Positions 1 to 64,000 of a stretch of 64,000 nucleotides of DNA are shown here, piece after piece (positions within the stretch are counted from its first letter, which is position 1; the number at the start of each line of letters is the position of its first letter). The DNA is from Rhodobacterales bacterium. GTDB taxonomy: Bacteria; Pseudomonadota; Alphaproteobacteria; Rhodobacterales; Rhodobacteraceae. The notes beneath the pieces were generated by a model. It was not told the origin of the DNA. It saw only the letters and a list, made by a program, of their open reading frames with translations, and searched no databases. A program made the position numbers and the translations under genes. The stretch lies in assembly GCA_002748285.1 (NCBI GenBank), contig PDSA01000029.1:119109-183108 (forward strand). The letters run 5' to 3'.

Positions 1-1
1 G

Positions 2-484
2 CTGGCAGGGGCGGACAAGGTTTCGTTCAACTCGGCCGCCGTGGCCAACCCGGATGTGATTGCCGATGCCGCCAACCATTTCGGCAGCCAGTGCATTGTG
101 GTGGCGATTGATGCCAAAACCGTTGCGCCGGGCAAATGGCAGATTTTCACCCATGGCGGGCGGCGCGCCACCGGCATTGATGCGGTGGAATTTGCCAAGT
201 TGGTGGTCTCGAAAGGTGCGGGTGAAATCCTGCTGACCAGCATGGACCGCGACGGCACCAAGCAGGGGTTCAATCTGCCTCTGACCCGGGCGATTTCAGA
301 CGCGGTGCCGGTGCCGGTGATTGCCTCGGGCGGGGTGGGCGATCTGGATCATTTGGTGGAGGGCGTCACCGAGGGCGGTGCTTCGGCGGTGCTGGCGGCT
401 TCGATCTTTCACTTTGGCACTTACACGATTGGGCAGGCCAAACAGCACATGGCGGATGCCGGTATCCCGATGAGGTTGACATGA
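2..484 (+). CDS. hisF: Imidazole glycerol phosphate synthase subunit HisF (5'-truncated by window edge)
   Basis: Frame open from base 2 ([19 protein letters not shown]...); contains [28 protein letters not shown] and PVIASGGVG motifs typical of HisF. Confidence 0.95.
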
Positions 485-789
485 ACACGCTAGAACGGCT
501 TTTCGCCACGATCGAGGCCCGCAAGGGGGCTGATCCTGATAGTTCCTGGACAGCGAAATTGCTGGCGAAGGGGCCGGAAAAATGCGCCGAAAAATTCGGG
601 GAAGAGGCGGTGGAGGCGATCATCGAAGCCGTCAAAAACGACCCTGCGCGGCTGACCTCTGAGGCTGCGGATGTGCTTTATCACCTGCTGGTAATGCTAG
701 CTGCTCGCAATGTCACGCTGGCCGATGTACTGGCCGAGCTGGAGCGCCGTGAAGGTGTGTCGGGGATTGAGGAAAAAGCGGGGCGGTGA
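481..789 (+). CDS. hisE: Phosphoribosyl-ATP diphosphatase HisE
   Basis: ATG overlaps hisF stop; [13 protein letters not shown]...[13 protein letters not shown] motif. Confidence 0.95.
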
Positions 790-804
790 TTGGCCCTTGT
801 GCCT

Positions 805-1134
805 CTAAGAGCCCAGATATTCCTGAATAACCCAGCTTTGTAACGCATCGCCCCGAAGCGAAGAGATAAACCGCGCCCCGGCCGGGTCTTCGAGGTGATA
901 AAAAAACACAACGCGCCGGTTCTGGCGGTATTCCGCCCGGACATATTCACCGTCTTCTGAGCCAGCTCCGCCAATCTCGGGATCAAAGCCCAGCGCCTGA
1001 AGGGTGTTCACCAAGCGCTCCAACTGCGCCTCATAGGCGGGCGAGAAGCGCTCCCAGATCTCGGTTGGCTCGGGGCCGGTCAGGCCCCAAGCGAATGGTT
1101 CATTGTCGCGCGGGCGGGGGAAGCGGATTGGCAT
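805..1134 (-). CDS. Hypothetical protein
   Basis: ORF with internal start MPIRFPRPRDNEPFAWG; no family recognised. Confidence 0.45.
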   Translation of the reverse strand: MPIRFPRPRDNEPFAWGLTGPEPTEIWERFSPAYEAQLERLVNTLQALGFDPEIGGAGSEDGEYVRAEYRQNRRVVFFYHLEDPAGARFISSLRGDALQSWVIQEYLGS

Positions 1135-1183
1135 AGGTTTCTCTTTTGCTGTGTAAACGGGCTTCATCCGCCTGCAAGAACGC

Positions 1184-1531
1184 TTATTCAGACACGCAGT
1201 TTTGGTGGCTGTCTTTGTCCATTTCATTCTCTAACATGGCGGTTTTGCCCTTGGTCCACCACACATATTCCCCCGAAGCATATTTCGCACCCGAGGCCGA
1301 GACAACATTCACGAAAATACGCATCTCGCCCTTGATAGGCACAATGGCCAGCGTGTTGGGGCCGGAATTGATGTATTGAACAACAAAGGGCTCAGCCCCG
1401 TCACAGGAATAAATCTCGGATGTGACGCTGCTTGTGGCATCGGCTGCCAGAGGGATAGACAGGCTGACATCCGCGCTGGCCGCCGTGGCGCTGGCAAGCA
1501 GGGTGAGTGCAATGGAACTGATACGCATCAT
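1184..1531 (-). CDS. MliC family protein (lysozyme-inhibitor-like), signal peptide
   Basis: Signal peptide MMRISSIALTLLASATAASA; IYSCDG...YINSGPNTLAIVPIKG...YASGEYVWWTKGKTAML matches the MliC/PliC pattern. Confidence 0.75.
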   Translation of the reverse strand: MMRISSIALTLLASATAASADVSLSIPLAADATSSVTSEIYSCDGAEPFVVQYINSGPNTLAIVPIKGEMRIFVNVVSASGAKYASGEYVWWTKGKTAMLENEMDKDSHQNCVSE

Positions 1532-1875
1532 GTGATCTCCTTAAATTGACGCGCCATCATAGCGGTGGGGCAAACCCTTGTCAGCAGGAATATTGGGGGC
1601 GGCGGTTCTCAGCCGGGTGGCGTTATGGAATGCAGTGGGCCGGTCTTGTTCGGTGTTTCTGCGCGTGTTAGGGTCTATTAAGCGAAAAAGGTGAGGCATG
1701 AAACGCAGTTGGGAGATAAAAAATGGAGAGCTCCCGGACGCGTTGCGTTCGGAGTTTGAAGACATCACACACCCCAACAGCCCTTTTGACACAGAGGGCT
1801 AGCCCGTGCCCCCATGGCAGGCATTTTTGTATCTTGAACACCGCAGCATGGGGGCTGGAGAGGACTAAGTATGAA

Positions 1876-2097
1876 ATGTCTGACTATATTGAAGCTGTTT
1901 CCAAAACCACTTTGCCCCACGGCTCTGGCGCGGCTGAGATCGTCAAAAGCTATGACCCTGACAAATGGGCGGCGCTGTTGACCCATTTGCGGCGGATTGA
2001 CCTGTCGCCCGATGGGTTTGAAGCATTGTGCAGCAGTGAGCCGCGCGACGCTCCCAAATTTGCGGAAAATGTTTTCGCCAAACCCTGCCCGGAATAG
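1876..2097 (+). CDS. Small hypothetical protein
   Basis: In-frame ATG, 73 aa, no conflicting ORF with better support; no family recognised. Confidence 0.3.
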   Translation: MSDYIEAVSKTTLPHGSGAAEIVKSYDPDKWAALLTHLRRIDLSPDGFEALCSSEPRDAPKFAENVFAKPCPE

Positions 2098-2133
2098 GCT
2101 GGATTAGAGCCTTATTGACCCAGCCTTACCGGT

Positions 2134-2763
2134 TCATTTGTTGCAGGATTGCGCAACTGCCTCGCCCGCCCAGCCGCTGCGTGCGCGGATCGTGGTTGAG
2201 GAAATATCCAGCATTGGCGCATTGACAAAACTCCAGGCCGGCAGAGGGGCGGTGGGCAAGTGGGTGGACTCAGAGCCTGGCAATTTGTGCTGTCGATAGA
2301 TTTTCGCCGCTTTGCTGGTGCGGGCGCGCATCCGGTCATTGGGGCGGGCGATGATCCCGACCGCGACATGATCCATGATCCAGCGCCAATCCTGCCAGTG
2401 GTCAAATTGCGTCAGATTATCCGCCCCCATCAGCCAGACAAATTTCACACCCAAGCGCCGCTTTAGCAAGGCTCGCAGAGTTTCAGCCGTGTAGCGGGTG
2501 CCGATACGGGCTTCGAAATCTGTCACCCTGATACGCGGATGCGCTGCGATGTCTCGACAAGCCTGCAAGCGTTGGTGCATCGGAGCAGGCGGGTTTGGTT
2601 TGAGCGGATTGCCCGGCGACACCAGCCACCAGACCTGATGCAACCCAAATCGTTTGAGCGCCACCTTCGAGATATGCAGATGCCCCAAATGCGGTGGATC
2701 GAATGACCCTCCCAACAGGCCGATGCGCTGGCCCGGGGGGGCATATGGCAAATCATTGTTCAT
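2134..2763 (-). CDS. nadD: Nicotinate-nucleotide adenylyltransferase
   Basis: RIGLLGGSFDPPHLGHLHIS ... FVWLMGADNLTQFDHWQDW ... ISSTTIRAR motifs; ATG at 2763. Confidence 0.93.
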   Translation of the reverse strand: MNNDLPYAPPGQRIGLLGGSFDPPHLGHLHISKVALKRFGLHQVWWLVSPGNPLKPNPPAPMHQRLQACRDIAAHPRIRVTDFEARIGTRYTAETLRALLKRRLGVKFVWLMGADNLTQFDHWQDWRWIMDHVAVGIIARPNDRMRARTSKAAKIYRQHKLPGSESTHLPTAPLPAWSFVNAPMLDISSTTIRARSGWAGEAVAQSCNK

Positions 2764-2879
2764 GGCTGACAGGTTAACCAATATCGGGGCAGATGTGAAA
2801 GGGCTGAGGCTGTATAGCTGACCGGAGTGGGTTTTGCCCCCAAGATCAGCGCAGTATCCGTGCTGCCTCACGGCAAGAG

Positions 2880-3120
2880 CCCTTTGTGTCGATCGGCGTG
2901 GCTTACGGGTCAAGCGGGGGGTGGGCGTGCGCTCAGGATGCGCGATGCCAGAGCCAAGGTGACAGCCCCTTAGAGCCACCCCAGCGCAACACAAAGCGCT
3001 GCACCCGGCCCGGCGATCAGGCCACCAGCCGTCAGGCTGTTGGCCGTCACCCCGCGCCAGGGTGGCTGCCTGCTGATCCAGCGCCCTATCAATGATTGGG
3101 CACAGATGACGATCAGGCAT
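2880..3120 (-). pseudogene. Remnant of CDP-alcohol phosphatidyltransferase-like gene
   Basis: Minus strand reads IIDRALDQQAATLA in one frame, then RGVTANSLTAGGLIAGPGAALCVALGWL*GAVTLALASRIL in another frame with an in-frame TAA; this resembles the N-terminal region of the family (xIDxxL...GVTAxxLTxxGLxxGxxAA), with the DG..AR catalytic block missing. Confidence 0.45.
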
Positions 3121-3135
3121 GGGCAGCCTTTTAGG

Positions 3136-3387
3136 TCAGGATTCGCCGACCAGCTGATCCCATGCATCAATCGCCTTGGCACCATACATCAGGGACGGCC
3201 CGCCGCCCATCTGGATAGCCATGGCCACCACATCGGCCATTTCCTCGCGGGTGCCGCCTGCTTTGGCCAGCGCCTGAACGTGAAAGCCGATGCAATCGGT
3301 GCAACGATCCGCAATGGTGTCAGGAATGGCCTTGTTGAGGCGGCGCAGCTGGCCGCTGGTGTCGTTCATATGTGTTTTCCAATCCAT
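3136..3387 (-). CDS. Carboxymuconolactone decarboxylase/AhpD-like family protein
   Basis: DRCTDCIGFHVQALAKAGGTREEMADVVAMAIQMGGGPSLMYG; CxxC...H motif of AhpD-like proteins. Confidence 0.85.
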   Translation of the reverse strand: MDWKTHMNDTSGQLRRLNKAIPDTIADRCTDCIGFHVQALAKAGGTREEMADVVAMAIQMGGGPSLMYGAKAIDAWDQLVGES

Positions 3388-3590
3388 AAGAGCATCCTTT
3401 GCTTTTGTTTGTTCTATAAGCTTGCTATGCAGACCCAAGCCCGGCTTTGACTAAAGCGACTGGGGCGCGAGCCGCAAGCACATTTAGGTGCAAGAGCAGA
3501 TAAAAGACAGAGCCATGCGACATTGGGTCGCTTTTCTTTGCGACCCAAACGCTTTAGCCAGCATCCAGAATAACAAAAAGACAGTATGAC

Positions 3591-4010
3591 ATGGCAGATC
3601 TTCCCCCTAGATTTCCGGTGACAAGTGCGCAAATTGATCAGGTTATGCAGGTGTTTTATGCCTCGGTGCGCCACGACCAGACCCTTGGCCCGATTTTTGA
3701 GCGCCATATCGGCACCGATGCCGAATCGTGGGATCATCACATCGCCAAAATCAGCCGGTTCTGGCACCGTGGCATTCTGCACGAAGGCGAATATAGTGGC
3801 AATCCGATGACAGCGCACACCCGGGCGGGTGACATTTACGCACACCACTTTGACATTTGGCTGGCGCTGTTTGACCGTGCTCTTGCTCAGGTTCTGCCTG
3901 CCGAACCCGCGGCGCAGTGGTCGGCGCTGGCCCATCGCATGGGGCGCGGGCTGCGGATGGGGGTCAAAGACATCAACCAACCCGAAGGCGCGGTTCCTGA
4001 TCTAAGCTGA
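3591..4010 (+). CDS. Group III truncated haemoglobin
   Basis: YASVRHDQTLGPIFERHI...WDHHIAKISRFWHRGILHEGEYSGNPMTAHTR. Confidence 0.88.
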   Translation: MADLPPRFPVTSAQIDQVMQVFYASVRHDQTLGPIFERHIGTDAESWDHHIAKISRFWHRGILHEGEYSGNPMTAHTRAGDIYAHHFDIWLALFDRALAQVLPAEPAAQWSALAHRMGRGLRMGVKDINQPEGAVPDLS

Positions 4011-6968
4011 ATCCGGGTCGTTTTTCTGCCTCGCCTGCTTTTCAGCCTTTTTCTGGCGTTCCAGCCGCCTTTGCTGGCGTCTTTTACGCCGGGCACGGCG
4101 CTCTTTTCTGCGCTGGGCGATCTCGGCTTTGCGCTGTGCTTCGTCGGCGTCATCAACCGGTTCGTCTGGCGCGTCCTCATCGGGTTTTTCGGGCTCGGCT
4201 TCTCCGGCCCCATCGTCTTGTGGCCCGGTTTCATCGGGCGCAGTTTCATCCGGTGCGGGCTCCTCCGGCCCATCCCCCCATTGCGCCGTCATGCGCTGAT
4301 TGACCCAAGCCAACCCGGCCAGAGACAAGCCCAGCCCAAGGAAAGAGGCCACCCGGATCAGCCCCGCCAGCCCGGACATGTCGATCAGGAACACTTTGGC
4401 CACTGTCAGCCCGATGCCGATCATTGCCAGACGCCGCACCAAAACCGAGCGTTTGGCAAAAGCAATCCCCAGCAGCACCACCGACACCAGCAGCATGGCA
4501 ATGGTATAGCTGTAAAGCTCGCCATCGGTGGTGCCGGGATTGGCTAGCATGTCGCCCTGCCAGAACCGGCGGATTTCAAGCCCGACGTAAAGTGCGCTCA
4601 GCATGGCGCAAACCACCCCAAAGGTGGCGCGCAGCTTCCGGCCGAGATGGGTAAAGCGCCAGGCCACCACGCCAAACAGCAAACCGGGCAGCAGATAGGC
4701 GATCATCAGGCTGTCAAACAGCATCGGCCCACGCACCAGCTCGTGATTGTTCGTAAGCGGGTTGCCAAAAGTCAGAAGCATCCCCAGCGCCACCACCCCG
4801 AGCAGCCCGAACAGACAGGCCAGCACCAGCCGCACCCAGCCGATGATCCCGCCCAGCTGCATCCGATACAGCTGATTGGCGGCTGAGATCAGCCAGACCA
4901 GCGCGAACAAGGCCACCGGAATGCTGGCGCCGCGGGTGCCTTCGAACAGGCGGGCCAGCCAGATCGACAAGAACAGCCCGGCAATGGTCCAGACGGCGGA
5001 CTCCATCACCACAATGGCCGCGATGCGTTGACGCTGTTGCAAGACCAGCCATGCGGCGGCAAACAGCGCGACTACCCCGGCATATCCCAGCGCGAATTCC
5101 CAAAATGCCGCTTGGTATCCCCAGAAAACTCCGGGGTCGACCAGCAGGCGATAGCCGACCACCACGCCTCCGATTTGCACAAAGACCGACAGTAATGGCA
5201 AATCCAGCTTGCGGTCGATTACCGCTGCCAGCAGCACCATCACCGCCAGCGCCACTGTCAGGGCCACGCTGGACAGCATCACCATCAGGGCAAAGCTGAT
5301 CATGGTCATCGCGCCCAAGGCCAGAATGGCGATGGGGCGGCGCTCTTGCGGGTGCAGCCGTGCGTCATAGAGGGCGAATGCCGTCAACAAAATCGCCACC
5401 GCCATGGCGTGCCAAGCCCAGAGCGCCTGTCCCAGAACCCAAACCGGCAGCCACCAGATTTCCAGAGCCGTCACCACAAGCGGGGCAAACAGCGCTGACA
5501 AGGCGACCCACGCCAGCCGGTATTCGCTTTCGCGCAAGCTGCGCCAAAAGCTCAGCGCGGTGCCCAACAACCCCAGCCCGACGATCAGCGTCACATCCCA
5601 TGGCGGCGAAGTTTCGGGTGGCCGGCTGCGCCCGGCGGCGAATTCCAGATAGAGGCCGCCGATGCCTTCGCCCTGCGAAAACAGCACAAACAAAAAGCCC
5701 AGCATCGGCGCGATCACCGTGCTGCGCAGGGCCGGAGCGTGCATGAACCAGATCAGCGACATTGCCAGTAATGCGGCCAGAGCCAGAAGCGCCAGCCAGA
5801 CTTCGGCGCTGCTGGAGGCGTGCAGGCTGACCAGCACTGCCGCGATGACCGCCGCGACAAAGCCGCCCGAAGCAATCCGGGTGGGGAATTGTGGCCAGTC
5901 CGGTTTGCGCGTGGCTCTGCGATAGAGCGAAGACAGCACGGTTTCGCCCTGATGTTGCGGCCAGAATTGCAGGGGCGGCACCATGGCCGACACGATTGCG
6001 GTGATCAGCGCAAAGGCCAAAAAGCCCGGCCCGCCCGCGCCGGCGGCAAAGATCAGCCATGCCGCGCCAAAGCCGAAAATCAGGCCCATAGTTGAAACCC
6101 AGGCCCAGCGCTTGATCGCGTCGACCAGCATTGCCACCAATATGATCAGCGCGAAATAGTAGTAGAACAGCCAGCCATTTTCGCTGCTGCCCCCCACCAA
6201 AAACGGAGCCGCCGTGGCACCGATAATCCCGACCATCGCCAGCAACGGGCCATAAAACCAGCCCAACGTAACGGCCAGCGCTGAAACGGCGATCAGCCCG
6301 AGCAGCGCCATTTCCGGCCCGATCAGCCCGTAAAGCTGCCGTGCGGCCAGAACTCCGGCAAACAGCGCCACCAACCCAGCCCCGGAAAACACCGAGGGCA
6401 GATAGGCGGTGTGGCTGTCGGCCTCATCCCCGCTGCGGCGTCGGATCCATTCGCCGGCCACGATCAGAGCAGCCCCCAGCGCCAAAGCCCCCATCACACG
6501 CCAGATTGGCGTCAGATAGCCGTTTTCGATGCCATATTGCACGAAAAACACCCCGGCCAGCGCCAAGGACACTGCGGCAATGGCGTAAAACCAATTTTGC
6601 TTGAGCCATGCGCTTAAGGCGCTGGCTTTTTCCGTGGTAAACACAAAAGCGGCGGGCGGGGTCTCGGGGGTATGGTCGGGTTCGTCCGCCACCACGTCCA
6701 GCTTGGGCGTTTCGAGGGGAACAATCGTTGGCTCGGTGATGATGTCGGGCTCAGGCTCGGAGCGTTCCGCCTGAGGGGCGACTACAGGAGCGGGCAGCGG
6801 CATTTCGGGTTGGGCATCAGGCGCGTCAACGGTGTCTTGGGGTTGCAACTGCTTCAACAGGGTTCGTAACTCTGTGACCTGTTTTTTCAACTTCAAGTGA
6901 CTGAAAAATAAGTAAATGAGCAGCAGTAATGCTAAAAAACCAATTCCCAAAACGACCCCCGCGCACAA
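4002..6968 (-). CDS. DUF2339 domain-containing multi-TM membrane protein
   Basis: 988 aa, N-terminal TM plus long polytopic region (NWFYAIAAVSLALAGVFFVQYGIENGYLTPIWRVMGALALGAALI...) characteristic of DUF2339; basic C-terminal tail. Confidence 0.85.
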   Translation of the reverse strand: MCAGVVLGIGFLALLLLIYLFFSHLKLKKQVTELRTLLKQLQPQDTVDAPDAQPEMPLPAPVVAPQAERSEPEPDIITEPTIVPLETPKLDVVADEPDHTPETPPAAFVFTTEKASALSAWLKQNWFYAIAAVSLALAGVFFVQYGIENGYLTPIWRVMGALALGAALIVAGEWIRRRSGDEADSHTAYLPSVFSGAGLVALFAGVLAARQLYGLIGPEMALLGLIAVSALAVTLGWFYGPLLAMVGIIGATAAPFLVGGSSENGWLFYYYFALIILVAMLVDAIKRWAWVSTMGLIFGFGAAWLIFAAGAGGPGFLAFALITAIVSAMVPPLQFWPQHQGETVLSSLYRRATRKPDWPQFPTRIASGGFVAAVIAAVLVSLHASSSAEVWLALLALAALLAMSLIWFMHAPALRSTVIAPMLGFLFVLFSQGEGIGGLYLEFAAGRSRPPETSPPWDVTLIVGLGLLGTALSFWRSLRESEYRLAWVALSALFAPLVVTALEIWWLPVWVLGQALWAWHAMAVAILLTAFALYDARLHPQERRPIAILALGAMTMISFALMVMLSSVALTVALAVMVLLAAVIDRKLDLPLLSVFVQIGGVVVGYRLLVDPGVFWGYQAAFWEFALGYAGVVALFAAAWLVLQQRQRIAAIVVMESAVWTIAGLFLSIWLARLFEGTRGASIPVALFALVWLISAANQLYRMQLGGIIGWVRLVLACLFGLLGVVALGMLLTFGNPLTNNHELVRGPMLFDSLMIAYLLPGLLFGVVAWRFTHLGRKLRATFGVVCAMLSALYVGLEIRRFWQGDMLANPGTTDGELYSYTIAMLLVSVVLLGIAFAKRSVLVRRLAMIGIGLTVAKVFLIDMSGLAGLIRVASFLGLGLSLAGLAWVNQRMTAQWGDGPEEPAPDETAPDETGPQDDGAGEAEPEKPDEDAPDEPVDDADEAQRKAEIAQRRKERRARRKRRQQRRLERQKKAEKQARQKNDPDSA

Positions 6969-7206
6969 ACCTGCCTATATTGTGTGGCAATCTAGCTGGC
7001 CAAGGTCAATACCGCAAGCCTGCGACACAGACAGGCATTTGCGCTGTGCAAAAGGCCGGAGCGGATGAGTCGCTCAACCCGTTTCCAATCAGGCTGTTAG
7101 GCTGGCGAAGACATGGCACCCGTTATATAGTGACCACAGGATCATACCCCGCGCTGGCCTTGTGGGCGGGTGTTGTTTATGAATAAATTTGATCACGGAT
7201 GAAAAT

Positions 7207-8094
7207 ATGACAGACACTGTAACACGCAAAGGGATTATTCTGGCCGGGGGCTCGGGCACCCGGTTGCATCCGGTGACGCTGGCCGTTTCAAAACAGCTGC
7301 TGCCGGTTTATAACAAGCCGATGATCTATTACCCGCTCTCGGTGCTGATGCTGGCCGGCATCCGCGATATTCTGATCATCACCACGCCCGAAGATCAGGA
7401 TCAGTTCCGCCGCCTGCTGGGCGATGGCGCGTCCTTTGGGGTGCGGTTGCAATATGCGGTGCAGCCCAGCCCCGATGGTCTGGCACAGGCCTTTGTGATC
7501 GGCGAAGAGTTCATCGGCAATGACAATGTCTGTCTGGTGCTGGGCGACAACATCTTTTACGGGGCGACGTTTTCCGCGATCCTGCACCGGGCCGCGAGTT
7601 CGGATAACGGGGCCACCGTGTTTGCCTATCCGGTGCATGACCCGGAACGCTTTGGCGTGGTTGAATTTGACGACAACCACAAAGTGCTGTCGATCGAGGA
7701 AAAACCCAGCCAGCCGAAATCGCATTACGCCGTCACCGGGCTGTATTTCTACGATCATCGGGTGGTTGAGTTTGCCAAACAGGTCCGGCCCTCGGCCCGG
7801 GGGGAGCTGGAGATCACCGATCTGAACCAGCTCTATCTGGAGGATGGCAGCCTGTTTGTAGAATTGCTGGGCCGGGGCTTTGCCTGGCTCGACACCGGCA
7901 CGCATGAATCGTTGCTGGATGCCTCGACCTTTGTGGAAACGGTGCAGTCGCGGCAGGGCTATCAGGTGGCCTGCCTTGAGGAAATCGCCTATTCCCGCGG
8001 CTGGATCAGCCGCGAAACCCTGCTGGAGCAAGGGCGCAAGATGCAAAAGAATACCTATGGGCGTTACCTGCTGGCGCTGGCCGAGGGCCGTTGA
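7207..8094 (+). CDS. rfbA: Glucose-1-phosphate thymidylyltransferase
   Basis: [38 protein letters not shown]...LGDNIFYG...EEKP...GLYFYD. Confidence 0.96.
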
Positions 8095-9209
8095 TGAGCG
8101 ACAAAATCTATGTGACCAAGCCCTATCTGCCCCCCTTGCAGGACTATATCGGGCATCTGCAACAAATCTGGGACAGCGGGATGCTGACCAATGGCGGCCC
8201 GCAGCACCAGTTGTTGGAAGAACGGCTGGCCGATTATCTGGGCGTGCCGCATCTGTCGTTGTTCAACAACTGCACCACCGCCCTGATTACCGCTTTTCAG
8301 GCGCTGCGGCTGCATGGCGAAGTCATCACCACGCCCTTTTCCTTCGTGGCTTCGGCCAATGTGCTGATCTGGAGCAACAACGTCCCGGTTTTCGTCGACA
8401 TTGACCCGGAAACGCTGAATCTGGACCCGGACAAGATCGAAGCCGCCATCACCGATAAAACCTGCGCCATTCTGCCGGTGCATTGCTATGGCAATCCCTG
8501 CGCCATGGACGCAATCGAAGCCATCGCGGCACGGCACAATCTGCGGGTGATTTATGACGCGGCCCATGCGTTTGGGGTGCAGGATGACCGGGGCAGCATT
8601 CTGGCGCGCGGAGATCTGTCGGCGGTCAGTTTCCATGCTACCAAAGTGTTCAATACCTTTGAGGGCGGTGCGCTGATCTGCCAGAGCCCGGAGATGAAAA
8701 AGCGCATTGATGATCTGAAAAATTTCGGCATCCAGGACGAGCTGACCGTGATTACCGCCGGCAGCAATGGCAAGATGAGCGAAGTCTGCGCCGCGATGGG
8801 TCTGGTGCAGCTTAACTATATTGATCAGGCGATTGCCGGGCGCCGGCGCGTGGATGCGGCTTATCGGGCGGCTCTGGCCGGTATTGACGGGCTGAGGGTG
8901 CTGCCGAGGTTGCATCAGAGGGTCTCGAGCTATGCGTATTTCCCGATCATGGTCGAGGATGATTATCCGCTGACCCGGGATGAACTTTATGATGCGCTGC
9001 GTCAGGATAACATCCTGCCCCGGCGGTATTTTTACCCGTTGATTTCCGATTTCCCGATGTATCGCAATTTGCCCTCATCCGATCCTGACAATCTGCCGGT
9101 GGCGCATCAGATCGCCAAACGTGTCCTGTGCCTGCCGATCTATTCCGACCTGGCCGAGGCCGACATCACCCGGATCACCGATATTCTGGCCCGCGGCAAA
9201 ATCGGTTAA
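8094..9209 (+). CDS. DegT/DnrJ/EryC1/StrS family sugar aminotransferase (VioA-like)
   Basis: PLP-dependent sugar aminotransferase motifs: NNCTTAL, TPFSFVASANVL, VHCYGNPC, IYDAAHAFGV, SFHATKVFNTFEGGAL (catalytic Lys); start overlaps rfbA stop. Confidence 0.93.
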   Translation: MSDKIYVTKPYLPPLQDYIGHLQQIWDSGMLTNGGPQHQLLEERLADYLGVPHLSLFNNCTTALITAFQALRLHGEVITTPFSFVASANVLIWSNNVPVFVDIDPETLNLDPDKIEAAITDKTCAILPVHCYGNPCAMDAIEAIAARHNLRVIYDAAHAFGVQDDRGSILARGDLSAVSFHATKVFNTFEGGALICQSPEMKKRIDDLKNFGIQDELTVITAGSNGKMSEVCAAMGLVQLNYIDQAIAGRRRVDAAYRAALAGIDGLRVLPRLHQRVSSYAYFPIMVEDDYPLTRDELYDALRQDNILPRRYFYPLISDFPMYRNLPSSDPDNLPVAHQIAKRVLCLPIYSDLAEADITRITDILARGKIG

Positions 9210-9263
9210 CAGATTACGGCTGCCCCCAAAGGCCCTGAGCGGCTCTGAACGCGGCGTTAGGCT

Positions 9264-10055
9264 CTATCCCCGATGCGCTCCGTCCGCCAGAGATTTGACG
9301 AAAGCCAGCACTTGTTCGACACTTTCGCCCGCCGCAATCCTGCTGACAATGGCTGATCCCACCACCGCACCATCGGCGACCTTGGCCACGGCCTCGGCCT
9401 TGTCCGGGGTGTTGATGCCAAAGCCTACCACAACCGGAATATCGGTCTTGGCCTTGATGCGGGCGACTTCAGGGCCGACATCGGCGGCTTCGGCCTCGGC
9501 CGCGCCGGTGATGCCGTTGATCGACACATAATACAAAAACCCCGAAGTATTCTGCAGTACTTTCGGCAAGCGCTGATCATCGGTGGTGGGGGTGGCCAGA
9601 CGGATGAAATTCATCCCCGCCTTTTGCGCCGGAATGCACAGCTCGCTATCCTCTTCCGGGGGCAGATCGACCACGATCATGCCATCAATCCCGGCCGCCT
9701 TGGCGTCCTCCAGAAACCGATCCACCCCGCGATTATAAATCGGGTTGTAATAGCCCATCAACACAATCGGCGTCTGATCGTCGGTCTTACGAAAGGCGCG
9801 GGCCATCTCAAGCGTGCGCTCCAAACTCATCCCCGCAGCCAGAGCCCGCTGCCCCGCCATCTGGATCGTCGGCCCATCGGCCATCGGGTCGGTAAAAGGC
9901 AGGCCCAGCTCAATGATATCAACCCCGGCACCGGGCAGACCCTTGACGATTTGCAGCGAAGTCTCAAAATCCGGGTCTCCGGCCATGACATAAGACACAA
10001 AGGCTTTCTTATTGGCGCGGCGCAATGCGGCAAATTTTTGCTCGATCCGGGTCAT
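9264..10055 (-). CDS. trpA: Tryptophan synthase alpha chain
   Basis: [11 protein letters not shown]...[21 protein letters not shown]...[11 protein letters not shown]...[11 protein letters not shown]. Confidence 0.97.
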
Positions 10056-10188
10056 GGGGGCTCCTTTTGCTGGTTCATCATGGTTTGCGTTAATTGGCGT
10101 CAAAAATCAATGCCTGCCTGACATGTGCGCTTGACCTTGGGCGGCGCTGACCCTAGGGCATGGGGAAATCAAAGTAAGGAGAACGGCC

Positions 10189-11286
10189 ATGGGCTTTAAA
10201 ATGGGGATTGTCGGGTTGCCCAATGTCGGGAAATCCACTTTGTTTAATGCGCTCACCAAAACCGCAGCGGCGCAGGCGGCGAATTTTCCGTTTTGCACGA
10301 TCGAGCCCAATGTCGGCGAAGTCGGCGTGCCCGATCAGCGGCTGGACAAGCTGGCCGCGATTGCCGGATCGCAGCAGATCATCCCGACCCGGATGACCTT
10401 TGTCGATATTGCCGGGCTGGTCAAAGGGGCCAGCAAAGGCGAAGGTCTGGGCAATCAGTTTCTGGCCAATATCCGCGAGGTTGACGCCATCGCCCATGTG
10501 CTGCGCTGTTTCGAGGATGGCGATGTGACCCATGTCGAGGGCCGGGTTGATCCGGTCGAGGATGCGCAGACCATCGAAACCGAGCTGATGCTGGCCGATA
10601 TGGAATCCATCGAAAAGCGCCTGCAAGGGCTGGTGCGCAAGGTGCGTGGCGGCGACAAAGAGGCGGTGCAGCAGGAACGCTTGCTCAAGGCGGCGCTGGC
10701 GATGCTGGAGGATGGCAAGCCGGCCCGTTGTGTCGAGGTGGACGAAGAGGATGCCAAGGCGTGGAAAATGCTGCAACTGCTGACCACCAAGCCGGTTTTG
10801 TATGTGTGCAATGTCGAAGAGGATGCCTCGGCCAGCGGCAACGCGCATTCGGCCAAAGTGGCTGAAATGGCGGCGGCTGAGGGCAATGCGCATGTGGTGA
10901 TCTCGGCCCAGATCGAAGAGGAAATCAGCCAGCTGGACGCCGAAGAGGCCGAGATGTTCTTGTCCGAAATGGGCCTGCAAGAGGCCGGGCTGGATCGGCT
11001 GATCCGCGCCGGTTACGATCTGCTGCATCTTGAGACTTATTTCACCGTCGGCCCCAAAGAGGCCCGCGCCTGGACCATCAAACAGGGCACTCTGGCCCCC
11101 AAGGCCGCCGGGGTGATCCATGGCGATTTTGAGCGTGGCTTTATCCGGGCCGAGACCATCGCCTATGATGATTTCATCGCCCATAACGGTGAACAAGGGG
11201 CCAAAGAGGCTGGGAAAATGCGCATCGAAGGCAAGACCTATGAGGTCAAAGACGGCGATGTGATGCACTTTTTGTTCAACACCTGA
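10189..11286 (+). CDS. ychF: Redox-regulated ATPase YchF (Obg family)
   Basis: MGFKMGIVGLPNVGKSTLFNALTK...FVDIAGLVKGASKGEGLGNQFLANIREVDAI...C-terminal TGS domain. Confidence 0.97.
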   Translation: MGFKMGIVGLPNVGKSTLFNALTKTAAAQAANFPFCTIEPNVGEVGVPDQRLDKLAAIAGSQQIIPTRMTFVDIAGLVKGASKGEGLGNQFLANIREVDAIAHVLRCFEDGDVTHVEGRVDPVEDAQTIETELMLADMESIEKRLQGLVRKVRGGDKEAVQQERLLKAALAMLEDGKPARCVEVDEEDAKAWKMLQLLTTKPVLYVCNVEEDASASGNAHSAKVAEMAAAEGNAHVVISAQIEEEISQLDAEEAEMFLSEMGLQEAGLDRLIRAGYDLLHLETYFTVGPKEARAWTIKQGTLAPKAAGVIHGDFERGFIRAETIAYDDFIAHNGEQGAKEAGKMRIEGKTYEVKDGDVMHFLFNT

Positions 11287-11415
11287 TGGCGGGCGGCCCG
11301 GCTGCTGCGGTGCAAATGGCCGTTGGGCCGGGCTGTGTTTTTTGGGCCACTCATCGCCTTTGGCGCATTGCAGACCGGCTTTACACGACTCAGCGGCAAA
11401 CCTATACCAAACGGG

Positions 11416-11714
11416 CTTTGGTCCTGCCGGTTACGCGGTGGGTGAATAGGGAATACGGTGCGCTCTATAGCCAAACGACACAATTCTGATTGTGCCTTTT
11501 GGCTATGGGTCTCTGATTTGACGCTGATGCTTCGTGGATTTTGGGATCGAAATCTACTCCCGTCAGCTATACCGGATCAGATCTGATCGTTCAGGCAATT
11601 CCGTGACTGCCCCCGCAACTGTAAGCGGAGAGCAACGCCGAACAGATCCACTGCGCCCAAGGCGCGGGAAGGCCCGGCCGCGCATCGACCCGCAAGTCAG
11701 GAGACCTGCCAGAG
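11416..11714 (+). ncRNA. Cobalamin riboswitch with an expanded loop insertion
   Basis: 5' element GGTGAATAGGGAATACGGTGC (11441-11461); core CCGTGACTGCCCCCGCAACTGTAAGCGG (11601-11628); B12 box CCGCAAGTCAGGAGACCTGCC (11690-11710); P1 helix CUUUGG (11416-11421)/CCAGAG (11709-11714); hairpin CCUGCCG/CGGUGGG just 3' of P1; located upstream of btuB. Confidence 0.9.
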
Positions 11715-11826
11715 CGTTCACCCAGCCTGCATGCGGGGCGCGCGCAAGGCTACGGTCTGTCCGTTGTGGTGGCATTTCGCCGTGACCGGATGGGCTGCCT
11801 ATCTGGTTTTGACAATCCCAAATAGC

Positions 11827-11845
11827 CCGCGCAGCCCTTGCGCGG
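11827..11845 (+). promoter_or_regulatory. Hairpin directly before the btuB ribosome-binding site (possible riboswitch expression platform)
   Basis: CCGCGCA-GCCCT-TGCGCGG perfect 7-bp stem, followed by AATAGGAGG and the btuB ATG at 11868. Confidence 0.5.
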
Positions 11846-11867
11846 TGCCAATAGGAGGACGAGGCCC

Positions 11868-13745
11868 ATGAATGCCCGTATTCTATCCACCAGTGCGCTT
11901 GTCTGTGTGCTGAGCGCTCCTGCCTTTGCGCAGGATGCAATCCCCCCCGCCGGTTACGCCGATCTGGGAACCATCATCCTTTCCGGCGGTCTGTCGCCGG
12001 TTGAGGCCGAACGCTATGGCCGCTCTGCCAGCGTCATCACCCGCCGCGATATTCAAGAGCGCGGCCTGACCACGGTTCAGGATGCCTTGCGGGCGGTTCC
12101 AGGCGTATCTGTCAATGGCTCAGGCAGCAGCTTTACCCAGGTGCGCATTCGCGGTGGCGAGGCCAACCACACGCTGATCCTGATCGACGGGGTGCCCGCC
12201 GCTGGCGGCGATGGGGAATATATCCTGACTGGCCTTGAGGTTTCGAATATCGAGCGCATCGAGGTTCTGCGTGGGCCACAATCGGTCTATTATGGCTCGA
12301 ATGCGTCTTCTGGTGTGGTTAACATCATCACCCAGCGCGGTGCGTCTGGCCGTGAACTCCGCGGCACGATCGAGGCCGGCGGCGGCACCACGGCCACCGC
12401 GTTTTTGTCGTCGCGTAATGATCGCGGCGGGCTGTCCTTGTCGCTGTCGCATATGGATGATCGGGGCTATGATTATTCCGGCAGCGATGGCGAACGCGAT
12501 GGCATCACCCGCAGCACCGCGATTCTGTCGGGCGATTATGCGCTCAATGACGACCTCAAGCTGGGCTTTACCCTGCGCCGTTCCAACGAAGACTATGACT
12601 ATGACAGCACCAGCTGGGCCGCGCTGGTCCCAAGCGACTATGTGGTGGACGACCCAACCCAGACCTCGGAACGGGACGAGATGACGGCCTCGGTCTATGC
12701 CGAATATTTCATGATGGATCGCCGCATGTCGCACCGGCTGGCCTATAACGTCACCGATAACGAGCAATCCTATAATGGCGGCGCTCCGACCGAAACCGAA
12801 ACCCGGGCGCTGAACTACCGGTTGAGCTGGGCGATGGATGGGCGCGATGTGGATGGCACCGATCATCTGCTGAACCTGCTGATCGATTCATCCGAAGATT
12901 CCAGCAGCTCGAACCCGATCTATAACCGCGAAAGCACCTCTTACGCGCTGGAATATCGCGGCACTTTTGCCGAGCGGCTGAATGTGCAGCTGGGCGTGCG
13001 CTATGATGACAATGACGTTTTCGAAGACATCACCGTCTGGAATGCAGCCGCGTCTTATCGCTTTGACAACGGGATACGGCTGCACGCTTCTGCTGGCACG
13101 GGGTCGGTCAACCCCAGCTATTTCGAGCTGTATGCAAGTGCCTGGGGCTATACCGGCAACCCCAATCTGGAGCCCGAGCGCAACCGCAGCTATGACATCG
13201 GGCTTGAGTTCCCGATCCTTGGGGATCGTGGCACGCTGGATGTGACCTATTTCAACGAAAAGCTGACCGATGAGATCACCTCGATTTCCACCGGGCCGGG
13301 CACCTTCACCTATATCAACCAGACCGGAGACAGCACCCGCGAGGGCGTCGAAATCACCGGTAAGCTGGCCGCGAATGATTGGTTGGATGTGCGGATGGGC
13401 TATACCTATCTGGAAGCGCGTAACCCCGATGGCAGCGTTGAAATCCGCCGTCCACGGCACGAGCTGTCGCTGGGGGCCACCATGGATGCGTTCAAAGGGC
13501 GGGGCTCGATTTCGGCCGATCTGCGGCATGTGTCGGGCAATTACGATACCCAGTTCTTTGGGGCTTATCCAACGCTGGAGCTGCCCTCTTTTACCACGGT
13601 TGACTTGTCAGCCCGTTACCGGCTGAATGACCGCGTAACGCTGACCGGGCGGGTTGTGAACCTGTTTGACACCGATGCAACCGATGTCTGGGGCTATGCC
13701 ACACGTCCGATGACGGCTTATGTCGGGCTGGAAGCCCGGTTCTGA
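11868..13745 (+). CDS. btuB: TonB-dependent vitamin B12 receptor
   Basis: Signal peptide; plug VITRRDIQERGLTTVQDALRAVPGVSVN...IRGGEANHTLILIDGVPA...ERIEVLRGPQSVYYGSNASSGVVNIIT; beta-barrel with C-terminal aromatic residue; downstream of a cobalamin riboswitch. Confidence 0.93.
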   Translation: MNARILSTSALVCVLSAPAFAQDAIPPAGYADLGTIILSGGLSPVEAERYGRSASVITRRDIQERGLTTVQDALRAVPGVSVNGSGSSFTQVRIRGGEANHTLILIDGVPAAGGDGEYILTGLEVSNIERIEVLRGPQSVYYGSNASSGVVNIITQRGASGRELRGTIEAGGGTTATAFLSSRNDRGGLSLSLSHMDDRGYDYSGSDGERDGITRSTAILSGDYALNDDLKLGFTLRRSNEDYDYDSTSWAALVPSDYVVDDPTQTSERDEMTASVYAEYFMMDRRMSHRLAYNVTDNEQSYNGGAPTETETRALNYRLSWAMDGRDVDGTDHLLNLLIDSSEDSSSSNPIYNRESTSYALEYRGTFAERLNVQLGVRYDDNDVFEDITVWNAAASYRFDNGIRLHASAGTGSVNPSYFELYASAWGYTGNPNLEPERNRSYDIGLEFPILGDRGTLDVTYFNEKLTDEITSISTGPGTFTYINQTGDSTREGVEITGKLAANDWLDVRMGYTYLEARNPDGSVEIRRPRHELSLGATMDAFKGRGSISADLRHVSGNYDTQFFGAYPTLELPSFTTVDLSARYRLNDRVTLTGRVVNLFDTDATDVWGYATRPMTAYVGLEARF

Positions 13746-13746
13746 C

Positions 13747-14616
13747 ATGGCTCTGGTCCGTTGCGTGACCAATGCACTGGCCGGGGCGGCGTTGGCCGTT
13801 GCCCCGGTTTTCGGGTGGGCGCAGACCAGCGCGCCCACCGAAACCGCCCCGATGCGGGTGGTGTCGATGAATCTTTGCACCGACCAGCTGGCGATGCTGC
13901 TGGCCGCGCCGGGGCAGTTGCTGTCGGTGTCTTATCTGGCATTTGACCCGATGGGCTCGGCCATGGCGGATGAGGCGAAGGCCTATCAGCGCAATCACGG
14001 TCTGGCCGAAGAAATCTATCTGCTGGAACCGGATCTGGTGATCGCCGGCAGTTTTTCGACCCGCGCCACGGTCGCCATGTTGCGCCGTCTGGGCCTGCCG
14101 GTGGCGGTGATGGAGCCCGCCTATTCGCTGGAGGATGTGCGCGCGCGTATCCTTGAGATGGGCGAGATTTTGCACCGGCAGGAGGCCGCCGCCGAGATGG
14201 TCGCCCAATATGACGCCGATCTGGCCCGTATCCGGCAGAATGTGCCGCAAACGCACCCGCTGGCCGCCCTCTATGCCGCGAATGGTTATACTTCGGGCGA
14301 TCGCTCACTCAGGGGCCAGATTCTGACGGCGGCGGGGTTTCGCAACGCCGCGGTCGAGGCCGGATTTCCGATGGGCGGTGTGTTCCCGCTCGAACTGCTG
14401 GCGCTTTCCGACCCGGATGCGCTGATTTTGGGGCGGCGCTATCCGGCGGCCTCGCGTTCAGAAGAGATTTTGGATCATCCGGTGGTGCAGGCGCTGGCCT
14501 CGAACCGGATGCAGGGCAGCGTCACCGACCGCGATTGGGTGTGTGGCACGCCTTATGTGCTGCGGGCGATCTCGGGGTTGGCGGCGCTGCATGATCAACC
14601 AAAGGAAGCCCAATGA
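13747..14616 (+). CDS. btuF: Cobalamin ABC transporter substrate-binding protein
   Basis: Periplasmic-binding fold MRVVSMNLCTDQLAMLLAAPGQLLSVSYLA...EPDLVIAGSFSTRATVAMLRRLG; operon context. Confidence 0.87.
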   Translation: MALVRCVTNALAGAALAVAPVFGWAQTSAPTETAPMRVVSMNLCTDQLAMLLAAPGQLLSVSYLAFDPMGSAMADEAKAYQRNHGLAEEIYLLEPDLVIAGSFSTRATVAMLRRLGLPVAVMEPAYSLEDVRARILEMGEILHRQEAAAEMVAQYDADLARIRQNVPQTHPLAALYAANGYTSGDRSLRGQILTAAGFRNAAVEAGFPMGGVFPLELLALSDPDALILGRRYPAASRSEEILDHPVVQALASNRMQGSVTDRDWVCGTPYVLRAISGLAALHDQPKEAQ

Positions 14617-15596
14617 GCCGACTGACCGCCCTCCTCACCACATTGCTGCTGATCCTGCTGGTGGCCTCACTGCTGATCGGCCCGGCGGGGGTGCCGATGC
14701 GCGACAGCTTGAACGCGCTGTTTCACGACACCGGCACGCCAATGACGCTGGTGATGCGCGAAATCCGCCTGCCCCGTGCGCTGTTGGCGGCGCTGGTGGG
14801 GGCCGGGCTGGGGCTGTCGGGGGCGGCGATGCAGGGCTATTTGCGCAATCCGCTGGCCGATCCGGGGTTGATCGGGGTATCGGCCTCGGCCGCCTTCGGG
14901 GCGGTGCTGTCGATCCAGACCGGGCTGGCGGCGGCATTTGCGCTCAGCCTGCCGTTGTCGGCTTTGGGCGGAGCGCTGATCGGAGTGTTTCTGGTGCTGC
15001 TGTTGGCCGGGCCGCGAGGGTCTTCGATCACGCTGATCCTGGCGGGCGTTGCGGTGTCGTCGCTGGCCGGGGCGCTGACTGCACTGGCGCTGAACCTGTC
15101 GCCCAACCCGTTTGCCGCCAATGAAATCGTGTTCTGGATGATGGGCTCGCTGGCGGATCGCTCGATGGATCATTTGTGGCTGGCGCTGCCCTTCATCGCT
15201 CTGGGCGCGGTGATGCTGGCGGCTCTGGGTCGTGGGCTGGACGCCCTGACATTGGGCGAGGACGCCGCCGAAGCAATGGGCATCAGCCTGCCCCGCTTGC
15301 GGCTGATGCTGGTGCTGGGGGTGGCCTCGATCGTGGGCGCGTCAACGGCGGTGGCCGGAGCCATCGGCTTTATCGGTCTGGTGGTGCCGCATATCCTGCG
15401 CCCAATGGTGCGGGCGCGGCCCTCGGCGTTGCTGTGGAGCTCGGCCCTTGGTGGCGCAATCCTGCTGCTGGCCGCCGATATCGTGGTGCGGGTGGTGCTG
15501 CCGGCCCGCGACCTGAAACTGGGCGTGGTCACGGCGCTGATCGGCGCACCGCTGTTTTTGCACCTGATCTACAAAACCCGGAGGCAGAGTCCATGA
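14613..15596 (+). CDS. btuC: FecCD-family cobalamin ABC transporter permease
   Basis: LPRALLAALVGAGLGLSGAAMQGYLRNPLADPGLIGVSASAAFGAVL...GAIGFIGLVVPHILR. Confidence 0.93.
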   Translation: MSRLTALLTTLLLILLVASLLIGPAGVPMRDSLNALFHDTGTPMTLVMREIRLPRALLAALVGAGLGLSGAAMQGYLRNPLADPGLIGVSASAAFGAVLSIQTGLAAAFALSLPLSALGGALIGVFLVLLLAGPRGSSITLILAGVAVSSLAGALTALALNLSPNPFAANEIVFWMMGSLADRSMDHLWLALPFIALGAVMLAALGRGLDALTLGEDAAEAMGISLPRLRLMLVLGVASIVGASTAVAGAIGFIGLVVPHILRPMVRARPSALLWSSALGGAILLLAADIVVRVVLPARDLKLGVVTALIGAPLFLHLIYKTRRQSP

Positions 15597-16351
15597 CCCT
15601 GCTAACCGCCTCAGCCCTGAGCGTCACCCGCGGCAACCGCCCGATCCTGCATGATGTCAGCATGAAGATTGACACCGGCGAGGTGGTCGGGCTGATCGGC
15701 CCAAACGGTGCGGGCAAAACCACCCTGATGCGCGCCGCTCTTGGCCTGATCCCCGGCGAAGGCCACAGCAGCCTGGTCGCGCTCAGCGCCCGTGATCGCG
15801 CCAAGGCCGTGGCCTGGTTGCCGCAGGCGCGTGAACTGGCTTGGCCGGTGGATGTGGAGACCGTGGTTGCACTGGGGCGGTTGCCGCATTTGGCGATGGG
15901 GCAGACTCCGGGGCTTAAGGACCGCGCTGCGATTGAAAGCGCCCTCAACGACATGTCCCTGACCGAAATGCGTCGCCGCGCCGTCACGCAGCTATCGGGG
16001 GGCGAACAGGCCCGGGTGCTGATCGCCCGCACCTTGGCGCAGGAAACGCCGCTGGTGGTGGCGGATGAGCCTATCGCCGGGCTGGATCCGGCGCATCAGA
16101 TCGCCACGATGCAGATTTTTCAGAGTCTTGCGGCGCGGGGGCAATCGGTGCTGGTGTCGCTGCATGATCTGGGTCTGGCGGTGCGCCATTGTTCGCGGCT
16201 GATCCTGCTGTCCGAGGGGCGCATCATGGCCGATGGCCCGGCGGATGAGGTGTTGTCGCCGGACAATCTGAGCGCCCATTTCGGCATCACCGCGCATTTT
16301 GAAACCGGCACCAAAGGCCCGATCTTTCAACCGCTGACCGTGCTGGAATGA
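15593..16351 (+). CDS. btuD: Cobalamin ABC transporter ATP-binding protein
   Basis: GLIGPNGAGKTTLMRAALGL (Walker A), LSGGEQARVLIARTLAQ, VVADEPIAGLDPAHQ. Confidence 0.92.
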   Translation: MTLLTASALSVTRGNRPILHDVSMKIDTGEVVGLIGPNGAGKTTLMRAALGLIPGEGHSSLVALSARDRAKAVAWLPQARELAWPVDVETVVALGRLPHLAMGQTPGLKDRAAIESALNDMSLTEMRRRAVTQLSGGEQARVLIARTLAQETPLVVADEPIAGLDPAHQIATMQIFQSLAARGQSVLVSLHDLGLAVRHCSRLILLSEGRIMADGPADEVLSPDNLSAHFGITAHFETGTKGPIFQPLTVLE

Positions 16352-17001
16352 GCCCGCGCCTGACCCTTACCCGCCCTTGGCTTGAGATGCGGCTGACCCG
16401 GCCCATGCTGGTCCTGAGCTGGACCCTGAACGCGCCGGGGTTCACCCACACGGATCGTTTGCTCTGGCGCGAGGTGCGCAACGCCGATCTGCCCCCTGAT
16501 CTGGATGTCGTCGCATGGCTGCAAGACGAACTGGACAGGCGCGGGGATGGCAGCGTGCCCTGTCTTCTGACCTCGTGCAACATCGCCCGTTTCGTGCAGA
16601 ACCGCGCTGAAATCGAGGGGATCCACGCCCATGCCGCCGTCACGCTGGGCCTGTCCAATGGCGAGCGCATCGGCACCCGCATGGCCCGCGATCCCGCCGC
16701 CTGGGGGACGATCAACATCGCGGTGGAATGTTCACTGCCGCTGGCTCAATCGGCGCTGCTGGAAGGGATCAGCATCATTGCTCAGGCCCGTACCGCCGCC
16801 CTGATCGACCACGCCCCGCACATCGCCACCGGACAAATCACCGGCACCGGCACCGACTGCATTGCTCTGGCCGCGCCCGAAGGGGCCGAGCGTTATGCCG
16901 GTTTGCACACCCCACAGGCCGAAGCCATCGGCCGCGCCGTCTATGATGCCGTTGCCCAAGCCACGCGCGACTGGAGAAAGGATACCAAACATGCCCCTTG
17001 A
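16348..17001 (+). CDS. cbiZ: Adenosylcobinamide amidohydrolase CbiZ
   Basis: LSWTLNAPGF...PCLLTSCNI...AAVTLGLSNGERIG...GTINIAVECSLPLAQSALLEGISIIAQARTAAL...ATGQITGTGTDCIALAAP. Confidence 0.9.
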   Translation: MSPRLTLTRPWLEMRLTRPMLVLSWTLNAPGFTHTDRLLWREVRNADLPPDLDVVAWLQDELDRRGDGSVPCLLTSCNIARFVQNRAEIEGIHAHAAVTLGLSNGERIGTRMARDPAAWGTINIAVECSLPLAQSALLEGISIIAQARTAALIDHAPHIATGQITGTGTDCIALAAPEGAERYAGLHTPQAEAIGRAVYDAVAQATRDWRKDTKHAP

Positions 17002-18001
17002 AACATTGCTGCAACAGGCGCTCACTGATCCTGAAACCGGCTGGAACATGGGCTCTTTCGGCGCGATTGCCGAATTTCACCATGTCGCCGGTGATCCGAT
17101 GCCTACTCCGCCGGGGCCGCTGACTCAGGTTACAACACGCGGCGGGGTGCGGATCGACCGGCTTGAGGGGGTGCGGCCCGTCGCCTGGGAGATGCTCAGC
17201 CCGAAAGCGCATCGCTGGTCGCAGGGCATTTCGCTGTGCCTGCCCAAAGAAGAGGCCGCGATGCATAAACGCCCGGTTCTGACGGCGCTTGGCCCCGACA
17301 GCGGTGCGATCCGCCCCGAGGACCGCGCCGCCGAGCTGTTCGATATGGGGCTGGCCCAGCATCAGGTGGATTTCTGCATCCGCACCGCCGACCCGGAATT
17401 GCGCGCCCTGCTGCACGCGCAAAACGGGCGCTCGCTGTTTGAGATCGACAACCCTGCGATGGGCGCGATCCTCAAGGCGCATCCGGCGCGGGTGGCTCTG
17501 ACCCGGGTCGGGCGGGTTGAAGTCTATCAGATGATCGGTGGCCCCGATACCGGTGGCAAATCGCCCGAGGGGCCGCACACCCATGTTTTGCCGAAATTGC
17601 TGCGCTCTGGTCGGACGCATTCGGCCAATACGCCGATCCCAAAGGGCTGGGTGCCGTGCTGTAGTCTGCACCCGGAAAACCCGGTGATTGATCGGATGGG
17701 GGCCGACAAGGTGCCGAACCGCGCTGCCTATGAGCAGTTCCAGAGCTATCTGGCATGGTGGGGCATCCCCGAATATCTCGCGGCCAAAGCCGTTGTGAAC
17801 ACCGCGCTGGCCGAAGGGCGCGGGCCGGAGCATGTGGCCGAGCCCTCAACCCGTCTGGGCCGTACCGGCCTGCGCACGGCGCTGCGGCAAGCCCAGAGGT
17901 TCCAGTCTGATGCTCCGAGTTTAGGCGCATGGGTGGCGGCGTTTGACAAAGCCGCCGGGGACGGCGCGGCGGTGGATACGCATGAAGAGATGCACCAATA
18001 G
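16991..18001 (+). CDS. Uncharacterised conserved-looking protein co-operonic with cbiZ
   Basis: 336 aa, no signal peptide or TM, ATG overlaps cbiZ by 11 bp (MPLETLLQQALTDPETGWNMGSFGAIAEFHHVAGDP...); contains GPHTHVLPKLL and PCCSLHPENP. Confidence 0.85.
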   Translation: MPLETLLQQALTDPETGWNMGSFGAIAEFHHVAGDPMPTPPGPLTQVTTRGGVRIDRLEGVRPVAWEMLSPKAHRWSQGISLCLPKEEAAMHKRPVLTALGPDSGAIRPEDRAAELFDMGLAQHQVDFCIRTADPELRALLHAQNGRSLFEIDNPAMGAILKAHPARVALTRVGRVEVYQMIGGPDTGGKSPEGPHTHVLPKLLRSGRTHSANTPIPKGWVPCCSLHPENPVIDRMGADKVPNRAAYEQFQSYLAWWGIPEYLAAKAVVNTALAEGRGPEHVAEPSTRLGRTGLRTALRQAQRFQSDAPSLGAWVAAFDKAAGDGAAVDTHEEMHQ

Positions 18002-18107
18002 CGGACCCGGGCGCAGGGCAATTTGATCGCGTATTGCCGGGTGCCGGTGATCCTTTAACCCCCTTTTCAGGGTATTTCATGCGAGGCCATAACGCGGCCC
18101 GCCGCGT

Positions 18108-18677
18108 CTACCCGGCATCAACCCGTTGCATAATCGACACCCAGCTGCCCCCATAGCGACGTTGGTCGTGCAAATCATAGCCTTCATCTGCGGGCTGAGG
18201 GCTGTCCTCTTCCCAGATGATCAGCGCATCCGGTGCCAGCCAACCGCCTTTGCGGGCGGTATTCAGGGCGGCTTGGCCCAGTTTTTTGCCATAGGGCGGG
18301 TCGAGAAAAATCAGATCATAAGGCGCGTCCGGGTTTGGCGGCAAGCGCAGCGCGTTCACCGCCATCAGTTTCGTGTCGGCCTGACGGTGCAGCAGCCGGA
18401 TGTTCTGGCGGATCAGCCCCTGCGCCTTGCGGCCATCATCGACAAAGGTCACATGCCGCGCCCCGCGTGAGAGCGCCTCCAACCCCAACGCTCCGGTGCC
18501 GGCAAACAGGTCCAGCACCCGGGTGCCGCTGATCGGATCGCCATAGGCGCCGCCCATCAGCACCGAAAACAGGCTCTCGCGCACCCGGTCCGAAGTGGGG
18601 CGCAGATGCGCGGCGGTGTCCCCGCGACCGACCGAGGCCAGACGGATTCCACGATGCTGCCCGGCGATGATCCTCAT
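18108..18677 (-). CDS. rsmD: 16S rRNA (guanine(966)-N(2))-methyltransferase RsmD
   Basis: MRIIAGQHRGIRLA...LRPTSDRVRESLFSVL...VLDLFAGTGALGLEALSRGA...LIFLDPPYGKKLG. Confidence 0.95.
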   Translation of the reverse strand: MRIIAGQHRGIRLASVGRGDTAAHLRPTSDRVRESLFSVLMGGAYGDPISGTRVLDLFAGTGALGLEALSRGARHVTFVDDGRKAQGLIRQNIRLLHRQADTKLMAVNALRLPPNPDAPYDLIFLDPPYGKKLGQAALNTARKGGWLAPDALIIWEEDSPQPADEGYDLHDQRRYGGSWVSIMQRVDAG

Positions 18678-19885
18678 GGTTTAAGCAGGGATTTCAGATC
18701 GGTGTCCGGCGCGGCGATGGCTTCGGGCGCGGGCGATATCCCGGCCTCGATCAGCCGTTTGCCGATCATATAAGCGCGGGGGTCGTTCATCGAATCCACC
18801 GCCAGCAGCTGATCACCGGCGTAATACCAATGCGACCGGGCATTGGCGGCATCGCCGGGGCGCACCACCACGCGGTCATAGTCGGTGTTCAGCCCGGCGA
18901 TTTGCAGTTTCACATCATACTGATCCGACCAGAACCACGGTTTGGCCACATAATCCTTGCCCGCGCCCAGCATATTTTCGGCGACCAGCTCGGCCTGATC
19001 AATTGCGTTGGGCACGCTTTCCAGCCGGATGCGTTTGCCCTGATGCGGAAACGAAGCGCAATCGCCCGCCGCCCAGATATGCGCATCTGAAGTCTGACCC
19101 TGCGCATCGGTCTTGATGCCGTCCTCAATCGCCAGCCCCGCCGCCTGGGCCAGAGCGGTTGCCGGAGCAATCCCGATCCCGGTAATGACAAAATCCACGG
19201 CGATGTCCTGCCCGTTGCTCAGCCTGGCGCTGCGCACCCGCTCATCGCCCGAGAGCTGCTCCAGCCCGACCCCTTCGAAGATGTTCACCCCGTGGCGGCG
19301 GTGCAGATCGCGGAAATAGTCCGAAGTCTGCGGTGCCGCGACCCGTTGCAAAATACGATCTGCCATCTCTACCAGAGTGACATTCAACCCCTGCTTGGCC
19401 GCAACCGCCGCCGCCTCAAGCCCGATATAGCCGCCCCCCACGATCAGCACATTGCGCCCGGCCTGAAATTCGCCCTTCATGCTGTCAATATCGGCCAGAC
19501 TGCGCACCACATAGACCCCCTGCAGATCGCCGCCAATATGCGCGGGCAGGTGGTGCGGGGTGGAGCCTGTGGTCAGGGCGAGCTTGTCATAGGGCAGAGC
19601 CTCATCCCCCAGCCAAACCGTTTTCGCCGCCGGGTCAATCGCGGTGACGGTGCTGTTGAGGCGCAGCTCAATCTGCTGGCTTTCATAGAATTGCTCGGGC
19701 CGCAAGAACAGGCGGCTGCGCTCCATGTCGCCCAAAAGATACGCTTTGGACAGGGGCGGGCGCTGATAAGGCGGCACGCTTTCCTGACCGATCAGGGTGA
19801 TGCGGCCCTCATAGCCCAGACTGCGCAGCTTGGCGGTGAGGGATGCGCCAGCTTGTCCGGCACCGATGGCAATGATGTGGGTCAT
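18674..19885 (-). CDS. FAD-dependent NAD(P)H:ferredoxin/rubredoxin-type reductase
   Basis: IIAIGAGQAGASLTAKLRSLGYEGRITLIGQE...NVLIVGGGYIGLEAAAVAAKQG...HIWAAGDCA. Confidence 0.9.
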   Translation of the reverse strand: MTHIIAIGAGQAGASLTAKLRSLGYEGRITLIGQESVPPYQRPPLSKAYLLGDMERSRLFLRPEQFYESQQIELRLNSTVTAIDPAAKTVWLGDEALPYDKLALTTGSTPHHLPAHIGGDLQGVYVVRSLADIDSMKGEFQAGRNVLIVGGGYIGLEAAAVAAKQGLNVTLVEMADRILQRVAAPQTSDYFRDLHRRHGVNIFEGVGLEQLSGDERVRSARLSNGQDIAVDFVITGIGIAPATALAQAAGLAIEDGIKTDAQGQTSDAHIWAAGDCASFPHQGKRIRLESVPNAIDQAELVAENMLGAGKDYVAKPWFWSDQYDVKLQIAGLNTDYDRVVVRPGDAANARSHWYYAGDQLLAVDSMNDPRAYMIGKRLIEAGISPAPEAIAAPDTDLKSLLKP

Positions 19886-19960
19886 GACAAGATCCGTGAT
19901 GGCTGATTTGGTTTCACCGTAACCCGGGCGACCGTTTGAAGCAAATCGGCCCCGCCGGGC

Positions 19961-20728
19961 TCAGCTGTGGATTTCGGCGGGGTAGTTTTCAAAGGTGACG
20001 GTGTCGGCGATTTTGCGGGCCTCAGCCTCCTGCTCAACGCTGCGCACGGTCCAGCAGTTGATGCTGGCTCCGGCGGCTTTCAGTTCGGTCAGGCGGGGGT
20101 TGTCCAGATCATCGTGGCGGTGGCTGACGAAACAGGCATTCAGCCGCTCGTAATCGGGGATGGTCCGCAAATGGCTGCGGGTTTGGCTGTTCAGGGTGGG
20201 CCAATGCTCGGCCGGGAAATAACAGGTGACCAGACCGCGCGGAGTTTGGGGCGACAACTCGGCCATTTTGGCGATGGAATGAGGGTTGAAGCTCATCACC
20301 GCGGCGGGGCCGGTGTAGTGGGCCAGCGCCTCGGCCACCGATTGTTCGAGCGTCCCGATATTGCCGCCCATCGCGCCATCCTGATCTTTCAGCTCGATCA
20401 ACAGCGGCACCCGGCCGGCGACCAGATTGAGGATCTCCGGCAGATCGGGGATGGTTTCGTCACAGCCCTTCAGGCCGATCCGGGTTAGCTCGGCATGGGA
20501 AAAGGTGCGCGCCGCGCCTTTTTTGTCGGTCAGGCGCGACAGTTCGTAATCGTGGAACACCATGGCATGGCCGTCCGAGGACAGCTGCAAATCCATCTCG
20601 ATGCCATAACCAGCCTCGACCGCCGCCGCAAACGCGGCGCGCGAATTTTCAATGCAGCCTTTTTTAGCATCGTGATAGCCACGATGGGCAAAGGCATCGG
20701 TTAAGAAACCGTCAGGCAGTTGGGTCAT
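19961..20728 (-). CDS. Glycerophosphodiester phosphodiesterase family protein
   Basis: AHRGYHDAKKGCIENSRAAFAAAVEAGYGIEMDLQLSSDGHAMVFHDYELSRLT. Confidence 0.93.
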   Translation of the reverse strand: MTQLPDGFLTDAFAHRGYHDAKKGCIENSRAAFAAAVEAGYGIEMDLQLSSDGHAMVFHDYELSRLTDKKGAARTFSHAELTRIGLKGCDETIPDLPEILNLVAGRVPLLIELKDQDGAMGGNIGTLEQSVAEALAHYTGPAAVMSFNPHSIAKMAELSPQTPRGLVTCYFPAEHWPTLNSQTRSHLRTIPDYERLNACFVSHRHDDLDNPRLTELKAAGASINCWTVRSVEQEAEARKIADTVTFENYPAEIHS

Positions 20729-21189
20729 TTGATCTGAAACACACCGTCGATTTCAACCGCAACGCCCAGCGGCAAAGACGGGGCGCTGACGGCGGCGCGG
20801 GCGTGGCGGCCGGCGTCGCCAAACAGCTCGACCAGAAAATCCGAGGCTCCGTTCACCACCTGAGGCTGCTGGGTAAAGTCGCTGGTCGAATTTACAAACC
20901 CGCCCAGTTTCACCACCCGCACCAGCCGCGACAGATCGCCTCCGCAAGCAGCTTTCAGCTGCGCCACCAGACCGAGGGCACAGGCTTTGGCCGCAGCCAT
21001 GCCAGCCTCGACATCCATATCATCGCCCAGCTTGCCGGTGATCAGCCCATCCGGGCCGGCGGAAATCTGGCCCGAGATAAACACCAGATCGCCGGAAACC
21101 ACATAAGGCACATAATTGGCCGCCGGGGCCGGGGCGTCGGGCAGGGTGATGCCCAGCTCTTGCAGGCGGGCTTCGTAAGAGTTGCTCAT
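20725..21189 (-). CDS. RidA/YjgF family protein
   Basis: VPYVVSGDLVFISGQISAGPDG...RHARAAVSAPSLPLGVAVEIDGVF. Confidence 0.93.
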   Translation of the reverse strand: MSNSYEARLQELGITLPDAPAPAANYVPYVVSGDLVFISGQISAGPDGLITGKLGDDMDVEAGMAAAKACALGLVAQLKAACGGDLSRLVRVVKLGGFVNSTSDFTQQPQVVNGASDFLVELFGDAGRHARAAVSAPSLPLGVAVEIDGVFQIK

Positions 21190-21201
21190 TTTTGTCTCCG
21201 T

Positions 21202-21235
21202 GGTCTATGGCGTTTGACGGTCTATGGCGTTTGAC
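21202..21235. repeat. Perfect tandem duplication of a 17-bp unit (GGTCTATGGCGTTTGAC x2)
   Basis: Direct reading of 21202-21218 and 21219-21235. Confidence 0.95.
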
Positions 21236-21380
21236 GAAATACCTGAAACATAGAGCATCACTCAGGCGCGTTGAACTCTATGATTTCAGGCAGCGTCTGA
21301 GTGATTCAGGTTTTTCGCATGACGCGATATCGTTTTTTGGCAACGCTATCCGGGATTTACGCCCAAGAAAACCGCTAATT

Positions 21381-22688
21381 TCACTCGCGAAACGCTTTGC
21401 TGAAATAATCGGTCAGCGGTTTCAGCAGATAGGCCAGCGGGGTGCGGTCATTGGTGCGGATAAAGGCCTGCACCGGCATCCCCGGAATCAGGGTGGCGTT
21501 TGGTGGCAGTTTGGCCAGCTCGCCATCCAGCATCACGATTTCCGAGCGGTAAAACCGTGCCTGTGTGCGCTCATCGGTAAAGGCATCGGCTGACATTTTT
21601 ACCACGCGGCCCTTTAGCTCGGGCGTGTTGCGGGAATCGAAAACCGGAAAGCGCAGCGTGACATCCTGACCGACAAAGACCTGATCAATGTTGTTGATAT
21701 GCACCTTGGCCGAGATCACCAGCGGGCGGTCCTGAGGGATCAGGAACAGCACCGGCTCGGCGGCTTTGATCACCGCGCGGGGGGCGAAAAACTGCTGGCC
21801 ATAAACCACGCCCGAAACCGGAGCGCGAATTTCCAGCCGCGACAGCCTTTCCTGCAAGGCGCTGCGCTTTTCTTTCATCTCCAGCTCGCGGAAGTGCAGA
21901 TCGCGCAGATTGCTGATTGCTTCTTCCTGGCGGCGGGTTTCGAATTTCAGAATTTCAATATCAATTTCGGTGATGCGCCCTTGGGCCTGCGCCTTGGTCG
22001 AGGTCAGCTCGCCCATGGTGCCCTCAAGTCGGGCTTGCTCGCGTTGCAGGCTCAGCACCCGGGTGGCCTGCGCCAAGCCGCGATCCAGCAGCGATTGCTG
22101 ATCTCTCAGCTCTTTTTCAATCAGCTCAAGCTGCGCCGTCAGCGCGGTTTGCTGGGCGGTGATGCCGCGGATCTGATCGGCAATCTGGCCACTGCGCTTG
22201 CGCATCTGGGCAATCTCCTGATCCAGAGTATTCCGCCGGGCAACGAACAGGCGTTGTTGCCCCTGCATCAGGCTGTTGACGTCATCCGAAAGGGTGGCCA
22301 TCTCGGTCAGTTCGGGATCGAATGTGACGTGCTTGGCCCCGTCACGCTCGGCCTCAAACCGGCCACGGCGGGCGATCAGTTCGAAAATCTGGCTCTGCAC
22401 CACGGTTAGTTCCGACTGCAGCGTGCTGGCGTCAAGGCGCAGCAGCATATCGCCGGCATTGACCTGATCGCCCTCCTGCACCAGAATTTCAGCAATCACC
22501 CCGCCTTCGGGATGTTGCACGATCTGGCGGTTCTGATCGACTTCGATCTGCCCTTCGGCAATCACCGCGCCCGAGATATTGGCCAGCACCGCCCAGCTGC
22601 CAAAGCCGCCGACCAGCAGGATCACCGATAAAAACCCCAAAATCAGGGGCCGGCGCGCCGACCAGCCCTTTTGTGCGTTCAGGCTCAT
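21381..22688 (-). CDS. HlyD/PrtE family type I secretion periplasmic adaptor
   Basis: N-terminal [43 protein letters not shown], coiled coil, [14 protein letters not shown]. Confidence 0.93.
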
Positions 22689-24421
22689 GTCACACCCCCG
22701 CCCGTTTTGCTGCTGCGGATTTGTGCGTGGTTTTTCACCACCCGTTTCAGCACTTCATCGCGCGGGCCAAAGGCCGTTACCGCGCCGTTTTCCAGCATCA
22801 ACAGCAAGTCGCATTCCTGAATGGCCGCCGGCCGGTGGGCCATGATCATCACCGATTTGCCATCGGCCTTCATCTGACGAATCGTCGCGTTCAATGCTTG
22901 TGAGCCCTCATTGTCGAGGTTCGAATTCGGCTCATCCAGCACCAGAATCACCGGATCACTATAGAGCGCACGGGCCAGACCGATACGTTGCAGCTGCCCG
23001 CCCGACAGCTGACCACCATTAGCAGTGACGCGGGTGTCATAGCCATCGGGGAACGCCAGAATCATGTTATGCGCCGCCGCCCGCTTGGCGGCCTTGATCA
23101 CTGCGGCATCGTCCGGGCTCAGCGACATGCGGGCGATGTTTTCGGCGATGGTGCCGTCAAACACTTGCACCCTCTGGGGCAGATAGCCGATATGCAGGCC
23201 GCGAATGTCCGGGTCATATTGATCCAACGCCGCGCCATCCAACCGGATCTTGCCGCCCACAGGCCGCCAGACCCCGGTGATCGCCCGCGCCAAGGTTGAT
23301 TTCCCGGCCCCCGAAGGCCCGATCACCCCCAGAGCCAGCCCCGGCTTCAGCACAAAATTCACCGATTTCAGCGCCGCTTGCTGCTGCCCCGGCGCGACCA
23401 CCGTCACCTGTTGCGCGGTGAGCAGAGCCTTGGGGGTCGGCAGAGCTGTGCGGGCGGGTTCGGTCGGGATTTGTGACAGCAGATGCGCCAGATTATCCCA
23501 GCCTTTAGACGCCGCCTGCACCAGCTGCCATTGGCCGATCGCCTGCTCAATCGGGGCCAGAGCCCGGCCCATCAGGATCGAGCCCGCAATCATCGCCCCC
23601 GCCGTCAGCTGGTTTTGCAGCACCAGATACGCCCCCAGCCCCAGCATGGCAGATTGCAGGAACAGCCGGAACGTTTTGGTCAGCACCGAAAAACCGCCCG
23701 TGGCATCCGAGGCCCGCACCGTAGCGGCCAGCGCCTGTTCCCGCGCCAGATTCCAGCGTCCGAACGCTGCACCCTGCATCCCCAGGCTCTGCACCAGCTC
23801 GCTTTCCCTGCGCATATGCTCGGCCATCTGGTTGGCGGTGTGGATGTTGCTGTTGGCCTGTAAAACCGGCTCTCGCGTGATGCGTTGGTTCAGAATTGTG
23901 ATGAAAATCAACAGCCCGCCGCCGCTGAGCGCCAGAATGCCCAGCCATGGGTGGAACAAAAAGATCCCGGCCAGAAACAGCGGCGTCCAGGGGATATCAA
24001 AAATCGCGGTCAGAACCGGCGAGGTCAGCAAGCGCTGCACCGCCTCCAGATCGCGCAAACCGCTATTGGTTTCCTGTGTGCCCTGCCCGGTGACATTGGC
24101 CCGCAGCACCGCCGCAAATACCCGGTGATCCAGACTGTCCTGAAACCGGGCGCCGATCCGGGCCAGAACCCGGCCCCGGGCGTAATCCAGCAGCCCCATC
24201 ATCAGGAACAAAAATGCCGCCAGAACCGACAACGCCAGCAGCGTTTCCTGAGACCCGCTGCCCAGCACCCGATCATAAATCTGTAGCATATAAATCGGCC
24301 CGGTCAGCATCAGCACATTGACGAACACGCTGAACAAACCCACCGCCCAGAACAACGATCTGCTCTTGCGGCGTGCTGCCCTCAGCTCGGTCAGGCCCGC
24401 GTTACGATCATGCTGCTGCAT
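22685..24421 (-). CDS. PrtD-type type I secretion ABC permease/ATPase
   Basis: TM region, [70 protein letters not shown]. Confidence 0.95.
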
Positions 24422-24599
24422 CTTGCCCCTTTACATTTCTACGCCAAATCATTTGCTGTTTAGCAGGGCAAGTGTTAAATTCTTGTATCCAATCTGTCAC
24501 AGGCTGTTACCATTTCCGGATTTCTGCTGGGCATTCTTGCCGCAGATATTATGTAAATCGAAGTTATAAAAGAAGCTGTTCAGAATGCCATTATTTATT

Positions 24600-25361
24600 A
24601 TGGGAAAACTGCGAAAATTAAATTCTACCCGGTTATGGGCCGGTGTTTTGCTGGTGGCGCTGGCGGCCTGCACGGCCCCAGAGCCGCATGGCATTAACGA
24701 CCCGAACGAAGCGATTAACCGCAAGACCCATCAATTCAACCGCGATCTGGATCGCGTGTTGATTCGGCGGGTTGCCGGCGCTTATGGTCGCGGTCTGCCG
24801 AAACCCGTGCGTCAGGGCATTGGCAATTTTGCCTCGAATCTGAACCTGCCCAGCGTGGTGGTGAATGACATTTTGCAGCTCAAGATCGGCATGGCGCTGA
24901 AAAATTCGACCCGGTTTCTGATAAATTCAACTGTTGGTATTGGTGGGGTGCTTGACCCGTCTACCGCTCTGGGTCTGCCCGAGAAGCGCACCGATTTTGG
25001 CGAAACCCTGCATGTTTGGGGTGTTGGCGAGGGTGACTATGTTGAGGTGCCGTTTATTGGCCCTTCGACTGAGCGTGACGTGGCCGGTATGGTGGTCGAT
25101 GTGTTTACCAACCCGCTGTCGGTTCTGGCCCCCAAACCCGAGAAATACATGGTCCCGGCGGCCAAAGGGGTTGCCAAGCTGGGAGATCGCCACGATTTTG
25201 CCAAATCGGTGAACTCTGTTTTGTATGAAAGTGCCGACAGCTATGCTCAGGCCCGGTTGATCTATTTGCAACATCGCAGATTCCAGCTGGGACAAGAGCT
25301 GAGCTTTGATGAATCCCCTGAAGAAGGAGAAGACGCCTATGAAGATTTTTACGCCGACTAA
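24600..25361 (+). CDS. mlaA: MlaA (VacJ) family lipoprotein
   Basis: Lipobox LVALAAC; DPNEAINRKTHQFNRDLD...FLINSTVGIGGVLDPST...TDFGETLHVWGVGEGDYVEVPFIGPST. Confidence 0.93.
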   Translation: MGKLRKLNSTRLWAGVLLVALAACTAPEPHGINDPNEAINRKTHQFNRDLDRVLIRRVAGAYGRGLPKPVRQGIGNFASNLNLPSVVVNDILQLKIGMALKNSTRFLINSTVGIGGVLDPSTALGLPEKRTDFGETLHVWGVGEGDYVEVPFIGPSTERDVAGMVVDVFTNPLSVLAPKPEKYMVPAAKGVAKLGDRHDFAKSVNSVLYESADSYAQARLIYLQHRRFQLGQELSFDESPEEGEDAYEDFYAD

Positions 25362-25956
25362 GCCAACCCGGCGCAATGTGACGTTTGGGCTGGTCTCTGC
25401 CCTGGCGCTGGGTGGTTTTGCCCAGCCCGCTGCGGCCGTCAGCAATAAGGCCGCAGCCGGTCTGGTGACGAATGTGGTCAATGACATCAACAGGGTGATT
25501 GCTTCGGGCAAATCCGAAGCCCGGATGATCGTTGATTTTGAAAAGATCTTTGTCAGATATTCCGATGTGCGCTATCTGGCCAGCTATGCTTTGGGCGTGG
25601 ATGGTCGCCGCGCCAGCGCTGCGCAGAAGCGCGGTTTTCAAAAGGCGTTTCAGGGCTATATTGCCCGCAAATATGGCAAGCAGTTTCGCACCTTTATTGG
25701 TGGGCGTCTGGAAATCGAGCGCACCAAGACCGTGAAAAAACATGTCGAAGTGCGCGCGATGGCGCATTTGCGGGGTCAGGCGCCGTTTGATGTGACGTTT
25801 TTCGTGTCTGATAAATCGGGCAAGCCGCTATTTTACAATATGTATATCGAAGGCATCAACATGCTGCTGACCGAACGCAGCGAAATCGGAGCGATGCTGG
25901 ATAAGCGCCGGGGCAATATCGACAGGCTGATCAAGGATCTGAGAAAGGTGGGTTAG
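25339..25956 (+). CDS. mlaC: MlaC/Ttg2D family phospholipid-binding protein
   Basis: Overlaps mlaA end; signal sequence; FEKIFVRYSDVRYLASYALG...FQKAFQGYIARKYGKQF...GINMLLTERSEIGAMLDKRRGNIDRLIKDL. Confidence 0.88.
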   Translation: MKIFTPTKPTRRNVTFGLVSALALGGFAQPAAAVSNKAAAGLVTNVVNDINRVIASGKSEARMIVDFEKIFVRYSDVRYLASYALGVDGRRASAAQKRGFQKAFQGYIARKYGKQFRTFIGGRLEIERTKTVKKHVEVRAMAHLRGQAPFDVTFFVSDKSGKPLFYNMYIEGINMLLTERSEIGAMLDKRRGNIDRLIKDLRKVG

Positions 25957-25980
25957 GCCCGCCCGCCCCTGCCTTTGGGG

Positions 25981-27921
25981 CTAATGCCCGGTTCTCAGCT
26001 CTTTGGACAAGGACAGTGGCGGAGTCTTGCCCGACAAACGCGCCCGGTAAATCGGCAGAGATTCCGAAACCCGCATCACATAATTGCGGGTTTCGCGAAA
26101 TGGGATGTGTTCGATCCAGTCGACCACATCCACCCCGGCTGATCTGGGGTCTCCAAACCGGCTGACCCACGAGCGCACACGGCTGGGGCCGGCATTGTAA
26201 CCCACCGAGATCAGAATCGGCGACGGGCCAAATTCATTGCGCAGATCGGCCAGATAGCGGCTGCCCAGCTGTGCATTATAGTGCCAGTCGCTCAGCAAAC
26301 GGGCCTTGTCATAGTCCAGCCCCAGATCCTCGGCCACGGACTTGGCGGTTTTGGGCATCAGCTGCATCAGCCCTTTTGCGCCAACGCCGCTTTGCACCAG
26401 AGGGTTAAACTCGCTCTCGCGGCGGGCGATGGCCAGCGCCAGTTCGGGCAGCACCGGCAGTTTTTCACGGGCCAGATCATGCAGCGGGTAGTAGGCACGA
26501 TGCAGAACCAGCTGTCGTTTGGCGCCTTGCTTGGCGATCATCAGTGCCAGATGCGGTTCGTCCAGAAAAAACGCCAGATCGGCCAGCTGCCCCAATTCGA
26601 CCCGGTTCAGGGTCTCGGCGACTTGCAGGAAAAACCGTTTTGATAAGGCGGATTGCCCGGATTGGTGCAGGATCAGTGCCGCATAAAGAACGCTTGAGGA
26701 CATGAAGCGGGCCTTGCGCCAATCTGGGAAAGTCTCGGACCCGGTGAGGGCCGCATCCATCGGCAAGCCCGCCCGCTCGGCGGCCAGCAAGCCATAAAAG
26801 CTGGTCTGATACTCGGCCCCATAGGCATAGGACGCGCGTGCCGACTCTGTATCATTCATCGCCTCATAAGCACGGCCCTCCCAATAGGCGGCGCGGCCCA
26901 GACTGATGGGCGTTTTCACCGCAACGCGAAAGCTATGGAAATGCGCCAGCGCGGCCTTTGGGTCTTGCAGATAGCGCAGTGCCAAATAGCCCGATAGCCA
27001 CTCAAGATCGGCATAATCGGACCCTTCGCCAAGATGGTGCGATGAGGCAATCCGATAGGCTAGGGCACCATCCCCGGCGCGCATCATCTGACGTGCCAAA
27101 GCGCGGCGCTGATTAGCCCAACGCAGCGGTTCTCCCAGGGTTTGGGCCGATTTGCTTTGCGCAAGCAACAGCGCGATGGCGCTTTCGGTGCGGCCTTTGC
27201 GCAGCCGCCACAGGAACCGCTCATAGGCAAGGCCGGGATCGGATTGCAGTTGCTCGGGAACAGCGGCAATCAGGCTGTCGACATTTTTCGCACTGCGGCG
27301 CAGAGCAATCCGGGCCTCGGCCAGTGCCTGCCAATCCGGCCCAACCAGATCAAACATCCGCTGTGCATCGGTGAACCGACCGCGCCAGAGCAGCATATCC
27401 AACCGCGCGGTGTGGTGCGGGGCCAGAAGCTCGGGGTATTTTGTGCTGTAGGCGGTAAATTCGGACTGGCTCAGCCCAAGCCTGCGCCACGCCAAAACGA
27501 TTTCGGCCGCCGCATCGCCGTTTTTGCCCATCGCGGCATAGGCTGCGGCCAGCCAAAACGCGCCGTTGCCGGTGCGAGGTCTTTGGTTTTCAAAATAAGC
27601 GATCACATCTGCGGTTGGGGTGTCTGCCGAAATTTTCGCTTCGCCCTTGCGGTGCATCAGGGGCAGACCGGGCCAATCGGGGTTGCGCGTTATAAAGGCG
27701 TGATATTCGCCCAGACTGCCGACCCCGGCCCGCAAACGGTGCCATTGCACAATGTCCTTAGCTACCTGGTTTTCGGTTTCAACCAGCTGAAGGGCATTTT
27801 GCCAGTTGCCCCTAGAGATTTCGGCAAATGCATCCGCCAGAGCATTGCGGGGCTGTTGCTCTTGCCCCGCCGCCAAACCGGCCCAGAGCAACAGGGGAAA
27901 TAGCAGGGATATGGCACGCAT
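25981..27921 (-). CDS. Soluble lytic murein transglycosylase (SLT domain)
   Basis: Signal peptide; C-terminal ALAIARRESEFNPLVQSGVGAKGLMQLMPKTAK...NAQLGSRYLADL...ISVGYNAGPSRV. Confidence 0.94.
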   Translation of the reverse strand: MRAISLLFPLLLWAGLAAGQEQQPRNALADAFAEISRGNWQNALQLVETENQVAKDIVQWHRLRAGVGSLGEYHAFITRNPDWPGLPLMHRKGEAKISADTPTADVIAYFENQRPRTGNGAFWLAAAYAAMGKNGDAAAEIVLAWRRLGLSQSEFTAYSTKYPELLAPHHTARLDMLLWRGRFTDAQRMFDLVGPDWQALAEARIALRRSAKNVDSLIAAVPEQLQSDPGLAYERFLWRLRKGRTESAIALLLAQSKSAQTLGEPLRWANQRRALARQMMRAGDGALAYRIASSHHLGEGSDYADLEWLSGYLALRYLQDPKAALAHFHSFRVAVKTPISLGRAAYWEGRAYEAMNDTESARASYAYGAEYQTSFYGLLAAERAGLPMDAALTGSETFPDWRKARFMSSSVLYAALILHQSGQSALSKRFFLQVAETLNRVELGQLADLAFFLDEPHLALMIAKQGAKRQLVLHRAYYPLHDLAREKLPVLPELALAIARRESEFNPLVQSGVGAKGLMQLMPKTAKSVAEDLGLDYDKARLLSDWHYNAQLGSRYLADLRNEFGPSPILISVGYNAGPSRVRSWVSRFGDPRSAGVDVVDWIEHIPFRETRNYVMRVSESLPIYRARLSGKTPPLSLSKELRTGH

Positions 27922-28090
27922 TGGGTTCAATTCACCTTCTGGTTTGTTATGATCCTATATCGTCGCATCACGCCGACCAAATAAGCGCAACACATCAGCT
28001 TGGCATTCCGCGCAACTGGCGCTAGTTTGCCGCTGCACAGGAAGGGGTGGTGAATCGCACCATCTCGACCAATATAAAAGGAGACGTGTC

Positions 28091-28966
28091 ATGTTCAAAG
28101 GTTCATTTACCGCATTGGTCACGCCATTCAAAAATGGCGCACTGGATATTGACGCGCTCAAACAGCTTGTCGAATGGCAGATCGCCGAGGGCAGCAATGG
28201 TCTGGTGCCGATGGGCACCACAGGCGAAAGCCCTACCGTCAGCCATGAAGAGCATGAACATGCCATTGAGGTCGTGGTCAAGGCCGCTGCGGGCCGGGTG
28301 CCGGTGATTGCCGGGGCGGGGTCGAACAACACCGCCGAATCCGCGCGTTACATGGCATTTGCCAAAAAGATCGGGGCCGATGCGGCGCTGGTGGTCACGC
28401 CTTATTATAACAAGCCCACTCAGGCCGGGCTGATTGCGCATTTCACCGCGCTGCATGAGGGCTGTGATCTGCCGATTTTCATCTACAACATCCCCGGGCG
28501 CTCGGCGGTGGATATGACACCGGAAACGATGGGCGAACTGGCTAAATTGCCCCGCATCATCGGCGTCAAGGACGCAACCGGAGATCTGGCACGCGTCAGT
28601 CAGCAGCGTCTGACCTGCGGCAAAGAATTCATCCAGATTTCCGGCGAGGACGCAACCGCGCATGGTTTTAACGCTCAAGGCGGGGTTGGTTGTATTTCCG
28701 TCACGGCCAATGTCGCCCCGCGCCTGTGTGCGCAGATGCAGGCGGCAACGCTGGCTGGGGATTTCGCCAAAGCGCTGGACATCCAAGACCGGCTGATGCC
28801 GCTGCATATCGCGATTTTCACCGAGCCGGGGCTGGTGGGGGCGAAATATGCGCTCTCGAAACTGGGCAAATGCAGCCCCGAAGTGCGGTCTCCGCTGGTT
28901 GAGCTGACCGATGCGACCAAGGCCAAAATTGACGCCGCCATGGCCCATGCCGGGTTGCTGGGTTAG
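28091..28966 (+). CDS. dapA: 4-hydroxy-tetrahydrodipicolinate synthase
   Basis: [18 protein letters not shown]...[14 protein letters not shown]...[18 protein letters not shown]...IYNIPGRS...GVKDATGD. Confidence 0.97.
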
Positions 28967-29030
28967 GGGCAAAACTCGCCTTGGCGGGGGCTGAATTCTT
29001 AGCTGGACAGAAAACCCCGGCTGTGATTCT

Positions 29031-29606
29031 ATGCGCCGCATGAACACCACCACGCGCAATCTGCCCTATCTTGTGACCGCCATAATTTCGCTTGCGATGA
29101 TTGTCGCGCTGTTGCTGATGGGGCGGGTTCCGATCTGTGAATGCGGCACGGTCAAATTGTGGTATTTCGAGCTGATGACCTCGGAAGGCTCGCAGCATTT
29201 GATTGATTGGTATACCCCGTCGCATCTGCTGCATGGGATCATCTTTTACGCCCTTTTGTGGCTGTTCGCCCGGCACATGCCGATAGGCTGGCGGCTGGCG
29301 ATTGCCACGCTGATCGAAGCCCTTTGGGAAGTGGTCGAAAACACCCCGGCGATCATTGAGCGCTATCGTGAGGTCACAATTGCGCTGGATTATTACGGTG
29401 ATAGTGTGGTCAACTCGGCAGCGGACCTGCTGGCGATGCTGATCGGGTTCTGGCTGGCTCGGCGGTTGCCGGTCTGGGCCAGCGTTGCGGTGGTGGTTGG
29501 GTTCGAAGTTTTGACGACGGTGCTGATCCGCGATGGGCTGGCGCTGAACATTATCATGCTGGTTGCGCCGTTCCAGACAATTCTGGACTGGCAATCAGCG
29601 CTATAA
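29031..29606 (+). CDS. DUF2585 (UPF0314) family membrane protein
   Basis: WYFELMTSEGSQHLIDWYTPSHLLHGIIFYALLWL...ALWEVVENTPAIIERYREVTIALDYYGDSVVNSAAD. Confidence 0.9.
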   Translation: MRRMNTTTRNLPYLVTAIISLAMIVALLLMGRVPICECGTVKLWYFELMTSEGSQHLIDWYTPSHLLHGIIFYALLWLFARHMPIGWRLAIATLIEALWEVVENTPAIIERYREVTIALDYYGDSVVNSAADLLAMLIGFWLARRLPVWASVAVVVGFEVLTTVLIRDGLALNIIMLVAPFQTILDWQSAL

Positions 29607-29619
29607 CCAAGGTGATGAA

Positions 29620-30663
29620 ATGGATATCGTAATTCTGGGCGCAGCACGCACGGCGATTGGCACATTCGGGGGGGCTCTGGCGGGGGTGACTCCAGCTGAA
29701 TTAGGCACTGTTGTTGCCAAATCAGCGATGGAACGCGCCGCCATCAGCCCCGAGAAAATCGGCCATGTGGTGTTTGGCAATGTGATCAACACCTGGGCGC
29801 AGGATATGTATTTGTCCCGCGTTGCGGCGATGGGGGCCGGCGTGCCCGAAACCACTCCGGCGATGAATGTCAATCGGCTGTGTGGCTCGGGCGCACAGGC
29901 GGTTGTGTCGGCGACACAGTCTCTAATGCTGGGGGATTGCGACTTTGCGCTGGCCGGAGGCGCCGAATCCATGAGCCGCGCGCCTTATATCGTGCCTCAG
30001 GCGCGTTGGGGTCAGAAAATGGGCGATGTGTCGGTGCAGGACATGCTGCTGGGCACGCTGAACTGCCCGTTCAACGCGGTGCATATGGGGATCACGGCGG
30101 AAAATGTGGCCGCAGAATACGGGATCAGCCGGCAGGATCAGGATGACTTTGCCCTGCAAAGCCAGGAACGGACGGCACATGCGATCAAAGAGGGTTATTT
30201 CGCCGACCAGATCACTCCGGTTGCTGTGAAAAAGCGCCGTGAGCTGGTGGATTTTGACCGTGACGAACACCCCAAAGACACCACCGCCGAAGCGCTGGCC
30301 GGGTTGCGTCCGGCCTTTAAAAAGGATGGCAGCGTGACGGCGGGGAATGCTTCGGGCATCAATGACGGTGCCGCTGCGCTGGTGCTGGCCCGTGCTGAGG
30401 CCGCCGAAAAGGCCGGATTAGTGCCGCTTGCGCGGATCACCGGCTATGCCCATGCCGGCGTTGCCCCGGATGTGATGGGGATTGGTCCGATCCCGGCGGT
30501 GCGGGCTTTGCTTGAGAAAACCGGCCTGAAGGTGGATGATTTCGACGTGATCGAGTCAAACGAAGCCTTTGCCGCCCAAGCGCTGGCGGTCAATCAGGCC
30601 GGGATGATCACCATGTGCATTGGCGGCGGGCAAGGGATTGCTGTGTCGATTGAGCGGCTCTAA
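29620..30663 (+). CDS. Acetyl-CoA C-acetyltransferase (thiolase) with apparent internal in-frame deletion of the GHP motif region
   Basis: [21 protein letters not shown], nucleophile region [30 protein letters not shown] directly followed by [15 protein letters not shown]; the expected NGGAIALGHPxGATG segment is absent. Confidence 0.88.
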
Positions 30664-31067
30664 GGGTTCGATTTAACAGAATTGATTGTTGTCGGGCTCT
30701 TGCTGGCGTCTTTGTCGTGCGCCTGATAGGGCTGCGCAAGGCCCGGCGGCGGGGCTGGTCTGGGGCGCACATCAAACGCCAGACCAGCGCAGAGGTCTCG
30801 TTATCTTTGGAATGCGGACCGTGATTTATCGCAAAAGCACACCGGCGAAAACAAGGCGATTATGTAAGAAATGCTGTCATTTTATCCGGTGCCTTGAAAT
30901 TTACGGTTTTATCCACTAGAAGGGCGAGCCCGGCTGAATTTCTGGAAACCCTTGAAATTTACCGAATGATCAAAATTTTATAGAGCGGTGGAGAGTCCAA
31001 ACCCTGCCGCCGCTCTGTCCTGCCAACCTGGCCTGTATCCTGTCATGCGGCCATAATGTGAAAAGGT

Positions 31068-34000
31068 GTGCAACCCGTGCGGAAGCAAAACACAACCAGC
31101 CTCTATGATCCTTTACTTGAACACAGCGCTTGTGGCGTCGGGTTTCTGACCCGTAAAGACAGCAAACAAACCCACGAACTGTTGGAAAAGGGTCACGAGG
31201 CATTGTGTGCGGTGCCCCATCGTGGCGGCATGTCTGCCGAAGGTGTGGGTGACGGGGCCGGTGTGTCTGTGGATCTGTCGCTGCGGTTTTTCAGCAAGCT
31301 GACGGGTCATGATCTGAAGGCCGGGGCTTTTGGGGTGGGCAATTTCTTTTTGCCCGATGATGCGGATCAGTATGAGGCTGCGGATGCTCTGATCGAGGGC
31401 TGCTTCGACAAGGCCGGGCTGAGGGTGCTGTTGCGCCGCGATGTGCCGGTTGACAATGAGCAGATTGGCGCGCGTGCCGTCAAATGGCAGCTTCCGATCC
31501 GTCAATGGGTTTTTGAGGCCAAAGACGGCACCAAGGGCGCGGCGCTGGATAAGCTGATCCACCATACCTTGCTGGATATCGAGGCCGTGGCCTACACCAC
31601 CCCGGCGCTGTCTGGGCTTTACCCGTTGTCGCTGTCGGCGCATATGCAGGTGCTGAAGGGGCGGCTGAATTCATGGGAGATTGTGCCTTATTTCCGGGAT
31701 CTGAACGACCCGGATCATCAGGTGCATACCATGTATTTCCACACCCGTTTTTCCACCAACACCGATCCGCACCCGACCATGGCGCAGCCCTTCCGGCTGA
31801 TGGCGCATAATGGCGAGCTGAACACGGATAAGAAAAACCGCCTGTCCGAAGCCGCCGTGGCCATGGCCAAGAGCAGCGATATCATCCGGCCCAAGGGGCA
31901 ATCCGACAGTTGCCGGCTGGACCAGACCCTGAATGCCCGGGTTTATCAAGATGACCTTGATCTGGTGACGGCTGTGGTGTCGATGATGCCCCCGGCTTGG
32001 GAAAATGACAGCAGCCTGTCTCCGGAAGTGCGGGCGATGTTTGAGTATTTCTCGCTGTATGAAGAAAAGAATGACGGCCCGGCGGCGGTGATTTTTGGCG
32101 ATGGCACGGTGATTGGCGCACGTCTGGACCGTCTGGGCCTGCGCCCGTTGCGCAGCACTGAAACCGATACCTATCTGTCGGTGATGTCCGAGGCTGGGCA
32201 GATTTACTTCCCGCCCGAAAGCGTCATTCGGCGGGGCCGGATCGAAGCGGGCGGGATGCTGTATTTCGACCATTCTCAGGGTCGGATCTTTGAGACCCAT
32301 GAGGCGTTAGAGATGATGGCCGCGCGACGGGATTACAAGGCGCTGCTCAAGACGGCTCAGGTCAATATCGACGATCTGCCTGATGCCGAACAGGATGCAG
32401 CTGCCGCTGCCAGCCGCTATGAGGGCGATTTGCAGCGCGCTGCCCGCTATGTCGGCTATACCCACAATCAGGAAAGCTTCCGGTTTTTGATGGACCCGAT
32501 GCTGGATACGGGGATGGAGAAGGTCTCGGCCATGGGCTATGGCAACGCGATCAATGCGCTGTCGGATACTGAAGGCGGGGTGGCCAAGTATTTTGCCCAG
32601 CGTTTTGCGCAGGTGACGAACCCGCCGCTGGATTCGATCCGTGAATCTGAAGGGATGACTCTGCGGGTGGCGTTGGGTGAAAAACCGCATGGTGGCCCGA
32701 CCGGGTCGCCGCAGATCGTTGTGAATTCACCGATCCTGAAAATGACGGAAATTCTGCGCATCAAGGCCCAGGACAAGACCCCATGGGCGCGGTTTGACAT
32801 GCTCTATAGCCCGATCTTTGACGATCCCAAGGCCAATGAAAAAGCGCTGACCGATGCGATTGACGCGCTGGGCAATCAGGTGGCTGATTTTGCCCGCGAA
32901 ACCGGCGGTATCGCCATTGTCACGGATCGGCATATCAGCCGCTCGAAGGCGGCGATTCCGATGATTTTGGCGGTTTCGGCCATCAACCAGCGCCTGATCG
33001 AAGAGGGCTTGCGTCTGCGGGCCTCGCTGGTGATCGAAAGTGGTCAGATTTCGTCGGCGCATCACATCGCCTGTGCGCTGGGCTTTGGTGGTTCGGCGGT
33101 TTACCCGCTGGGTGTGCGGATGCGGGCCGAGGAAAAATACGGTGATCAGGCGGTCAAGGCCTATGCTAAATTCACCAAGGCGGCGGAAAAATCGCTGATG
33201 AAAACCATGGGTAAGGTGGGCCTCTGCACGGTGGAAAGCTATTCGGGCGGCGAATTTTTCGAGCCGAGCTTTCTGGATACCGATGATCCGGTGTTCAAAA
33301 AATACTTTCCCAATATGAAAACGCCGGTGGGTGGGGTGCAGTTTGACACCATCGCTCAGTCGGTGGCCGATTGGCACAAACGCGCGCTTGAGGTTCAGGG
33401 CGATGACGACGTGCCCATGCTGGGCCTGTTCAAGGAACGCGCCGGCGGGGCGGGGCATTCTTATGGTCTGACGGCGGTGCGTGGTTTTGTCGATATGACG
33501 GAAGAGCAGCTCGAATATGCCGATCCAGAGGCGGATCAGGATACTGACCCGTTCCGTATGCTGACTCTGGGCCAGATGAATGATGCGTTTGGCATTGATG
33601 ATGCGGGTTATGTCAATACCAGCTTTGAAAAGCTGAGTGATGACAAGATCAACAATTTCAAGATCACCCCCGGATACCGCGCCTTTAGCCGGATGATGGC
33701 CAAGGAACGCCATGCCCGCCCGGCGGCGTTGCGCGATGTTCTGGCGTTTCCGGCCGATATTTCCAAGCTGACCAAAGTCGCGGACATCAAGCGCGAGATG
33801 ATGCTGTTCAACCGCGCCGGCAACCGTGATTTCATGATCCGCGGCATTCATTGTGAAACCATTTCTGAGGGCGAGTTCAAGATTACTCTGACCGGCCCGA
33901 ATGCCGGGGATATTGCCCGTCTGGATGCGGTTTCACAGACTTTGGTCGAGCGGTTCCGCGGTGACATTACCGGCCATTGGCTGGAGGGCGGTGCGCTGTT

Positions 34001-36560
34001 TGTGCAGGCCAAGGGGTCTGCCGATGATTACCTGTCGCGTATCATTCCTTGCGCTGATCCGGTGCCGCTGTCCGAAGTGCAACCGGCCTGTGAAATTACC
34101 GCCCGGCTGGCCTCGGGTGCGATGAGCCACGGCGCTCTGGTCGCCACCGCGCATGAGATGGTCGCCCATGGCACCAATATGGCCGGTGGTTTGTCTAACT
34201 CTGGCGAAGGCGGCGAGAATATCCGCCGGTTCGGCACTATTCGGGCCTCAAAGATCAAACAGTTCGCTTCGGGCCGGTTCGGGGTTTGGGCCGGTTATCT
34301 GGCGGACCCGAATCTCGAACAGATCGAGATCAAGATCGGCCAAGGTGCCAAGCCCGGCGAGGGCGGCCAGCTGCCCGCGCCCAAGGTCACGGTTGAAATC
34401 GCCGCGGCACGGGGCGGCACGCCGGGGGTTGAGCTGATCTCGCCCCCGCCGCATCACGATACCTATTCGATCGAAGATCTGGCGCAGCTGATCCACGATG
34501 CTAAGGCCGCGCGGGTCAAGGTTGTGGTCAAGTTGGTCAGCTCGGAAGGGATCGGCACCATCGCCGTTGGTGTGGCCAAGGCCGGGGCCGATGTGATCAA
34601 TGTCGCGGGGAATACCGGCGGCACCGGGGCGGCTTCGGTGACGTCTTTGAAATACACCGGCCGCGCGGCCGAGCTGGGCATTGCCGAAGTGCATCAGGCG
34701 CTGTGTGCCAATGGTCTGCGGGCCAAGGTGGTGCTGCGCGGTTCGGGCGCGATGCAGACGGGTTCGGACGTGGTCAAGGCATCGCTGATGGGGGCCGATA
34801 GTTTCGAATTTGGCACCACCGCATTGATGATGCTGAAATGCGTCATGGCGAAAAACTGCAACATCAAATGCCCGGCGGGGCTGACCACCAACCCCGAGGT
34901 GTTTGATGGCGATCCGCGCGCGTTGGCGCAATATCTGCTGAACCTGTCGCATGAGGTGCGGGAAATTCTGGCGCGTCTGGGCCTGCGCAGTCTGGACGAG
35001 GCCCGTGGCCGCGCCGATCTGCTGCATCTACTGGATCACCCGGCTTCGGTGGGGCAGTTGAACATGCGCCAGATGCTGACCAATGTGCCCGAGGTCAAGG
35101 TGGATGGTCCGATCTATCTGGAGCGTCAGTTCGGCTTTGATGATGCCTTGATCGAGCAGGTGAAAGCCGCGCTGATTGAGGAAAAACGCACCACGATCCG
35201 CATTGAGGATAACCGCAGCCTGAACAACCGTGATAAAACGGTCGGTGGGCAGCTTTCGCTGGACATTGAGCGGATGCTGAATTACGAACTGCCGGATGCT
35301 GAACAACTGCCTGCGGTGATGGTTGACACGCAGGACCGCCGCTTTTTCGCGCCGCGTTCGATCACGGTTGTGACCGATGGATCAGCCGGGCAGAGCTTTG
35401 GCGCGTGGTGCAATGACGGCATGGTGATGGAGCATACCGGCACCTGTAACGATGGCGTCGGCAAGGGGGCTTCGGGCGGTGAGATCATCGTCAAATCACC
35501 CAAAGGCGGCGGCCGTGGCCCCGGTGAAAACGTGCTGATCGGCAACTTTGCCCTGTTCGGGGCCACCGGTGGGCGCACCTTTATCGAAGGGCAGGCCGGG
35601 GATCGTTTTGCGGTGCGGAACTCTGGCGCCACTGTGGTGGTCGAAGGGGTTGGCGATTTCTGCGCTGAATACATGACCAATGGCGCGGTGCTGAATATCG
35701 GCAGCTTTGCCAAGGGATTTGGCAACGGGATGTCTGGGGGCTTTGCCTATCAGTATGATCCCGAAGGCCAGCTGGAACATGCCATTGCCAAGGATTCGGT
35801 GCTGATCGGGTCGTTGGATGACGACAGCGATCACGCCCAGCTGCACGCCGATGCGGTTTATCAGATGCTGACCTGGCATGTTGAGGCCACGCAGTCCGAA
35901 AAAGCCACCCGTCTGTTGAAAAACTGGGAACAAGAGCGCAAGCATTTCGCCTATGTCATGCCGCGTGCCTTGTTGCAGTATCAGGATGCTGATGCCATTC
36001 TGGCCGCCAAACCGCGCAAGGATTTGGTCGAGGAACTGGCCACGGCGCTGTCCAACCACCAGATTACCAGGCTGAAAAAGGCCTGGAAAGACGGGGTGCC
36101 GGTGCAGCATGGGCTGGTGCCCAACATGGGTGAAACCGATACCGAGGATATGTATAGGCTGCTCAACAGCTGGACGGTGCTGGAAACGGCGCAGCGCATT
36201 GCCGCCAAACGGATCGGGGCCGATTCCAAAGACCCTCGGGTGCAGAAAACCGCCCGCAATCTGGTGCTGACCGAAGATTTTGCCCTGATGAACCAGCTTG
36301 CCAAATACGCCCGCGAGGCGGTTTCCGGCTATGATGATGCAGGGGTGGCGGCGCTGGTGGCCAGCAAGCGTTTGGGCGATTTCAAGCGCTCGCTGAACCT
36401 GCGCAACATCTTGTCGATGGACAGCCCCGGAACTTATGGCTGGATCCTCTATCAAAGTCGCAAAAACCGCGAGCATCTGGGCCACATCCCCAGCTTTGAA
36501 GAGCTGTTCGCCAAAAGCGCCCTTCCCGATATTGCAGCTGCTCAAAGGAAAGCGTCATGA
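31068..36560 (+). CDS. Large glutamate synthase (GltB)-like protein, ~1830 aa
   Basis: Class II amidotransferase SACGVGF near N-terminus; FMN domain GGLSNSGEGGENIRRFGTIRASKIKQFASGRFGVWAGYL...KIGQGAKPGEGGQLP; 3Fe-4S-type CVMAKNCNIKCPAGLTTNP; C-terminal GXGXG-like repeat region. Confidence 0.9.
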   Translation: MQPVRKQNTTSLYDPLLEHSACGVGFLTRKDSKQTHELLEKGHEALCAVPHRGGMSAEGVGDGAGVSVDLSLRFFSKLTGHDLKAGAFGVGNFFLPDDADQYEAADALIEGCFDKAGLRVLLRRDVPVDNEQIGARAVKWQLPIRQWVFEAKDGTKGAALDKLIHHTLLDIEAVAYTTPALSGLYPLSLSAHMQVLKGRLNSWEIVPYFRDLNDPDHQVHTMYFHTRFSTNTDPHPTMAQPFRLMAHNGELNTDKKNRLSEAAVAMAKSSDIIRPKGQSDSCRLDQTLNARVYQDDLDLVTAVVSMMPPAWENDSSLSPEVRAMFEYFSLYEEKNDGPAAVIFGDGTVIGARLDRLGLRPLRSTETDTYLSVMSEAGQIYFPPESVIRRGRIEAGGMLYFDHSQGRIFETHEALEMMAARRDYKALLKTAQVNIDDLPDAEQDAAAAASRYEGDLQRAARYVGYTHNQESFRFLMDPMLDTGMEKVSAMGYGNAINALSDTEGGVAKYFAQRFAQVTNPPLDSIRESEGMTLRVALGEKPHGGPTGSPQIVVNSPILKMTEILRIKAQDKTPWARFDMLYSPIFDDPKANEKALTDAIDALGNQVADFARETGGIAIVTDRHISRSKAAIPMILAVSAINQRLIEEGLRLRASLVIESGQISSAHHIACALGFGGSAVYPLGVRMRAEEKYGDQAVKAYAKFTKAAEKSLMKTMGKVGLCTVESYSGGEFFEPSFLDTDDPVFKKYFPNMKTPVGGVQFDTIAQSVADWHKRALEVQGDDDVPMLGLFKERAGGAGHSYGLTAVRGFVDMTEEQLEYADPEADQDTDPFRMLTLGQMNDAFGIDDAGYVNTSFEKLSDDKINNFKITPGYRAFSRMMAKERHARPAALRDVLAFPADISKLTKVADIKREMMLFNRAGNRDFMIRGIHCETISEGEFKITLTGPNAGDIARLDAVSQTLVERFRGDITGHWLEGGALFVQAKGSADDYLSRIIPCADPVPLSEVQPACEITARLASGAMSHGALVATAHEMVAHGTNMAGGLSNSGEGGENIRRFGTIRASKIKQFASGRFGVWAGYLADPNLEQIEIKIGQGAKPGEGGQLPAPKVTVEIAAARGGTPGVELISPPPHHDTYSIEDLAQLIHDAKAARVKVVVKLVSSEGIGTIAVGVAKAGADVINVAGNTGGTGAASVTSLKYTGRAAELGIAEVHQALCANGLRAKVVLRGSGAMQTGSDVVKASLMGADSFEFGTTALMMLKCVMAKNCNIKCPAGLTTNPEVFDGDPRALAQYLLNLSHEVREILARLGLRSLDEARGRADLLHLLDHPASVGQLNMRQMLTNVPEVKVDGPIYLERQFGFDDALIEQVKAALIEEKRTTIRIEDNRSLNNRDKTVGGQLSLDIERMLNYELPDAEQLPAVMVDTQDRRFFAPRSITVVTDGSAGQSFGAWCNDGMVMEHTGTCNDGVGKGASGGEIIVKSPKGGGRGPGENVLIGNFALFGATGGRTFIEGQAGDRFAVRNSGATVVVEGVGDFCAEYMTNGAVLNIGSFAKGFGNGMSGGFAYQYDPEGQLEHAIAKDSVLIGSLDDDSDHAQLHADAVYQMLTWHVEATQSEKATRLLKNWEQERKHFAYVMPRALLQYQDADAILAAKPRKDLVEELATALSNHQITRLKKAWKDGVPVQHGLVPNMGETDTEDMYRLLNSWTVLETAQRIAAKRIGADSKDPRVQKTARNLVLTEDFALMNQLAKYAREAVSGYDDAGVAALVASKRLGDFKRSLNLRNILSMDSPGTYGWILYQSRKNREHLGHIPSFEELFAKSALPDIAAAQRKAS

Positions 36561-38211
36561 TTACGCCTTATACCGTGAGACCTCGGGCGATAATGAAAGC
36601 GCCCCGGCGCTGAACATCCTGTTTGGCACCCAGACCGGCAATGCCGAAATGGTGGCCGAAGAGGCCGCAGCGATGGCCAAATCCATCGGCTTTGCCCCGG
36701 TGGTCAGCGAGCTGGACGCGATCGAGATGGATCAGCTGGCGGCGATGCAGCAGGTGATCATTGTGGTGTCGACCTATGGCGAAGGCGAAATGCCCGATAA
36801 TGCTCAGCTGTTCTGGGACGCGCTGTCTGCCAGCACCGCGCCGCGTCTGGAAGGCATGAAATACGGCATTCTGGCGCTGGGCGATACCGGCTATGATCAG
36901 TTCTGTCAGGCCGGCAAGCTGATTGATACCCGGTTTGAGCAGCTCGGGGCGGAACGCCTTGCGCCGCGGGTGGATTGTGATGTGGATTTTGAGGATATGG
37001 CCAGCGAGTGGGTGGCCAATACGTTGCCTCTGGTTTCGGATGGTGATCTGGATGCCGCTGCCTTACCAACCCCTTCCAAGCCCGCCGCCAAATCCGGCTG
37101 GTCGCGCAAGAACCCCTATATGGCGACGATTGTTGACAATCATTGCCTGTCGGGGCCGCGCTCGGCCAAGGAAATCCGCCATATTGCCTTTGATCTGGGT
37201 GATAGTGGGTTGGAGTATCAGGCCGGCGATGCCATGGGCGTGATGCCGGTGAACAATGCCGATCTGGTCAATTTGCTGCTGAAACGGGTGAATGCCGATT
37301 ATGACACCCAGATTGCCGGGCAGGACGCGCCACTGGGGCATGTTTTGACCCATGATCTGGAAATCTCGACCCCACCCAAAAGCCTGATCAACGCGATTGC
37401 TGACAAATCCGGCCATGAGGAATTGCAGCGCATTCTGGACAATGGTGATAAAGAGGCGCTGGAAAGCTTCCTCTGGGGCCGTGATACGCTGGATTTGCTG
37501 AACCTGAACCCGGACCAAGAGATCGCCCCCGAAGAGCTGCTGGGCTGGCTCAAGCCATTGCAGCACCGGGCTTATTCGATTTCCTCCAGCCCCAAGGCGC
37601 ATCCGGGCGAGGTGCATCTGACCGTTGCCGCGGTGCGTTGGGTGTTTGACCGGCGCCCGCATATGGGGGTTTGTTCGACCTTTCTGGCCGATCAGATGGC
37701 CGAGGGGCAGGCGGCGGGGATATTCATGACTCCGAACAAATCCTTCCGGGTGCCCGAGGATAATGACGCGCCGGTGATCATGGTCGGACCCGGCACCGGG
37801 ATTGCTCCGTTCCGGGCGTTTTTGCAAGAACGTCAGGCGCGTGGGGCCAAGGGCAAGAACTGGTTGTTCTTTGGAGATCAGCACCGCGAGAGCGACTTTA
37901 TCTATGAGGATGAAATCGGCGAGATGAGCAAATCCGGGATGCTGAACCGTCTGGATCTGGCCTTTTCCCGGGATCAGGCGGAAAAGGTTTATGTGCAGGA
38001 CCGGATGCGCCAGAATGGCAAGGCTCTGTTCGCGTGGTTGCAGGATGGCGGGCATTTTTACGTCTGCGGCGATGCGCTGCGCATGGCGCGGGATGTGGAT
38101 GCCGCGCTGCTGGAAATCGTGCAGAGCGAAGGTGCGATGTCGCTCGAGGATGCCGAGGACTATATGAAAACCCTGAAAAAGGAAAAACGCTATTTGCGGG
38201 ATGTTTATTAA
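36557..38211 (+). CDS. CysJ-like diflavin (FMN/FAD) reductase; N-terminal reading frame disrupted
   Basis: Flavodoxin domain LNILFGTQTGNAEMVAEEAAAMAKSIGF...STYGEGEMPDNAQLFWDAL; FAD domain PRAYSISSSPKAHPGEVHLTVAAVRW-like; MVGPGTGIAPFRAFLQER; C-terminal YLRDVY. ATG 36557 with RBS AAAGGAAAGCGTC lies in a different frame from the domains. Confidence 0.8.
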
Positions 38212-38487
38212 GACGCCGCGGCGGTAAAGTTGGTGATTTGCCCGCCGGAACTGTGGGCAAATTGCCGCAAGAGTGAAAATTAAATTAATTTAACATAGAT
38301 CAAGCGGCGGTTCTTTGTAGAATGCCGCTCAAGAATCGTTTGGCTTGCGGATGCGTTTGCGTTTGGGGCCACGTTGCATATCCCAGCTATTTGCCAGGTT
38401 TCACAGTATGACTTTCCTTGCTGTCTCGTGAGAGGGTGGTTTGGTGTGTCTGCTGTATGCATCTCATCGTTATAACATTGTAGGGTG

Positions 38488-40468
38488 ATGGATATGATAA
38501 AACACACAGCAAAACTCACAACCGCTTCGGCGCTTGCGCTGTCTTGCGGACTGGCCAGTGGGGCGGTTGCGCAGGACCAAACCTGGCTTGATCTGGGGCA
38601 GATCACGCTTTTGGGTTCTGGCTTTGAAACATCGGTGATGGAAAGCCCGGCCTCGGTGACAGTGGTTGAGTGAAGGTGGCAACCGCGTTTTGATCAAGAT
38701 TGATGGTCAGGCTTTGACCGACCACACCGATTACGGCACACCTGTGCTGATTGATCCATCGACGATTGAGCGCATCGAAGTTGTGCGGGGCGCATCGTCT
38801 GTGATCAGCGGTTCGCGCGCCATTGGTGGTGTGATTAATATCGTGACCAAAGGTGGTGGCGATAAGCCATTCGGAGGCAGCTTCTCGGCCGGTTATTTTT
38901 CGGCCACGAAGGGTTATCGCACCTCTTTGTCATTTGGCGGCAAGAGCGGTGCGTTTGATTATCGTCTGTCATTGGGTAAGCGCGACGAAGGTGACCGCGA
39001 AAGCGCGGATGGCCCGCTGGTGCCGTCCGATATCGAAGATCAGAACGTTTCCGCGCATCTGGGCTATGATTTCGGCAACCATTACGTTTCGTTCAAGGCC
39101 AGCAAATTTGATATGGGTTCGACCCCCTATATCGACCCTCTGGGGTTAACACCGGGCATGACAATGTCGATGCATTTGCCCAAGCGTGACCTGACCAAGA
39201 TGAGCCTGCATTATGAGGGCAAAGAACTGACGCCGTGGTTAACCAGCCTGAAAGCGGCGGCGTATCATCAAACCGTTGATCGTGTATTTGATGTTAACAT
39301 TGCCCAGCCTTACACGTCCAGACCGCCTGCGCCGCCCGTGCCTCCTGGCACCAGATTTCAGGTGCTGAGCAGCAGTGTGGATGAGCAAACGACCTTTGGG
39401 TTCAATGTGGATGCCATTCTGGAATTCGCCGAGGGCAACCGCACCAAGGTTGGCCTGCAATATGAAGATGACTCGCTGGACGCGTCCAAGACGGCCACGG
39501 GCACATTGCTGTTCCCCGCGCCCATTCCGCCTGTGCCTGTTTTCACACGCACGCCTCAAAACGAAGCCAGCATTAAGACCACTTCGGTTTATGCGCAGCA
39601 TGAGGTTGATCTGGGCAATACTCTGACTGCGTTTGCCGGTCTTCGGTACTACAATGTGGATGCTCAGCTAGAGAAAACCAACACGGCCAATCCGCTGTCC
39701 AAGAATTCCGACAGCACGGTTTTGGGCTCTGCCGGGCTGGTGTGGACACCGAATGAACAATGGGCGCTGCGTTTCAATGTCAATCAGGGGTATAGCTATC
39801 CAACTCTGGTGCAGATGTTCCTGCAAACAACGGCGGGCGCAACGCTTAACCCAAATCCGAATCTAAAGCCTGAAGAGTCGACCTCGTTTGAAATTGGGAC
39901 GCGTTTTGATGGTGGCAATACGGTTGTTGATGCAACTTTGTTTTACACCGATTCAACAAACTACATCGCATCGGTGCCGGATCTTTCTACTCCTAACCCG
40001 AGAGATCTGATTCACCAAAACCTTGCGGCGGCGAAAACATATGGGTTGGAGCTGTATGCGGAACATGCTGTCGCCAATTCCAGCTGGACGCCTTATGTGT
40101 CGGCGACTTTGATGAACCGTGAATATCAGTTCGCAAATGGCTTTAAGTCAACGGATGTTGGTGAGCCATCAATCTTTGGTAAAGTCGGTGTGCGCTATGA
40201 TTGGGAGCTGGGCAATGTTTCCGGGACTCTTGATGCGTATTTGCAGGGCGAAGGTGGTTCGCGTTCTGTAGATGAAACCGGCGCTGTTTCATTGGGCAGT
40301 GACAAATCCGGCTATGGGATCTTTAACATCGAAGCGGATGCCCAACTGGCCGAGAATTTGCACCTGAATGCAAGTGTGAATAACATTCTGGACCGCTCTT
40401 ACCGGCCCAGCAGTGGCATCCGGGGTGCCGGGCGCAATGTAAAGCTGAACCTGACCTGGAAGTTCTAG
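38488..40468 (+). pseudogene. TonB-dependent receptor, frameshifted with part of the plug domain missing
   Basis: Signal peptide + ...GFETSVMESPASVTVVE* (frame ends 38673), then in another frame EGGNRVLIKIDGQALTDHTDYGTPVLIDPSTIERIEVVRGASSVISGSRAIGGVINIVT... full barrel ending in WKF. Confidence 0.85.
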
Positions 40469-40534
40469 GGCGGCTCTGTGGAGCTTTTGAAAACAGCGCT
40501 GTTGATGCTAACTGTTAGTGTCAACGGCAACATC

Positions 40535-40575
40535 CGGGCCACCATATCTGTCACTGAGACGGATATGGTGGCCCG
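40535..40575. terminator. Long perfect inverted repeat downstream of the TonB receptor (14-bp arms)
   Basis: CGGGCCACCATATC (40535-40548) / GATATGGTGGCCCG (40562-40575); no obvious T-tract. Confidence 0.5.
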
Positions 40576-40734
40576 TCACGAACAGATTGGGGCAGTTTCG
40601 GCCATTCTTGAGGGTTCGGATCAAGGGGCAGAATTGCACACCCGGAGTGGAAAATGGCACTCAAACCTATTGCACGGTTTCCAGCCAAAGACTAATCCAT
40701 AGATAAATTCACAGCACTGGCCAAAGGGGCGAGC

Positions 40735-41145
40735 ATGTCAAAGAAAAGAGCTATCATAACCTTCCTGATCATGACGTTGTTGCTGATTGCGCTGGCGCTC
40801 GTCATTACCGTGGTGCGCGGCGGAGATGATATGTATCCGCTTGATCCTAAGCTGATCGTGGGGTTGACGCTGTATACATTTGTTGGTGTGATCAAAAGCT
40901 TTGGTGTGGTTGTCGGGCTGAATGTTTTTGCCGGATACCTGATCAAATGGCCGTCTTCCATCGTGCTGTGGATCCCGATTGGCACCGTTTTCGTGCTGGT
41001 GGCGCATCAGCAGCTGGCGGGTAGTTTTGGCCTGATGTCGCTGGATCGCATCGGCCGGATTGATGCGTTTTTGATGTATCTGCCCGCTGTCAGCCTGGCC
41101 AGTTTCGCCGGGGGGCTGTTGCGAAATTTGTTTGGCAAATTCTGA
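40735..41145 (+). CDS. Hypothetical small multi-TM membrane protein
   Basis: 136 aa with several hydrophobic helices (IITFLIMTLLLIALALVITVV...); family not recognised. Confidence 0.65.
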   Translation: MSKKRAIITFLIMTLLLIALALVITVVRGGDDMYPLDPKLIVGLTLYTFVGVIKSFGVVVGLNVFAGYLIKWPSSIVLWIPIGTVFVLVAHQQLAGSFGLMSLDRIGRIDAFLMYLPAVSLASFAGGLLRNLFGKF

Positions 41146-41165
41146 ACGGGCAAACCCGGCGCGGC

Positions 41166-41867
41166 TCAGGTACTCGGGTCGTCGATCAGTGGGCTTGGTT
41201 TGGCCAGCCCGGTCAGGGCTTGCGGGTCGGTGATCTGCACGTTCTGGCCATCAACCAGCACACCATAGGGACGCAGATTTTTGATGGCGCGTGACAGGTT
41301 TTCCGGCGTCATCCCCAAAATCGAGGCCAGCTTGCGCTTTTCGATATCCAGCGTAAATGTATCCGGCAACCCATTCTTTTTCTGCCATTTCAGCAGATAA
41401 TTCGCCAGCCGTTCGAGCGAAGTGCGTAACTTCAGCCCTTTGATGCTTTTGACTGCGCCCCGGTAACAATGGGCCAATTCCATCACCACCGCGCGGGCAA
41501 ACTCCGGGTCTTGCTGAAAGACCGAGCGCACATCTTCGGCCGGCAACATAATCACCCGGGTTTTTTCCAAAGTGCGGGCGGACATCAAGTTGGGCGCATC
41601 CCGGATCGCGGCGGCCAGAATAAATGTTGCCCCGGCCCGCAGGATGGTCATCGCGGTTTCGTGCCGGTTCCAATCGGCGAACAATTCCACGCTGCCATCA
41701 ACGACAATATGCAGAAAATCGCAGCGATCCCCTTCCAGAATAAGATCAACCTGAGGTGGGAAATCCTGCACATAAGCAGCTCTTACCAGCTGACTAAAGC
41801 TGTCTTCGGCCATGTCCTGAAACAGCATAAGGGATCGGATTTTCGGTATATCGCTGACGCGCATCAT
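41166..41867 (-). CDS. Crp/Fnr family transcriptional regulator (NarR-like by context)
   Basis: cNMP-binding fold (LILEGDRCDFLHIVVDGSVELF) and C-terminal HTH (LASILGMTPENLSRAIKNLRPYGV); divergent from narK; no N-terminal Cys cluster. Confidence 0.88.
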   Translation of the reverse strand: MMRVSDIPKIRSLMLFQDMAEDSFSQLVRAAYVQDFPPQVDLILEGDRCDFLHIVVDGSVELFADWNRHETAMTILRAGATFILAAAIRDAPNLMSARTLEKTRVIMLPAEDVRSVFQQDPEFARAVVMELAHCYRGAVKSIKGLKLRTSLERLANYLLKWQKKNGLPDTFTLDIEKRKLASILGMTPENLSRAIKNLRPYGVLVDGQNVQITDPQALTGLAKPSPLIDDPST

Positions 41868-41888
41868 AATACTCGCTGGCTTGGTTGA

Positions 41889-41902
41889 TTGATATATATC
41901 AA
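41889..41902. promoter_or_regulatory. FNR/NNR-type box upstream of the Crp/Fnr regulator
   Basis: TTGAT-ATAT-ATCAA, perfect match to TTGAT-N4-ATCAA. Confidence 0.75.
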
Positions 41903-42025
41903 TTGAAAAGCAGGGTGTTTGTCAAGCTTAAATCTAAAAGTTTTTTCTCAGCTGCCTGAACTTTGCATTCAGGCGACATGACAAATCTTTGTAACCCATT
42001 TATTTTAAAGGAAAAATACCATTTA

Positions 42026-42039
42026 TTGATCTGGATCAA
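42026..42039. promoter_or_regulatory. FNR/NNR-type box upstream of narK
   Basis: TTGAT-CTGG-ATCAA, perfect match to TTGAT-N4-ATCAA. Confidence 0.8.
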
Positions 42040-42164
42040 ACTGATTACGCCGCCTGGCCTATTGACTGGAGGTTAGTAAAGGGCGCGATTGGGCAGAGGT
42101 CTGGCCGTGCCGTTTAGCCGAAAATGAGCAACGCGTATTTTTAGATTCTAGTAGGGGACAGACT

Positions 42165-43492
42165 ATGGAGCTACAAAACAAAGCCACAAATCTCTGGGGA
42201 AATTTCTTCAGAGTCGACATGGTGCAGATCAGAACATTCCACATGACTTGGTTTGCATTCTTTGCATGTTTCTTCGCCTGGTTCGGTATCGCACCAATGA
42301 TGATTGTGGTGCGGGAAGAGCTGGGTCTGACAAAAACACAAGTGGGTTGGACGATCATTGCCTCAATCGCGGCAACGGTGTTTGCCCGGTTCTTTATTGG
42401 CTGGCTGTGCGACCGCATCGGCCCGCGCCTGTCATATACATGGCTGCTGATTTTTGGGTCTATTCCGGTGGCGGGTATCGGTCTGGCTGATGACTTTACA
42501 ACCTTTTTGTTGTTCCGTCTGGCGATTGGTGTGATCGGGGCGTCCTTTGTGATTACTCAGTATCATACGTCGGTTATGTTTGCACCGAACGTTGTCGGCA
42601 CGGCAAACGCAACCAGCGCCGGTTGGGGCAATCTGGGTGGGGGTGTGACGCAGGTCGTCATGCCGCTGATTTTCACCGGCTTTGTGGTTGGGTTTCATTT
42701 TACCGATGCGCAGGCTTGGCGTGCTGCGATGGTTTCGGTCGGTATTGTTACGTTTCTGATCGGGATTGCTTATTTCTTTTTCACTCAGGATGCGCCTGAC
42801 GGGAACTACAAAGAGTTGCGCGCCAAAAATATGCTGTCGGCCAAAAACAAGGTGACGGGTGCCTATATGATGGCGATGACCGATTACCGGGTCTGGATGC
42901 TGTTTGTGATTTATGGTGCCTGCTTTGGGATCGAGCTGACCGTGAACAACGTGGCGGCGCTGTATTTCTTTGACTACTTTGACGGCATCACTTTGGTGAC
43001 CGCGGGTATGATTGCCTGTTCATCGCGCTGTTGGGCGAAGGCCTGGCGCTGATGCTGTTCAGCCAGATGCCAATCCTTATTCTGGCCATTCCAACCCTGA
43101 TCATCTTTTCGCTGTTCACCCAGATGTCCGAAGGCGCAACCTATTCCGTGGTTCCGTTCGTGAACAAACGGGCGCTGGGGGCAATTGCCGGGACAGTTGG
43201 TGCGGGCGGTAACGCTGGTGCGGTTGCGGCCGGGTTCCTGTTTAAAGGCGAGCTGCCCTGGGATCAGGTGTTCCTGATTATCGGTATGATCGTCACCGGC
43301 GTGTCGTTCCTGGCGCTGTTCATCCGGTTCTCGCCTGAAAAAGAGGCCGAAGAGAAAGCACTGTTCGAAGCTGCCAATGTGAAAATCATGCAGCACCGTG
43401 CGGATGAGGCGAATGCCGCTTTGGCGAAGTCTTTGAAGGTTATCCAAGACTACAACAGCACGCATGACGAAAAAGTTGAAGTCAATACCTAA
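42165..43492 (+). pseudogene. narK: NarK1-type nitrate/nitrite MFS transporter, frameshifted with a missing internal segment
   Basis: Frame 1 ends ...YFFDYFDGITLVTAGMIACSSRCWAKAWR* (43052); second frame resumes with FIALLGEGLALMLFSQMPILILAIPTL...GAIAGTVGAGGNAGAVAAGFLF to 43492. Confidence 0.85.
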
Positions 43493-43501
43493 GAAATAAA
43501 C

Positions 43502-43525
43502 TGGCGGGCCAGAGGTGGCCCGCCA
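43502..43525 (+). promoter_or_regulatory. Intercistronic hairpin between narK1 and narK2
   Basis: TGGCGGGCCA-GAGG-TGGCCCGCCA, 10-bp perfect stem with tetraloop. Confidence 0.7.
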
Positions 43526-43550
43526 TTCAACATACCCAAGGAGGGACAAC

Positions 43551-45167
43551 GTGGGACAAGATCTAAGAAACTGGGATGTCGAGAATGAGGCCTTTTGGTC
43601 CTCGACCGGCAAATCCATAGCCAACCGCAATCTGTGGGTGTCGATCCCCAGCTTGCTGTGTGGCTTTGCTGTGTGGCTATACTGGGGGATCATCACCGTT
43701 CAGATGATCAACCTCGGTTTTGGCTTTGAGAAATCACAACTCTTTACGCTGGGCGCGATTGCCGGTCTGACGGGGGCGACGCTGCGTATCCCGTCGACGT
43801 TCTTTATCCGGCTGGCCGGTGGGCGGAACACCATCTTTTTCACCACCGCATTACTGATGATCCCGGCGATTGGCACGGGCTTTGCGCTGAGCAATCCTGA
43901 TACCCCTCTGTGGCAGTTCCAGATTCTGGCGTTCCTGTCGGGGATCGGGGGCGGTAACTTTGCCTCTTCCATGTCTAATATCAGCTTTTTCTACCCCAAA
44001 AGAATGCAAGGTTATTCGCTGGGGATGAATGCGGGTCTGGGGAATTTTGGTGTGACAACCATGCAGATCGTTATCCCTCTGGTGATGACTTTTGGTCTGT
44101 TTGGTGGCGAAAGCCGCACATTGACCATCAAATCCGGCACCATCTTTAAACAAATCCCGGCCGGGTCCGAGACCTACATCCAGAACGCCGGCTTTGTCTG
44201 GCTGATTGCTCTGATCCCGCTGGCTGTGCTGGGTTGGACCATGATGAACAACATCCGTGACGAGCATGTTTCGCCGGATGCAGACAGTGCGCTGGCCGCG
44301 TTTGGTGCGATCACCGGGATGCTGCTGGTTGGTTTCCTGACTGCGGCCTTTGGTCTGTGGCTGTTGCTGCCAACTGTTCCCGGCGGTTTGCCAACATCGG
44401 GTCTGGGTCTGTCGAAGTGGATTACCCTGCCGATCGTGATCGTGCTGACCGTTGTGTTGCTGAGAATGATCCCCGGTTCGGTGGGTCGCAGCCTAGGGCA
44501 CCAGTATAAGATTTTCGGCAACAAGCACACTTGGGCGATGACCGTGATCTATACCATGACATTTGGTAGCTTCATCGGTTACTCGGCCGCTTTTGCGCTG
44601 GCGATCAAGGTTATCTTTGGCTTCCAGCACATCATGGTTGATGGCGTGATGACCCACAATGTGGCCAACGCAAACGGGCCTTCGGCGCTGATGTATGCCT
44701 GGATGGGCCCATTCATCGGGGCGCTGATCCGTCCGGTTGGCGGGGCGATTTCGGATAAGCTGGGCGGTGCCCGGGTGACTCAGTGGATTTCCATCGTGAT
44801 GGTGGCTTCGGCGCTGGGTGTGGCTTATTTCATGAAGCAAGCTTACGCTTCGGAAACGCCCGAGCAATACTTCCTGCCCTTCATGATCCTGTTCCTGGTG
44901 CTGTTTGCCATGACTGGTATCGGCAATGGCTCGACCTTCAGAACCATCTCGGTGGTGTTTGATCGCGAACAGGCCGGGCCGGTGCTGGGCTGGACTTCGG
45001 CGGTGGCTGCTTATGGCGCGTTCATCATCCCCAAAGTGTTTGGTGAGCAAATCAAGGCCGCAACCCCTGAATACGCTCTGTATGGATTTGCGATCTTCTA
45101 CGCTGTCTGTATCGCCATCAACTGGTGGTTCTATATGCGGCCAAACGCCTATGTGAAGAACCCATAA
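43551..45167 (+). CDS. narK: NarK2-type nitrate/nitrite transporter
   Basis: GTG start after AAGGAGGG; LRIPSTFFIRLAGGRNTIFFTTALLMIP...FLSGIGGGNFASSMSNISFFYPKRMQGYSLGMNAGLGNFGV. Confidence 0.93.
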   Translation: MGQDLRNWDVENEAFWSSTGKSIANRNLWVSIPSLLCGFAVWLYWGIITVQMINLGFGFEKSQLFTLGAIAGLTGATLRIPSTFFIRLAGGRNTIFFTTALLMIPAIGTGFALSNPDTPLWQFQILAFLSGIGGGNFASSMSNISFFYPKRMQGYSLGMNAGLGNFGVTTMQIVIPLVMTFGLFGGESRTLTIKSGTIFKQIPAGSETYIQNAGFVWLIALIPLAVLGWTMMNNIRDEHVSPDADSALAAFGAITGMLLVGFLTAAFGLWLLLPTVPGGLPTSGLGLSKWITLPIVIVLTVVLLRMIPGSVGRSLGHQYKIFGNKHTWAMTVIYTMTFGSFIGYSAAFALAIKVIFGFQHIMVDGVMTHNVANANGPSALMYAWMGPFIGALIRPVGGAISDKLGGARVTQWISIVMVASALGVAYFMKQAYASETPEQYFLPFMILFLVLFAMTGIGNGSTFRTISVVFDREQAGPVLGWTSAVAAYGAFIIPKVFGEQIKAATPEYALYGFAIFYAVCIAINWWFYMRPNAYVKNP

Positions 45168-45182
45168 GACTTAAGCCAGATT

Positions 45183-45206
45183 GCCCCGGCGTGTTCGCGC
45201 CGGGGC
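45183..45206 (+). promoter_or_regulatory. Intercistronic hairpin between narK2 and narG
   Basis: GCCCCGGCG-TGTTCG-CGCCGGGGC, 9-bp perfect stem. Confidence 0.7.
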
Positions 45207-45230
45207 ACCCCAAGCTAAAGGAGAATAACC

Positions 45231-48200
45231 ATGAGCCATTTGCTCGACCGTTTGAACTTTTTCCAATCGAAACGACTCGATACATTTTCTGACGGACACG
45301 GTGAAACCACCCGTGAAAATCGAGACTGGGAAGATGCCTATCGGGATCGTTGGCGCCACGACAAGGTTGTGCGCTCGACCCATGGCGTGAACTGCACCGG
45401 CTCATGCTCGTGGAAGATTTACGTCAAATCCGGGATTGTGACATGGGAAACCCAGCAGACCGACTATCCGCGCACCCGCCCCGATCTGCCAAACCACGAA
45501 CCGCGCGGTTGTCCGCGTGGGGCCTCCTATAGCTGGTATTTGTATTCTGCCAACCGGGTAAAAAACCCGCTGGTGCGTGGCAGCCTGATGCGGCTGTGGC
45601 GCAAAATGCGCAAAACCAAGAAGCCGGTTGAGGCTTGGGCCGCGATTCAGAACGACCCGATCCTGCGGGCCTCTTACACCAAAATCCGCGGTAAGGGCGG
45701 TTTTGTGCGCGCGACCTGGGATGAGGCAACCGAAATCAACGCTGCCGCAAACGCTTATACCATCAAGACATACGGCCCAGACCGGGTTTTCGGCTTTTCG
45801 CCGATTCCTGCGATGTCGATGGTGTCTTATGCCGCTGGTGCGCGCTATTTGTCCTTGTTGGGCGGCGTTTGCTTGTCGTTCTATGACTGGTATTGCGATT
45901 TGCCGCCAGCCAGCCCGATGCTGTGGGGCGAACAGACTGACGTTCCTGAAAGTGCCGATTGGTACAACTCCGGCTTCCTGATGCTTTGGGGTAGTAACGT
46001 GCCGCAAACCCGGACACCGGATGCGCATTTCTACACCGAAGCGCGTTATAAAGGCACCAAATCGGTGGTGATCTCGCCGGACTATTCCGAGGCTTCCAAG
46101 TTTGCCGATGTGTGGCTGGCCCCGGTGGCCGGGACGGATTCGGCGCTGGCGATGGCCTTTGGTCACGTCATCCTGCGTGAATTCCATCTGGATCATGTTT
46201 CCGAGTATTTTGACGATTACACCCGTCAATACACCGATTTCCCGATGCTGGTTGAGATCGATGAAAAAGACGGCCGTTTCGTGCCCGGCAAACAAATCCG
46301 CGCCGATGATATCGAAGGCAAGCTGGGCGTTACCAACAACCCGGATTGGAAGACTCTGGCCTTTGATGAAAACACTGGCGATCTGGTGGTTCCCAATGGC
46401 TCGATCGGGTTCCGCTGGGGTGAAGATGGCGAATGGAACCTGAAACAACTGGCGCAGGGCAAAGAGGTGCGTTTGCGCAAATCTCTGATCGAAGAGGGCC
46501 ACCATGACGATGTGATCGGCATTGATTTCCCCTATTTCGGCGGTCAGGCAACCGAGCGTTTCGTGAATTGCCAACATCCCGAGGTTCTGACCCACAACGT
46601 GCCGGTCAAAAAGGTGAAACTGGAAGGTGGGCGCGAGGCTTATGTCGCCACTGTGTTTGACCTCTATTGTGCCAATTACGGTTTGGACCGTGGTTTGGGC
46701 GGGGATTATGTGTCGAAGAATTATGATGACGATATCCCTTACACCCCGGCATGGTGCGAGAAAATCACCGGTGTGCCGCGTGACAAGGTGATCAAAGTTG
46801 CCCGGGCTTTTGCCGATAATGCGGACAAGACCCATGGTAAATCCATGGTCATCATCGGGGCCGGGGTTAACCACTGGTATCACATGGACAGCAACTATCG
46901 CGGTGTGATGAACATACTGGCGTTCTGCGGCACAACCGGTAAATCCGGCGGTGGCTGGGCGCATTATGTGGGTCAGGAAAAACTGCGACCGCAAACCGGC
47001 TGGACTCCGCTGACATTCGCTCTGGATTGGCACCGTCCGCCACGGCATATGAACTCGACCAGCGCCTGGTATGCACACACCTGTCAGTGGCGTTATGAAA
47101 CGATGGATGTCAATGATATCCTGTCGCCCACCGCGCCTGATGGTGACTGGAACCTGCAACTGATTGATTACAACATTCAGTCCGAGCGCATGGGCTGGTT
47201 GCCCTCGGCCCCGCAGCTGAAAACCAACCCGCTGGAAGTCAGCAAAATGGCCAAAGAGGCTGGGAAAGACATTCCCGCCTATGTGGCCGAAAAGCTGAAA
47301 TCGGGCGAATTGGAGATGGCGTGCGAAGACCCGGATCATCCGAACAACTGGATGCGCAACCTGTTCGTGTGGCGCTCAAACTTGCTGGGGGCGTCCGCTA
47401 AGGGGCATGAGTATTTCATCAAGCACCTGCTGGGCACCGATAACGGCGTGATGGCGCAAGATCTGGAAGAAGCGGGCCGCCTGTTGCCAAAAGAGGCCAA
47501 GTGGCATTCCAAAGCCCCCGAGGGCAAGTTGGATCTGCTGGTCACGATTGATTTCAGAATGTCCACCACGGCGGTTTATTCCGACATCGTTCTGCCAACG
47601 GCGTCCTGGTATGAAAAGGACGATCTGAACACCTCGGACATGCACCCGTTCATTCACCCGCTTCAGGCGGCAGTTGATCCGGCTTACGAGTCCAAAACCG
47701 ACTGGGAGATTTTCAAGCTGCTGGCCAAGCGCCTGTCGGAAATCGCGCCCGAGGTTCTGGGCGTGGAAACCGATATCATGCAGCTGCCCATGCAGCATGA
47801 CAGCCCCGGTGAGATCACTCAGCCGGTTGTGCGTGACTGGAAGAAAGGTGAATGCGATCTGATCCCGGGTAAAACCGCGCCGGCCTATATTCCGGTCGAG
47901 CGGGACTATTCGCAGATCTATGACAAGTTCACTTCGGTTGGTCCACTGATGCATGATGTGGGCAACGGCGGTAAGGGCATCGCTTGGGATACCAAGGTTG
48001 AGGTGCAGAACCTGAAAGACCTGAACGGCGTTGTGCTGAAGGATGGTGTTTCCAAGGGTCTGGCCAAGCTGGACACGGCCATTGATGCGGCTGAAATGAT
48101 CCTGATGCTGGCCCCGGAAACCAATGGTCAGGTTGCGGTCAAGGCTTGGGGTGAGCTGAGCAGAGCCACCGGGATTGATCACACCCATCTGGCAAAGCCC

Positions 48201-48971
48201 AAAGAGGACGAAAAGATCCGGTTCCGCGATATTGCGGTGCAGCCACGCAAGATTATCAGCTCTCCGACCTGGTCGGGGCTGGAGGATGAGCATGTCAGCT
48301 ATAACGCCGGCTACACCAATGTTCACGAGCGCATCCCATGGCGCACCGTGTCTGGCCGTCAGCAGCTGTATCAGGATCACCTGTGGCTGCGGGCCTTTGG
48401 GGAAGCGTTCTGCGTCTATCGGCCTCCGGTCGATTTGAAAACCATCAACTCGCTGGTGCAGGACGATCCGAACGAACCGCATGTGGTGCTGAACTTTATC
48501 ACGCCGCACCAGAAATGGGGCATTCACTCGACCTATTCTGACAACCTGCACATGCTGACGCTGAACCGCGGCGGCCCTGTGGTGTGGATTTCGGAAGTGG
48601 ATGCGAAAAAGGCCGGCATTGTCGATAACGACTGGATCGAAGCCTATAACGCAAATGGTTCTCTGGTGGCCCGTGCGGTTGTGTCTCAGCGCATGAAAGA
48701 AGGCACGACCTTCATGTATCACGCGCAGGAGAAGATCGTGAATGTTCCGGGGTCGCAGAAAACCGGCATTCGTGGAGGCATCCACAATTCGGTGACCCGG
48801 ACCATGACCAAACCAACCCATATGGTGGGTGCTTATGCGCAGCTATCTTACGGGTTTAACTACTACGGCACAGTTGGTTCCAACCGGGACGAATTTGTTG
48901 TGGTTCGCAAGATGAACAAGGTGGATTGGCTGGATAAGCCCGCGACCCAAGATATGGAGGCAGCAGAATGA
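45231..48971 (+). CDS. narG: Respiratory nitrate reductase alpha subunit
   Basis: 1246 aa; VRSTHGVNCTGSCSWKIYVKSGIVTWETQQTDYPRTRPDLPNHEPRGCPRGASYSWY. Confidence 0.98.
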   Translation: MSHLLDRLNFFQSKRLDTFSDGHGETTRENRDWEDAYRDRWRHDKVVRSTHGVNCTGSCSWKIYVKSGIVTWETQQTDYPRTRPDLPNHEPRGCPRGASYSWYLYSANRVKNPLVRGSLMRLWRKMRKTKKPVEAWAAIQNDPILRASYTKIRGKGGFVRATWDEATEINAAANAYTIKTYGPDRVFGFSPIPAMSMVSYAAGARYLSLLGGVCLSFYDWYCDLPPASPMLWGEQTDVPESADWYNSGFLMLWGSNVPQTRTPDAHFYTEARYKGTKSVVISPDYSEASKFADVWLAPVAGTDSALAMAFGHVILREFHLDHVSEYFDDYTRQYTDFPMLVEIDEKDGRFVPGKQIRADDIEGKLGVTNNPDWKTLAFDENTGDLVVPNGSIGFRWGEDGEWNLKQLAQGKEVRLRKSLIEEGHHDDVIGIDFPYFGGQATERFVNCQHPEVLTHNVPVKKVKLEGGREAYVATVFDLYCANYGLDRGLGGDYVSKNYDDDIPYTPAWCEKITGVPRDKVIKVARAFADNADKTHGKSMVIIGAGVNHWYHMDSNYRGVMNILAFCGTTGKSGGGWAHYVGQEKLRPQTGWTPLTFALDWHRPPRHMNSTSAWYAHTCQWRYETMDVNDILSPTAPDGDWNLQLIDYNIQSERMGWLPSAPQLKTNPLEVSKMAKEAGKDIPAYVAEKLKSGELEMACEDPDHPNNWMRNLFVWRSNLLGASAKGHEYFIKHLLGTDNGVMAQDLEEAGRLLPKEAKWHSKAPEGKLDLLVTIDFRMSTTAVYSDIVLPTASWYEKDDLNTSDMHPFIHPLQAAVDPAYESKTDWEIFKLLAKRLSEIAPEVLGVETDIMQLPMQHDSPGEITQPVVRDWKKGECDLIPGKTAPAYIPVERDYSQIYDKFTSVGPLMHDVGNGGKGIAWDTKVEVQNLKDLNGVVLKDGVSKGLAKLDTAIDAAEMILMLAPETNGQVAVKAWGELSRATGIDHTHLAKPKEDEKIRFRDIAVQPRKIISSPTWSGLEDEHVSYNAGYTNVHERIPWRTVSGRQQLYQDHLWLRAFGEAFCVYRPPVDLKTINSLVQDDPNEPHVVLNFITPHQKWGIHSTYSDNLHMLTLNRGGPVVWISEVDAKKAGIVDNDWIEAYNANGSLVARAVVSQRMKEGTTFMYHAQEKIVNVPGSQKTGIRGGIHNSVTRTMTKPTHMVGAYAQLSYGFNYYGTVGSNRDEFVVVRKMNKVDWLDKPATQDMEAAE

Positions 48972-50524
48972 GAATCCGCGCACAAATAGGAATGGTGTTG
49001 AACCTGGATAAATGCATCGGGTGCCACACCTGTTCGGTCACTTGTAAAAACGTCTGGACCAGCCGGGACGGTGTTGAATACGCTTGGTTCAACAATGTCG
49101 AATCCAAGCCCGGCATCGGTTACCCCAAGGATTGGGAGAACCAGAAAAAATGGAATGGCGGCTGGGTGCGCACCAAGCGTGGTAAGCTCCAGCCCAAGCA
49201 GGGGGCCAAATGGCGCATTCTGTCCAACATTTTTGGCAACCCCGATCTGCCGGAAATTGACGACTATTATGAGCCGTTCGATTTCGATCACGATCACCTG
49301 AAATCGGCCCCGCTGATGGAGCATTTCCCAACCGCGCGCCCCTATTCCAAGATTACCGGCGAGCGGATCGAGAAAATCGAATGGGCTCCGAACTGGGAAG
49401 AAATCCTGGGCGGCGAATTTGAAAAGCGCAGCAAGGATTACAACTTTGAGGGCATTCAAAAGGACATCTATGGTGAATACGAAAATACATTCATGATGTA
49501 TTTGCCACGGCTGTGCGAACACTGCCTGAACCCGGCCTGTGTGGCGTCTTGCCCATCCGGCGCGATTTACAAGCGTGAAGAAGATGGCATCGTGCTGATT
49601 GACCAGGAAAAATGCCGCGGCTGGCGGATGTGTATTTCCGGCTGTCCCTACAAAAAGATCTACTACAACTGGGAAAGCGGCAAATCGGAAAAATGCACCT
49701 TCTGCTATCCCCGGATCGAATCCGGGATGCCAACGGTGTGTTCGGAAACCTGCGTGGGGCGGATTCGGTATCTGGGCGTTATGCTCTATGATGCCGACCG
49801 GATCGAAGAAATGGCCAATACGCCCAACGAAAAGGATCTGTATTACGACCAGCTCGAGATGTTCCTTGACCCCAATGATCCCGAGATCGAGGCCAAGGCG
49901 ATCGAGGCCGGTGTTCCTCGGGACTGGGTCAATGCGGCGAAAAAATCTCCGGTTTACAAAATGGCGATGGACTGGAAAATTGCTTTCCCGCTGCATCCCG
50001 AATACCGCACCTTGCCGATGGTTTGGTATATTCCACCGCTCAGCCCCATTCAGAACGCTGCCGAAGCCGGCGCGATTGGTCTGACCGATGTCGATATGCC
50101 GGATGTGCGCTCTTTGCGGATTCCGGTGCGGTATCTGGCCAATATGCTGACCGCTGGGGATGAAGAGCCAGTTGTGCAGGCATTGGAACGGATGCTGGCG
50201 ATGCGCTCTTACATGCGGGCGAAAACCGTTGATGGGGTGATTGATGCCGGTATCGCCGAAAAGGTTGGCCTGACCCCAGAGCTGATCGAGGATATGTATC
50301 ACATCATGTCGATCGCCAACTACGAAGATCGTTTCGTAGTGCCGACAACCCACCGGGAACATGCCGAACATGCGATGGATATCCGCACGGGTTGTGGCTT
50401 TACCGATGGCAATGGCTGTTCGACCGGGATCAGCTCGGGCACGATGTTCGGTGGCAAGAAGAAGAAAAGCGAGGGCGATTTCATCGTTCCGACCGTGCCC
50501 AGCGCATCGCGGAGGGTGTTTTAA
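48968..50524 (+). CDS. narH: Respiratory nitrate reductase beta subunit
   Basis: MRIRAQIGMVLNLDKCIGCHTCSVTCKNVWTSRDGVEYAWFNNVESKPGIGYPKDWENQ; four Fe-S Cys clusters. Confidence 0.98.
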   Translation: MRIRAQIGMVLNLDKCIGCHTCSVTCKNVWTSRDGVEYAWFNNVESKPGIGYPKDWENQKKWNGGWVRTKRGKLQPKQGAKWRILSNIFGNPDLPEIDDYYEPFDFDHDHLKSAPLMEHFPTARPYSKITGERIEKIEWAPNWEEILGGEFEKRSKDYNFEGIQKDIYGEYENTFMMYLPRLCEHCLNPACVASCPSGAIYKREEDGIVLIDQEKCRGWRMCISGCPYKKIYYNWESGKSEKCTFCYPRIESGMPTVCSETCVGRIRYLGVMLYDADRIEEMANTPNEKDLYYDQLEMFLDPNDPEIEAKAIEAGVPRDWVNAAKKSPVYKMAMDWKIAFPLHPEYRTLPMVWYIPPLSPIQNAAEAGAIGLTDVDMPDVRSLRIPVRYLANMLTAGDEEPVVQALERMLAMRSYMRAKTVDGVIDAGIAEKVGLTPELIEDMYHIMSIANYEDRFVVPTTHREHAEHAMDIRTGCGFTDGNGCSTGISSGTMFGGKKKKSEGDFIVPTVPSASRRVF

Positions 50525-51226
50525 ATGATTATGTCGTTAAAAGCACTTTCGGCTTTGCTCAGCTATCCGTCGACCGAGCTTCAGCAGGCCGGGGATGAGT
50601 TGCGTCAGGCTCTGGCGCAAGACCCGCTGTTGTCGCAGGAGATGGTCGAAGGGTTGGCCCCGTTGATTGAGGCCTTGGAACAGGGTGATATTTACGACCT
50701 GCAAGAGGTCTATGTCATGCTGTTTGATCGCTCGCGCTCGCTCAGTCTGAACCTATTTGAGCATGTGCATGGCGAAAGCCGTGCGCGGGGCTCGGCGATG
50801 GTGGATTTGCTGGAAAATTACCGCGCCGCCGGGTTCGAACCGCAGACCAGCGAATTGCCCGATCACATTCCTGTTCTTTTGGAATTCCTCGCAATGCGTC
50901 CCGTTGACGAGGCGCAGGAGGTGCTGGCAGATGCCGCGCATATATTTGAGGTTCTTCGTACACGCCTTGCGCGCCGCGATAGCCTCTATGCCGCGGCGTT
51001 TGCTGCCCTCCTGCATATTTCCGCAACCGTCCCCGATCAGGAGGCCGTCGCAGAATTGCTGGCGGTGGAAGAGGACGACCCCAATGATCTGGAGGCCCTG
51101 GACGAAGTCTGGGAGGATAGCGAAGTCACCTTCGGCCCGGATCCCAACGCAGGCTGTCCACAGGTGCGCGATATGCTCGCCAATATGGACACCCCACGCA
51201 ACCCGCCGCCCGCAGCGGCACAATAA
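50525..51226 (+). CDS. narJ: Nitrate reductase molybdenum cofactor assembly chaperone
   Basis: LSYPSTELQ...YVMLFDRSRSLSLNLFEHVHGESRARGSAMVDL. Confidence 0.95.
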   Translation: MIMSLKALSALLSYPSTELQQAGDELRQALAQDPLLSQEMVEGLAPLIEALEQGDIYDLQEVYVMLFDRSRSLSLNLFEHVHGESRARGSAMVDLLENYRAAGFEPQTSELPDHIPVLLEFLAMRPVDEAQEVLADAAHIFEVLRTRLARRDSLYAAAFAALLHISATVPDQEAVAELLAVEEDDPNDLEALDEVWEDSEVTFGPDPNAGCPQVRDMLANMDTPRNPPPAAAQ

Positions 51227-51238
51227 GGAGACAGAGGC

Positions 51239-51979
51239 ATGATACATGAATTTCTGTTCGGAACTTACCCCTATATCGCCCTGACCGTTTTGTTCTGGGG
51301 CTCGGTCCTGCGATTTGAGCGCGACCCTTACACATGGAAAACATCTTCCAGCCAACTTTTGCGCCGCAAACAGCTGATCTGGGGCTCGATCATGTTCCAT
51401 GTCGGTATTTTGGGCATCTTTGCCGGTCACTTTGTCGGGTTGCTGACGCCGATTCAGGTTTTTGATTTCATCGGTATCAGCCATGGTGCCAAGCAGATGC
51501 TGGCGGTTGTGGCCGGTGGTCTGTTCGGGTTGCTCTGTCTGGCCGGTGGGTCGATGCTGCTGCATCGTCGTCTGACCGATAGCCGGGTGCGGGCCACGTC
51601 CAGTTTCAGCGATACCTGGATTTTGATCCTGCTGATGGTGCAGCTGCTGCTGGGGCTCAGCACGATCTTTGTCTCTCTTGGCCATCTGGATGGGCATGAG
51701 ATGACCAAGTTCATGAGCTGGGCACAGGGGATTTTCTATTTCGATCCTCAGGCCGCCAGCTATGTGGCTGATGTGCATATCATCTTTAAAATCCACCTGC
51801 TGTTGGGTCTGACCATCTTTGTTTTGTTCCCGTTCACCCGCCTTGTGCATATGCTGTCTGTTCCGGTGCGTTACCTAACTCCGTTGCGTCCGGGCTATCA
51901 GATTGTGCGCTCGCGTCACCAGAATGAACGGTCGCGTAAATTGCGGGTCGGGCGTCTGGATCGGTTGGAGAAACGCTGA
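51239..51979 (+). CDS. narI: Respiratory nitrate reductase gamma subunit
   Basis: EFLFGTYPYIALTVLFWGSVLRFERDPYTWKTSSSQLL...FHVGILGIFAGHFVGLL. Confidence 0.97.
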   Translation: MIHEFLFGTYPYIALTVLFWGSVLRFERDPYTWKTSSSQLLRRKQLIWGSIMFHVGILGIFAGHFVGLLTPIQVFDFIGISHGAKQMLAVVAGGLFGLLCLAGGSMLLHRRLTDSRVRATSSFSDTWILILLMVQLLLGLSTIFVSLGHLDGHEMTKFMSWAQGIFYFDPQAASYVADVHIIFKIHLLLGLTIFVLFPFTRLVHMLSVPVRYLTPLRPGYQIVRSRHQNERSRKLRVGRLDRLEKR

Positions 51980-52779
51980 TGGGAAATCCGCTTTTTCCTG
52001 CGGTGGTGGTGAATGGGTTTGAGATTTCCTCGGATGCGATTGCGACCGAGGCCCAGAACCACAAGGCGCCCAAGGGCAAACCCGGGCTTGCGTGGCGTCT
52101 GGCCGCGCGGGCCTTGGTGATCCGCGAGCTGTTGTTGCAAGAGGCGCGCAAGCGTGATTTGCAGCCTCAGCCGATCGAGCTGGAACCCGGCAAGATCGAA
52201 ACCGACGAAGAGGCGATGATCCGCGAGGTTCTGGACCTAGGCGTCAAGCCCAATGCGCCGACCGAGGAAAATATGAAAAAGGTCTATGCCGCGCGCCCGG
52301 ATATGTTCCGTTCGCCGACGTTGTATGAGCCCGCGCATATCCTGTTTTCCGCCGACCCCAAGGATAGTGACGCCCGTCAGATGGCCATGACCAAGGCGCA
52401 GGCGGTGATTGAAACACTGAAAAAATCACCGCGCGATTTTGGTCAGCTGGCCCGTGAGCTAAGCAACTGCCCGTCAAAGAATATGGATGGGCAGCTGGGC
52501 CAGTTGATGAGCGGCGATACCGTGCCGGAATTTGAGGCTGCCATGGATCGGCTTGCGGCGGGCGAGACCTGTTATGACCCGGTCGAGACCCGCTATGGTG
52601 TGCATGTTGTGCGCATGAACGCCAAAGCCGAGGGCGAGGTTCTGCCCTTTGAAAAGGTCCGGGATCAGATCAGCGAGATGCTGGAAAAGGCGGAATGGGT
52701 CGCAGCTGCCGATCGTTTTGTGAACGATCTGGTGGCTGGGGCTGAAATTTCGGGGATAGATATGACCATCGCGGCCTAG
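51979..52779 (+). CDS. PpiC-type peptidylprolyl isomerase (parvulin) in the nar operon
   Basis: ARHIL-like EPAHILFSADPKDSDARQMAMTKAQAVIETLKKSPRDFGQLARELSNCPSKNMDGQLGQLMSGDTVPEFEAA; overlaps narI stop. Confidence 0.88.
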   Translation: MGNPLFPAVVVNGFEISSDAIATEAQNHKAPKGKPGLAWRLAARALVIRELLLQEARKRDLQPQPIELEPGKIETDEEAMIREVLDLGVKPNAPTEENMKKVYAARPDMFRSPTLYEPAHILFSADPKDSDARQMAMTKAQAVIETLKKSPRDFGQLARELSNCPSKNMDGQLGQLMSGDTVPEFEAAMDRLAAGETCYDPVETRYGVHVVRMNAKAEGEVLPFEKVRDQISEMLEKAEWVAAADRFVNDLVAGAEISGIDMTIAA

Positions 52780-52893
52780 CACCCCGCGCGATGGAAATCT
52801 GCCCCGCTTGGCTGCGCCTGCTTGCCGTCCCTCAAGCAGGCGCAGCCTTAAATTTTTCCGACCCATGCAATGATGTCGAAAGCCGTGGGTCTA

Positions 52894-53625
52894 CTATTCG
52901 CTGTCGTCTTTGCTGTCGGGCAGGTTAAAGAAGCTGTCAGCGTCAACTTTGGGGGCGCTGCTTTCGGCCGGGGTCTTGGTGGGGGTGAAGGTTTCCAGCT
53001 GTTCCATGATCGAAGGGGTCTCTTCTTCGGGCGCGGCCAGAGATTGCTCGGTCGAAACCAGCTTGCGGCGCTCATCATCCGACATCACACCACCTTCTTC
53101 CGCCTTTTTGGCGCTGGCTTTTTGCACGGCGGCGTCCAGTTCGCTCTGTTTACACAGCCCCAGTGCCACCGGGTCGATGGGTTGGATATTGGCAATGTTC
53201 CAATGGGTGCGCTCGCGCAGCGCCTGAATGGTCGGCTTGGTGGTGCCGATCAGTTTGCTGATCTGGCTGTCGGCCAGCTCGGGGTGGAATTTGACCAGCC
53301 ACAGGATCGAAGCCGGGCGGTCCTGACGTTTGGACAGCGGCGTATAGCGTGGCCCGCGGCGCTTTTCCTCACCCACGGCGGCAGCATAGAATTTCAGCTT
53401 CAGCCTGTGGGCCGGGTCAGCCTCGCCCTTTTCGATTTCCTCGCGGGTCAGCTGGTTGTTCGAGATTGGATCAAACCCTTTGACCCCGGCGGCCACATCG
53501 CCATCGGCAATGCCCTGGACCTCAAGCTCGTGCAGGTCACAGAAATCTGCCACCTGTTTAAAGGTCAGGGTCGTGTTGTCCACCAGCCAGACGGCGGTTG
53601 CCTTTGCCATGATCGGTTTTGCCAT
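52894..53625 (-). CDS. DUF1013 domain protein (TrcR-like cell-cycle transcriptional regulator)
   Basis: MAKATAVWLVDNTTLTFKQVADFCDLHELEVQGIADGDVAAGVKGFDPISNNQLTREEI...RPASILWLVKFHPELADSQISKLIGTTKPTIQ. Confidence 0.9.
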   Translation of the reverse strand: MAKPIMAKATAVWLVDNTTLTFKQVADFCDLHELEVQGIADGDVAAGVKGFDPISNNQLTREEIEKGEADPAHRLKLKFYAAAVGEEKRRGPRYTPLSKRQDRPASILWLVKFHPELADSQISKLIGTTKPTIQALRERTHWNIANIQPIDPVALGLCKQSELDAAVQKASAKKAEEGGVMSDDERRKLVSTEQSLAAPEEETPSIMEQLETFTPTKTPAESSAPKVDADSFFNLPDSKDDSE

Positions 53626-53752
53626 TTTGAAATCTCCTAAAGCATGTCTTTCCCATGCCCTTGAATGGGCGGCTTCACCTTAAGAAGCAGGTTCGCATTG
53701 TCAGGGAACTTGCCCGCTATATAATAGGATTGGGTAAAAGAGGGAAGAGTAA

Positions 53753-54394
53753 ATGCGTATAATTGTCATGTTCCTGCTGGCATTGGTTGGATTTGTTCCG
53801 GGGGGTGTGGCGCGGGCAGATAAAGCAGGGGCGTTTGACTATTACATCCTGTCGCTGTCCTGGTCGCCAAATTGGTGTGCGACAACCGGGGATGCGCAGC
53901 GCTCAACCCAATGCGATCGCCGGCATCAGTTCGGTTGGGTCCTGCATGGGTTGTGGCCACAATATGAGCGCGGACATCCCAGCTATTGCCACACGGCCAT
54001 GCGCCCTCCGTCACGGGGCGAGACCCGGGCGATGGCCGATATCATGGGCACTGGCGGGTTGGCGTGGCATCAGTGGAAAAAGCATGGCAGTTGCTCGGGC
54101 CTGAGTGCGCAGCAGTATTTTGCGACTGCGCGCCGGGCCTATAATGCGGTTAAGCGCCCGCCAGTGTTGCGCAAGCTGGATCAGGCGGTGAAACTGCGGC
54201 CTTCGGTGATTGAGCAAGCGTTTTTACAGTCAAACCCCGGCTGGCAGGCAGATATGCTGACCATCACCTGCAAACGCGGCTATATTCAGGAGGTGCGTCT
54301 GTGCCTGACCAAAGACCTGAAACCGCGTAAATGTGGCGCGGATGCGGTGCGTGATTGCAGGTTGCACGGTGCGTTGTTTCAGCCGATCCGCTGA
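53753..54394 (+). CDS. Ribonuclease T2 family protein, secreted
   Basis: Signal peptide; FDYYILSLSWSPNWC...FGWVLHGLWPQYERGHPSYC (CAS I), WHQWKKHGSCSGL (CAS II). Confidence 0.92.
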   Translation: MRIIVMFLLALVGFVPGGVARADKAGAFDYYILSLSWSPNWCATTGDAQRSTQCDRRHQFGWVLHGLWPQYERGHPSYCHTAMRPPSRGETRAMADIMGTGGLAWHQWKKHGSCSGLSAQQYFATARRAYNAVKRPPVLRKLDQAVKLRPSVIEQAFLQSNPGWQADMLTITCKRGYIQEVRLCLTKDLKPRKCGADAVRDCRLHGALFQPIR

Positions 54395-54585
54395 TTGCGC
54401 CCTAGGGGCTGATCTGTTGCAAATCTGGCGCAGCGGGGGGCATCTTTCTGGCTTTACTTGAAGTTATGGAATCGTTAAATACATTCACGCTTGTGAATGC
54501 GAATAAGGATTCCCTTTTAATACTGTGATGATTGTGGTCAAAGTGGAGCCATTCATTTTGACGCCCGGCCAAAGGAACCCCGAAT

Positions 54586-55554
54586 ATGAAAACGATTTTA
54601 TCATTTGCCGTCGCGCTGCTTGGTTTCGCGCCAATGCTGGCCCATGCCGAAACCCTGACGCTTGCCCCGCAGCCGATCACCGAATGGAAAGCGGTTTATG
54701 GTGTGGTCGAAACCCGCGATAAGGTGCCGGCCCGCGCCCGGGTCGCCGGCACGATTGTGGCGCTGGATGTTAGCGAAGGCGATCTGGTCAAGGCCGGGCA
54801 GCGTGTTGCGCTGATCAAGGATGACAAGCTGGCCTTTCAACTGGCGGCGATGGATTCGCAGATCGGAACCCTGAAACCGCGCCTGAAAACCGCCCAGACC
54901 GATCTGGAGCGCGGCGAAGAGCTGATCAAGCGCGGGGTGATTACCAAACAGCGGTTCGAGCAGCTGGCCAGTCAGGTTGATGTGCTTCTGGGTGAGATCA
55001 ACACCATCGAATCCAAACAGGCGGTGATCAAGCAACAGGTCTCTGAGGGCGAAGTTGTTGCCCCCGAGGATGGGGTTGTCCTGTCGGTGCCGACTTCGAA
55101 GGGCGCGGTGGCCAATCCGGGGGAAAGCATTGCTGTTATCGGTGGCGGCGGCACCTTTTTGCGGCTGTCTATTCCTGAGCGCCACTCGGATTCGCTGGTC
55201 GCCGGGGAAGCGATTGAAATCGGCGAAGGCAAGACCGGCCAGTTGATCAAGGTTTACCCGCAGATCGAAGGCGGGCGTGTTCTGGCAGATGTCGAGGTTG
55301 CCGATCTGGATGAGCGCTTTATCGGGCGCCGGGTGCCGGTGCGCTTGCCCGTGGGGACGCGTCAGGCGCTGCTGGTGCCGGAAACGGCGGTTAAAATCCA
55401 TGGCGGCATTGATTTCGTCACCGTCAACAATGGCGACCAGCCGGTGCGCCGCGCCGTGGTTCTGGGGGCAACTGTAAACCGCGACGGGCAGGTGCTGCAC
55501 GAAGTTCTGACCGGCCTGGTGGCTGGCGATCAGGTGGTGACCGGCCATGAGTAA
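54586..55554 (+). CDS. RND efflux periplasmic adaptor subunit
   Basis: Signal peptide; VPARARVAGTIVALDVSEGDLVKAGQRVALI; EGEVVAPEDGVVLSVPTSKGAVANPGESIAVI. Confidence 0.92.
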   Translation: MKTILSFAVALLGFAPMLAHAETLTLAPQPITEWKAVYGVVETRDKVPARARVAGTIVALDVSEGDLVKAGQRVALIKDDKLAFQLAAMDSQIGTLKPRLKTAQTDLERGEELIKRGVITKQRFEQLASQVDVLLGEINTIESKQAVIKQQVSEGEVVAPEDGVVLSVPTSKGAVANPGESIAVIGGGGTFLRLSIPERHSDSLVAGEAIEIGEGKTGQLIKVYPQIEGGRVLADVEVADLDERFIGRRVPVRLPVGTRQALLVPETAVKIHGGIDFVTVNNGDQPVRRAVVLGATVNRDGQVLHEVLTGLVAGDQVVTGHE

Positions 55555-58500
55555 CAAACCCGAACAAACAGAAAAGCTGGGCCTGGCCGGGTTTCTGACC
55601 CGCAGCTTTATTGCCTCTCCGCTGACGCCGCTGCTGCTGATCACCGCCTTTGCGGTGGGCTTTATCGCGCTGCTCAGCCTGCCCCGGGAGGAAGAGCCAC
55701 AGATTTCGGTGCCTCTGGTTGACATTCATGTGCAGGCGCCGGGGCTGAAGGCCGAGGATGCGGTGAAGCTGATCACCGAACCGCTGGAGAATATGGTTAA
55801 AGGGATTGATCAGGTTGAGCATGTCTATTCCTCGACCAGCGATAACCAAGCCATGGTCACGGCGCGTTTTATCGTCGGTGTGCCGTCCGAGACTGCGATC
55901 CTGCGGGTGCATGACAAGATCCGCGCCAATATGGATCGGATTCCGGTGGGCATCCCCGAACCTTTGGTGATTGGCCGCGGCATCAATGATGTGGCGATTG
56001 TGGCGCTGACCTTTGCGCCTGCGCCCGGTCAGGGGGCGATGAACGCCAATGATCTGACCCGCATCGTGCGTGAGGTCGAAGCCGAGCTGGCGAAAATCGA
56101 CGATGTTGGCCTGACCTATATCGTGGGCGAAACCACCGAGGCGTTGCGCGTGGCCCCTGACCCGGAAAAGCTGGCGCTTTACGGGGTGACTCTGCAACAG
56201 CTGGTGGGCAAGGTGCAGGGGGCCAATATTGCCACCCCGGCCGGCACGGTGCGCGATCAGGGCGAGCAGGCGGCGTTTATTCTGGGCAATACCTTTTCCA
56301 CCCCCGATGAGATCGGCAATCTGAAACTGACTGCGCGCGATGGGCGTTCGGTTTATGTGCGGGATGTGGCGGATGTGCGCTTTGTCACCGATATGGATGA
56401 GGTGCATGTGGCCAGCCTCAGCCGTGATGCCAGCGGGGCGGTTGAGCGGATGCCGGCCGTTACTCTGGCCGTTGCCAAACGCGCCGGGGCCAATGCGGTG
56501 AATGTGGCCGAGCATATCCTGCACAAGGTCGATAGCCTCAAGGGCAGCCTGATCCCGGATAGCATCGCGGTAGAGGTCACCCGCGACTATGGCGAAACCG
56601 CCAATGAAAAAGCAAATGAGCTGTTGTTCCATCTGGGTCTGGCCACGGTTTCGATCGTGCTGCTGGTGCTGCTGTCGATCGGCTGGCGCGAAGCCATCGT
56701 GGTGGCGGTTGTCATCCCGGTGACGATCTTGCTGACTCTGTTTGCTTCGTGGATCATGGGCTATACCCTGAACCGGGTTTCGCTGTTCGCGCTGATTTTC
56801 TCGATCGGGATTTTGGTGGATGACGCCATTGTAGTGATCGAAAACATCGCCCGGCATTGGGGGATGAACAAGGACGGCAAAAGCCGCATCGGCGCTGCTA
56901 TCACTGCTGTGGCCGAGGTCGGCAACCCGACCATCGTCGCTACCCTGACCGTGGTTGTGGCGCTGTTGCCGATGCTGTTTGTGTCCGGCCTGATGGGGCC
57001 GTATATGAGCCCGATCCCGGCCAATGCGTCGGCGGCGATGATCTTTTCGTTCTTTGTGGCGGTGATGATCACCCCATGGCTGATGATCAAGATCGCGGGC
57101 AAAGCCAAACTCCACCATGGTGCGGATGCCGAAACTGGGGGCAAGCTGGGGAAACTCTATGCCGTTGCCGCCCGTCCGATCCTGCGCAGCAAACTCGTCA
57201 GTATGCTGTTTTTGCTGATCGTGGTGGTGACGTCGTTCGGCTCTTTGGGGGCGATTTATACCAGCGATGTCACGGTGAAATTGCTGCCCTTTGACAATAA
57301 GAGCGAGCTGAATGTGGTGATTGATTTGCCCGAGGGCTCTTCGGTCGAGGCCACGGATGCTGTGGCGCAGCAGGCGGCGCGGATTGCGTTGGGGCTGGAA
57401 GAGGTGGTTTCGGTGCAGACTTATTCCGGCACGGCTTCTCCGTTTAATTTCAACGGCTTGGTGCGGCATTACTTCCTGCGTCAGCGGCCCGAGCTGGGCG
57501 ATGTGCAGATCAAACTGCACGGCAAAGAGCATCGCAACCGCACCAGCCACCAGATCGCGCTTGAGCTGCGTGAATTGCTGGCGGAAATGGACGTGCCGCC
57601 GGGGACCAATATCAAAACGGTTGAGCCCCCACCCGGCCCGCCGGTGATCGCCACACTGCTGGCCGAGATTTACGGCCCCGATGCAGACACCCGCCGCGAA
57701 ACCGCCCGCCAGATTCGTCAGGCGTTTGAAGCGGTGCCTTATGTGGTCGATGTCGATGACAGCTTTGGCGAGCGACCCAGACGGTTGCGCGCCCAGCTGT
57801 CTGCCGATGATCTCGAGTTCTACCGGGTGCAGGAACGCGATGCGCTGGACACGCTGCGGCTGCTCAATAGTGACGTGACCGTGGGCTATTCCCATCGCGG
57901 CATGGGCCGTCAGCCGATCCCGATTGTGGTCGGGCGTGACCGTGGGGACAAGGTGATTGACGAACGGCTGCTGGCCACTCCGGTGCCTGCCAATGTTCTG
58001 CCCGGTGATCGCGGCGTGGTTGAGCTGGGTGATGTGGTCAGCATCGCGCCTGAGCAAGCTTCGCTGCCGATTTTCCGCCACAATGGCCGCTATGCGGAAA
58101 TGGTGATGGGGGAAATGGCCGGGCAGTTCGAGGCCCCGCTTTACGGCATGATCGCGGTTGGCAAAGAGCTGGGCAAGATCGACTGGCAAAAGCTGGGGGT
58201 CGAAAAACCCGAAATCATCCTGCACGGCCAGCCCGAGGACGAAAGCAAGCCCGCGCTGCTGTGGGATGGCGAATGGGAGGTTACTTGGGTGACATTCCGC
58301 GACATGGGCGCTGCGTTTGGTGTGGCCTTGCTGGGGATCTATATCCTGGTGGTAGCGCAGTTTGGGTCGTTCCGATTGCCGCTGGTGGTGCTGACTCCGG
58401 TGCCGCTGACATTCCTTGGCATCATGTTTGGGCACTGGTTGTTCAAGGCACCGTTCTCGGCAACCTCGATGATCGGCTTTATCGCGCTGGCGGGGATCAT

Positions 58501-58762
58501 TGTGCGTAACTCGATCCTGCTGGTGGATTTCATCCGCCACGAAGGCGATGGCAAGGTGGATCTGGACGTGCTGATCGCCGCGGGCTCGACCCGGTTCAAA
58601 CCGATCCTGCTGACAGCACTGGCAGCAATGATCGGGGCGGCGGTGATCCTGACCGATCCGATCTTTCAGGGGCTGGCGATTTCGCTGTTGTTTGGTCTGG
58701 CGACTTCGACCCTGCTGACGGTGCTGGTCATCCCGGCGATTTATCGGGTGTTCAAAATGTAA
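55547..58762 (+). CDS. RND efflux transporter permease (AcrB/MdtB family)
   Basis: 1071 aa; PREEEPQISVPLVDIHVQAPGLKAEDAVKLITEPLENMVKGIDQVEHVYSSTS; FALIFSIGILVDDAIVVIENI; GIIVRNSILLVDFI. Confidence 0.97.
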   Translation: MSNKPEQTEKLGLAGFLTRSFIASPLTPLLLITAFAVGFIALLSLPREEEPQISVPLVDIHVQAPGLKAEDAVKLITEPLENMVKGIDQVEHVYSSTSDNQAMVTARFIVGVPSETAILRVHDKIRANMDRIPVGIPEPLVIGRGINDVAIVALTFAPAPGQGAMNANDLTRIVREVEAELAKIDDVGLTYIVGETTEALRVAPDPEKLALYGVTLQQLVGKVQGANIATPAGTVRDQGEQAAFILGNTFSTPDEIGNLKLTARDGRSVYVRDVADVRFVTDMDEVHVASLSRDASGAVERMPAVTLAVAKRAGANAVNVAEHILHKVDSLKGSLIPDSIAVEVTRDYGETANEKANELLFHLGLATVSIVLLVLLSIGWREAIVVAVVIPVTILLTLFASWIMGYTLNRVSLFALIFSIGILVDDAIVVIENIARHWGMNKDGKSRIGAAITAVAEVGNPTIVATLTVVVALLPMLFVSGLMGPYMSPIPANASAAMIFSFFVAVMITPWLMIKIAGKAKLHHGADAETGGKLGKLYAVAARPILRSKLVSMLFLLIVVVTSFGSLGAIYTSDVTVKLLPFDNKSELNVVIDLPEGSSVEATDAVAQQAARIALGLEEVVSVQTYSGTASPFNFNGLVRHYFLRQRPELGDVQIKLHGKEHRNRTSHQIALELRELLAEMDVPPGTNIKTVEPPPGPPVIATLLAEIYGPDADTRRETARQIRQAFEAVPYVVDVDDSFGERPRRLRAQLSADDLEFYRVQERDALDTLRLLNSDVTVGYSHRGMGRQPIPIVVGRDRGDKVIDERLLATPVPANVLPGDRGVVELGDVVSIAPEQASLPIFRHNGRYAEMVMGEMAGQFEAPLYGMIAVGKELGKIDWQKLGVEKPEIILHGQPEDESKPALLWDGEWEVTWVTFRDMGAAFGVALLGIYILVVAQFGSFRLPLVVLTPVPLTFLGIMFGHWLFKAPFSATSMIGFIALAGIIVRNSILLVDFIRHEGDGKVDLDVLIAAGSTRFKPILLTALAAMIGAAVILTDPIFQGLAISLLFGLATSTLLTVLVIPAIYRVFKM

Positions 58763-58777
58763 GCCCTAAAAACACCC

Positions 58778-58806
58778 AAAAGAGCGCGCATTGCTGCGCT
58801 CTTTTT
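58778..58806 (+). terminator. Rho-independent terminator after the RND operon
   Basis: AAAAGAGCGC-GCATTGCT-GCGCTCTTTTT stem-loop with T-run. Confidence 0.88.
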
Positions 58807-58909
58807 ATATCCCGGCTCCATGGCTTGCCTGCCGGCTTCATATCCGCAATGGACAAGCCCGAATTAGTCTGTATCTTGGGCCGGTCATAAAAAGCAGGTT
58901 TTCAAAGTT

Positions 58910-59938
58910 TTGCCCCAGCATAACCCAACCAAACGGCCATTGACGTTGCGCGATGTGTCGCACGCTGCCGGTGTTAGCGAGATGACCGTCAGCCGGGTGT
59001 TGCGCGGCCGTGGCGATGTTTCGGAAAAAACTCGGCAAAAAGTCACCGAAGCGGCGAAAAAGCTGGGCTATGTGCCGAATAAAATCGCCGGAGCATTGGC
59101 CTCGCAGCGGGTTAATCTGGTGGCGGTGATTATCCCGTCGCTGTCGAACATGGTGTTCCCCGATGTCATGACTTCGATTTCCGAGGTGCTGGACCAGACC
59201 CCGTTGCAGCCCGTGGTCGGGGTGACGAATTACCTGCCTCAGAAAGAAGAGCGGGTGTTGTTTGAAATGCTGTCCTGGCGCCCTTCGGGGCTGATTATTG
59301 CCGGGCTGGAACACACGGCCAATGCTCAGGCCATGCTGCGGGCCGCGGATGTGCCGATTGTCGAGATCATGGATCTGGATGGCGAACCGATTGATAGCAT
59401 TGTCGGTCTGTCACAACGTCGGGCGGGTTATGAGATGGCGGATGAGATCATCCGTCAGGGCTATCGCAAGATCGCCTTTATGGGCACCAACATGCCGCTG
59501 GATCACCGGGCGCGCAAACGGTTTGAAGGCTTTACCGAAAGGCTGGCCAAATCCGGGATCGAGATTATGGATCAGGAGTTTTACTCGGGCGGTTCGGCGC
59601 TGATCAAGGGGCGCGAGATGACCGAAGCCTTGCTGAAACGCTCGCCCGATCTGGATTTCCTTTATTATTCAAACGATGTGATCGGGGCAGGAGGGCTGCT
59701 TTATTGCATTGAAAATGGTATTGATGTGCCGGGTCGGGTCGGTCTGGCTGGGTTTAATGGGGTTGAGCTGTTAAACGGGTTGTCCAAGCGTCTGGCCACC
59801 ATGGATGCCGAGCGTCATAAGATTGGACGTATTGCGGCTGAGATCATTGCGGCCCGGGCTGCGGGGAAGCCGGCTGAAAACCGGGTCGAACTGGCCCCCA
59901 AGCTGCAATTTGGCGATACGCTGCAGCGCAACGGGTGA
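58910..59938 (+). CDS. LacI family transcriptional regulator (GntR-like)
   Basis: LTLRDVSHAAGVSEMTVSRVLRGRGDVSEKTRQKVTEAAKKLGYVPNKIAGALAS. Confidence 0.93.
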   Translation: MPQHNPTKRPLTLRDVSHAAGVSEMTVSRVLRGRGDVSEKTRQKVTEAAKKLGYVPNKIAGALASQRVNLVAVIIPSLSNMVFPDVMTSISEVLDQTPLQPVVGVTNYLPQKEERVLFEMLSWRPSGLIIAGLEHTANAQAMLRAADVPIVEIMDLDGEPIDSIVGLSQRRAGYEMADEIIRQGYRKIAFMGTNMPLDHRARKRFEGFTERLAKSGIEIMDQEFYSGGSALIKGREMTEALLKRSPDLDFLYYSNDVIGAGGLLYCIENGIDVPGRVGLAGFNGVELLNGLSKRLATMDAERHKIGRIAAEIIAARAAGKPAENRVELAPKLQFGDTLQRNG

Positions 59939-60105
59939 GGGGGGCTATTGCTGTCCCCTGCGTTTATGAATTTATACCACAAGAGGTTTGCATAGAGTTG
60001 CATCATGTCACAAGGCCGGGCGGGACAGCGTAGAAGTGCGCAATGCTATGCGAAGCGTAATTCGTTGTATTCTGCGGCATAGGATCGGTATCGCCCCAGA
60101 CGGGC

Positions 60106-60136
60106 TTGACCTTTGGGGCAAAGGATTATCTATCTG
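60106..60136 (+). promoter_or_regulatory. MerR-family (CueR/HmrR-type) promoter-operator upstream of copA
   Basis: -35 TTGACC (60106-60111), 19-bp spacer containing dyad CCTTTG-GGG-CAAAGG (60110-60124), -10-like TATCTG (60131). Confidence 0.65.
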
Positions 60137-60167
60137 ATTGTCAACAACCTACCCTGAAAGTCGTCCG

Positions 60168-62630
60168 ATGTCCGATCTGAAATCCACCTCTTTGCAAGTC
60201 ACGTCTCTGAACTGTGCCTCTTGCTCGGCCCGGGCGGAAAAGGCGCTGAATGCCGCTGCCGGAGTCCAGCAGGCCAGTGTCAATCTGGCCAATGAGACTG
60301 CTCAGATCATCTATGACGATCCGGCCAGCGTCAACAGCCTGATGCAGGTTCTGGAGCAGGCCGGCTACCCCGCCGCTACGCGCGACATCAGCTTTGAGGT
60401 CGCGGGGATGTCCTGTGCCTCTTGCGTGGGTCGGGTTGAGCGGGCGCTGGCCAAAATCGACGGCGTGACCGAGGTCGCGGTGAATCTGGCCAGCGAAACC
60501 GCCACCGTCAGATTTGCCGCAAGGGCGGTCAGCCCCACTCAGATTCTGGCCACGGTCACCAAGGCGGGCTATCCGGCGAAAATGCCCTCGGACAAGCCCT
60601 CAGCCAATGACGACCAGGCCCGGCGCAAGGCTGATGAGATCAGCCATCTGGGCCGTTTGACACTGATCGCTGCGGCCTTGGCCCTGCCGGTGTTTGTGCT
60701 TGAGATGGGCGGCCATGTCATTCCCGGAATGCGCGATTGGGTCGATGCGACCATCGGCAACCAGAACAGCAAATATCTGCAATTCGTGCTGACCACGCTG
60801 GTGCTGTTCGGCCCCGGTTTGCGGTTTTACCGGCTGGGGATCGTGGCGTTGCTCAAGGGCGCGCCCGAGATGAACTCTCTGGTGGCGCTGGGCACGGCGG
60901 CGGCGTATTGCTTTTCGCTGATTGCCACCTTCGCCCCGCAAATCCTGCCCGCAGGCACCGCGCATGTCTATTACGAAGCCGCTGCGGTGATCGTGGTGCT
61001 GATCCTGCTGGGCCGTTGGCTTGAGGCCCGCGCCAAGGGGCGCACCGGGCAGGCGATCAGCAAACTGATCGGCCTTCAGGCCAAAACCGCGCGGGTGGAA
61101 CGCGGTGGCGATGTGTTGGAGCTGCCGATAGATGAGATCGTGATCGGCGATCTGATCGAGGCTCGCCCCGGCGAGAAAATCGCCGTGGATGGGCAGGTGA
61201 TCGGCGGCCAGTCCTATGTCAATGAAAGCATGATCACCGGCGAACCTGCTCCGGTTGCCAAAGCCGAAGGCGATGCCGTGGTGGGCGGGACGATCAACGG
61301 GCAGGGGGCGCTGCGGTATCGGGCGACTCATGTGGGGGCGGACACGGTTTTGGCGCAGATCATCCAGATGGTTGAACGCGCCCAAGGGGCCAAGCTGCCC
61401 ATTCAGGGGCTGGTGGACAAGGTCACCGCGATTTTTGTGCCGGCGGTGTTGCTGGCGGCGCTGATCACCGTTGTGATCTGGCTGATGTTCGGGCCAGAGC
61501 CTGCGCTGAGTCTGGCGCTGGTGGCCGGGGTTTCGGTTCTGATCATCGCCTGCCCCTGCGCCATGGGGCTGGCCACGCCGACCTCGATCATGGTGGGCAC
61601 CGGGCGGGCGGCGGAAATGGGCGTGCTGTTTCGCAAAGGCGATGCGCTGCAAATGCTGCAACAGGCTGACATCGTGGCGCTGGACAAAACCGGCACTCTG
61701 ACGGCCGGCCAGCCCGAGCTGACCGATTACACCGTTGCGCAGGGTTTTCATTTCGACGATGTGCTGCGCCTTGCCGCGGCGGTCGAGGACAGTTCCGAGC
61801 ATCCGGTTGCCAAGGCGATTTTACGCGCAGCGCGTGCGAAAAACATGACCCTGCCGATGGCTGAGGATTTCCAGTCGGTGACCGGCTTCGGGGCGCAGGC
61901 GCGGGTGGATGACAAACAGGTTCTGGTCGGGGCCGACCGCTTCATGATCCAGCAGGGCATTGAGCTGGGCCGGATGCAACAGCAGGGGGATGCCTTGGGG
62001 CAGGCGGGCAAGACTCCGCTCTATGTGGCGATTGACAACGCCGCCGTTGCGGTTCTGGCCGTGGCTGATCCGATCAAGGAAACCACACCGCAGGCCATCA
62101 AGGCTCTGCACGATCTGGGCCTGAAGGTGGCGATGATCACCGGCGACAACCAAGGCACTGCCGATGCCATTGCCCGTGATCTGGGGATTGATCATGTGGT
62201 GGCCGAAGTGCTGCCCGATGGCAAGGTTGATGCCCTGCAAGAGCTGCGCCAGCAGGGCGGCAAGCTGGCTTTTGTTGGCGACGGGATCAATGACGCGCCC
62301 GCGCTGGCCAGCGCTGATGTTGGCATTGCGATTGGCACCGGCACCGATGTGGCGATCGAGGCGGCGGATGTGGTGCTGATGTCGGGGGATCTGAACGGGG
62401 TGGTGAATGCCTTTGATATTTCCCGGCGCAGCATGAAAAACATCCGCCAGAACCTATTTTGGGCCTTTGGCTATAATGTGGTGCTGATCCCGGTGGCGGC
62501 GGGGGTGTTGTATCCGGTTTCCGGGGTGCTGTTGTCTCCGATGCTGGCGGCGGCGGCGATGTCACTGTCCAGCGTGTTTGTGTTGAGCAACGCCCTCAGG
62601 TTGCGCTGGGTCCAGCCCGCGCAGCACTGA
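60168..62630 (+). CDS. copA: Copper-translocating P-type ATPase with two HMA domains
   Basis: [14 protein letters not shown] and [15 protein letters not shown] (two HMA); [19 protein letters not shown] (CPC), [21 protein letters not shown]. Confidence 0.96.
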
Positions 62631-62753
62631 CCCGCCTTTGGTTTGTTTACGATCCGGGGATAACCGTTTTCATATTTGCGGCTAATCAATTTCATATTCT
62701 GGTCAAAGTTACTGTTTAGCCGGGGCATAGCGGCAGCAATAAGGGACCAGACT

Positions 62754-64000
62754 ATGCGACGTGATCGTAACAAAGATGTTTTTGCCGAACGACTGGCGCG
62801 TTTGAATGCGTCCCCTTCCAAACCGGCCCCTCAGGCTCCGGTTGAAACCCCGCCCGTGAGGAAGCCTGCGGCAAAACCGCGAGTCAACAGCACGGTGCGC
62901 AAAATTCAGATTTGGGGGTTTGTCCTGCTGATGCTGGTGGTTGGCGGGGTTGTGGGCAATTATCTTTACCCGGATTTCGTCAAGACTCAGATCGCTCAGG
63001 CCAAAAAGGTGGGCGAGGATATGAAAGTGGTGACTAAGGTGCTGATACCGCAGGGGTCGACCGCAATCAACATTGCCGGTAAATCCTCTCATGGCCTGCA
63101 AACACCCAACTCCGTCAGTGCGCCGCGCTCGGCCCCCGGGCCCAAGATCAGCAAAGTGCCTGAGAAGCCGCAATCAGACGATTGGAAGGCCACGGATTAT
63201 GTCGAGCAAACCGATACCGGCCGGATCATCTATTCGCCCGCGGTTCTGGGGACGCAGTTTGTGAAAATCAGCGATCTGTTTGCGGATTACCACGATTTCA
63301 AGACTTCGCCCGAGCTGAAAAATATCCGTCAGTTTCAGAATCTGGACAGCTGCACCCCCCGCCGTCCGGCTGCGGGTGAGAAGCTGATGGGGGTGCGGCT
63401 GGAGGGTGCCTATATGGCCGAAAACTTCACCACCGTGGATGATAAGCAAATCGCTGGGGCGCTGCTGCAAGCGGTCAAGAACAGCTCTGAGCAACGCTTG
63501 TCTTTGGCCTTGGGTCAAGAGGAAGGGCTGTTCGAAGATGCCGCGCTTGCCGGGCAGGCGGGCGATGAGATGAAATCGGTGGATGTTGTGATCACCGATA
63601 CTTCGGCCCCAATCTATCTGGTGTTGCAGACCACATCGGGCAACATCATCTGGAATTTGCATCTGTCCGCAGGCGTGCGGCTGGCGCATGTCACATCCGT
63701 TGCCAATGGGGCGTCCGGGCTGGCGGGATTGCCGGCCGGGGTCAGCTATCAGGTGCTGGATGTTGCAGATTTTGTGCAGACCGATGATTTTGGCGCGACC
63801 CGGCTGGCCGAGGGGTGTGAGATCATGCCGTGGCGTATGCCCACCCCCGATTGGGGGATTTGGCAGCGGACCGAACAAACCGGCTCGGATTTTGCCAAGG
63901 TCCGCGTCAGAAAGAATGTCAGCCGCCACGCCACCTATCAGGCGTGGTATGAAAAAGCGTTCGGTGTGCCTGCGGATCTGAACACGATCAGCGCCAAGGT
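62754..64000 (+). CDS. Single-TM conserved-type hypothetical protein, truncated by window end
   Basis: Open frame to the window edge from ATG 62754: MRRDRNKDVFAERLARLNAS...IQIWGFVLLMLVVGGVVGNYLYPDFV...; missing from the ORF track because no stop lies within the window. Confidence 0.8.
   Translation, partial: MRRDRNKDVFAERLARLNASPSKPAPQAPVETPPVRKPAAKPRVNSTVRKIQIWGFVLLMLVVGGVVGNYLYPDFVKTQIAQAKKVGEDMKVVTKVLIPQGSTAINIAGKSSHGLQTPNSVSAPRSAPGPKISKVPEKPQSDDWKATDYVEQTDTGRIIYSPAVLGTQFVKISDLFADYHDFKTSPELKNIRQFQNLDSCTPRRPAAGEKLMGVRLEGAYMAENFTTVDDKQIAGALLQAVKNSSEQRLSLALGQEEGLFEDAALAGQAGDEMKSVDVVITDTSAPIYLVLQTTSGNIIWNLHLSAGVRLAHVTSVANGASGLAGLPAGVSYQVLDVADFVQTDDFGATRLAEGCEIMPWRMPTPDWGIWQRTEQTGSDFAKVRVRKNVSRHATYQAWYEKAFGVPADLNTISAK

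Follow-up and report, generated by a model that had tools for sequence, protein, structure and literature searches.

The stretch of DNA analysed here (the window, 64,000 nucleotides) belongs to a marine-type Rhodobacteraceae bacterium and carries a cobalamin riboswitch that precedes a B12-uptake operon. A cmscan search matches the Rfam family RF00174 (Cobalamin) end to end at 11402–11727 on the forward strand, with a score of 112.8 bits against a gathering threshold of 31.5 bits, an E-value of 1.8e-27, and model positions 1–189 of 189 aligned; it is the sole Rfam match within the window. The element is an adenosylcobalamin-type aptamer with one large insertion of 135 nt in the P4 loop (11462–11596), bordered in the alignment by UGC up to 11461 and by AAUUCCG from 11597. 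The 5′ part (11402–11461, forward strand) contains P1, P2 (CCUGCCG/CGGUGGG), the P3 strand, the 5′ strand of P4, and the start of the P4 T-loop (GGUGC). The 3′ part (11597–11727, forward strand) contains the rest of the L4 T-loop, the 3′ strand of P4, P5/L5 (GCCCCCGC), P6 and the following helices, the B12 box region, and the 3′ strand of P1. All conserved core boxes of the aptamer are present in the alignment. The original prediction had described this locus as a cobalamin aptamer with an insert of about 135 nt in the P4 loop, intact rather than decayed, and the covariance model agrees on both counts: the two halves fall in a single high-scoring match, and the conserved boxes are kept.

Directly downstream of the aptamer, a hairpin at 11728–11750 (forward strand) exposes the loop GCGGGG, which is complementary to CCCCGC of L5, and a G-rich hairpin occupies the same place in orthologous btuB leaders. 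This candidate P13/L13 hairpin could act as the L13 partner in an L5–L13 kissing loop. The leader 3′ of it resembles the leaders of ten btuB orthologues, and a riboswitch is found upstream of btuB in 10 of the 10 orthologues tested. The regulated gene (11868–13745, forward strand) encodes a BtuB-like TonB-dependent receptor of 625 aa with Plug and TonB_dep_Rec_b-barrel domains. The remainder of the B12 uptake and salvage operon (13720–17001, forward strand) encodes, according to Pfam, BtuF-like (Peripla_BP_2), BtuC-like (FecCD), and BtuD-like (ABC_tran) proteins and CbiZ, so that the order after the riboswitch is btuB-btuF-btuC-btuD-cbiZ. A DUF6925 protein is encoded at 16958–18001 of the window, directly 3′ of cbiZ.

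The larger part of the insertion, 11466–11571 (forward strand), is a full-length copy of a dispersed, MITE-like repeat of 106 bp, TATAGCC...GCTATA, which has TA at both ends and is 95% identical to the family consensus. It is composed of a 42-bp palindromic unit (11466–11507, hairpin 1), found at other places of the genome on its own, and a 64-bp 3′ unit (11508–11571) that forms hairpin 2 (GCTGATG..GTGGATTTT../..AAATCTAC..CGTCAGC); both units are given on the forward strand. The terminal inverted repeat of the whole 106-bp unit, TATAGC/GCTATA, is perfect over only 6 bp, and a longer inverted repeat (16 of 18 positions) closes the 42-bp unit rather than the full one. The 135-nt insertion as a whole folds with −55.3 kcal/mol, compared to −33.9 kcal/mol for shuffled sequences (z = −5.4, with none of 200 shuffles reaching the natural value). 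No promoter or terminator was found inside it. An assembly artefact behind the arrangement is unlikely, because the repeat stands between the two halves of one riboswitch in a contig of 183 kb and an ordinary read should be longer than the repeat.

When the riboswitch DNA is used as a query, 11466–11571 returns further copies in its own genome with 88–93% identity. That genome gives 39 matches to the insert; it contains 14 full-length and about 20 partial copies of the repeat, which are mostly intergenic. The 14 full-length copies give a 106-bp alignment with a mean column identity of 87% and have unrelated flanks. Among the 196 relatives searched, the only other carriers are G161, a member of another Rhodobacteraceae genus with about 30 full-length copies (87–96% identity), and G005, from the same genus as the genome of the window, with six diverged copies; the repeat is missing from the other 193. 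The family has no match in plasmid records. The three genomes together, nearly all of it from two of them, yield 37 distinct full-length copies with unrelated flanks and nearly uniform ends (TATAGC at the start, GCTATA at the finish). Nearly all of these have TA at both ends, and none has a direct repeat outside TATA..TATA. The dispersed copies, uniform ends, unrelated flanks, mostly intergenic location, and lone 42-bp unit characterise the repeat as a MITE with a TA target, apparently derived from an IS630-type element. TATAG ends and a TA target are also characteristic of the Correia elements of Neisseria.

A possible source of the transposase is present in the same genome, in the form of two IS630-family (DDE_3) transposase genes, both at contig ends (L117 in C11 and L118 in C35). 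The two elements are 94% alike across the assembled part, and in both the contig stops at one and the same poly-T tract, before the far end of the element is reached. Their similarity starts at most 4 bp from the end TATAGCCAAACGACTCAA; the C11 copy has this end in intact form, and the C35 copy reads TGTGGCC at that place. The comparison with the MITE covers this one IS end, and 17 of its 18 positions agree with the MITE end TATAGCCAAACGACACAA. The MITE-rich G161 holds a broken copy of the same IS, 87% identical, and another genome (G110) has two copies of a related IS with TATAGTC..GACTATA ends. Since the ends are shared and IS and MITE co-occur, the IS630 transposase presumably mobilised the MITE in trans. 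At the catalytic glutamate motif the two elements differ, with LNPIK in C11 and PIE in C35.

The 29 bases of the insertion that lie outside the repeat belong to the native L4 hairpin of the riboswitch. The 5′ remnant (GCTC, 11462–11465, forward strand) lies outside the sharp boundary of the repeat, and the 3′ remnant (11572–11596, forward strand), which is missing from the other repeat copies, includes the palindrome GATCAGATCTGATC (11575–11588) as its terminal stem-loop. When rejoined as GCTC-TA-CCGGATCAGATCTGATCGTTCAGGC, the native L4 folds to a hairpin with this palindrome at its tip. The positions given in the original prediction for the palindrome and for a hairpin at 11467–11506 are borne out, but the palindrome had been counted as part of the insert; as a component of the mobile element it is ruled out by its absence from the other copies. 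The search of relatives with the insert separates it into a 106-bp part dispersed in the own genome, G161, and G005, and the 29 native bases.

Comparison with about 60 RF00174 loci of relatives shows what the native loop should look like. The distance from the P4 GG to the P5 box is 13–49 nt in the relatives, mostly 23–40 nt, rather than the few nucleotides that had been assumed to separate the aptamer halves normally. In the present riboswitch this distance is 148 nt, or 44 nt minus the repeat, which falls inside the range of the relatives. A hairpin of 10–36 nt is usual in orthologous and paralogous riboswitches at the exact point of the insert, in line with the description of the P4 T-loop as a variable-insertion point with a variable hairpin (Barrick & Breaker 2007, PMC2258182). 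The riboswitch spans 326 nt, and those of the relatives span at most 238 nt among the matches listed. Without the MITE, with 104 bp taken out and one TA kept, the element is 222 nt long, compared to 220–223 nt for three sister riboswitches in the same genome. A TA duplication at the locus is consistent with these data but not proven, because no empty-site allele of the riboswitch locus was found; the genus-mates are without an orthologous btuB.

We thus arrive at a reading to which we assign a probability of roughly 0.92, namely that a standard cobalamin riboswitch of the btuB-btuF-btuC-btuD-cbiZ operon was hit by a 106-bp IS630-type MITE at a TA in its native L4. The non-autonomous MITE would have been moved in trans by the IS630 transposase and inserted at this TA. 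The self-folding RNA would then project outwards at the P4 T-loop, in effect as the usual L4 hairpin on a larger scale, the aptamer would keep its cobalamin binding, and the L5–L13 pairing and the downstream leader would repress the operon under ample B12. Judged from the MITE copy in the riboswitch, which has five differences from the family consensus, three of them private substitutions, the insertion is unlikely to be very recent.

Two other accounts of what the insert is have to be compared with the MITE insertion. That it is simply a naturally long L4 hairpin, with no mobile element, draws on the variability of the L4 length noted above, and is refuted for 106 of the 135 nt, which recur at other places in dozens of copies that are 78–97% identical and share sharply defined boundaries; the probability of this account is practically nil. 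The original prediction offered a second sensory module among its options, which would be a regulatory RNA domain working with the aptamer. The insert is indeed strongly structured, and when the copies are compared, both partners have changed in 6 of the 30 predicted pairs. However, its stems are accounted for by the palindromic ends, the covariation term comes out slightly unfavourable, at +0.6, and the insert matches no Rfam family in cmscan and is absent from the other btuB leaders examined. Because the same sequence recurs at many unrelated intergenic places as a dispersed repeat, we reject the second sensor as very improbable. The small mobile insert, another of the three options raised originally, is what the 106 nt turn out to be.

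What the MITE does to the switch is a separate matter. Constrained folding gives an aptamer-formation cost of 17.9 kcal/mol with the MITE, 18.5 kcal/mol with the flanks joined at the TA, and 21.7 ± 2.8 kcal/mol with shuffled MITE sequences, 5 of 100 of which fold as low as the natural one. The absolute costs are crude, as nearest-neighbour folding models are for the cobalamin aptamer, and by this crude test the MITE is folding-neutral, costing no more than its absence. The riboswitch probably still functions, in cobalamin binding and in operon repression, considering that the core, the candidate L13, and the downstream leader are conserved and that constrained folding predicts no added cost. 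The opposite outcome, in which the MITE broke the switch and left btuB constitutively on or off, is doubtful. A tripled L4 could slow co-transcriptional folding, and the full aptamer is not seen in the free MFE of the whole element; yet the insertion site is a documented point of variable insertion, the constrained folds show no extra cost, and the aptamer core is without decay, with all conserved boxes intact, although the MITE copy has had time to gain its private substitutions. It is also conceivable, but rather unlikely, that the MITE hairpins form an RNase III-type processing site, such that the leader would be cut in L4 and the stability of the mRNA changed. RNase III is known to cut transcripts containing Correia elements in Neisseria (reviewed in PMC10969869), and the predicted transcript fold has long stems here as well, but there are mismatches within hairpin 1 and an interruption in hairpin 2. 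Also unlikely is a co-option of the MITE, whose hairpins might add a layer of control, e.g., if the leader were cut by a ribonuclease or folded more slowly, and shift the B12 response of the operon relative to the three sister riboswitches.

The riboswitch class, the insertion point, and the type of MITE are all of known kinds. Compared to the ordinary RF00174 riboswitch with its variable P4 T-loop hairpin (Barrick & Breaker 2007, PMC2258182), the present one has the same core, architecture, gene context, and tolerant position, and differs in that the extra RNA amounts to 135 nt, 106 of which are a recognisable mobile repeat. The closest analogue of the repeat is RUP of Streptococcus pneumoniae, a 107-bp repeat with terminal inverted repeats like those of IS630-Spn1 (PMC3049150); the two are likened by description, on the basis of their size, their short interspersed nature, and the resemblance of their ends to an IS630-family element of the own genome. 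In contrast to RUP, which comes from an unrelated organism, one copy of the present repeat sits inside a riboswitch aptamer. The Correia elements are likewise structured MITEs in leaders (PMC10969869), again likened by description and from an unrelated organism. Among riboswitch leaders that contain a mobile repeat and seem to keep their regulation, the closest precedent found is the one with a BOX element in the pneumococcal trp operon (PMC3049150). The BOX element, however, lies between two T-box riboswitches, whereas the 106-bp repeat lies in the loop of a single aptamer. A search of the open-licence literature turned up no previous case of a MITE within the aptamer of a riboswitch.

The source of the variable insertions that riboswitches carry at a few permitted sites is seldom seen. 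Here it is plainly visible, as a transposon-derived repeat in exactly the permitted loop. The locus is also a natural experiment on the amount of foreign RNA that the loop of an aptamer tolerates, and the genome itself offers three uninterrupted sister riboswitches for comparison. If the co-option were true, a new peripheral domain of a riboswitch would have been caught arising from a transposon.

Some further observations concern the repeat family itself. A second, degenerate MITE copy is located at 2813–2897 of the window on the reverse strand, with a 3′ half that is 80% identical and a 14-bp arm match. Two loci of the same genome, L067 (C7) and L069 (C55), carry variant copies with a longer, near-perfect hairpin at the end of the second half (ACGCTGATGCTTCGTGGATTT...AAAATCCACGAAGCAT...), which suggests that the repeat is present there in a rearranged or ancestral form. 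Finally, G161 is rich in the MITE (loci L104–L168) while, among the genus-mates tested for the genome of the window, it is absent or present only as diverged copies, and its abundance there may reflect horizontal transfer or shared recent activity.
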